A DNA stretch of 32,240 nucleotides from Candidatus Margulisiibacteriota bacterium (GTDB taxonomy: Bacteria; Margulisbacteria; WOR-1; O2-12-FULL-45-9; XYB2-FULL-48-7), in the NCBI GenBank assembly GCA_018822365.1, contig JAHJKL010000012.1:1-32240 (forward strand). The letters are read 5' to 3'. The notes beneath the pieces were generated by a model. The model was not told the DNA's origin and searched no databases. It saw nothing but the letters and a program-made list of their open reading frames with translations. The position numbers and the translations under genes were made by a program. Positions 1-32,240 of this stretch are shown piece by piece; within the stretch, counting starts at the first letter, position 1; the number at the start of each line of letters is the position of its first letter.

Positions 1-194
1 CTATAATTCAATTCTCCGCCATCGGCTTGATAAAAAGTTAATTTTAAGCTGGCTCCATGATTTAGAGAGTAGTTCTCCAGGGGTATTGGGTCAAACCTGT
101 TCTGTCTGACGGGAGACACGCTGATCGGTTGAGTGGCCCCAACTCGACGCATTGGTTGAGTGTGGTTCTGTCTCGTTATTGGATGGGTGGTCAA
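1..194 (-). CDS. Partial hypothetical protein, truncated by the left window edge
   Basis: An open frame of 64 codons runs off the left edge without a stop. The TTG at 194 is chosen because GAGGAGG (200-206) sits 5 nt upstream of it. An in-frame ATG at 152 is the alternative but has no comparable ribosome site. The visible N-terminus is Thr/Pro/Gln/Arg-rich with no signal peptide, and then turns into a beta-strand-like stretch (SLKLTFYQADGGELNY). That layout, a low-complexity basic start followed by a strand, resembles the 233-aa protein encoded at 488-1189, which begins similarly and continues TIQYFNADNQSV. It lies downstream of the terminator at 281-313, so it probably has its own promoter in 207-280, although no convincing one is visible. 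The family is not recognised. Membership of the same protein group as its neighbours is inference. Confidence 0.6.
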   Translation of the reverse strand, partial: MTTHPITRQNHTQPMRRVGATQPISVSPVRQNRFDPIPLENYSLNHGASLKLTFYQADGGELNY

Positions 195-280
195 TATTGC
201 CTCCTCTTATTACAAGAAACTCCATCAACCCGGTACATACATTTATCGTAATATTATGGGGAAAACTTGCGGTTTTTGAT

Positions 281-313
281 AAAAAAAGCCCCCGGTTTTT
301 GGCCGGGGGCTTT
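281..313 (-). terminator. Intrinsic terminator of the left minus-strand gene train
   Basis: On the minus strand a perfect 8-bp stem (GCCCCCGG, 288-295, paired with 303-310) with a 7-nt loop is followed by seven T residues (281-287). It starts 24 nt after the stop of the 39-aa ORF, so it closes that transcript. Confidence 0.85.
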
Positions 314-334
314 AATATTAAAAAGTTAATCCAG

Positions 335-454
335 CTAAATAAGCGAGCCTTTTTCTGTGTTAACCTCAACTTCTGCTATCCCTTCATCAGAAGAATCATT
401 TTTCCCAATAATGTCAATTGTCTCAAAATTAATTTCAATCTCATTTTTTTCCAT
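335..454 (-). CDS. 39-aa acidic small protein, unknown
   Basis: This ATG-to-TAG frame of 39 residues begins MEKNEIEINFETIDIIGKND and ends in KGSLI. An AGGAGG Shine-Dalgarno lies 8 nt upstream of the ATG, the best ribosome site in this gene train. The frame starts 33 nt after the stop of the 233-aa gene and ends 24 nt before the intrinsic terminator, so the transcript is neatly filled by it. It is strongly acidic, has no Cys, no signal peptide and no membrane segment. No leader/core pattern of a modified peptide is evident, and no family is recognised. It could be a small accessory or regulatory protein of the operon. That it is expressed is inferred from ribosome site and position only. Confidence 0.6.
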   Translation of the reverse strand: MEKNEIEINFETIDIIGKNDSSDEGIAEVEVNTEKGSLI

Positions 455-487
455 GTTAGCATCCTCCTGTTAAATATAATAAGCAAA

Positions 488-1189
488 TTATTGACGACGC
501 AGGTTTAAAGGACCTTGAACAGTAGTTGCGTTTTCTGACGGCGCGAATTGTAATTCGCTGATCGCCTTGGTTATTTCACTGGTTGCCATGGCTCTTTTTG
601 CCGGGGGTTGAAGTTCATTTGCATTGACACGAATACTATTCCTGTCAACGGTGCCGTTAGGCAAAATCCGAAAAGATATCGGGCAGTTGCCACTAACACC
701 TCCTCCTCTAAGCGGAGGTCTTGGGGTAGTCGCGAGATTAGCTAACCTGCTGGAATCACGAAGAGCGGCCGTTATTCCTTGACTATTTGCTTGCGGGAAA
801 GCGGTCAATGTCGTGGGGGCGATCGTCGCGCCTGCTTCATGAACCGGCGGTTGAGGTTGTGTTGCTGGTTGTCTGGCAGGCGCTCGGCCAGGTGGGGGTG
901 GTTCAAAGGCGGGTGTGTCAAATGGATTAAACTTTTCGTTTACAGTAACATTATAACCTCGACTAGCAAGGTCTTGGGCTAAGCCCCTTGCCGTATTAAA
1001 TGGAACCGATCCACTGCGAATTGAGCCATCCGGCGCGGTAATTGTTATTTTTACATTTGAAGGAACACCGGGGTCTTGTAAACCCCTCACAGATTGATTG
1101 TCAGCGTTAAAATATTGGATCGTTCCCCGGGTCGCTCTTGCTCCGTGTTGCGGAACTTGTCCTCGTCCGGCCGGTGGCACTCCATTCAT
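488..1189 (-). CDS. 233-aa proline-rich protein with TonB-C-like tail, unknown
   Basis: The ATG is preceded by AAGGAGGAG. There is no signal peptide. A Gly/Pro/Arg-rich start leads to a strand-rich segment (about residues 20-90, ending RGYNVTVN), then a Pro-rich linker (about 92-120, with PPPPGRAP), a central Thr/Ser/Ala segment and a C-terminal domain from about residue 165. The tail (ISFRILPNGTVDRNSIRVN, then a helix, then LQFAP and a closing strand) follows the pattern of TonB C-terminal domains: strand, pdGtV turn, strand, helix, FxP, strand. There is no TonB-type transmembrane anchor, so it is not an ordinary TonB. The last residues (LNLRRQ) resemble those of the 1285-aa protein (INIRQRQ). 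It sits between a Tiki-like lipoprotein gene and the 39-aa ORF. The domain assignment is tentative. Confidence 0.75.
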   Translation of the reverse strand: MNGVPPAGRGQVPQHGARATRGTIQYFNADNQSVRGLQDPGVPSNVKITITAPDGSIRSGSVPFNTARGLAQDLASRGYNVTVNEKFNPFDTPAFEPPPPGRAPARQPATQPQPPVHEAGATIAPTTLTAFPQANSQGITAALRDSSRLANLATTPRPPLRGGGVSGNCPISFRILPNGTVDRNSIRVNANELQPPAKRAMATSEITKAISELQFAPSENATTVQGPLNLRRQ

Positions 1190-1240
1190 AAAGACTCCTC
1201 CTTAAATTATGTCCATTTCTATGGATCAATTTACGAGAGT

Positions 1241-1269
1241 ATTTTGCTCCTTGATAAAAAAAAAGTCAA
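1241..1269 (-). promoter_or_regulatory. Candidate internal promoter before the 233-aa gene
   Basis: On the minus strand TTGACT (1264-1269) and CAAAAT (1241-1246) are separated by 17 nt. The predicted start lies about 45 nt before the ATG at 1189. The same two hexamers recur before the 229-aa gene at 2996-3023, which raises confidence slightly. Confidence 0.4.
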
Positions 1270-1282
1270 GAGGGTTTTAAGT

Positions 1283-2230
1283 TTAATCGCAAGTTGGAGA
1301 GGTGGTTGGGGAGAGGGGGAGCAAGGGAGCGGCGGGCAACGGGGTGATCATGACTGTTCGGCCGGGGAAGAACAGGGCGTTAACCGATCGGTCCGGCACC
1401 AAAAAACTAGATCCGCTTAACTGGAGGTAATAGGCAGTTTGGTTTGCGACAAGTGGGCCAAGATAAAGGTCGACCTCGTGATAGTTTTGAAGGCCGACGA
1501 TCTGCCTGATATTTTGGCCAAAACTCCTCATCTCCTCATTGGCGAGCGGTTCAATATTATTATGCTGGGTACCGGTATAAGAAATGACTTTTCTGCCGGC
1601 AGAATATAAAGACATGATCCTGGCTTGAGTTGTGGTATTGATATATTCGGCCCTTGCTTCAGGCGTATTGGCAAGAAAATCAGCGATACTCGGATAGTTA
1701 GATCCATAGATATTTATTGACGCTCCATTTTGCTGAAGTGAGCGGGCGGTTTCAAGAAAGCCGATAAAACCGCAATAATCAGGATGGTGATGGAGCCATC
1801 TAGATAACAGGGGCCCAAGCTCGCCGGAATTTAAATACTGCCGAATCTCATGATCGGCGGTTGGTCCGGAAGGGAGGAATTCGACGACAAAGTCCCGGTA
1901 GCCAGCCTGGACCAATTTGGGGAGAGCTTCTTTGGCAAAAAGGGACGCGGTGGAGACCAGAGTCGAGTAGTTTTTTTTATGGATCTCCCCGACCGCGATG
2001 ATCCGCGGCCTTTGGGCAATTATGGGATCAAACGCGGTCCCCAGATCAGGGTATTGGAGCAATTTAAATGATGGTGGAGCAGGGAGCGCGGTCGGAGCCA
2101 TTACGGTTGTGGTTGGAACGGGTTGCACTGTTCTGATAGGTGGACGCGCCGGAGCGCACCCGGCCAGCTTGACGGCGGCCGGCAACAGTATTAGAGGAAG
2201 AGATCGTCTTATAGTGTTAGCAATACCCAC
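1283..2230 (-). CDS. Tiki/TraB-fold-like lipoprotein (paralogue B)
   Basis: This 315-aa protein has a Sec-type signal ending in a lipobox (LAGC, Cys25), a Pro/Thr-rich spacer (26-55) and one globular domain. Two GX2H motifs, GEIH (81-84) and GTQH (220-223, followed by NN), are the signature of the Tiki/TraB/PrgY group, which is related to ChaN and erythromycin-esterase folds. Also shared with its paralogue at 3030-3947 are EFLPSG followed by D.EI..Y, YGSN, SFGQ and Y.EVD. In this superfamily the His and Glu residues bind metal or act in catalysis, and Tiki proteins are metal-dependent proteases. The substrate here is unknown. The likely location is lipid-anchored outside the cytoplasm. The start is GTG at 2230 with only a weak ribosome site (GAAGAG). 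The C-terminus is Pro/Thr-rich. Assignment rests on motifs and is moderate. Confidence 0.75.
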   Translation of the reverse strand: MGIANTIRRSLPLILLPAAVKLAGCAPARPPIRTVQPVPTTTVMAPTALPAPPSFKLLQYPDLGTAFDPIIAQRPRIIAVGEIHKKNYSTLVSTASLFAKEALPKLVQAGYRDFVVEFLPSGPTADHEIRQYLNSGELGPLLSRWLHHHPDYCGFIGFLETARSLQQNGASINIYGSNYPSIADFLANTPEARAEYINTTTQARIMSLYSAGRKVISYTGTQHNNIEPLANEEMRSFGQNIRQIVGLQNYHEVDLYLGPLVANQTAYYLQLSGSSFLVPDRSVNALFFPGRTVMITPLPAAPLLPLSPTTSPTCD

Positions 2231-2276
2231 GCTATCTCTTCGTGGGGTTTACCTGTAAATTTCAAGGAAAGTGGGT

Positions 2277-2966
2277 TTAGATCGTTCCTCCAGCCTGACT
2301 AGTTGCCGGTTGCAGGGCCAGATCGCTGGCTCTGCTGATCTGCGCTTCCATCCCGCCTCTGATATTACTGTCCTGGTAAACAAGGTCAAATCTTCCATTA
2401 CTTCTGGCGTAAGCCGTGACGGTTACCCCGGGTTTTCCGGCAACGCTATATTCATGGCGGACATTCCCTCCCTGACCGCGGGTATCAACCGTTCTTTGAT
2501 AGGTCAATTGATGGCTTTGGTTGCCGATCATAATGGTCGAGCAATTGCTGTTGATACTTATTTCATGGGTACTGTTTGGAGCGTAAAAACCAGCTGGTTG
2601 GATCATTTGTCCGCCGGTGGTGCCAGCGGTCCCGACCGATGTGCCGGTCGGCCCGGGCGGAAGGCCGGGGCCGGAAAAGGAAAAGGTAATTGATCTACGA
2701 TCATCCTGGCGATTGAAATCAATTTTAGCGGTTTGGTAATTGCTTATTAACGCCTCGGGTACCCCCTGCTGTCTTAAATAAGCGATAACCTGTGCCCGGC
2801 CTAACGTTTCCGCTTGGGCGTCACGAATTGACCTGGGAATTTCAAAAGTTATCTGGCCGCTGCTTAAGTCTCCTTTTACTCCCTTGGTTTCCCTTAGAGT
2901 AAGGACTGCTCCGGCTTGTGTCCGAGTCCCGCTGCCTGATGGCTGTTTTGGAATAGGTCCGACCAT
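2277..2966 (-). CDS. 229-aa hypothetical protein of the left gene train
   Basis: The ATG follows AAGGGGG. No signal peptide or membrane segment is visible. After a polar start, a strand-helix domain covers about residues 18-100 (VLTLRET, ITFEIPRS, then a helix ending AYLRQQGV, then ITFSFSG). A Pro/Gly/Thr linker (about 102-125) leads to a strand-rich C-terminal half that contains one Cys. The family is not recognised. The N-terminal part has the same strand, then helix with QGV/RGY, then strand order as the 233-aa protein, but identity is too low to call homology by eye. It is followed, 46 bp downstream, by Tiki-like lipoprotein B, and has its own candidate promoter. An extracellular role is suggested only by its neighbours and composition. 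Confidence 0.7.
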   Translation of the reverse strand: MVGPIPKQPSGSGTRTQAGAVLTLRETKGVKGDLSSGQITFEIPRSIRDAQAETLGRAQVIAYLRQQGVPEALISNYQTAKIDFNRQDDRRSITFSFSGPGLPPGPTGTSVGTAGTTGGQMIQPAGFYAPNSTHEISINSNCSTIMIGNQSHQLTYQRTVDTRGQGGNVRHEYSVAGKPGVTVTAYARSNGRFDLVYQDSNIRGGMEAQISRASDLALQPATSQAGGTI

Positions 2967-2995
2967 AATTATTCCCCCTTTATTGATTTGACTTT

Positions 2996-3023
2996 ATTTT
3001 GCCACAGAAAACAGATAAGTCAA
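2996..3023 (-). promoter_or_regulatory. Candidate internal promoter before the 229-aa gene
   Basis: Minus-strand TTGACT (3018-3023) and CAAAAT (2996-3001) are spaced by 16 nt, in the 63-bp gap between two genes of the train. It matches the pair at 1241-1269. Confidence 0.4.
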
Positions 3024-3029
3024 CAGTGA

Positions 3030-3947
3030 TTAGCGGCAGGATGGGGGAGTAGCTGTCCTAGGTAGAATAATGGTCACCCGGTTTTCTCGCTTAAGGAGCG
3101 CAACCCCGGTTTCGGGGATAGACCGGCCAATCTCTTCACTTAAATATCTTCCAGGGACAGTTGGCAGGAGACTGGTCAGCAAAATATCGACCTCCAGATA
3201 GTTGTTGGCCGGGAAGAGCTGGCCAAAACTATGCGATTCTTCTCCGGTGAGGGGGATAGTATTGTTGTGACGGGCCCCATTGTAAGCAGTGATCTGATTG
3301 GTTGGGTTTTGGCTTCTTAAAATTTCTATTACATCGAGAGTGTTCTGATTGACGCGGGATGAGAGATCATCTTCTCGTCCCGCTCCCCGCAACGCCAAAT
3401 ATTCCTCCGGGGAGCTGATATTAGTGCCGTAAAGGGTGATCCCGTTCTCGGCTGCTGCTTCCAGCATTCTCATTGTCCCTCGGCAGTCCGGGTACATTAC
3501 CTCTTTAAGCCAGCGGTCCAGCAAAGAACCGGGCCTAATAGTTCTGTTCCGATTGTAATCGGCAATTTCCAGGTCGCTTTGCCGGCCAAATGGTAGGAGC
3601 TCGGTCGCCAGGCTTTCCCGTCCATATCGCTTCATAATGGGGAATAGGACCGCGAAGGTCTGCTCGGCGGTTGAAGGGGTGCTGGTTTGATCAAACTGGT
3701 GGATCTCTCCCAGGGCGATGATCGGGGTCCTGGTCGCCATGACCGCGTCGAGCGCCGAGGCGAGCGAAGGATAATGACCGGGGGTGATTTTGGGAGGGGG
3801 AGGCGCGGAGTAGGTGACGGTGACAATGGTTATATCGGGTTTGATTGGGGGTGTTACTGGTCTTCTAAGAGGGGGAGCGCAGGCGGCAGTTAACGTCGCC
3901 ATTGAGCCAAATAGGAACGACCTTCTTGAAAGTTGAGTGATAACCAC
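3030..3947 (-). CDS. Tiki/TraB-fold-like Tat lipoprotein (paralogue A)
   Basis: This 305-aa paralogue of the protein at 1283-2230 has an N-terminus with a twin-arginine motif (SRRSFLFG) and a lipobox ending in Cys23 (TAAC), suggesting Tat export and lipidation. A Pro-rich spacer is followed by a domain with two GX2H motifs, GEIH (80-83) and GARH (224-227, then NN). It also has ELLPFG with D.EI.DY after it, YGTN, SFGQ and YLEVDILL, all aligned with the paralogue. The family role is metal-dependent hydrolysis or metal/heme binding in the Tiki/TraB/ChaN group; the substrate is unknown. Tat use would fit a cofactor or metal loaded before export. The start is GTG with a poor ribosome site. It lies 73 bp after the giant EF-hand gene. 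Its paralogue uses Sec, so the two differ in route. Confidence 0.77.
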   Translation of the reverse strand: MVITQLSRRSFLFGSMATLTAACAPPLRRPVTPPIKPDITIVTVTYSAPPPPKITPGHYPSLASALDAVMATRTPIIALGEIHQFDQTSTPSTAEQTFAVLFPIMKRYGRESLATELLPFGRQSDLEIADYNRNRTIRPGSLLDRWLKEVMYPDCRGTMRMLEAAAENGITLYGTNISSPEEYLALRGAGREDDLSSRVNQNTLDVIEILRSQNPTNQITAYNGARHNNTIPLTGEESHSFGQLFPANNYLEVDILLTSLLPTVPGRYLSEEIGRSIPETGVALLKRENRVTIILPRTATPPSCR

Positions 3948-4020
3948 GAAACTACTTCGAAAGAGCGGGGAGGGAATTTCAGGTAAAACCGCTAATAATT
4001 AATGTATTTGGATAATGGAC

Positions 4021-7000
4021 TTATTGTTGGCGTTGCCGAATGTTTATTTGCATCGTAACCTCTCTTGTTGGGGTAAGGAATGGCGTAAGCCTGGGTGGAT
4101 TAGAGATTGGCGGATCAGAGGTCATTGTCCCGTCTGGCCTGAAAGTTAGGGAATATTGGCCGCTAATGCCGGAACTTCGAAATAATTGCTTGATGGAACT
4201 ATCAGAAGTTCTGATCCTTTCATTCCATGCAGTTCTTGCGGTAGTGTTATAGGAAAGGGTGATCCCTTGAGGAGTAACCTGGAAGGCTTCACCTGGGATT
4301 AATCCACTGGGGGCAAGAGCGATGCCGCTTAAAATTGATCTTGGCGAATTTCCGCCTGCGGAACTTACGGTTGATGGAGGATTGAATCGATCAGCGTTTA
4401 AAATGCGTTCAGTAGCCTGAAATTGGGTTATCCTGCCGTTGCTTCCCAATACAGCGGTAATACCGGGAGGGACATAAACACTTTGTCTATTAACTGAACA
4501 GATCAACCCGTTGCCGCCAGGGATTATCGAATCAACTTTTTGAGGAGTAGAGGTTGTAAAATGAATTTCTCCGGATGGCGATGAAGCCAGAATCGTTACA
4601 TCGCCGACCGTCAAAGGACCATCTACCCTGGCATGGGTTGGTCGTTGGTTTGCTCCGCTACCAGTGAAATCAACAACTGTTCCTGCCGGTAAATTAACTC
4701 CGGCTATCGTAGCTGGCGCGGCAAGTTTAACTGATTGGATGTTTTCCGGCAAAGCGCCGGTGAAAGTTGGCCTGACCGTTATTTGATAATTAACATTACC
4801 CAGGCGCGCGGTCATGGTTTTTTCCTGTCGTGGCCCCTGGACCAATAAGCCGCCCTGGTTCAAGACTGGGGAGGCGAGCCTGGTAAATGCGCCCGATTGA
4901 GGATTTATATGCCCGATTAACTGGCTATTGCTATTTACCACTGCCATCATACCGGCCGGAACATGGGGGGTTGCGGTCGCTAACGGTTCTGTTATATGAA
5001 AATCAACAGAGGGGCCGTATTGGCCTTGATGACTAATTGTGATAAATCTATTGTATCCCGCCTGGGAAGATGAATAGCCGGTTGGAAGGACGACGTTGTT
5101 ATTGCGGTCTATGGTTACCTGAAGAGTTCTTGCTTCCCAGGGATTACCAAAGTTTATGGTTGAAGTAACAGTGCCAGGGAGGCTGGTTGTTGGGGTAGTT
5201 GGTGGCGCTACCGCAGTTGTCCGCGTGGGACGAGTTGTTGTTCGAGTGACAACGATCGGCTGGACCACTGGCGCCGCTGGTTGGGTGACCCTGGCTGGTG
5301 GCGGCGGCAATTGAGCGGTGGCATAAGGAGCCGTTGCCGTTTTGTTAGTCGGATTATATTCCGCTAAGGCGACATTTCTTCCGGTAGTCGTAACCTGATA
5401 AAACTTGCGGTCATTTAAATTATAGTATAAACCATCGGCAATTCTGGTCGCTAACGCGCTATCGGGGCGGCGATGAATAATGCTGACATTAACAAGTTCT
5501 TTTTGGCCGTTATTATTAACGACGGCAAATTCCTGGCCGCCGGCGACCCTAATAACGGAACCGGTCGTTAATCCGGCAAGGACGGCTCCCTGTGGTTTGC
5601 TTGAATAGACAGTGACCCCTTCAGAATCGGTCGTCGGCCCGGCTGGTGGCGGCGGTTGTTGGGCGACAACGGTTGGTGGCGCCGCCTGGCCGGGTTGTAA
5701 GAGGGCGGGTGTTAACGTATCGATCAGCGCGTCATTTCCGGCAAAAGTATAAGTCGAAGTCCCTCTGGTTATGCTTACAACCTTGCCGGATTCAATTGTC
5801 ACCTTGTCGCCAGGTAGGACATTGTAAACCGCGACTTTGTTTTGTGCGTTGTAGACCAGGATCCGGCCTTGAGCGGTGACATTGTGGGTTCCATTGGGAG
5901 GAGGGGTTTGACTGTCAATCAAACCTCTGCTGGTATTTACTGTTTGGCTGGCAAAGGTTAATCCAGGAGGGAGCGATGATGCACCCGGGCGAACGGGAAT
6001 AGTCGCGTCTTCCCTTGTGGCTGGCGCAAAAACAGCGCGAGTGGCGGCGGTATTAAATTGCGTTGTGGCAGTGGTGCTGCCCATATGGGTCGGTTGACCG
6101 CTGGCATTAAAATAAAGGCTTTCTCCTGCCCGGAGAGTGTAGATTTTTAGTCCGCTATCTTCCTGGACGGTGAAAGTCATGGTCGAGGAACTGTTGGCAG
6201 GCAGGCGGATCGAGCGGACTGCGCCATTGTCCCGAGTGATGACCGCACCATTGGGGACTAAATATTGTTTATTACTAATTGTTTCGATGTGATTGTTTCT
6301 GATTGTCGATCTAACAGAGGCGATTGCTCTTCCTAGAATAGTCTCAGCTCCACTTCTAACCATCGTGAGCAGATTTGGCCTTGTGTCGCTGGTTCCGGAA
6401 AAAATAACTCTTCCGCTGTTGCGGCCGCTGGGAGCCGGTCCCGCGTAATATTCCTGATCGCCGTAGTAATGTATTTGATTGTTGATTCTGGCAAATAAAA
6501 CTCGAGTGCCCAGCATAACAACCGATGCCCCTTTGGGGATTTCTTCTCCCGTTGGGTTACCCGCTTTGTCGTATACTTGCATCGGGCTACTTAAATTGTC
6601 AAATCTGTTCTGGCTAATACCGGTTGTTCTGCCTTCATTGTTATCCACAACAAATTGATTTGAGCTATAAACCAGGATGCGTCCAGCGCCAATAATCTCA
6701 TGCCCGCTGGAAATGATCCTGTTATGGTATATAGAATGAGATGCCTCTCTATTTAACAGTGGCTGTTTGATGTCAATAGGGATCACTCCATTAGTTGGGT
6801 TTGCGGTAATAATAATTCCGCGCGGCAGGCGTGGGGTTGGTGGAGCTGATGGAATTGCGGTTGGAATAGTAGCCTGCGGGCCACGCCTGATTAAGATTGC
6901 GTTTCCGGAGAAGACCGGCTCGCCGTTTCCGCTGGTTGGGTGGATTTCGACTCCTTGAGGCAGGCGACCGCCGACAACGTTCCATCTGACTTGTAACATT

Positions 7001-7878
7001 TGGGAGACGGAAGTGTTTGGTGTCGACGGCAGGTTGTTTGTTTCTACAACAACAGCGCTGGTAATTCCTTGGTGACTAAATACTAATAAACGCTGGTTGT
7101 CTTTTAACTCAATTCGATCGGCTAAAACTCTGGAAACTTGGGGATTACTGGCATAAATACCATTAGATAATATTGAAAGGGCCTGCTGGCCGTTTAATTG
7201 GTCGGAGAGGAAAATAACGACGCGAGGATCTACCGGGATGATATGAGCGATTTTGTCTGGTAAATTTTGAGCGGTTATTTCACCCGATAAGATTTGATTT
7301 AATCCATTGGAAGTAAAATTGCCGGGATCTTGGCCGCTGACGGATTGATAACGTTCTTTTACCCTCGCTTCTAGCGCGCTTCTAAGGGCCGGCTGGCTGT
7401 CAATGGCGGCTTTGTTCCGTTGATAAACAGCGATAAGATCGGCAGATGACCAGGCATCGCGAATTTGGGATAGGGGCCGTTCAAAAGCTTCGTATTCCTG
7501 GCGGATTGCCGTGACTGCTGGATTTGGTTGATTGCCGGAAATCTCGTTGTATCCGCGCAAGGCGGTTTCAACTTTTGTTTGATTTTCAGTGGTGGGGTTT
7601 GCTTTATAAGCGTCAACTGCCTGTTTGTAAGCGATGATTTTAGCGTCTATGGCTGGCTTTAACCCGGCAACTTCAAGTTCGGATATACTGATCGAGGAGG
7701 CATCATCTCCTAATGGGGCTATTTGATTGAAATCTGAAGAAGTTATTTCATCGGTGTCAGTGGCACATTCTGCGTTTGTTCGAACAACTTCGTCGCGAGT
7801 GATTTTGCCGTCATTGTTTTTATCGTATTTATTGAAAACTCGATTTAAATCCCCGGCATTGTTTATTCCGTTAACCAT
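4021..7878 (-). CDS. 1285-aa EF-hand protein with proline/threonine-rich linkers
   Basis: The ATG follows AAAGGGGGC. The N-terminus carries one canonical EF-hand calcium loop (DKNNDGKITRDE, about residues 20-31), with an acidic helix pair after it that may be a degenerate second hand. The rest is a long, strand-rich, Asn/Thr/Ser-rich chain broken by proline linkers (about 340-350, 740-750, 860-920). A phrase GRILVY recurs in two places (GAGRILVYSS and AQGRILVYNA), suggesting duplicated strand modules. The C-terminus (YSLTFRPDGTM, then INIRQRQ) looks like the TonB-C-like tail of the 233-aa protein. Composition is typical of large surface or matrix proteins, but no signal peptide is present, so export is unexplained. 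It is first in the gene train. No named family is recognised beyond the EF-hand. Confidence 0.8.
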   Translation of the reverse strand: MVNGINNAGDLNRVFNKYDKNNDGKITRDEVVRTNAECATDTDEITSSDFNQIAPLGDDASSISISELEVAGLKPAIDAKIIAYKQAVDAYKANPTTENQTKVETALRGYNEISGNQPNPAVTAIRQEYEAFERPLSQIRDAWSSADLIAVYQRNKAAIDSQPALRSALEARVKERYQSVSGQDPGNFTSNGLNQILSGEITAQNLPDKIAHIIPVDPRVVIFLSDQLNGQQALSILSNGIYASNPQVSRVLADRIELKDNQRLLVFSHQGITSAVVVETNNLPSTPNTSVSQMLQVRWNVVGGRLPQGVEIHPTSGNGEPVFSGNAILIRRGPQATIPTAIPSAPPTPRLPRGIIITANPTNGVIPIDIKQPLLNREASHSIYHNRIISSGHEIIGAGRILVYSSNQFVVDNNEGRTTGISQNRFDNLSSPMQVYDKAGNPTGEEIPKGASVVMLGTRVLFARINNQIHYYGDQEYYAGPAPSGRNSGRVIFSGTSDTRPNLLTMVRSGAETILGRAIASVRSTIRNNHIETISNKQYLVPNGAVITRDNGAVRSIRLPANSSSTMTFTVQEDSGLKIYTLRAGESLYFNASGQPTHMGSTTATTQFNTAATRAVFAPATREDATIPVRPGASSLPPGLTFASQTVNTSRGLIDSQTPPPNGTHNVTAQGRILVYNAQNKVAVYNVLPGDKVTIESGKVVSITRGTSTYTFAGNDALIDTLTPALLQPGQAAPPTVVAQQPPPPAGPTTDSEGVTVYSSKPQGAVLAGLTTGSVIRVAGGQEFAVVNNNGQKELVNVSIIHRRPDSALATRIADGLYYNLNDRKFYQVTTTGRNVALAEYNPTNKTATAPYATAQLPPPPARVTQPAAPVVQPIVVTRTTTRPTRTTAVAPPTTPTTSLPGTVTSTINFGNPWEARTLQVTIDRNNNVVLPTGYSSSQAGYNRFITISHQGQYGPSVDFHITEPLATATPHVPAGMMAVVNSNSQLIGHINPQSGAFTRLASPVLNQGGLLVQGPRQEKTMTARLGNVNYQITVRPTFTGALPENIQSVKLAAPATIAGVNLPAGTVVDFTGSGANQRPTHARVDGPLTVGDVTILASSPSGEIHFTTSTPQKVDSIIPGGNGLICSVNRQSVYVPPGITAVLGSNGRITQFQATERILNADRFNPPSTVSSAGGNSPRSILSGIALAPSGLIPGEAFQVTPQGITLSYNTTARTAWNERIRTSDSSIKQLFRSSGISGQYSLTFRPDGTMTSDPPISNPPRLTPFLTPTREVTMQINIRQRQQ

Positions 7879-7901
7879 CTTATTTTTGCCCCCTTTTAAC
7901 T

Positions 7902-7924
7902 AAAAGCCCGCCTTGAGGGCGGGC
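7902..7924 (-). terminator. Leader hairpin: terminator or attenuator ahead of the 1285-aa gene
   Basis: On the minus strand GCCCGCC pairs perfectly with GGCGGGC (7918-7924 with 7906-7912, loop CTCAA) and is followed by TTTTAG. It ends only about 25 nt before the start codon of the 1285-aa gene at 7878. There is no confident minus-strand gene upstream for it to terminate, so it may attenuate the operon. Confidence 0.6.
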
Positions 7925-8180
7925 CTGTTATTTGGCATAGAAACGACAAAAATAACCGATCAGTAACAGGCTAACTGAAGGGTCATTTGGATGACTCTCA
8001 TAAGTATTATCGTTAATTGAGGGGGGGAACTTGCATAAATACGAGAAATAGTCTTGACAGCTATAGGGAAATATGATCCAGCTTTTTTTAAGATTAATAC
8101 TTTTCATAAAGCTTCTTATGGGCCGTTGTCTGGAATGGTACAACTTTGGGGGTAGAAGCGCAATGGGGAGGTCTTGTAAC

Positions 8181-8234
8181 CAGCAGCTAAACGCTGCGGT
8201 TATCAGGTATATTAACCGCGACGTTTAGTCGCGG
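8181..8234. repeat. REP-like double palindrome
   Basis: Two small hairpins sit side by side: GCAGC-taaac-GCTGC (8183-8197) and CCGCGAC-gttta-GTCGCGG (8216-8234). Their arms also pair with each other, because TAAACG..GCGGTTA (8188-8202) is complementary to TTAACCGC..CGTTTA (8212-8227) apart from two central mismatches. This paired layout resembles REP/BIME units mobilised by IS200/IS605-like transposases. No transposase is present in the window. Confidence 0.6.
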
Positions 8235-8296
8235 GGAATTAAAAAAAAGTCGCGGGATAATAAATTTATGCGGGGTAATTTAGGATAATGGCGGGG
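8231..8296 (+). repeat. Four iterated GCGGGR motifs upstream of the helicase promoter
   Basis: GCGGGG or GCGGGA followed by an A/T-rich stretch starts at 8231, 8252, 8270 and 8291, at 18-21 bp spacing (about two helical turns). The last copy abuts the -35 hexamer of the helicase gene. It may be a protein-binding array or decayed repeat; function unknown. Confidence 0.5.
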
Positions 8297-8325
8297 TTAA
8301 GAAAAAAGGGGTGAGGGTGTATAAT
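8297..8325 (+). promoter_or_regulatory. Promoter of the helicase gene, giving a leaderless mRNA
   Basis: TTAAGA (8297-8302), a 17-nt spacer and a perfect TATAAT (8320-8325) lie directly before the ATG at 8333. The start of transcription would fall at or next to the ATG. No Shine-Dalgarno is present. Confidence 0.65.
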
Positions 8326-8332
8326 AAACCCC

Positions 8333-11290
8333 ATGCCCACCGACATCCTAACCGGGCTCAACCCCGAACAAGCGGCCGCGGTGACCCATAAAAAGGGGCC
8401 GCTCCTGATCGTGGCCGGGGCGGGGACCGGGAAGACGACGGTCATTACCCGCCGGATCGCCTGGCTGATCGCGGAAAAACTGGCCAAGCCGGGGGAGATC
8501 CTGGCGTTGACCTTTACCGACAAAGCGGCCAGCGAAATGGAAGCACGGGTCGATATGTTGGTCCCATACGGTTACATTGATGTCTCCATTTCGACCTTTC
8601 ACGCTTTTGGCGACCGGATCCTGCGCGACCATGCTCTTGACCTGGGCCTTCGGCCTGATTACCGGGTTCTCTCCCGTGCCGAACAGGTTGTCTTTTTCCG
8701 CGAACATCTTTTTGATTTTCCCTTGAAGCATTTTCTCTCTCTGGGGGACCCGACCAAACACATAGAAGCGCTTATCGGGGTGATTAGCCGGGCGAAGGAC
8801 GAGGATATTACGCCGGAGGAGTATGTGGAATGGGCGGAGGCAAAGGGAAGGCATCAGGGCATCAAGGGATCAAGGGCTGTTAAGACCTCGATTCCTCGAT
8901 CCCTTGATCCCTCTCTTGAGTTTGAAAAGCAACTCGAGATCGCGCTGGTTTATAAAAAATACCAGGAGTTTAAGGCGCAAAAAGGGTTTCTTGACTTTGG
9001 CGACCAGGTGTCGCTGACCCTGAAGCTGTTCCGCCAGCACCCCGATATCCTCAAAGAATTGCGTAACCGCTATAAATATATTTTAGTCGACGAATTTCAG
9101 GACACAAATTTCGCCCAGTTTGAACAGCTCAAGTTGCTTGCTCCTAAAAAAGCGAACGTCACCGTTGTGGCTGACGATGACCAGGCGATCTATCGCTTTC
9201 GCGGCGCGGCGGTTAACAACGTCCTTGGTTTTGAGGGCCATTATAAACAGAGCAGGAAGATCGTTCTGACCAGGAACTACCGCTCGACCCAGCTGATCCT
9301 CGACACCTCCCGCCGCTTGATCAAACATAACGATCCGGAGCGACTCGAGGTCAAAGCGGGGATCGATAAACGGCTGGTCGCTGAAAGTAAAGAAGCGGGC
9401 CAGCCGGTCCAGCATCTTCACTTTGATACCGCCTCTTCGGAAGCCGATTGGGTCGCCCGGACGATCAAAGAAAAGTTTGACGCCGGGAATTACAAATACC
9501 GCGATTTTGCCATCCTGACCCGCTCCAACGCCGATGCCGAGCTTTTCCGCCAGTCGCTCAATATGTTGAGTATACCGTTTGTTTTTTCCGGCGGAGGAGG
9601 ATTGTATGTCCATTCAGAGGTCCGCCTGGCGGTCTCTTTTCTCCGGGTCATCGGCGACCTGACCGACTCAAAGGCGCTTTATCACCTGGTGGTCTCCGAC
9701 CTTTACCAGCTTGATCCGCTCGACCTGCAGAAACTAAACACTTTTGCCAGCCGGCGCAACTACACTTTGCATCACGTTTTTGCCAACCTGGAAAAAGCGG
9801 GAGTTCCCAGCTCCGGTTTCGAGGTCCTCTCTGATATTGGGGAAAAGAGCCGGAAAGTGGCGGCCCGATTAATGGGAGATATCAACTATTACGTCGATTT
9901 TGCCAAAGACAAAACGACCGGCGAAGTCCTCTACCAGTTCTTAAAAAAATCCGGTTATCTGGCCGGCCTGACCAAGGTCCAAAGCCAGGAGAATGAGGGG
10001 CGGATCAGGAACCTGGCCAAATTTTTTGATAAGGTCCGGGAGTTCAAGGAGGTCGCCGACCACGACCGGGTCAGCGAATTTGTAAAGTACCTCAATATTC
10101 TTAAAGAGGCGGGGGATGACCCGGAATCGTCCCAGCCCGATATTGACGCCGACGCGGTCAGTCTGCTGACGGTCCATAAATCTAAAGGATTGGAGTTCCC
10201 GGTCGTTTTTATGGTTTCGCTGGTCGCCGACAAGTTCCCGGTCAGGAATCGGCGCCAGCCGCTTGACCTCCCCGATGGCGTTTTAAAAGAGAAGCTGCCG
10301 GCCTCCGACCTCCACGTCATGGAAGAGCGCCGTCTTTTTTATGTCGGGATGACCCGGGCGAAAAAAGAGCTCTACCTGACCTCGGCTGTTGATTACGGGG
10401 GAAAACGGGACCGGAAAGTCTCCCAGTTTGTCCTGGAAGCGCTCGATCTGCCGAAAGCCGATCTCTCGGTGGTTAAGCGGCCGCCCCTCAACCAGCTCGA
10501 ACTTTTCGCGCCGAAAGCTGAAACCCCAATTCCGGAGCGGGTTTATGCCCCGGACGAGCTGGTCCAGCTTTCCCACTACCAGATTGACGACTACCTGACC
10601 TGTCCGCAAAAATATAAGTTTGTCCACCTGCTTCGGGTGCCGCTCCTCCCCAACCAGCAGATCATATACGGCTCCGCCCTGCACAAGGCGGTCCAGGCTT
10701 TTTTTACCGCCAAAAAACACGGCCAGAAGTTCGGGGAAAAAGAGCTGCTTGAGGTCTTTACCCACAACTGGTCGCCCGAAGGGTTTATTTCGCGAGCTCA
10801 TGAAGAACAGCGTTTTGCCGCCGGCAAAGGGGCGTTAAAAAACTTTTATGCCGAACAGAAAAAAAACAGCCGCCAGCCCGCTTTTGTTGAAGAGGAATTT
10901 TCGATAAATCAAGACAACATCCAGGTCCGCGGGCGCTATGACCTGGTTGAGCAAATGGGGGATAAGACCTATATTGTCGACTTTAAATCGTCAGATGTCC
11001 GGACCCAGGAGAAAGCGGACAAAAAAGCCAAAGAGAGCCTTCAGCTTTTGATCTACGCCCTGGCCTGGCAAAAGATGTTCGGCAAACTTCCTGACCGGCT
11101 GGAGCTCCATTTCCTGGAGACCGGATTGGTCGGTTCGCTCGAGCCAGAAGAAAAGAACCTGGAAGGGGCGTGGGAAAAAGTGGTGAAGGTGGCCGACGGG
11201 ATCAGAGCGGCTTATTTTCCGCCCAAACCGGGGCCGATAGTATGTAACTACTGTGCTTACAGTGAACTCTGCTCGGCGTCGGCGGCTTAA
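8333..11290 (+). CDS. UvrD/PcrA-family helicase fused to an Fe-S PD-(D/E)XK nuclease
   Basis: This 985-aa protein has superfamily 1A helicase motifs in order: Q-motif region (LNPEQAAAV), Walker A (AGAGTGKTT, about 29-37), TFTDKAASEM, DEFQDTN (Walker B), QAIYRFRG, RNYRST, TVHKSKGLEFPVV and VGMTRAKKELYL. From about residue 755 comes a RecB/Cas4-type nuclease domain: an early Cys in CPQKYKF, GSALHKAVQAFF, GRYDL, VDFKSS (the D..K core) and a final CNYCAYSELC. The four cysteines match the iron-sulfur clamp of AddB/Cas4 nucleases. It likely unwinds and resects DNA ends in break repair. AddAB normally has two subunits; no partner gene is nearby. A palindromic octad repeat (8843-8914) lies within the frame in a linker. 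The start rests on the leaderless promoter. Confidence 0.93.
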   Translation: MPTDILTGLNPEQAAAVTHKKGPLLIVAGAGTGKTTVITRRIAWLIAEKLAKPGEILALTFTDKAASEMEARVDMLVPYGYIDVSISTFHAFGDRILRDHALDLGLRPDYRVLSRAEQVVFFREHLFDFPLKHFLSLGDPTKHIEALIGVISRAKDEDITPEEYVEWAEAKGRHQGIKGSRAVKTSIPRSLDPSLEFEKQLEIALVYKKYQEFKAQKGFLDFGDQVSLTLKLFRQHPDILKELRNRYKYILVDEFQDTNFAQFEQLKLLAPKKANVTVVADDDQAIYRFRGAAVNNVLGFEGHYKQSRKIVLTRNYRSTQLILDTSRRLIKHNDPERLEVKAGIDKRLVAESKEAGQPVQHLHFDTASSEADWVARTIKEKFDAGNYKYRDFAILTRSNADAELFRQSLNMLSIPFVFSGGGGLYVHSEVRLAVSFLRVIGDLTDSKALYHLVVSDLYQLDPLDLQKLNTFASRRNYTLHHVFANLEKAGVPSSGFEVLSDIGEKSRKVAARLMGDINYYVDFAKDKTTGEVLYQFLKKSGYLAGLTKVQSQENEGRIRNLAKFFDKVREFKEVADHDRVSEFVKYLNILKEAGDDPESSQPDIDADAVSLLTVHKSKGLEFPVVFMVSLVADKFPVRNRRQPLDLPDGVLKEKLPASDLHVMEERRLFYVGMTRAKKELYLTSAVDYGGKRDRKVSQFVLEALDLPKADLSVVKRPPLNQLELFAPKAETPIPERVYAPDELVQLSHYQIDDYLTCPQKYKFVHLLRVPLLPNQQIIYGSALHKAVQAFFTAKKHGQKFGEKELLEVFTHNWSPEGFISRAHEEQRFAAGKGALKNFYAEQKKNSRQPAFVEEEFSINQDNIQVRGRYDLVEQMGDKTYIVDFKSSDVRTQEKADKKAKESLQLLIYALAWQKMFGKLPDRLELHFLETGLVGSLEPEEKNLEGAWEKVVKVADGIRAAYFPPKPGPIVCNYCAYSELCSASAA
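8843..8914. repeat. In-frame palindromic octad repeat inside the helicase gene
   Basis: Octads GCATCAGG, GCATCAAG and GGATCAAG run from 8851 to 8874. The 12-mer AGGGATCAAGGG (8865-8876) has an exact inverted copy at 8901-8912, separated by 24 bp. It encodes a polar linker (RHQGIKGS ... PRSLDPS) between helicase motifs without breaking the frame. The octads match a repeat in hemW. Confidence 0.65.
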
Positions 11291-11444
11291 TCGTTAATTA
11301 GTAGTCAGGATTTCTACTAGCTATAATTTTATTCAGCTGCATTTTACAAGGAAAACAACATTAGTTGTACAAGTGCTATATAACGATCCTTATAAGTTGG
11401 TTTGGATTGAGTTCCTACTGATTTTAATGTTTATCTATTTAGTA

Positions 11445-11450
11445 TATAAT
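11445..11450 (+). promoter_or_regulatory. Candidate -10 box for rmuC
   Basis: A perfect TATAAT lies 22 nt before the rmuC ATG, and GGAGGA follows at 11457-11462 as the ribosome site. The -35 region at the expected spacing is poor (TTTTAA), so the promoter is tentative. Confidence 0.4.
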
Positions 11451-11472
11451 TAAGTCGGAGGATAGATTAATT

Positions 11473-12552
11473 ATGGAAATATTCTTATTGAGTGTAATTG
11501 TTGTCTTGCTGGTCGTGCTGGCCGCGGTCTTTTTCCTGCGGAGCCCGGATCACAGCAATTCGCAGAAGCTGATGCTGGATATTATTGAAAGTTTGAGAAA
11601 AGAAGTTTCTGAAACTTCGACAAAAAACAGGCAGGAAGTTCAGCAGAACCTGACTCAAATCAGCGAGCAATTGTCGCGCAGCCTGACCGATTCCTCTCAG
11701 ACCATTCAGAAGCAATTCGCGATGAGCGCAAACATCATAAAGGAGGTCACGGAAAAGCTGACCAAGCTTGATGAAACGAACAAACAGGTTCTCGATTTCT
11801 CCAGCAAGCTCCAGAGCCTAGAGAATATCCTGAGAAACCCGAAACAACGCGGGATCCTTGGCGAATATATTTTGGATACTTTACTGGGGAACGTTCTGGC
11901 TCCCGGCCAATATAAGGCGCAGTACAAGTTCAAGAACGGCGACCTGGTCGATTTTGTGATCGTTTACCGGGACAAGCTTATTCCCATCGACGCGAAGTTT
12001 TCTCTGGAAAAATACAATCGGATCATGGAGGAGAACAATGAAACGGCCAGGGCCCAGCTGGAAAAGGATTTTAAAGTTGACTTGAAGAATAGGATAGATG
12101 AGACTTCAAAATATATTCGGCCGGTGGAAGGAACCACTGACTTTGCTTTTATGTTTATTCCAGCGGAAGGTGTCTTTTATAATTTATTAATGTATAAAGT
12201 TGGGACGCTTCAGGTCTCTTCCCATGACCTGATCGAATATGCCTTTAAAAAGCATGTCATTATTGTTTCGCCGACCACATTTTTCGCTTACTTGGAAACC
12301 GTTATTCATGGGATGAGAGCTTTGCAAACGGAAGAGCACATCAAGGATATTATTAAAAAGGTTAACGAATTAGCGAAACATTTGATTAATTATGAGGAAT
12401 ACATGAAAAAAGTTGGCGGCAGCCTGGGGACGACGGTCAACCAATATAATCAGGCCTACAAGGAATTTGGCAAGATCGACAAAGATATTTATAAAATAAC
12501 GGAAGGGGAATCCGGTGGGTCTGTTGTTCCTGAATTATTGGCTCATAGTTGA
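11473..12552 (+). CDS. rmuC: RmuC family protein
   Basis: This 359-aa protein has an N-terminal membrane anchor (about 3-23), then a long coiled coil rich in Glu/Gln/Ser/Lys (about 30-125), then the RmuC domain. The domain shows RGILGEYILDTLL, the core GDLVDFVIVYRDKLIPIDAKFS, and later FMFIPAEGVFYNLL. RmuC proteins limit recombination at inverted repeats and are thought to be nucleases related to the PD-(D/E)XK fold; the D..IPIDAKF segment is the likely active-site strand. The location would be the inner membrane facing the cytoplasm. It follows the helicase-nuclease gene after 182 bp in which no terminator stands out. A ribosome site GGAGGA lies 10 nt before the ATG. A rmuC gene beside an end-processing nuclease is a sensible DNA-repair pairing, but co-regulation is not shown. 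Confidence 0.92.
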   Translation: MEIFLLSVIVVLLVVLAAVFFLRSPDHSNSQKLMLDIIESLRKEVSETSTKNRQEVQQNLTQISEQLSRSLTDSSQTIQKQFAMSANIIKEVTEKLTKLDETNKQVLDFSSKLQSLENILRNPKQRGILGEYILDTLLGNVLAPGQYKAQYKFKNGDLVDFVIVYRDKLIPIDAKFSLEKYNRIMEENNETARAQLEKDFKVDLKNRIDETSKYIRPVEGTTDFAFMFIPAEGVFYNLLMYKVGTLQVSSHDLIEYAFKKHVIIVSPTTFFAYLETVIHGMRALQTEEHIKDIIKKVNELAKHLINYEEYMKKVGGSLGTTVNQYNQAYKEFGKIDKDIYKITEGESGGSVVPELLAHS

Positions 12553-12588
12553 CATATTTCTTAAATTTGGTAATCTTTGAGTCTAATA

Positions 12589-13632
12589 ATGATGAAAAGA
12601 GCATTTCTGATCGCCATAATCTTGCTTGCCTCCTTTCAATTCGCTTTCGGCTATACTCCGGAAGAGATCAAAGGTTTTCAGACCAGGCTAAATTCCATCC
12701 AGGGCGAGATCAATACATTAAAGACCAAGCTGGCCAGCACGTCCGATACTTCGGCCCGCCAGGACATTGCCGAAGATATTCAGTTCTATACCTTGATGTC
12801 CTCCGACCTGGAAAGAAAGATCAAAGAGAGCGGGAGTGGCGCGGCCGCCACGACCACCACAACTTTGGCCCCGGTAAAAAAAATAACTGATACTGATTCA
12901 GTCCAGATCAAGAAGGACAAACAGCGGTTAGCCGCTTTGATCAAGGAGATCGCCAAATTAAATAAACGTTTTGACCGGGCCAGAAGCAAGACGGAGCAGA
13001 AGAATATCGCGAAGCAGATCCTGGGTTATAAAGCGGAGTCGGCGGCGATCAAGAACCGTTTGTATCCAAAACCAAAAAAGATCGTTGTTCCCGTGGTGTC
13101 TCCGGAAGCTGAAACGCGGGTCAGTCGTATCCTTTCCCTTGAAGCAGAAGATTTTATTGCTCCCCCGCAGGAAGCGGCCGAGTCCGCGGAGCGGCAAAGG
13201 TTTTTGCATTCAGTTGGGTTAAGCGGTGGGTTTTTTGGCGGATCGACCAGCTTGCTTGGCGGTGTCCGCTTTCCGTTAAAACTGATTTTTGGCCCCGCGC
13301 TGACAACGGTTAGATTGGGGGCGGGGCTGGCGCAAAGCCGCGATGCCGGGCTCCGTTATTATCCGGTCAACTTTGACCTTCTCTTTTGCTTTCCACCAGG
13401 TTGGTTTACCGGGACCGATAACTATATTGGCTTTGGACTGAATTATGTGGCAGCCACCTCTCTTGGCAAGACAGGGACACTTGGCGGAGAACTTTTTTAC
13501 GGGGTGGAGAGCGAAGGGTTTGGGGGGACGGTATTTGGCGAGATCGGGTACGCGATCCTGCGGACCGGTTTTTCCCCGAGCCATAAAGGAGCGACTGTTC
13601 TTGTTGGTTTACGTAAAGTCCTTGGCCGATAA
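12589..13632 (+). CDS. Secreted coiled-coil / beta-barrel-like protein, paralogue 1
   Basis: About 347 aa from ATG 12589; ATG 12592 is also possible, and the upstream TTG at 12577 is unlikely. A signal peptide (KRAFLIAIILLASFQFAFG) is followed by a charged coiled coil (about 20-80), a Thr-rich linker (TTTTTLAP), a second helical segment, and from about residue 205 a Gly/aromatic alternating domain typical of small outer-membrane barrels. The C-terminal part (DNYIGFGLNY, GGELFYGVES, FGEIGYAILRTGF) aligns with the next gene (DSYVGGGLNY, GAQVYYGMMF, FEIGWGAIRAN), so the two are paralogues. It probably sits in the periplasm/outer membrane; function unknown. No good Shine-Dalgarno is visible. A TTGACA at 12549 within the end of rmuC, with a weak -10, may drive it. 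Confidence 0.8.
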   Translation: MMKRAFLIAIILLASFQFAFGYTPEEIKGFQTRLNSIQGEINTLKTKLASTSDTSARQDIAEDIQFYTLMSSDLERKIKESGSGAAATTTTTLAPVKKITDTDSVQIKKDKQRLAALIKEIAKLNKRFDRARSKTEQKNIAKQILGYKAESAAIKNRLYPKPKKIVVPVVSPEAETRVSRILSLEAEDFIAPPQEAAESAERQRFLHSVGLSGGFFGGSTSLLGGVRFPLKLIFGPALTTVRLGAGLAQSRDAGLRYYPVNFDLLFCFPPGWFTGTDNYIGFGLNYVAATSLGKTGTLGGELFYGVESEGFGGTVFGEIGYAILRTGFSPSHKGATVLVGLRKVLGR

Positions 13633-13647
13633 GGAAAAAATCGGCTA

Positions 13648-13675
13648 TTGACAAAAAAGCGGTGACTGTTAGAAT
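13648..13675 (+). promoter_or_regulatory. Promoter for the second barrel-like protein
   Basis: Perfect TTGACA (13648-13653), a 16-nt spacer and TAGAAT (13670-13675). The predicted leader of about 33 nt carries AGGAGGTG (13699-13706), 8 nt before the ATG. Both signals are strong, suggesting high expression. Confidence 0.75.
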
Positions 13676-13714
13676 TTACACAGGAAACGAAACAAAAAAG
13701 GAGGTGAAACAATA

Positions 13715-14533
13715 ATGAAGAAATTTGTTATTTATCTTTTCGTAGTGGCTTTCGTCGCTTCATTTGCCACAGTTGCTTTCGGCCGCACTCTTGAAGAAGA
13801 GAAACAAGCGGTCCGTGACTACCTGAAAGTAGTTGATGCCAAAATCATCAAATACCGGAAGGCAGGGAACAAGGCCAAAATGACCCAGTTGCAAGCCGAG
13901 AAAAAAGGCACACTGGCTCGTTGGGAAAAACTGAAGGCACAGATGGAAGCGGCTCCTACACCACCACCACCGCCACCACCGCCACCACCACCAGCGCCGA
14001 TCAGCGTCAAACCTGCTCCGGCACCGATGGCTGGATTGTTCGGTTGGGGCCTTAAATCCGATATTGCCGGCATCTACATGATGACTGGTAAAGGTAAGAT
14101 CAGCGGAGGTTTAGCACTCAGAGGGGACATCGTTCTCGATGACCCAATGGCGCTTGGCTCCATGATCGGTATGTCGGCTAACGCCGTCAACTACAAACTC
14201 GGTTTAGGTGGTCTGTACGGTGTTGATATCAACGGCAACAGGATCAAAGCGATCCCTGTTTTCGCCGATGTTATCCTAAACATCCCTGCAGACGCGATGG
14301 GCGGTATTGACTCATATGTCGGTGGAGGCTTGAACTACACCGTCTACGGGTCAGGTCAAACCAGCGGGTCCTATGGCGCTCAGGTCTATTATGGCATGAT
14401 GTTCGACCTCGGACTTGGACTTGGTAAGACTGCGTTTGAAATCGGTTGGGGCGCGATCAGAGCTAACGGTGCTACACCGACTCTATCGTCCAAAGGTTTC
14501 ACACTGTCTGTTTGCCAGCCAGTTGTATTATAA
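13715..14533 (+). CDS. Secreted coiled-coil / polyproline / beta-barrel-like protein, paralogue 2
   Basis: This 272-aa protein has a signal peptide (KKFVIYLFVVAFVASFATVAFG), then a basic helical coiled coil (about 24-75). An uninterrupted run of 11 prolines follows at about 84-94, with further Pro/Ala to about 107. The rest is a Gly-rich, alternating barrel-like domain to the C-terminus. The last domain aligns with the preceding gene. The architecture (short helical periplasmic part, stiff proline spacer, barrel) suggests an outer-membrane protein whose N-terminus reaches the cell wall; that is inference. The proline tract is coded by CCA/CCG triplets and would need elongation factor P for smooth translation. 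Strong promoter, strong ribosome site and a dedicated terminator indicate an abundant monocistronic product. No named family is recognised. Confidence 0.85.
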   Translation: MKKFVIYLFVVAFVASFATVAFGRTLEEEKQAVRDYLKVVDAKIIKYRKAGNKAKMTQLQAEKKGTLARWEKLKAQMEAAPTPPPPPPPPPPPAPISVKPAPAPMAGLFGWGLKSDIAGIYMMTGKGKISGGLALRGDIVLDDPMALGSMIGMSANAVNYKLGLGGLYGVDINGNRIKAIPVFADVILNIPADAMGGIDSYVGGGLNYTVYGSGQTSGSYGAQVYYGMMFDLGLGLGKTAFEIGWGAIRANGATPTLSSKGFTLSVCQPVVL

Positions 14534-14576
14534 AGAGCGGGGCCCCCATAATTTTAAAGAGAACTTGGATACTTTA

Positions 14577-14601
14577 AGAGGAGGGGGCCTCCTCTTTTTT
14601 T
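14577..14601 (+). terminator. Intrinsic terminator after the barrel-like gene
   Basis: AGAGGAGG (14577-14584) pairs with CCTCCTCT (14588-14595) around a GGG loop and runs into seven T residues (14595-14601). It lies about 45 nt after the stop codon. Confidence 0.85.
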
Positions 14602-14606
14602 ATGAG

Positions 14607-14799
14607 AATCACTAATTGAAGGAACTCGAATAAGCCCTAATGGGATTAAGCGTGAATAACGCTAATCAACACTAATAATCGCGAATTTCGGAATATTTAA
14701 TTAAGATAGTAATTAGCGTCAATTTGAGTGATTAGCGGAATTAGGGAGTTGGTTATTAGGGTTCATTAGCGATTGGATAATTAGAGACAATTAGTGATT
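14607..14799. repeat. 193-bp element with 12-bp terminal inverted repeats
   Basis: AATCACTAATTG (14607-14618) is an exact inverted copy of CAATTAGTGATT (14788-14799). The left half is filled with CTAAT words and the right half with ATTAG words (at least five in each), so the element is a long degenerate palindrome with about 10-bp internal periodicity. It fills the gap between the terminator and the 3' end of rsmE. No target duplication is obvious and no ORF lies inside. It resembles a non-autonomous palindromic element. Confidence 0.6.
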
Positions 14800-14814
14800 T
14801 CCTTCTTAGCTCTT

Positions 14815-15516
14815 CTATTTATCTTCCAGCTCATAGCTAATCGCCGCCAGGCTGGCGAGCCCGGCTGTTTCGCTACGCAGGATCCGTTTTCCCAGGCTAA
14901 CCGCTTTGAAACCGGCTTTGACCGCCAGGTCAACCTCCTGACGGCTGAAGCCACCTTCCGGACCGATCAGAAGCAGGATCGAATCGGGCAGGCCTTTTAA
15001 AACTTCTTTCAGGGTTAAACTCTTTTCCAGCTCCCAGGGGATCAGACAAAGCTCATATTGCTCTCCGAGTTTAATAACTTCTTCAAGCTGGAGCGGGGTG
15101 ACGATTTCCGGGATAACTCCCCGGCCGGATTGTTCCGCCGCTTCTTTGGCCAGCTTGCGCCAGCGGTCCAGTTTTGCCTGTTTGGGGATGGTTCGTTCGG
15201 TCAGCATCGGGATGATCCTGGCCGCTCCCAGCTCGGTGCATTTTTCGACGATAAAATCCATTTTTTGCCCTTTGGTCAGCGCCTGGGCGAGGGTGACCTT
15301 GATCTTGAGTTCGCTCTCAACTTTTTTTCGGCCAATGATCTGGGTGGTGATGATCTCTTTACTGACCTTTTCGATCCTGACCTGGTAGACAAAACCGTGT
15401 CCGTCAAAAAGTTCCAAATCGTCACCCGGCTTTAAGCGGAGGACATCTTTAACGTAATGGAGGTCGCTCCCGCTGATATTGGGGAATTCCTCTTTGGGGA
15501 CAAAAAGCCGGTGCAT
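14815..15516 (-). CDS. rsmE: 16S rRNA (uracil-1498-N3)-methyltransferase RsmE
   Basis: This 233-aa SPOUT-class methyltransferase methylates U1498 of 16S rRNA in the decoding region. The N-terminal PUA-like domain has HYVKDVLRLKPGD and DGHGFVYQV. The C-terminal SPOUT knot carries the SAM-binding loops LLIGPEGGFSRQEVDLA and SLGKRILRSETA, both diagnostic. Length is normal for the family. Its ATG overlaps the dnaJ stop by one base (TAATG), so translation is coupled and it is the last gene of the CIRCE operon. The link of rsmE to dnaJ is common in bacteria. No clear intrinsic terminator follows on the minus strand; the palindromic 193-bp element lies immediately downstream. Confidence 0.95.
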   Translation of the reverse strand: MHRLFVPKEEFPNISGSDLHYVKDVLRLKPGDDLELFDGHGFVYQVRIEKVSKEIITTQIIGRKKVESELKIKVTLAQALTKGQKMDFIVEKCTELGAARIIPMLTERTIPKQAKLDRWRKLAKEAAEQSGRGVIPEIVTPLQLEEVIKLGEQYELCLIPWELEKSLTLKEVLKGLPDSILLLIGPEGGFSRQEVDLAVKAGFKAVSLGKRILRSETAGLASLAAISYELEDK

Positions 15517-16586
15517 TACCGCTCCTCTTTGAATTTCTTGAGCAGTTCCGCCTGTTCTTTGGTGATCTTTTCGGGGATCTTGACCTCGACCAGGACATAG
15601 AGATCGCCGCGTCCTTTGCGTCCCAGGTGGGGCATCCCTTTTTCCTTGAGTCGGAGATTGGTGTTTGGCTGGGTCCCGGCCGGGATCTTTAACTTGGCTT
15701 CTCCGTCAATGATCGGAATGGTGATCTCGTCCCCCAGGATCGCCTGGACAAAAGAGATGCTGGTCCGGTGATAAAGGTTTGCTCCGTCCCTGTTGAAACG
15801 GGGGTGGGGATCGACAGTAATAAAAATATACAGGTCCCCCGGTTCGCCACCCCGGTTGCCGGCATTTCCGGCTCCCGGCACCCTTAATCGGGAGCCCGAA
15901 TCGATCCCCGCCGGGATCTTGACGGTGACTTTGTGTTTTTTCTTTTCTTTGCCATTCCCATGACAGGTCGGGCAGGGGGAGTCGATCGAGGTCCCTTTTC
16001 CCTGACAGGTCGGACAGGGAGCGATCTGCATGAAACTTCCCAGTGGGGTTCTCTGGGCCCGTTTGACCTGGCCGGTCCCGTTGCATTGCTTGCAGCGGAC
16101 TGGGCTGGTCCCCGGCTTGGCCCCGGTCCCTTTACAGGTGGCACAGGCAGTGAAATGGAGGATCTCGATCTCTTTCTCGATCCCCCTGGCCGCTTCTTCC
16201 AGGGTCAGGCGGACGTCGTAACGGAGGTCGTCCCCCCGTTCCGGTCCGGTCCGCTGGGTCCTTCCTCCTCCGCCAAAAAACATATCAAAAAGATCGCCAA
16301 ACCCTTCGGCTCCGCTGAAATCACCCTGGCTAAATCCGCCAAACCCGCCGCCAAAACCACCAGCTCCCTGACCGCCGGTCTGGCCATAGTAGTCATAGTG
16401 GGAGCGTTTGTTGGGGTCGGAGAGGGTCTGGTAGGCTTCGTTGATCTCTTTGAATTTATCCGCGGCCCCCGCTTCTTTATTGACATCGGGATGGTATTTA
16501 CGTGCCAGGTTGCGGTAGGCCCGCTTTATTTCGTCCGCGGACGCCCCCTTGGCGATACCAAGAACTTCATAGAGATCCTGGCTCAT
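15516..16586 (-). CDS. dnaJ: Chaperone DnaJ (Hsp40)
   Basis: This 356-aa type I Hsp40 is the DnaK co-chaperone that delivers substrate and stimulates ATP hydrolysis. The J domain includes the invariant HPD at 32-34. A Gly/Phe-rich region covers about 69-107. Four zinc-binding repeats begin at Cys148, Cys165, Cys191 and Cys205 ([32 protein letters not shown]), forming two zinc sites. The C-terminal substrate-binding domains end at KFKEER. Its ATG overlaps the dnaK stop by four bases (ATGA). The length is slightly below the usual 370-380 aa, mainly in the C-terminus. Complete and unremarkable otherwise. Confidence 0.97.
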
Positions 16587-18493
16587 TCTTTAACTTCGTA
16601 ATCGGCGTCGACGGTTTTCCCTTCGCCTTGGCCTGTGCCTTCTCCTCCGCCTGTGCCTTTGCCTTGGCCTTCTTCCTGCGGCGGCGGGGCCGCTTCTTTG
16701 TAGAGCTTGGCCGACATTTCGTAAACCTCTTTTTGCAAAGCTTCAAAAGCCGTTTTAATGGGCGCGATATCTTTTTCCGCCAGGACCTTCCGGACTTCGG
16801 CGATCGCTTTTTCCACTTTTTCTTTGGTCGGCGCGTCGATCTTGTCGCCCGCGTCCTTAATGGTTTTTTCCGCTGTATAAGCCAGCCCGTCCGCCTGGTT
16901 CCTGGTTTCCACTTCTTCTTTGCGGCTCTTGTCTTCCGCTTCGTGGGCGGCGGCTGTTTTCTTCATCTTTTCGATCTCGTCTTTAGAGAGACCGGATGAG
17001 GCGGTGATCGTGATCTTTTGTTCCTTGTTGGTCCCTTTATCCTTGGCCTTGACGTTAAGGATCCCGTTCGCGTCGATGTCAAAAGTGACCTCGACTTGAG
17101 GGATGCCGCGCGGCGCCGGAGGGATGCCGTCCAGATGGAAGCGCCCCAGGCTCCGGTTGTCGGCCGCCATTGGCCTCTCACCCTGCAAAACGTGGACTTC
17201 CACCGATGTCTGACCGTCGGCGGCGGTCGAAAAGACCTGGCTCTTGCTGGTCGGGATAGTAGTGTTCCTCTCGATCAGCGGGGTCATGACCCCGCCCAGG
17301 GTTTCGATCCCGAGGGTGAGGGGGGTGACATCGAGCAGTACCATCTCTTTGACTTCGCCGGCCAGGACCCCGCCTTGGATAGCGGCGCCAATGGCGACCA
17401 CTTCGTCCGGGTTGACCCCTTTATGCGGCTCTTTGCCAAAGAACGATTTTACCGCTTCCTGAACTTTGGGCATTCTGGTCTGGCCGCCGACCAGGATCAC
17501 TTCGTCGATCTCCTTGGTCGACAGACCGGCGTCTTCCAGTGCTTTACGGCAGGGGATAAGGGAGCGTTCGATCAATGGGGCGACCAGCTGTTCCAGCTTG
17601 GCTTTGGTCAGTTTAAGTACCAGATGCTTCGGTCCGCTCTGATCCGCGGTGATAAAAGGAAGATTGATTTCGCTTTCGGTCGAGGTCGAGAGTTCGCATT
17701 TGGCTTTTTCCGCCGCTTCCTTGAGCCGCTGCATCGCCATCCGGTCCTTGCCCAGGTCTACCCCCTGGTCCTTTTTAAATTCATCAAGGAGCCACTGGAT
17801 AATGGTCTGGTCAAAATCGTCGCCGCCAAGGTGTGTGTCGCCGTTGGTCGATTTGACCTCGAATACTCCGTCGCCCAGCTCCAGAATAGAAATGTCAAAG
17901 GTTCCTCCACCCAGATCATAGACGGCGATCTTTTCGTTCTTTTTCTTGTCGAGACCGTAGGCCAGAGCGGCGGCGGTCGGTTCGTTGATGATCCTGACCA
18001 CTTCCAGTCCGGCGATGGTCCCGGCATCTTTGGTCGCCTGGCGCTGGCTGTCATTAAAGTAGGCCGGGACGGTAATGACCGCTTTCTTGACCGATTCGCC
18101 GAGAAAATCTTCGGCAGACTGCTTCATTTTCTGCAGGACCATGGCGGAGATCTCCGGTGGGGTGTAATCTTTATCGTCGACCTTGACCTTGACCTCGCCT
18201 TTGCCGCCGGCCATTACCCGGAAGGGGACATATTTTAATTCCGCTCCGACTTCGTCAAAAAGCCGGCCGATGAACCGCTTGATCGAGGAGAGGGTGTGTT
18301 CCGGATTGGTGACTGCCTGCCGTTTGGCGACCTGGCCGACGACCCGGGAGCCGTCTTTCAGGAACGAAACGATCGACGGGGTGGTCCGTCCCCCTTCCGC
18401 GTTTGGAACCACGGTCGGCTCTCCCCCCATCATCACCGCGACGCAACTGTTCGTAGTCCCCAGATCGATACCGATAATCTTTTCGTTAGCCAT
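16583..18493 (-). CDS. dnaK: Chaperone DnaK (Hsp70)
   Basis: This 636-aa Hsp70 has an ATPase domain starting [15 protein letters not shown], with the phosphate-2 motif [13 protein letters not shown] and the adenosine loop [14 protein letters not shown], then the conserved linker ([15 protein letters not shown]) and the substrate-binding domain. The ATG follows AGGAGGACTCAATC. The C-terminal tail before the final DADYEVKE is a Gly-rich dipeptide run ([18 protein letters not shown]) coded by a tandem hexamer (16625-16672), unlike the usual Ala/Gly/Gln tails. It stands third in the CIRCE operon after grpE (15-bp gap). The acidic terminal motif that helps substrate capture (EVKE in place of EEVK/EEVD-like ends) is retained. 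Confidence 0.98.
16625..16672 (-). repeat. Tandem hexamer repeat coding the DnaK tail
   Basis: Eight consecutive 6-mers of the form GCCTKN (plus-strand reading: GCCTTG, GCCTGT, GCCTTC, TCCTCC, GCCTGT, GCCTTT, GCCTTG, GCCTTC) encode Gly-X dipeptides in the disordered C-terminus of DnaK. Length variation here would stay in frame. Confidence 0.6.
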
Positions 18494-18508
18494 GATTGAG
18501 TCCTCCTT

Positions 18509-18967
18509 TTATTTATTCTTCGAAACAATAACCATCGCCGGCCGGATCACCCGGCCGCGGAAAAGATAACCTTTTTGCGTTTCTTCCATGACGATCCCTT
18601 CTGGGCCGTCGGCTGCTTTTTGCAGGATCGCTTCGTGAAAGTTGGGGTCATAAGCCTTACCCATTGCTTCGATCTCTTTGAGCCCGTGCTTCCCCAGGAT
18701 ATCCTCAAGCTGTTTTTTGACCAGGGCGACCCCTTTTAGGAGCTCTTCGTTCATTTGCGCTTTGGCGGCGGCATCGAGCGCTCTGCCGAGGCCGTCGACA
18801 ATGGGGAGGAGGTCGGCAACGATCGCTTCGTTGGCGAACTGGGCGAACTGTTCCCGCTCAACAGCCGAGCGTTTCTTGAAGTTATCAAAGTCGGCCAGAC
18901 AGCGAAGTAAACGGTTCTTGGTCTCGTCCAATTCCTGTTGCTGTGGAGTTTCTGTTTCTTCAGCCAT
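18509..18967 (-). CDS. grpE: Nucleotide exchange factor GrpE
   Basis: This 152-aa protein is the exchange factor that releases ADP from DnaK. The N-terminus is a charged helix (ETPQQQELDETKNRLLRCLA), continuing with DFDNFKKRSAVEREQ, the GrpE dimer helix. Then come LLPIVDGLGRALDAA, the conserved GVALVKKQLEDILGKHGLKEIEA and the small beta domain ending FRGRVIRPAMVIVSKNK. It lacks the longer acidic N-terminal extension of E. coli GrpE (197 aa). Its ATG overlaps the hrcA stop by one base (TAATG), and AGGAGAT at the end of hrcA provides the ribosome site. Second gene of the CIRCE operon. Confidence 0.95.
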   Translation of the reverse strand: MAEETETPQQQELDETKNRLLRCLADFDNFKKRSAVEREQFAQFANEAIVADLLPIVDGLGRALDAAAKAQMNEELLKGVALVKKQLEDILGKHGLKEIEAMGKAYDPNFHEAILQKAADGPEGIVMEETQKGYLFRGRVIRPAMVIVSKNK

Positions 18968-19710
18968 TATTCATCTCCTAACAAGCTTAATCTGTCGGCA
19001 AGCGCTTCAAGGATCACCGAAGCTCTGGCGTACGACATGCGGGTCGGGCCGATGATCCCGATCCCGCCGGTGGCGCCGTTCTTCATGTCGTATGAGTTCA
19101 TGACGACGCTGTAATTTTTGACTTCCTTGAATTTGTTTTCGTTGCCGATGTGGATGCTAAGGCCCTTTTCGTGAGTGTACTCTTTGACCATGTCGACCAT
19201 CAGGTCCTCTTCTTCCAGGGCGGAGAGGAGCTGTCTGGTGGTGTTGATGTCGGCGAATTCCGGCTGTTTGACCAGGCGGGAAAGACCGGACGAAAAGAGC
19301 TGTTTCTTTTCTCCCAGGGTGGCAATGAGCGAAGCGTACTCGAGCAGATGCGACAGGACTTTTAAGGTTTGGCGGACCGCCTCTTCAACATTTTGGTTGA
19401 TCTGGCCAAGCGCCTGGCCGATCATCTCTTCTTCTTTTGGGGTCAGCTTGCGCGCTTTCATCATATTATCAACATAGTAGCGGTAGCCCAGGTCGGTCGG
19501 GATCCGGCCGGCCGAAGTATGCGGCTGGACGATCAATCCCATCTCTTCCAGGTCGGACATCTCGTTCCTGATAGTCGCGGGGGAGAGCTCTTCCATATGG
19601 GAGCGGCAAATCATCCGGGAGCCGACCGGTTCGGCGGTGTGCAGGTAATCCCTGACAATGCACTCCAGGATCTGCTTTTTGCGGTCGTCCAGTTCAAACT
19701 GTTTTATCAT
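18967..19710 (-). CDS. hrcA: Heat-inducible transcription repressor HrcA, short form
   Basis: This 247-aa repressor binds CIRCE and shuts off the operon until heat stress titrates GroEL. The N-terminal winged helix is typical: REYLHTAEPVGSR-like start, LSPATIRNEMSDLEEMGLIVQPHTSAGRIPTDLGYRYYVD. The C-terminus keeps the GAF-like end (IGNENKFKEVKNYSVVMNSY, GIGIIGPTRMSYARA). The usual family length is about 340 aa. Here roughly 90 residues between the HALF-way helix (LEYASLIA) and QLFSSGLSRLVKQPEF are missing, which corresponds to the inserted dimerising domain of the Thermotoga protein. Frame and ends are intact, so this is a compact natural version. The ribosome site lies inside CIRCE. Confidence 0.93.
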   Translation of the reverse strand: MIKQFELDDRKKQILECIVRDYLHTAEPVGSRMICRSHMEELSPATIRNEMSDLEEMGLIVQPHTSAGRIPTDLGYRYYVDNMMKARKLTPKEEEMIGQALGQINQNVEEAVRQTLKVLSHLLEYASLIATLGEKKQLFSSGLSRLVKQPEFADINTTRQLLSALEEEDLMVDMVKEYTHEKGLSIHIGNENKFKEVKNYSVVMNSYDMKNGATGGIGIIGPTRMSYARASVILEALADRLSLLGDE

Positions 19711-19711
19711 G

Positions 19712-19738
19712 TTAGCACTCTCGCTCCTTGAGTGCTAA
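19712..19738 (-). promoter_or_regulatory. CIRCE operator
   Basis: TTAGCACTC and GAGTGCTAA, the exact consensus arms, are separated by 9 nt. The site lies 1 nt from the hrcA ATG. On the minus strand the spacer reads AAGGAGCGA and so contains the Shine-Dalgarno. HrcA bound here would block both the promoter start region and, in RNA, a hairpin could mask the ribosome site. Confidence 0.97.
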
Positions 19739-19767
19739 TTATAGCAATTGTAAAAGGGGAGTGTCAA
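19738..19767 (-). promoter_or_regulatory. Sigma-70-type promoter of the hrcA operon
   Basis: Minus-strand TTGACA (19762-19767) and TATAAT (19738-19743), both perfect, spaced 18 nt, with TG at the extended -10 position. The -10 abuts CIRCE, so HrcA repression by occlusion is direct. Confidence 0.92.
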
Positions 19768-19778
19768 GGACCTCACCC

Positions 19779-19832
19779 ACCGTCCCGATGTCTATCGGGA
19801 CGGTCCCCCCTCTCCATCTTCGATGGAGAGGG
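19779..19832. repeat. Tandem perfect palindromes between hemW and hrcA
   Basis: Two 11-bp perfect stems follow each other: ACCGTCCCGAT / ATCGGGACGGT (19779-19789 with 19794-19804) and CCCTCTCCATC / GATGGAGAGGG (19808-19818 with 19822-19832). Neither has a T-run, so they are not classical terminators. They lie downstream of hemW and 11 bp beyond the hrcA -35, and could be REP-like units that also limit read-through. Confidence 0.7.
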
Positions 19833-19847
19833 CCGGGCAAGTGGGGA

Positions 19848-20930
19848 TTACACAAACTTTTCGAAGACCAGGTTGGCCAGATAAAGCCCTTGCTTCGTTA
19901 GTTTGTAGTTGCCTTGATCTTCTTTTAAAAGACCGTCATTAATCAGTTCCGCGACCTCTTTTTCAAAGCCATGGAACTTTTCGGCGGGAAGCCCTTCAAG
20001 CAAGCGGAGCCCCATGAAAAGGGTTTCGCCTTGATCCCCAATTATCTTATCGGGCTCGGTCTTTGTTCCTTTAAGATACGTTTCCAGACAATTTGGATTG
20101 GCCCATCGCTTTCCGTTCAAATGCGTGTGAGCTCCGGCCCCAAAGCCCAGCCAATTTCCCATTTGCCAATAGTTGATATTGTGGCGGCACTCTTTCCCGG
20201 GTTTGGAAAAATTAGAGATCTCGTAATGCTGGTAACCGGTCAGCCATAAGCAGTCTATCGCGTATTCGTACATAGCAAGTTCGATTTCTTCCGTCGGCAG
20301 TTGTAGGTTGTTGGTTGTTTGTTGTTGGTGAAAAGGGGTCCCCTCTTCGATCTGCAGGTTGTAAATAGAGAGGTGGTCCGGCCGCATGGCGATCGCTTGC
20401 TGGATATCCTTTTTCCATTCATTTAAATATTGATCCGGCAGGGCAAAGATCAGGTCGAGATTGATATTGTCAAAACCGGCGGCGCGGGCGTCGTCGTAAA
20501 AAACTTCAGCTGTTTTAGAATCATGGATGCGGCCAAGGGTTTTCAAGTGACGGTCGTGAAACGATTGGACGCCGATAGAGAGCCGGTTGATGCCAAGCGA
20601 GCGGAGCTCTTTTAGTTTGGCCCGGTCGGCAGTGCCGGGATTGGCCTCGACCGATATCTCGGAATGACCAATGTCCAATGACAAATGACAAATTAATGTC
20701 GAAATTATTTTATCGAAATGGTTAGGATCAAGAAGAGTTGGTGTTCCTCCGCCGAAAAAAACTGTTTTTACTCCCTTGGTGCCTTGATGCCTTTGTCCCT
20801 CTATTTCTTTTACCAAAGCCTCAACATAGTCGTTGATCAGCTCTTCTTTGCCGGCGTAGGAGACAAAATCACAGTAGTTGCACTTCTGTTTGCAAAAAGG
20901 AAGATGAATGTAAAGAGCAGAGGGGGACAT
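19848..20930 (-). CDS. hemW: Heme chaperone HemW (radical SAM)
   Basis: 360 aa from the ATG at 20930, which shares one base with the lepA stop (TAATG). A longer upstream frame exists but begins with sequence that belongs to lepA. The radical-SAM cluster is CKQKCNYC (Cys13, 17, 20), followed by FFGGGTPTLL, EISVEANPGT, RLSIGVQSFHD and GFDNINLDLIFALPDQ. The HNxxYW motif (HNINYWQMGNWLGFGAGAH) marks true HemW rather than the oxidase HemN. It inserts heme into respiratory enzymes and is not itself the coproporphyrinogen oxidase. Three short-period repeats (7 or 8 bp) sit in variable loops of this gene without changing expected spacing much. The lepA-hemW pair is common in bacteria. Confidence 0.94.
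   Translation of the reverse strand: MSPSALYIHLPFCKQKCNYCDFVSYAGKEELINDYVEALVKEIEGQRHQGTKGVKTVFFGGGTPTLLDPNHFDKIISTLICHLSLDIGHSEISVEANPGTADRAKLKELRSLGINRLSIGVQSFHDRHLKTLGRIHDSKTAEVFYDDARAAGFDNINLDLIFALPDQYLNEWKKDIQQAIAMRPDHLSIYNLQIEEGTPFHQQQTTNNLQLPTEEIELAMYEYAIDCLWLTGYQHYEISNFSKPGKECRHNINYWQMGNWLGFGAGAHTHLNGKRWANPNCLETYLKGTKTEPDKIIGDQGETLFMGLRLLEGLPAEKFHGFEKEVAELINDGLLKEDQGNYKLTKQGLYLANLVFEKFV
20300..20327. repeat. Heptamer repeat inside hemW (GTTGTTG type)
   Basis: Four 7-mers in a row: GTTGTAG, GTTGTTG, GTTGTTT, GTTGTTG. They code for HQQQTTNNLQ in the loop before the LPTEEIELAMYEYA helix. Confidence 0.6.
20663..20690. repeat. Heptamer repeat inside hemW (AATGACA type)
   Basis: Four 7-mers in a row: AATGACC, AATGTCC, AATGACA, AATGACA. 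They code for CHLSLDIGHS just before EISVEANPGT. The unit is the same kind as heptads in cyanobacterial STRR sequences. Confidence 0.65.
20774..20797. repeat. Octamer repeat inside hemW (CCTTGATG type)
   Basis: Three 8-mers: CCTTGGTG, CCTTGATG, CCTTTGTC. They code for QRHQGTKG before VKTVFFGGGTP. The reverse complement (CATCAAGG) is the unit seen in the helicase gene at 8851-8874. Confidence 0.6.
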
Positions 20931-22711
20931 TAAGTGCCGATACGGAGGACGGCCAAAAACGCTTCCTGGGGGAGATCGACCCGGCCAACCCGTTTCATCC
21001 TCTTTTTTCCTTCCTTCTGCTTTTCCAGGAGCTTTCGTTTGCGGGTAATGTCGCCGCCGTAACATTTGGCCAGGACATTTTTTCCCATGGCGGAGATGTT
21101 TTCTCTTGCAATTACCTTGGCGCCGATCGAGGCCTGGATCGGGATCTGGAATTGGTGGCGGGGAATGACCTCTTTGAGCTTTTCGACCAGTTTCTTCCCT
21201 TTGTAGTAGGCTTTTTCCCGGTGGACGATGATCGACAAGGCATCGACCGGTTCTCCGTTGAGGAGGATATCCAGCTTAACCAGGTCGGAGACTTTATAGC
21301 CGATCAATTCGTAATCCATGGAAGCGTAGCCGCGGGTGACCGATTTGAGCTGGTCGTGAAACTCGGAGATAATTTCGGAGAGGGGCATTTCAAAGGTCAG
21401 CATGACCCGCTTGGGATCAAGATATTCCATATTGATAAAGGTCGCCCGCTTGTCGATCGCCAGGTCCATGACCGAACCGACATAGTCGGATGGGGTGAAG
21501 ATCGTCAGTTTGAGATAAGGCTCTTCAACCGATTCGATCTCGCCGACCGGCGGCATCAGCGATGGATTGTCGACGTACCGGGGCTCTTTGTTTAACAGAT
21601 TGACCTTGTAGACAACGTTGGGAGCGGTGGCGATGATATTAAGATTGAATTCCCTCTCCAGCCGCTCCTGGATGATCTCCAGATGGAGTAGGCCCAGGAA
21701 TCCGCAGCGCAGGCCATAGCCAAGGGCGGCGGAGGTTTCCGGTTCAAAAAAGAGGGCGGCGTCGTTGAGCTGGAGCTTGCCGACCGCGTCTTTGAGATTT
21801 TCATAATCTTCGCCGGCCAGCGGATAAAAACCGCAAAAGACCATCGGCTTGATCTGCACGTAACCGGGGAGCATGTGGGGGGCAGGATTCACCGCGTTAG
21901 TGATGGTGTCGCCGACCCGGCATTCTTTGACATCTTTAATGTTCGCGACAATATAACCGACTTCTCCGGCGCTTAATTCTTTCAGGGGGACCAGGCCAAG
22001 TTTTAAGGTCCCGACTTCCTGGACCTCGAATTCCCCGCCGGCCCCCATCATAGCGATCTTTTGGCCCTGCCTGAGGCTCCCGTTGACGATCCTGATATAG
22101 GCAATAACCCCGCGGAAGGAGTCGTAGTGCGAATCAAAGATCAGCGCCTGCAGGGGGGCGTTTTGGTCGCCGGTTGGAGGGGGGACCCGCTCAATGACCG
22201 CGTCAAGAATATCGCTGATGCCGATCCCTTCCTTGGCGGAAGCGAGGATCACTTCGTCCCGGCTGATGGCAAAAATATTCTCGATCTCTTCTATGATCTT
22301 GTCCGGTTCCGCCGCCGGGAGGTCGATCTTATTGATGACCGGAATGATCTTGAGCTTGGCTTGCGTGGCCAGGTTGGCGTTCGCCAGGGTCTGGGCTTCG
22401 ATCCCCTGGGAAGCGTCGATCAGCAGGAGCGCCCCTTCGCAGGCGGCAAGCGAGCGTGAGACCTCATAGGAAAAATCAACATGCCCTGGCGTGTCGATCA
22501 AATTAATGATATACCCTTTATAGTTCATCCGAATCGCCTGGGCCTTGATAGTGATCCCGCGTTCCCGCTCCAGGTCCATGGAATCAAGGATCTGGGCTTT
22601 CATGTCCCGTTTGTGGATCGTGCCGGTGAACTCGAGCAAACGGTCGGCCAGGGTCGACTTGCCGTGGTCGATGTGGGCGATTATTGAGAAGTTACGGATC
22701 TTTGAGAGCAT
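20930..22711 (-). CDS. lepA: Elongation factor 4 (LepA)
   Basis: This 593-aa translational GTPase acts on the ribosome in back-translocation or in 30S assembly. G1 is [10 protein letters not shown]2 [11 protein letters not shown]3 DTPGHVDF, G4 NKIDLP and G5 SAKEGIG. Domains II-V follow. The C-terminal domain unique to EF4 shows [44 protein letters not shown]. Length matches the family (about 600 aa). No Shine-Dalgarno precedes the ATG. Instead a promoter (TTGTCA-17 nt-TAAAAT) ends 5 nt before it, so the mRNA is probably leaderless. It is transcribed divergently from the barrel-SLH gene and is coupled to hemW downstream. Confidence 0.97.
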
Positions 22712-22716
22712 AAGTC

Positions 22717-22745
22717 ATTTTATCACAACCCCGAACTCATGACAA
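22717..22745 (-). promoter_or_regulatory. Promoter of lepA, giving a leaderless mRNA
   Basis: Minus-strand TTGTCA (22740-22745), a 17-nt spacer and TAAAAT (22717-22722). Only 5 nt separate the -10 box from the lepA ATG at 22711, so transcription would begin at the start codon. Confidence 0.6.
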
Positions 22746-22765
22746 AAAGCGAACAATTTATGGTG

Positions 22766-22794
22766 TTGACATTAAAAATAATAAAAGAGATAAT
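22766..22794 (+). promoter_or_regulatory. Promoter of the barrel-SLH gene
   Basis: TTGACA (22766-22771), a 17-nt spacer and GATAAT (22789-22794). It lies downstream of the first in-frame ATG (22739) and so supports the start at 22808, with a leader of about 6-7 nt. Confidence 0.7.
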
Positions 22795-22807
22795 AACTTG
22801 TAAAGAA

Positions 22808-24526
22808 ATGGCAAATAATAAATTAAAATACTCAGCCCGTTTTGCCCTGTTTTTGCTTACTGCTTATTGTTTAGTCCTTCCCGTTTCTGCCGCTCTTGAC
22901 TTGAGCGAGATCGGGGTCGGCGCCCGGCCGCTGGGGATGGGGAAAGCCTACTTTGCGACAGCCGATGATACCTGCGCCATTTTTACCAATCCGGCCGGAC
23001 TTGGGCTTAATGATCGTTTAAGCTACACCAGTATGAGCGGAGTCATGCTTAATGATGCCAACTACCTGATGCTGGGGATCAGTGACAGCTTTTTGATCGG
23101 CAAATTTGGGATCGGCTATGTTAACGCCGGAGTAGGGGCCATTCCGCTGACCCGGCTGGTAGGATCCGGCCCAACCCTGGAAGTCCAGCGCTACGATCAA
23201 ACCGATTATTCTTCCAGCATGATCCTTTTCTCCTACGGAACCAAATTAAGCCGGTTGCTGCGGAACAACGCGGGGAGTGGGATCAGCGTGGGGGGGACTT
23301 TAAAGTATTTCTTCCAGGGCTTTAACGGCGGCGGCGACGCGATGAAAGACGCCAATGGTTATGGAATGGACATGGACCTTGGGCTTTTATGGGACGTCAA
23401 TAAATGGGCGACGGCCGGCCTGACTTTCCAGAACATGCTACCGGTTAATTTGGGAGGGAAATTTGTCTGGAAAGAGCGGAGCGGTCACCCGGAAGTGGTT
23501 GAGGGGATCCCGATGGTTACCCATCTGGCCGGGCGGTTCAATTTGCTTGGTCCGTCCGGACTCCAGCAGCTTAACGAACAAAAACTGGACATGTCACTGG
23601 AATATGAACAGAACAATAATAAGAATTGGCCGGCGGTCTACCATATTGGTTTCGAATACTGGCCCCTTCAGATGCTGGCGATCAGGACAGGAATTGATCA
23701 AAAACCGAAGGCAACAGAAGCGGGTACGGGGGTTGACAGCAACTTTACGTTCGGCGTCGGGACGGTTTGGGAAGGGTTTACTTTTGATTACGCCTACCAC
23801 CAGTTTGGCGAACTTTCGGAGAACACTTCGCATTTCTTCTCGTTCGGTTATTGCGGAGTAGAAAAGATCTGGGAGAAGGGGAAACGAAAATTGGAAGAAA
23901 GACGCAATCCGATCATCCCCGCTCCGGAGATCGTCCCCAAGCCGTCGCTGGAAGCGTTTTCCGATGTTCCTGAAGGTTTCTGGGCCAGGAAGCCGATCCA
24001 GTACCTGGCGACCCTGGGGATATTTCCGGGCGACGCTGACAAGAAGTTCCGCCCGGAAAAAGAGATGACCCGCGGAGAGATGGCGGTCCTGTTGATCAAA
24101 GCAAAAGGGTTTACCGTTAACAAAGATTTTAAGAATAAATTTTCCGATGTTCTGATGCAGTCGTACGAAGCGCCATATATCGCCATGGCGGTGGAGCGGA
24201 AATATATCAGCGGGTTCCCTGACGGGACCTTCCAACCCAAAAAGCGGCTGACCCGGGCCGAGACCGCGGCGATCATGGCCAGGTTTGCCGGGTTATTCGT
24301 CAAACCCAAACTTGAAACCAAGCCTTTCCCGGATGTTCCGGTCAACCATTGGGCGGCGCCGTCGATCGGGGCCGACCGGCTGGCCGGGTTCTTCGAATAT
24401 TTAAGCGGCAAGAACTTCCTGCCGAACGGTTTTATTACTCGCGCCGAAGCAGCGGAGATAATTTCCAAAACTCCGTTTGCCAAACAGCAGATCGAAGAGC
24501 TGATCTCCGGCAACAAATTCGATTAA
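22808..24526 (+). CDS. PorV/UPF0164-like beta-barrel fused to three SLH domains
   Basis: 572 aa from ATG 22808, chosen because the promoter lies between it and an earlier in-frame ATG and because the signal peptide then begins correctly (NNKLKYSARFALFLLTAYCL ... VSA). The mature start (LDLSEIGVGARPLGMGKAYFA followed by DDTCAIFTNPAGL) is the hallmark of the PorV/UPF0164 barrel family. Strand-rich sequence runs to about residue 360. Three SLH domains follow (about 382-430, 445-496, 506-560), each with FSDV or FPDV at the start and TRGE, TRAE or TRAE later. SLH domains bind pyruvylated or polyamine-modified cell-wall polymer, so the protein would tie the outer membrane to the wall. The order barrel then SLH is the reverse of OmpM-type anchors. 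Confidence 0.88.
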   Translation: MANNKLKYSARFALFLLTAYCLVLPVSAALDLSEIGVGARPLGMGKAYFATADDTCAIFTNPAGLGLNDRLSYTSMSGVMLNDANYLMLGISDSFLIGKFGIGYVNAGVGAIPLTRLVGSGPTLEVQRYDQTDYSSSMILFSYGTKLSRLLRNNAGSGISVGGTLKYFFQGFNGGGDAMKDANGYGMDMDLGLLWDVNKWATAGLTFQNMLPVNLGGKFVWKERSGHPEVVEGIPMVTHLAGRFNLLGPSGLQQLNEQKLDMSLEYEQNNNKNWPAVYHIGFEYWPLQMLAIRTGIDQKPKATEAGTGVDSNFTFGVGTVWEGFTFDYAYHQFGELSENTSHFFSFGYCGVEKIWEKGKRKLEERRNPIIPAPEIVPKPSLEAFSDVPEGFWARKPIQYLATLGIFPGDADKKFRPEKEMTRGEMAVLLIKAKGFTVNKDFKNKFSDVLMQSYEAPYIAMAVERKYISGFPDGTFQPKKRLTRAETAAIMARFAGLFVKPKLETKPFPDVPVNHWAAPSIGADRLAGFFEYLSGKNFLPNGFITRAEAAEIISKTPFAKQQIEELISGNKFD

Positions 24527-24586
24527 ACCTCGGTAAAAACCCAAGTTTCCACTCTAAATTATCTATGATATTATGTACGTGTTAAT

Positions 24587-24676
24587 GGAGGGATGGCCGA
24601 GCGGTTGATGGCGGTAGTCTTGAAAACTACTATGCGCGTAAGCGTATCGGAGGTTCGAATCCTCCTCCCTCCGCCA
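24587..24676 (+). tRNA. tRNA-Ser (anticodon UGA), CCA encoded
   Basis: A 7-bp acceptor stem (GGAGGGA with TCCCTCC), discriminator G and an encoded CCA (24674-24676). The anticodon loop CTTGAAA gives UGA. A long variable arm (ATGCGC-gtaa-GCGTAT) marks class II Ser. T-arm GGTTCGAATCC present. Confidence 0.95.
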
Positions 24677-24707
24677 TAATAAACTACCCAACTAAAATCG
24701 ATTAAGG

Positions 24708-24713
24708 TATAAT
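24708..24713 (+). promoter_or_regulatory. Candidate -10 box for the second tRNA-Ser
   Basis: Perfect TATAAT, 11 nt before the tRNA 5' end, with no good -35. It suggests independent transcription of the second tRNA and the AlkD-like gene behind it. Confidence 0.5.
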
Positions 24714-24724
24714 GATTTCAGCGC

Positions 24725-24812
24725 GGAGGAGTACCCAAGTGGCTCAAGGGGGCGGTTTGCTAAACCGTTAGTGGGAGCAATCCCAGCGTGGGTTCAAATC
24801 CCACCTCCTCCG
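24725..24812 (+). tRNA. tRNA-Ser (anticodon GCU), CCA not encoded
   Basis: Acceptor stem GGAGGAG with CTCCTCC and discriminator G at 24812, followed by TAG instead of CCA. The anticodon loop TTGCTAA gives GCU. The variable arm is TGGGA-gcaa-TCCCA and the T-arm GTGGG-TTCAAAT-CCCAC. CCA must be added by enzyme, unlike in its neighbour. Confidence 0.95.
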
Positions 24813-24824
24813 TAGTTTAATATT

Positions 24825-25484
24825 ATGAACGTAAAAGAACTCCTCGTTGAACTTAAAAAACAAGCTAACCCCAGAAATGCCGCCGGGATGGCCCGCTTTG
24901 GGATAAATCCAAAAAACGCTCTTGGTATTAGTATTCCTGTCTTGCGCGGGCTGGCTAAAAAGATCGGAAAAGACCATCAGCTAGCCGAACAATTATGGCA
25001 GAGCGGTATCCACGAGGCGCGTCTTTTGGCCGGGTTTATTGACGACTACCGGCAGGTCACTGTTAAACAAATGGAAAGCTGGGTTAAAGATTTTGATTCC
25101 TGGGACATCTGCGACCAGGTTTGTTCCAATCTTTTTGATAAAACTCCGGTGGGGTATAAGAAAGCTGTTGAGTGGGCGGTTAGAAAAGAAGAATTTGTCA
25201 GGAGGGCCGGGTTCGTGATGATGGCTTGCCTGGCGGTCCACGACAAAACAGCTCCGGACGAGAAATTCATCCGATTTTTCCCGCTGATCAAAAAGTATTC
25301 GACCGATGAGCGCAACTTTGTGAAAAAAGCGGTCAACTGGGCGCTTAGGCAGATCGGGAAAAGAAATAAAGAACTGTGTTATCTGGCGCTGGAACTGGGG
25401 GAAGAGATTGTTAAAATTGATTCACCGTCAGCCAAATGGATCGCCAGGGACGCCATCCGCGAACTAAAAAGCCGTAACTTTTAG
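24825..25484 (+). CDS. AlkD-like DNA alkylation repair protein
   Basis: This 219-aa protein is built wholly of helical HEAT-like repeats, as in AlkD. The central motif DFDSWDICDQVCSNLFDKT matches the conserved Trp-Asp stretch of the family's DNA-binding face. VRRAGFVMMACLA and VKKAVNWALRQIGKRN match the later Arg/Trp-containing helices. AlkD removes 3-methyl- and 7-methylpurines without flipping the base. The ATG is only 12 nt after the tRNA-Ser 3' end and has no Shine-Dalgarno, so the gene is probably co-transcribed with the tRNA and exposed by 3' processing. Convergent with the zinc-ribbon gene, whose stop overlaps its own by four bases (25481-25484). Confidence 0.87.
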   Translation: MNVKELLVELKKQANPRNAAGMARFGINPKNALGISIPVLRGLAKKIGKDHQLAEQLWQSGIHEARLLAGFIDDYRQVTVKQMESWVKDFDSWDICDQVCSNLFDKTPVGYKKAVEWAVRKEEFVRRAGFVMMACLAVHDKTAPDEKFIRFFPLIKKYSTDERNFVKKAVNWALRQIGKRNKELCYLALELGEEIVKIDSPSAKWIARDAIRELKSRNF

Positions 25485-26122
25485 ATCTTTTCCCCGCACT
25501 CCGGACAAAATTTGCTTCCCGGCGCCAGGGTTGCTTCGCATTTAGGGCAAGCGGTCAATTGAAGGTTTTCGCCGCAACTTGGACAGAACTTGGCATTGGA
25601 AGCGAGCGGCGCTTCGCATTTGGGGCAGGTGGCGCGAATGTTCCTGCGCCAGTATTCGGTTCCCAGCTTTTTATCTTCTTCGGCCATAGCGGCATGGGCC
25701 CAGACCTCTTCGACCGACTTGCTTGCCTGGGCGGCGGCCATTTCGACCCCCAGATCGGGGGCGCATTGTTTACAGAGCCCTTTTTTCTCGTTCCAGCACG
25801 ATTTGCGGCAGACCCAGGTGGAACAACGGGGACACTGGATAAAGCTTGGTTTGATCTCGTTGATCGCCTTGGCGAAGGCGCCGTCATGCGCCTGTTTCCA
25901 GGCGGCGGAGCGGACCTGTTCGCCGATCGCCGCGGCCCGGTTGAAGACACCGCCAAAGATACTGCTGGCCGCCTGCAGCGCGCTGGCGACGTTCCCGGGG
26001 GCCCAGCTTTCAAAGTTGGTCCGGTAGCCGGTGCCGCAGCGGTTGCAGGTAAATTCAAATTGGAATCCCCGGTCGGTGCTGGTATCCTCATAATTTTTAA
26101 CGAATTCAATAACATTGCTCAT
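25481..26122 (-). CDS. Zinc-ribbon protein with a double C-terminal ribbon
   Basis: 213 aa from the ATG at 26122; a longer frame to 26242 is rejected because the extended -10 promoter lies 7 nt before this ATG. An N-terminal CNRCGTGY pair starts a first metal site. A central cluster has CPRCSTWVCRKSCWNEKKGLCKQC. Two near-identical zinc ribbons end the protein (CPKCEAPLASNAKFCPSCG and CPKCEATLAPGSKFCPECG). The stretch between (about 30-85) is Ala/Gly-rich and helical. The architecture resembles small cytoplasmic zinc-ribbon proteins often found with membrane or stress partners, but no specific role is known. The final ribbon pair probably arose by duplication. Confidence 0.8.
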   Translation of the reverse strand: MSNVIEFVKNYEDTSTDRGFQFEFTCNRCGTGYRTNFESWAPGNVASALQAASSIFGGVFNRAAAIGEQVRSAAWKQAHDGAFAKAINEIKPSFIQCPRCSTWVCRKSCWNEKKGLCKQCAPDLGVEMAAAQASKSVEEVWAHAAMAEEDKKLGTEYWRRNIRATCPKCEAPLASNAKFCPSCGENLQLTACPKCEATLAPGSKFCPECGEKI

Positions 26123-26129
26123 ACCAATA

Positions 26130-26138
26130 ATTATAGCA
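26130..26138 (-). promoter_or_regulatory. Extended -10 promoter of the zinc-ribbon gene
   Basis: TGCTATAAT on the minus strand, with TATAAT at 26130-26135. The ATG is 7 nt downstream, so the transcript would be leaderless. No clear -35, as usual for extended -10 promoters. Confidence 0.6.
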
Positions 26139-26161
26139 TGATAGATAGAAAAACAGAGCGA

Positions 26162-26191
26162 TTGACAAAGGGTTGGGCGATAGCGTATAAT
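26162..26191 (+). promoter_or_regulatory. Consensus promoter of the DUF134/NifX/ATPase cluster
   Basis: TTGACA (26162-26167) and TATAAT (26186-26191), both perfect, spacing 18 nt. It is back-to-back with the zinc-ribbon promoter. Confidence 0.85.
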
Positions 26192-26208
26192 GTGCATATG
26201 CACAATAT
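26187..26208. promoter_or_regulatory. Palindromic operator candidate
   Basis: TGTGCATATGCACA (26191-26204) is a perfect 14-bp palindrome. With flanks ATA-a and a-TAT it extends to 22 bp with one mismatched pair. It overlaps the -10 box and the transcription start. The first gene behind it encodes a DUF134 helix-turn-helix protein, the obvious candidate for binding it. Confidence 0.65.
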
Positions 26209-26232
26209 GGTCAATCAGGCGGCGTGTTTGCT

Positions 26233-26574
26233 GTGACGCCAAGACAGAGAAAGGGGCGGCTTTGCCAGCCTTTTATCGGTGATACCATCTACAAGCCAAG
26301 AGCAGTCCCATTGGCTAATTTAGAAATTGTTGAATTGGGTCAGGATGAGATCGAAGCGATGAGATTGTGCGATAGGGAAGATTTGGAGCAGGAAGAGGCG
26401 GCCAGGAGAATGAACATTTCAAGGGGGACGGTCCAGCGGCTCCTGTATTCCGGCCGGAAAAAAGTTATCGACGCGATCACCCGAGCCAAAGCATTACAAA
26501 TTGAGGGGGGAGATCATATCCTCCCTTTAAACAAAGGTTTTCGGTGTCGCCGAAGGCACCAGGGAGGTGAATAA
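26233..26574 (+). CDS. DUF134 helix-turn-helix protein, likely cluster regulator
   Basis: About 113 aa from GTG 26233; GTG 26224 is an alternative. The N-terminus (TPRQRKGRLCQPF, then KPRAVPLANLEIVELGQDEIEAMRL) and the middle (DREDLEQEEAARRMNISRGTVQRLLYSGRKKVIDAI) match the DUF134 family pattern: a proline-led N-terminal segment, then a sigma-70 region-4-like helix-turn-helix. DUF134 genes commonly stand beside NifX-like and DUF5320 genes. It probably represses its own cluster through the palindrome at 26187-26208. Cys15 is one possible sensor residue. The ribosome site is poor. Regulation of iron-sulfur or metal functions is inferred from neighbours only. Confidence 0.85.
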   Translation: MTPRQRKGRLCQPFIGDTIYKPRAVPLANLEIVELGQDEIEAMRLCDREDLEQEEAARRMNISRGTVQRLLYSGRKKVIDAITRAKALQIEGGDHILPLNKGFRCRRRHQGGE

Positions 26575-26576
26575 AC

Positions 26577-26813
26577 ATGCCAGGTAGAGATGGAACAGGC
26601 CCATGGGGACGAGGATCGGGAACCGGTCGGGGTCGGGGTGTTTGCGTGCCGAGTGGCAAGGGAGGTTGTTTTGCGGGCCGGGGAGGGCTTTTTGGGATGG
26701 GAAGGAACGCCCGCTATTTGTTCAGCAGTGTCAATGATGAAGCGTCGGAGCTAAAGACAGAGCTGGAGATGATCAACGCGCGCTTAGCGGAGATTGAAAA
26801 GGAGAAAAAATAA
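26577..26813 (+). CDS. DUF5320 family small protein
   Basis: This 78-aa protein begins PGRDGTGPWGRGSGTGRGRG, the family pattern of DUF5320 (PxxDGTGPxGxGPxTGRGxG), then has two Cys residues (GVCVPSGKGGCF), a Gly-rich stretch and a C-terminal coiled coil (DEASELKTELEMINARLAEIEKEKK). A strong GGGAGGTG precedes the ATG, and the gene starts 2 nt after the DUF134 stop. Function is unknown. The family is typically next to NifX/NifB-type and MinD-ferredoxin genes in anaerobes, as here. The coiled coil suggests multimerisation, and the Gly/Cys part might hold metal. Confidence 0.85.
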   Translation: MPGRDGTGPWGRGSGTGRGRGVCVPSGKGGCFAGRGGLFGMGRNARYLFSSVNDEASELKTELEMINARLAEIEKEKK

Positions 26814-26814
26814 T

Positions 26815-27192
26815 ATGAAGGTCGGAATTGTATTGGAAGATGAACAAGGCCTTAAAGGTGATGTCTGTCCCCATTTTGGACAATGCAAGTATTTTTTTCT
26901 GGTTGATATAGACAAGGAAAACAAGAAGATCATAAACACCTGCATTGTGCCCAATGCCGCGCAGCATGGCGGAGGGGGCTGTGTCGCCGTTGATGAGATA
27001 CTTAAACATAAAGTGACCCATGTTATCGCCGGGGGGATGGGGATGGGAGCCCAGCAGAAATTTGCCGGCGCCGGCGTAGAGGTGTTTGGTTTCTCCGGTA
27101 ATGTTGAGGCGGCGCTTGATGAATTTATGAATAACACCTTGGGCGGCTTATCGGCTTGCCGTGAGCATGGCGCGCACGGGGAGTGTCATTGA
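26815..27192 (+). CDS. NifX/NafY-like dinitrogenase cofactor domain protein, copy 1
   Basis: 125 aa from ATG 26815, chosen because AAGGAGA sits just upstream; an earlier in-frame ATG overlaps the DUF5320 gene. The fold pattern is that of the FeMo-cofactor carrier family (NifX, NifB C-terminus): MKVGIVLEDEQGLKGDVCPHFGQCKYFFLVD, then THVIAGGMGMGAQQKFAGAGVEVFGF. Cys residues in VCPHFGQC, GGGGC and a His/Cys-rich tail (CREHGAHGECH) could bind an Fe-S or metal cluster. No nitrogenase structural genes are present in the window, so a nitrogenase role is not implied. These proteins in anaerobes without nitrogenase probably carry or insert clusters for other enzymes. Confidence 0.88.
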   Translation: MKVGIVLEDEQGLKGDVCPHFGQCKYFFLVDIDKENKKIINTCIVPNAAQHGGGGCVAVDEILKHKVTHVIAGGMGMGAQQKFAGAGVEVFGFSGNVEAALDEFMNNTLGGLSACREHGAHGECH

Positions 27193-27204
27193 GGAGGCTT
27201 ATCC

Positions 27205-27579
27205 ATGAAAATATGCGTAACGGCAAACGGGGATAATCTTGACGCGGCGGTTGATCAGCGATTTGGGCGATCTCCTTACTTTATAGTGGTTGATCCGGAA
27301 AGTTTAGGGTTTAAAGCGATTGCTAATCCGAATGTCGAAGCTTCCGGCGGTGCCGGGATACAGTCTGCCCAGCTTATAGCGAGCGAGGGAGCGGCGGTGG
27401 TGGCGACCGGAAATGTTGGGCCGAACGCGTATCAAACGCTCTCTGCCTTGAAGGTTAAAGTTTTGACAGGAGTGACCGGCACCGTAAACCAGGCGATCGC
27501 TGATTTTAAAGCCGGAAAGCTAAAGGAACAGACGGGGCCGTCGGTCTCGGGCCATTTTGGCCAGGGAGAGTCTCAATGA
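27205..27579 (+). CDS. NifX-like dinitrogenase cofactor domain protein, copy 2
   Basis: This 124-aa paralogue of the previous gene begins MKICVTANGDNLDAAVDQRFGRSPYFIVVD, the family's conserved DxRFGRxxYFxxxD start. Then come the GGAGIQSAQLIASEGAAVVATGNVGPNAYQTL helix-strand units and a Gly/Pro tail. Unlike copy 1 it has only one Cys (in KICV) and no His/Cys-rich tail, so the two probably differ in cofactor handling. GGAGG lies 9 nt before the ATG. The stop overlaps the thioredoxin start by four bases (ATGA). Confidence 0.88.
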   Translation: MKICVTANGDNLDAAVDQRFGRSPYFIVVDPESLGFKAIANPNVEASGGAGIQSAQLIASEGAAVVATGNVGPNAYQTLSALKVKVLTGVTGTVNQAIADFKAGKLKEQTGPSVSGHFGQGESQ

Positions 27580-27911
27580 GCGAACCTCCTTCGGTTTCCA
27601 GCCTGACTTTTGCGGCAGAAGTGTTACAGAGCGCCCAGCCGGTTTTGGTGGATTTCTGGGCCCCGTGGTGCGGTCCGTGCAAAATGATGCTCCCGCTCCT
27701 GGAAAAAACTGCCGAGAAATATAAGGGGAAAATGAAAGTCGTAAAATTGAACACCGAAGAGAATAAAGAGATCGCCGATCAACACCAAGTTATGAGCATT
27801 CCCTCCATGATCATGTTCGCTAAAGGGGAAGAAGTTGGCCGGATCGCCGGCGTCATGGACGAGAACAGGTTGCACGCGGAGATCGGAGATCTTTTGGAAA
27901 TGGCAGGATAG
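27576..27911 (+). CDS. Thioredoxin
   Basis: This 111-aa protein has the classical WCGPC active site in VLVDFWAPWCGPCKMMLP, followed by VVKLNTEENKEIADQHQV, the cis-proline loop SIPSMIMFAKGEEV and the final helix. Length and motifs are those of canonical cytoplasmic thioredoxin. It is coupled by ATGA overlap to the NifX-like gene before it, so it belongs to the cluster rather than being a random neighbour. A thiol-disulfide partner for cluster assembly or for the Cys-rich proteins nearby is a reasonable inference. No thioredoxin reductase is in the window. Confidence 0.95.
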   Translation: MSEPPSVSSLTFAAEVLQSAQPVLVDFWAPWCGPCKMMLPLLEKTAEKYKGKMKVVKLNTEENKEIADQHQVMSIPSMIMFAKGEEVGRIAGVMDENRLHAEIGDLLEMAG

Positions 27912-27972
27912 ATCGAGCAAGCCAGAGGCCTGGAAATAAGTATTTATTTAATGAAAGGATCGTAATGACCGT

Positions 27973-28053
27973 ATGTGCCAATACTGCGCCGGAACAGGGG
28001 TCTGCGTTTTATTTGGTTCGGCTGACGGCGTTGCCGTGGGAAAAAATCTGTGA
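27973..28053 (+). CDS. 26-aa Cys-rich small ORF overlapping the ATPase start
   Basis: The frame reads MCQYCAGTGVCVLFGSADGV and ends VGKNL. Its TGA overlaps the GTG start of the following ATPase (GTGA), the usual coupling geometry. Three Cys are in the first 11 residues. AAAGGA is 14 nt upstream of this ATG and fits better with another ATG (27965) in a different frame, so the start is uncertain. It may be a small Fe-S or metal-binding peptide, a truncated gene, or a translated leader. It lies in the 138-bp gap after the thioredoxin gene, which holds nothing else visible. Confidence 0.35.
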   Translation: MCQYCAGTGVCVLFGSADGVAVGKNL

Positions 28054-28910
28054 TCATTGCTATTGCCTCGGGTAAAGGTGGGACCGGAAAAACTCTTGTC
28101 GCAACTTCCCTGGCATTATCGTTTGATGGCGAGGGTCAATTGCTCGATTGTGACGTTGAGGAACCGAATGCCGCGATTTTTATCAAGCCGGAAACAGAGA
28201 AAACCATTAAGGCTTCCGTGCCGGTCCCGGTAGTTGACGAGAGCAAATGCGATTATTGCGGCCGTTGCTCCGAGGTTTGCGAATACAACGCTATCGTAGT
28301 CGCCAAAAGCAAAGTCCTGGTCTTTCCCGCCATGTGCCACAGCTGCGGCGCCTGTACTCTCCTTTGCCCGCGAGGGGCGTTAACCGAGCAACCTCGCGAG
28401 ATCGGCCGGATTGAAACCGGTCGTAAGGGGGGGCTCCGGTTTGTTCCGGGCTGTCTTAATGTCGGAGAAGCAATGTCTCCTCCATTGATCAGGCAAGTCA
28501 AAAAGCTGCTCGATCCCGGTCAAACGGCGATCATTGACTCGCCGCCGGGGACATCGTGCCCGGTCATTACCGCTATAAAGGGGAGCGACTTTTGCCTGCT
28601 GGTGACCGAACCGACCCCCTTTGGCTTAAATGACCTGGTTTTAGCGGTTGAGACGGTCCGTAAACTAAAGATCCCTTTTGGCGTAGTTATTAACCGCTCC
28701 GATCTGGGAGACAATAAAACCGAAGCATATTGCGCGGCTGAAAATATCCCTGTGTTATTGAGGGTCCCTTTCCAAAAAGAGATCGCGAGGGGATATTCGA
28801 CCGGGAAACCGCTTATTGAGATATTGCCCGAGTACAAAAATAAATTTCGGCGGGTCCTTGAAGAAATAAGTCTGATCGTTAAAAGGAGCGCGAACAAACA
28901 TGAGGGCTAA
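28050..28910 (+). CDS. MinD-superfamily ATPase with inserted ferredoxin domain, 1
   Basis: This 286-aa P-loop ATPase of the Mrp/NubA/MinD type starts at GTG. The deviant Walker A is IASGKGGTGKTLVATSLA. A 2x[4Fe-4S] ferredoxin insert (CDYCGRCSEVC and CHSCGACTLLCP, about 65-115) lies between strands. IIDSPPGTSCPV is the Walker B/switch region, followed by VTEPTPFGLNDL. Such pairs are thought to couple ATP hydrolysis to electron transfer or Fe-S cluster transfer in anaerobes. The partner gene follows after 40 bp. No Shine-Dalgarno is evident, so translation probably depends on coupling to the small ORF upstream. Cytoplasmic. Confidence 0.93.
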   Translation: MIIAIASGKGGTGKTLVATSLALSFDGEGQLLDCDVEEPNAAIFIKPETEKTIKASVPVPVVDESKCDYCGRCSEVCEYNAIVVAKSKVLVFPAMCHSCGACTLLCPRGALTEQPREIGRIETGRKGGLRFVPGCLNVGEAMSPPLIRQVKKLLDPGQTAIIDSPPGTSCPVITAIKGSDFCLLVTEPTPFGLNDLVLAVETVRKLKIPFGVVINRSDLGDNKTEAYCAAENIPVLLRVPFQKEIARGYSTGKPLIEILPEYKNKFRRVLEEISLIVKRSANKHEG

Positions 28911-28953
28911 AAAAGCGGTCGAACTCGTGGAAAACATCTTGGGGCTGGAATGA
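28900..28953 (+). CDS. 17-aa small ORF between the two ATPase genes
   Basis: MRAKKAVELVENILGLE, overlapping the first ATPase's end by 11 bp and sharing ATGA with the second ATPase's start. AGGAG lies 11 nt upstream. It may be only a coupling device or the remnant of a lost gene. Codon-level evidence for a protein is weak. Confidence 0.3.
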   Translation: MRAKKAVELVENILGLE

Positions 28954-29801
28954 AACAAATAGTTGTCATCAGCGGCAAGGGGGGGACCGGCAAAACAGTA
29001 GTGACCGGTTCGCTGGCGGCCCTGGCCCAAAATAAAGTTATGGTCGACTGCGATGTGGACGCGGCTGACCTTCACCTTTTGTTGCATCCGGAAATTAAAG
29101 AACGTCATGAGTTTAAAATCGGGCAAACAGCGGTTATTGATCGGCAGCTTTGCGTGAAATGCGGGCAATGTCTTGAACTTTGCAGGTTTGAAGCGATAAG
29201 ACCCGATTATACGGTCGAGTCGTTTTCTTGCGAGGGCTGTGCCCTATGCCATTACATTTGTCCTGCCAGAGCGATCCGGATGGCGGAAAATATCGCTGGC
29301 GAATGGTTTGTGTCGGTCACCAAATACGGACCTTTTGTGCATGCCAAGCTGGGGATTGCCGAAGAAAATTCCGGCAAGCTGGTGGCGAAGATCAGGCAGG
29401 TTGCCCGTGATATAGCCAAACGCGATCGACTGGATTTTATCATAATAGACGGACCGCCCGGGATCGGCTGTCCGTTGATCGCTTCTTTGACCGGGGTCGA
29501 TCGCGCGCTGATCGTGACCGAACCGACCCTCTCTGGCCTTCATGACGCGCAAAGGGTCATGGAAGTGGCGCGGCATTTTAGCGTCCCGGTCAGAATGGTG
29601 ATCAATAAATATGATCTCAATCCCGAAATGACAGACCAAATAGATGGTTATTGCCGGGATTATGGGGTGCCGGTGATCGGCAGGATCGCTTTTAACAGGA
29701 TGATCGTTGAGTCAATGGTCGCGGGGAAAACGATTATTGAACAGGCTTCCTCGCCTCTTATAAAAGAGCTAACTGAAATTTGGGAACAATTGGAAGAATA
29801 G
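28950..29801 (+). CDS. MinD-superfamily ATPase with inserted ferredoxin domain, 2
   Basis: This 283-aa paralogue and likely heterodimer partner of the preceding ATPase has Walker A ISGKGGTGKTVVTGSLA, ferredoxin insert CVKCGQCLELC and CEGCALCHYICP (about 65-110), IIDGPPGIGCPLIA as the switch region and VTEPTLSGLHDAQRV. The insert again gives eight cysteines for two [4Fe-4S] clusters. The ATG overlaps the stop of the 17-aa ORF. The gene ends 6 bp before the convergent YibE/F gene. Function in the family is not settled; roles in cluster transfer to the NifX-like proteins are inferred from linkage. Confidence 0.93.
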   Translation: MKQIVVISGKGGTGKTVVTGSLAALAQNKVMVDCDVDAADLHLLLHPEIKERHEFKIGQTAVIDRQLCVKCGQCLELCRFEAIRPDYTVESFSCEGCALCHYICPARAIRMAENIAGEWFVSVTKYGPFVHAKLGIAEENSGKLVAKIRQVARDIAKRDRLDFIIIDGPPGIGCPLIASLTGVDRALIVTEPTLSGLHDAQRVMEVARHFSVPVRMVINKYDLNPEMTDQIDGYCRDYGVPVIGRIAFNRMIVESMVAGKTIIEQASSPLIKELTEIWEQLEE

Positions 29802-29807
29802 TGATAA

Positions 29808-30980
29808 TTATTTTCCGATACGCCGGAGCCAGCCTTCCGGCAAGGGGGAACCAGCTCGCTGATGCCTGGTGTACAAGGCGGCGGAGACCAGCGCGGTGGC
29901 CGGGATGCATAATACTAAGCCGATGCTTCCGGCCAGCGCCCTGGCAATCTCTTCAGCGACCAGTTCCATGTTAACTACCTTGGCGAACGGCATATTGCCG
30001 GCGATAAAAAGGAGGAGAAGAGGAAGGGCGGAACCGGTATAGGCAAGGATCAGAGTGTTGGACATGGTTCCCATAATGTCGCGGCCAACGTTCATCCCAG
30101 CGTTGAATAAATTGGTAAAAGTCGCGTTTGGATGATGTTTTCTGACTTCCTCGGTTGCCGAAGCGATCGACATGCCGACGTCCATCATTGCCCCAAGCGC
30201 CCCGATCAATATCCCGCTGAACAGCAGCCCCTGAAAATCGATCTTCAGGTTCAGGGAATACATCAGCATTTTTGATTCTTCGGAACTTAAGCCGGAAAGG
30301 TGGATTATTTTTCCGACCAGAATAACCAGGAGGCCGGCGATCGCGACCCCGATCAGCGTTCCCACAGCCGCGCTTAAGGCTTTAACCGTCCTTCCTCCTA
30401 CGATCCTAAGCACCAGGAGCGAAATTATCCCGGAAATTACGATAGAGACTAATAGCGGGTTGAATCCCCAAAGAATTAAAGGAAAAAGAACGAAAAATAT
30501 GGTTAAAATTGTCAGGGCCAAGCTTATCAATGAGTTGAACCCTTTTTTCCCGCCGATAATCAAAAGCAATATCCCGTATGAGAGGGTCAGCCATAACAAA
30601 GGGGTGTCCCTTAAATAATCGTCAATTTGAACCAGCGGAGCGCCGTCAGGGCTTTCGGCTTTGGTGGGGTTTTCTTCCACGTAAAGCAGTACCCGGTCAC
30701 CGGCGGTGAGCCGCATATTTGCGCCCATCATCCCACCTGAAGCGATGTGTTCGAGAAAGAGGGTCTTCCCTTTTAGCCTTCCTGACTGAACAAGCACTTT
30801 AGTTCTCTGGGATGTCTCTTGGAGCGCCGCGTCCACCGTTTTGTTGAGGTTGAGCTTTTCCGCTTCAATAACTTTAGCCCGTTCATAGTTGACCCGGGGG
30901 AGTTCGTTTGACAGTTCTGCCCGGCCGATGCCGGCCAGCAATAACAAGAAGCAAACAGCGATCAACATTGTCTTTTTCAT
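29808..30980 (-). CDS. YibE/F family membrane protein
   Basis: This 390-aa protein has a signal peptide (MLIAVCFLLLLAGIGRA), then an extracytoplasmic region of about 110 residues (about 21-130; LQETSQRTKVLVQSGRLKGK and a GDRVLLYVE strand). About eight membrane helices follow in pairs: LLWLTLSYGILLLIIG, ISLALTILTIFFVLFPLI, LLVSIVISGIISLLVL, and more to the C-terminus. GAMMDVGMSIASATEEV and GRDIMGTMSNTLILAYTG are the diagnostic YibE/F motifs. Function is unknown, thought to be transport. The ATG has a poor ribosome site. It faces the ATPase gene convergently with only 6 bp between, so no shared transcript is expected. Confidence 0.92.
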   Translation of the reverse strand: MKKTMLIAVCFLLLLAGIGRAELSNELPRVNYERAKVIEAEKLNLNKTVDAALQETSQRTKVLVQSGRLKGKTLFLEHIASGGMMGANMRLTAGDRVLLYVEENPTKAESPDGAPLVQIDDYLRDTPLLWLTLSYGILLLIIGGKKGFNSLISLALTILTIFFVLFPLILWGFNPLLVSIVISGIISLLVLRIVGGRTVKALSAAVGTLIGVAIAGLLVILVGKIIHLSGLSSEESKMLMYSLNLKIDFQGLLFSGILIGALGAMMDVGMSIASATEEVRKHHPNATFTNLFNAGMNVGRDIMGTMSNTLILAYTGSALPLLLLFIAGNMPFAKVVNMELVAEEIARALAGSIGLVLCIPATALVSAALYTRHQRAGSPLPEGWLRRIGK

Positions 30981-30999
30981 ATCAATATTCCCAAAAATA

Positions 31000-31029
31000 A
31001 TCTTAACATGATTGGTCTGGACCTAGCAA
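31000..31029 (-). promoter_or_regulatory. Candidate promoter of the YibE/F gene
   Basis: Minus-strand TTGCTA (31024-31029) and TAAGAT (31000-31005), spacing 18 nt, with TG at the extended -10 position. The leader would be about 13 nt. Tentative. Confidence 0.35.
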
Positions 31030-31034
31030 TATAT

Positions 31035-31063
31035 TTGAAACGCTTGAAAAAAAGCGATAAAAT
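31035..31063 (+). promoter_or_regulatory. Promoter of the HNH gene
   Basis: TTGAAA (31035-31040), a 17-nt spacer and TAAAAT (31058-31063). The leader of about 10 nt holds only a weak GAAAG ribosome site. Confidence 0.6.
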
Positions 31064-31079
31064 ATTGAAGTGAAAGTTT

Positions 31080-31604
31080 ATGGGTGAGAAGGTCCTGGTC
31101 TTAAACGCTTCGTTGATGCCTATCAATATTACTTCCTGGCGGCGGGCGATGAGCCTGATCTACAAAGGGAAGGCGGTAGGAGTTGTCTATAATGGCAAGG
31201 TGATCAACGGCCGCTTCCGCCTTCCCGAAGTAATCCGCCTGACCAATTATATATTTGTTCCGTTCACCGACGTTGTCTTTTCCCGAAAGAACATTTATTT
31301 GAGGGACAACCACACCTGCCAGTATTGCGGCAAAAAACATGTTACTCTGACGATCGATCATGTAGTGCCCAAAAGCCGGGGAGGGCGTGACGCCTGGGAC
31401 AACGTGGTGGTTTGCTGTTCGGTCTGCAATAACCGAAAAGGGGACCGCCATTACGAGGAAGTGGGGATGAAACTGAAGACCAAACCTTACCGCCCGTCGT
31501 CGACCCTCTATTTACAAATGACCAGGCTGTCAAATTCACCGGCCAGCTGGTTTAGCTATTTTTTCCGTGAGCCGGAGCCTATTCGTAATTTAGCGGCAGG
31601 TTGA
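31080..31604 (+). CDS. HNH endonuclease family protein
   Basis: This 174-aa protein has an N-terminal conserved region (VLVLNASLMPINITSWRRAMSLIYKGKA) typical of a widely conserved bacterial HNH subfamily. The HNH core follows: CQYCGKKHVTLTIDHVVPKSRGGRD, then WDNVVVCCSVCNNRKGDR. Two CxxC pairs (CQYC and CSVC) form the structural zinc site and the DH pair holds the catalytic metal. The cellular role of this subfamily is unclear; many genomes carry it outside mobile elements, so it is not by itself a sign of a restriction or mobile system. The 3' end overlaps the convergent downstream gene by 26 bp. Confidence 0.9.
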   Translation: MGEKVLVLNASLMPINITSWRRAMSLIYKGKAVGVVYNGKVINGRFRLPEVIRLTNYIFVPFTDVVFSRKNIYLRDNHTCQYCGKKHVTLTIDHVVPKSRGGRDAWDNVVVCCSVCNNRKGDRHYEEVGMKLKTKPYRPSSTLYLQMTRLSNSPASWFSYFFREPEPIRNLAAG

Positions 31605-32217
31605 GACGCTTCTTCATGGCGATATTATATTCGTCGATCCTGGCCTGGGCGTAAGCCGGGCTGATGTAGTGCGATGGGGGGCCGTTGAAGGCATCAATGA
31701 AGAAGCCGACGACCATGCCGAGCGCGCCGCCGGTCACAACTTTTGACTCCGCTCCGAAAGCTGCCCCGCCAAGCATGACGGTTAAGCCTGTCCCAATGAA
31801 GATGTTGCCGATAAAGCGCATTTTGTTTTTCTGGTCTTCGATCCCCTGTACCCGGTCAAGCTCCCGGGTGTCGCCGATCAATCTGAGAAATTCCAGGTCG
31901 GTGATCTCGCTGATCCCTCCAAGATAGATATACCATTCGTTGATCTCTTTAACCTCCGCCTTGGAGAAGCCCTGCTGGGTGATATTGGTGTTCCTGGTGG
32001 TGTAATTGTCGGCGTAGTAAGTGGAAGAGGTGATATCGACGTCGTTATAGTTCCGTTTTTCGTCGATCAGCCGCTTACGAGTTAAAAGCTCGAGCTTATT
32101 ATGCCGGTAATAGAGCTTGTTGATGTAATCCTGGTCAGCCTGCTGGCTGGTTTCCTGCGCGACGGCGAGCGAAGCGGCAAAGAGGACCAGCAAAGAACCG
32201 ATAATTAGTTTTTTCAT
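31579..32217 (-). CDS. Secreted or membrane hypothetical protein with signal peptide
   Basis: This 212-aa protein has a signal peptide KKLIIGSLLVLFAASLAVAQ, then a charged helical segment (QDYINKLYYRHNKLELLTRKRL), an Asn/Thr/Tyr-rich stretch, WYIYLGGISEI, and a hydrophobic pair near residues 135-172 (IGNIFIGTGLTVMLGGAAFG and VVTGGALGMVVGFFIDAF) likely forming a membrane hairpin. It ends with a short helical tail. No family is recognised. A TATAAT 9 nt before the ATG suggests a leaderless or very short-leader transcript. The hydrophobic hairpin near the C-terminus with a helical periplasmic part is seen in many small envelope proteins. Function unknown. Confidence 0.75.
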   Translation of the reverse strand: MKKLIIGSLLVLFAASLAVAQETSQQADQDYINKLYYRHNKLELLTRKRLIDEKRNYNDVDITSSTYYADNYTTRNTNITQQGFSKAEVKEINEWYIYLGGISEITDLEFLRLIGDTRELDRVQGIEDQKNKMRFIGNIFIGTGLTVMLGGAAFGAESKVVTGGALGMVVGFFIDAFNGPPSHYISPAYAQARIDEYNIAMKKRLNLPLNYE

Positions 32218-32226
32218 AATAGATAT

Positions 32227-32232
32227 ATTATA
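32227..32232 (-). promoter_or_regulatory. Candidate -10 box of the last gene
   Basis: Minus-strand TATAAT, 9 nt before the ATG at 32217. The -35 would fall beyond the window, so it cannot be checked here. Confidence 0.45.
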
Positions 32233-32240
32233 GAATATAA

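What the first reader, a model, noticed from the sequence alone, without database searches (positions are those of the whole stretch)
335..7878. Gene train alternating Tiki-like lipoproteins with signal-less proline-rich proteins
Six minus-strand genes run 1285-aa EF-hand protein, Tiki-like lipoprotein A, 229-aa unknown, Tiki-like lipoprotein B, 233-aa unknown, 39-aa protein, then a terminator. The lipoproteins have clear export signals; the interleaved proteins have none but look like surface proteins by composition. This regular pairing suggests an envelope system (hydrolase plus substrate or partner) that I cannot match to anything described.
Basis: partly seen in the sequence, partly recalled or inferred. 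Interest (0 to 1): 0.75.

Follow-up and report, generated by a model that had tools for sequence, protein, structure and literature searches.

The report
Flagellar-sigma operon with TIKI lipoproteins
This gene cluster appears to belong to the promoter network of a flagellum-like protein-export machine without filament or motor in an uncultured bacterial class; it encodes proteins that look exported but carry no export signal, beside membrane-anchored protease-like enzymes.

Summary
The six genes are as described. LipA and LipB are TIKI/EreA/ChaN-superfamily lipoproteins: confident model, Foldseek hits to HopBA1, RRSP, ChaN and EreC, intact 2His/2Glu. The large protein, u229 and u233 have no signal peptide but an extracellular composition (z about 5). 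The double alternation is local: the same-genus genome has one module (EF-LipA-u229). What is conserved across the class (Saganbacteria/WOR-1) is one TIKI gene beside a signal-less gene. The new observation is the promoter. The window operon, and 13 of 17 such signal-less genes against 4 of 261 other genes (p=7e-16), carry CAAGTT-N15-CGATAA, a sigma28(FliA)-like element. All 32 genomes searched have it (about 240 sites against 5 control). These genomes encode a flagellar export apparatus and rod, and the closest two also L/P rings, a FliA/WhiG sigma factor and a FliG without its motor domain, but no flagellin, cap or MotB. Best reading: a late-gene operon of a filament-less flagellar type III secretion system, encoding candidate substrates plus TIKI envelope hydrolases. 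Promoter membership is well supported by sequence; export and the enzyme's target are inferred.

The parts
8007..8033 (-). Sigma28(FliA)-type promoter CAAGTT-N15-CGATAA, 129 bp upstream of the 1285-aa gene
   Evidence: exact match; same box at the same distance in the same-genus genome
4021..7878 (-). 1285-aa signal-less EF-hand protein, mosaic of conserved and unrelated blocks; candidate export substrate
3030..3947 (-). LipA, TIKI-superfamily lipoprotein (Tat-like signal, lipobox TAAC); E81, H83, E116, H227
2996..3023 (-). sigma70-like promoter candidate before u229 (consensus match only, not above chance as a class)
2277..2966 (-). u229, signal-less, Gly/Pro-rich N-terminus; candidate export substrate
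1283..2230 (-). LipB, TIKI-superfamily lipoprotein (lipobox LAGC), four catalytic residues present
1241..1269 (-). sigma70-like promoter candidate before u233 (consensus match only)
488..1189 (-). u233, signal-less, Pro-rich, weak TonB-C/AgmX-like C-terminus; candidate export substrate
335..454 (-). 39-aa acidic ORF with AGGAGG ribosome site
285..313 (-). intrinsic terminator-like hairpin (11 pairs, 8 G-C) closing the unit
243..269 (-). second exact sigma28-type promoter, reading off the contig end
3..194 (-). 5' part of a signal-less gene (TTG start, AGAGGAGG site); on contig C78 it continues to a 483-aa frame with a calcineurin-like phosphoesterase domain

Best explanation
The cluster is a late-gene operon of a filament-less, motor-less, flagellum-derived type III secretion system conserved across the class that includes Saganbacteria (WOR-1). 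Transcription starts at a promoter recognised by the FliA/WhiG-type sigma factor encoded in the rod operon. The signal-less proteins (1285-aa EF-hand protein, u229, u233) leave the cell through the FlhAB-FliPQR/FliHIJ apparatus and its rod and L/P rings, not through Sec. The Tat/Sec-exported TIKI lipoproteins LipA and LipB sit in the envelope as hydrolases and act on the co-encoded proteins or their targets. Shown by sequence: gene anatomy, TIKI fold and residues, the class-wide promoter motif and its link to TIKI-partner genes, the apparatus, and absence of flagellin, cap and MotB. Inferred: recognition of the motif by that sigma factor, export of the partners by this machine, and what the TIKI enzymes cleave.
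For: Promoter: two exact copies in the window, 0.15 matches expected with one mismatch allowed. In G001 spacing 15 gives 9 sites, all other spacings 8-23 together 2; seven of the nine are intergenic, before the small-protein operon, a 3068-aa protein, a kinase, a PorV-like gene, a 133-aa gene and the EF gene. In 32 of 32 genomes, about 242 sites against 5 for the reversed pattern. TIKI-partner genes carry it in 13 of 17 cases, other genes in the same loci in 4 of 261, Fisher p=7e-16. It resembles the E. coli sigma28 consensus TAAAGTTT-n11-GCCGATAA (PMC2859248) and lies 77 bp before flgF in G028. FliA_WhiG sigma gene in the own rod operon, 4e-41. Apparatus: FlhA in 36 of 38 genomes, rod genes in 31 of 32, FliE, FliF, FliI, FlgB, FlgC, FlgH, FliK- and FliM-like genes in G001; flagellin, FliD and MotB missing in the class; FliG with N and M domains only. 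Downstream genes: 62 of 67 lack a hydrophobic N-terminus, while 29% of the G001 proteome has one, p=1.6e-5. TIKI: model pLDDT 87.5, Foldseek HopBA1 1.6e-7, RRSP 3e-5, ChaN 5e-4; 2His/2Glu as in RRSP (PMC6254334).
Against: No expression, secretion or enzyme data. The -35 box differs from the E. coli consensus at two of eight positions and the spacer is one base longer. The TIKI gene itself is inside the sigma28 unit only in some genomes; in others it is upstream of, or convergent with, the partner. u229 and u233 have no motif directly upstream and depend on read-through or on weak sigma70-like candidates. Several TIKI relatives have lost a catalytic residue or show no lipoprotein signal. No partner has a recognised export domain.
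Confidence: 0.55

Rival explanations
1. Envelope maturation pair: the partners are cell-surface proteins and each TIKI lipoprotein is the protease that processes its neighbour; the export route is irrelevant and the shared promoter only co-regulates surface proteins.
For: TIKI genes flank a signal-less gene in most loci; four catalytic residues conserved in both window lipoproteins; RRSP shows that TIKI proteins can be site-specific proteases (PMC6254334).
Against: Partners are not homologous between loci, which is odd for a dedicated protease-substrate pair; some TIKI copies have lost catalytic residues; several TIKI relatives have no recognisable signal and may be cytoplasmic.
Confidence: 0.2
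2. The sigma28-type genes build a static surface appendage or adhesin coat on the rod, not secreted effectors; EF, u229 and u233 are decorations of it.
For: A conserved operon of small signal-less proteins and a 707-aa protein lies behind the same promoter in many genomes; the FliK-like protein resembles needle-length YscP (7e-9); weak FliD_N match in the 1733-aa neighbour.
Against: The regulon also holds a protein kinase and a calcineurin-like phosphatase without signals, and partners vary widely between genomes, more like effectors.
Confidence: 0.15
3. The signal-less proteins are cytoplasmic; their composition is coincidental and the promoter serves an unrelated regulon of a WhiG-type sigma factor.
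For: No Sec signal; FliA/WhiG family members in non-motile bacteria can control other processes (general knowledge).
Against: Composition 4.6-5.3 SD from signal-less proteins of the genome; site before flgF and before the appendage-like operon.
Confidence: 0.1

Closest known systems
TIKI/EreA/ChaN superfamily (RRSP, EreC, ChaN, HopBA1, PMT C2 domain)
   Same: predicted fold and the 2His/2Glu set E81, H83, E116, H227
   Different: lipoprotein anchored, no Pfam or NCBIfam family matches, and genetically tied to sigma28-driven signal-less genes
Buchnera filament-less flagellar basal bodies (PMC8109811)
   Same: export gate and rod kept; flagellin and motor lost
   Different: genomes of 1.1-2.2 Mb across a whole class, with a FliA-type regulon of many signal-less genes
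Myxococcales 'Myxo' T3SS intermediates (PMC3459982)
   Same: flagellum-related export apparatus without motility parts
   Different: Myxo systems lack FlgBC, FliE, FlgH; G001 keeps them
Flagellar class-3 (sigma28/FliA) regulon
   Same: FliA/WhiG sigma gene in the rod operon and a promoter resembling TAAAGTTT-n11-GCCGATAA
   Different: no flagellin; -35 reads GCAAGTTT and the spacer is one base longer

Membership tests
TIKI/EreA/ChaN superfamily | alpha/beta TIKI fold | tested here: met
   model pLDDT 87.5, pTM 0.80; 13 PDB matches at E<=1e-3, TIKI or Ere-like members
TIKI/EreA/ChaN superfamily | 2His/2Glu catalytic residues | tested here: met
   E81, H83, E116, H227 in LipA and LipB; E116 in all 19 homologues, H83 in 18
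TIKI/EreA/ChaN superfamily | sequence-profile match | tested here: inconclusive
   no Pfam match; profile of 19 homologues hits PMT and RRSP chains at 0.004-0.006
TIKI/EreA/ChaN superfamily | hydrolase activity | not testable with these tools
   needs purified protein
sigma28 (FliA) regulon | FliA-type sigma factor in genome | tested here: met
   FliA_WhiG 4e-41, best of all sigma models although below its curated cut-off
sigma28 (FliA) regulon | -35/-10 promoter at fixed spacing | tested here: met
   CAAGTT-N15-CGATAA; differs in detail from E. coli
sigma28 (FliA) regulon | transcription depends on that sigma factor | not testable with these tools
   no expression data
flagellar type III export substrate | no Sec/Tat signal | tested here: met
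   EF protein, u229, u233
flagellar type III export substrate | export apparatus in the same genome | tested here: met
   FlhA, FliPQR, FlhB, FliHI, rod and rings in G000 contigs C13 and C52
flagellar type III export substrate | secretion dependent on the apparatus | not testable with these tools
   experiment needed
motile flagellum | flagellin, filament cap, stator | tested here: not met
   no Flagellin_N, FliD_N over cut-off or MotB_plug in the class, while controls and other genomes of the phylum ring
injectisome (non-flagellar T3SS) | secretin in place of L/P rings | not tested
   FlgH is present in G001; a secretin was not searched for
TonB C-terminal / AgmX tail | profile match in u233 | tested here: inconclusive
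   0.075 whole protein, 0.008 C-terminus alone, far below cut-off

The most novel reading that the evidence does not exclude
A class of uncultured bacteria has turned the flagellum into a filament-free secretion machine and kept the flagellar sigma factor to drive a large, variable set of signal-less exported proteins, including a kinase, a phosphatase and proteins paired with TIKI-type hydrolases.
Probability: 0.5. Interest if true: 0.85.

Novelty: new variant of a known kind. Interest (0 to 1): 0.72.

Why it matters
It gives a way to list the likely exported proteins of a deep-branching uncultured class from DNA alone: find the promoter, read the next gene. It would also be a class-wide case of a flagellum recast for secretion while keeping its rod, rings and sigma factor, a stage relevant to how injectisomes arose. 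For the TIKI superfamily it offers genetic partners, and so candidate substrates, for a group of enzymes whose bacterial roles are mostly unknown.

Tried and rejected
Pfam and NCBIfam on the six proteins: no assignment except the EF-hand and weak u233 tail. Mobile or phage origin: no match in viral contigs or phage records. Conserved alternation as the unit: rejected, single module in G001 and u233 alone. EF-hand as a general tag for such proteins: only one other G001 protein has a strict loop. AlphaFold of the conserved C-terminal part of the EF protein: pLDDT 40, not used. Homology of the EF C-terminus with u233: hhalign 14% probability, not claimed. Homology of u233 with the L021 partner by BLAST: none. 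The 91-aa and 81-aa proteins as needle subunits: no family match.

Full report
Setting. The window is a whole 32,240-base contig of a 1.68 Mb genome. A scan of named genomes puts relatives in candidate division WOR-1/Saganbacteria; the same-genus genome G001 matches record MEUD01000001.1, WOR-1 bacterium RIFOXYB2_FULL_45_9, complete.

Anatomy. The six genes are as described. The unit starts at a promoter-like element at 8007-8033 and ends at a hairpin at 313-285. LipA and LipB are paralogues of about 33% identity. The EF protein of G001 shares 76-85% identity in two blocks, 46% at the N-terminus, and little in between, as expected of a fast-changing surface or effector protein.

TIKI identity. 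Homologues occur in 13 of 95 genomes searched, none outside the class at E<=0.01. A model from 19 homologues has pLDDT 87.5. Foldseek against the PDB returns HopBA1 (1.6e-7), the Ras/Rap1 endopeptidase RRSP (3e-5), ChaN (5e-4), PMT (5e-4) and EreC (4e-3). RRSP work defines 2His/2Glu residues for TIKI enzymes (PMC6254334); both window lipoproteins have them. Resemblance to toxin domains is one of fold only.

The signal-less partners. Compared with 504 signal-less soluble proteins of G001, u233, u229 and the EF protein are 5.3, 5.2 and 4.6 SD richer in P, T, N, Q, S, G against K, E, L. In relatives the TIKI gene again lies beside a signal-less gene, but of several unrelated families and in every orientation.

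The promoter. Scanning upstream regions for a sigma28 site showed CAAGTT-N15-CGATAA. In G001 it occurs nine times at spacing 15 and twice at all other spacings from 8 to 23. Seven of the nine lie before genes: a PorV-like gene, the small-protein operon (two sites), a kinase, a 3068-aa protein, a 133-aa gene and the EF gene. All 32 genomes searched have it, about 242 sites (my sum of the table) against 5 for the reversed pattern. Flanking bases not used in the search are conserved too, G before CAAGTT in 86% of 95 sites, though that set leans on sites I chose to fetch. Of 17 TIKI-partner genes, 13 carry it within 130 bp with at most one mismatch; of 261 other genes in the same loci, 4 do, and those four are also signal-less genes. 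Most partners had been picked out by position before the motif was known, but the final list was written after, and the motif was found on G001 and window upstream regions, so those cases are not independent; the other genomes are.

The machine. The own genome has on contig C13 FlgF, FlgG, FlgA, FlgH, FlgI, a FliA/WhiG-type sigma gene, FlgB, FlgC, FliE, FliF, FliG, FliH, FliI, and on C52 a FliK/YscP-like gene, a short FlgE/G-like gene, FliM/N, FliOPQR, FlhB, FlhA (names of FlgA, FlgI, FliH, FliN, FliOPQR and FlhB rest on my reading of sequence and order, the rest on profile hits in this genome or in G001). FlhA is in 36 of 38 genomes, flagellin in none of the class, likewise MotB and FliD over the cut-off, with controls ringing. 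FliG keeps only its N and middle domains; tested in two genomes. One exact site lies 77 bp before flgF in G028; by coordinates sites also lie before the hook-like to FlhA run in G010 and G015.

What the regulon encodes. Of 72 distinct sites surveyed, 67 have an ORF close downstream, and 62 of these proteins lack a hydrophobic N-terminus, p=1.6e-5 against the G001 proteome. Start choice in that survey was automatic. Members include a kinase and, right after the window operon, a protein with a calcineurin-like phosphoesterase domain, read on contig C78, which overlaps the window start at 98.8% over 328 bases.

Reading. The simplest account is a late-gene operon of a filament-less flagellar export system. 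I put about 0.85 on membership in a FliA-type promoter network, about 0.55 on the whole account including export, and about 0.3 on the TIKI enzymes acting on their neighbours. The literature searches found no description of such a system in this group; the library holds open papers only. Whether these organisms meet other cells at all is unknown.

Noticed in passing
L053:4753-20000, L054:55-474 (G001 184753-200474); L142-L147: Conserved run of signal-less small proteins (91, 101, 707, 185, 127 aa), a glycosyltransferase-like gene and a 521-aa gene behind sigma28-type sites; possible appendage of the export machine.
   Followed up: partly
L053:7350-12551 (G001 187350-192551): 1733-aa signal-less protein with a sub-threshold FliD_N match near its end (7.8e-4).
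   Followed up: no
L072:15419-15898; L151:18383-18862: FliG of 159 aa with N and middle domains but no C-terminal motor domain.
   Followed up: partly
L150:2464-3753, L153:17837-19129, L216, G001 1596537-1597826: About 430-aa family beginning with a conserved GGGVHPGKPIIWPTGK stretch, in four genomes, sigma28-type site upstream in three.
   Followed up: no
L203, L205, L214, L218, L222, L230; L171, L194, L233: Two small signal-less families (64-73 aa and about 92 aa) recur directly behind the promoter in several genomes.
   Followed up: no
L029, L035, L036: In three same-family genomes the TIKI gene lies within about 7 kb of the flgF/flgG operon, with the helicase and RmuC-like genes between; the TIKI-helicase neighbourhood is shared across much of the class.
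   Followed up: partly
L033:12397-13905: Signal-less DUF4116-repeat protein with a weak caspase-like match (9.7e-4) and a sigma28-type site, near a TIKI gene.
   Followed up: no
L024:14693-15088: Short tandem repeat coding GQGDT units between the EF gene and the helicase in G001.
   Followed up: no
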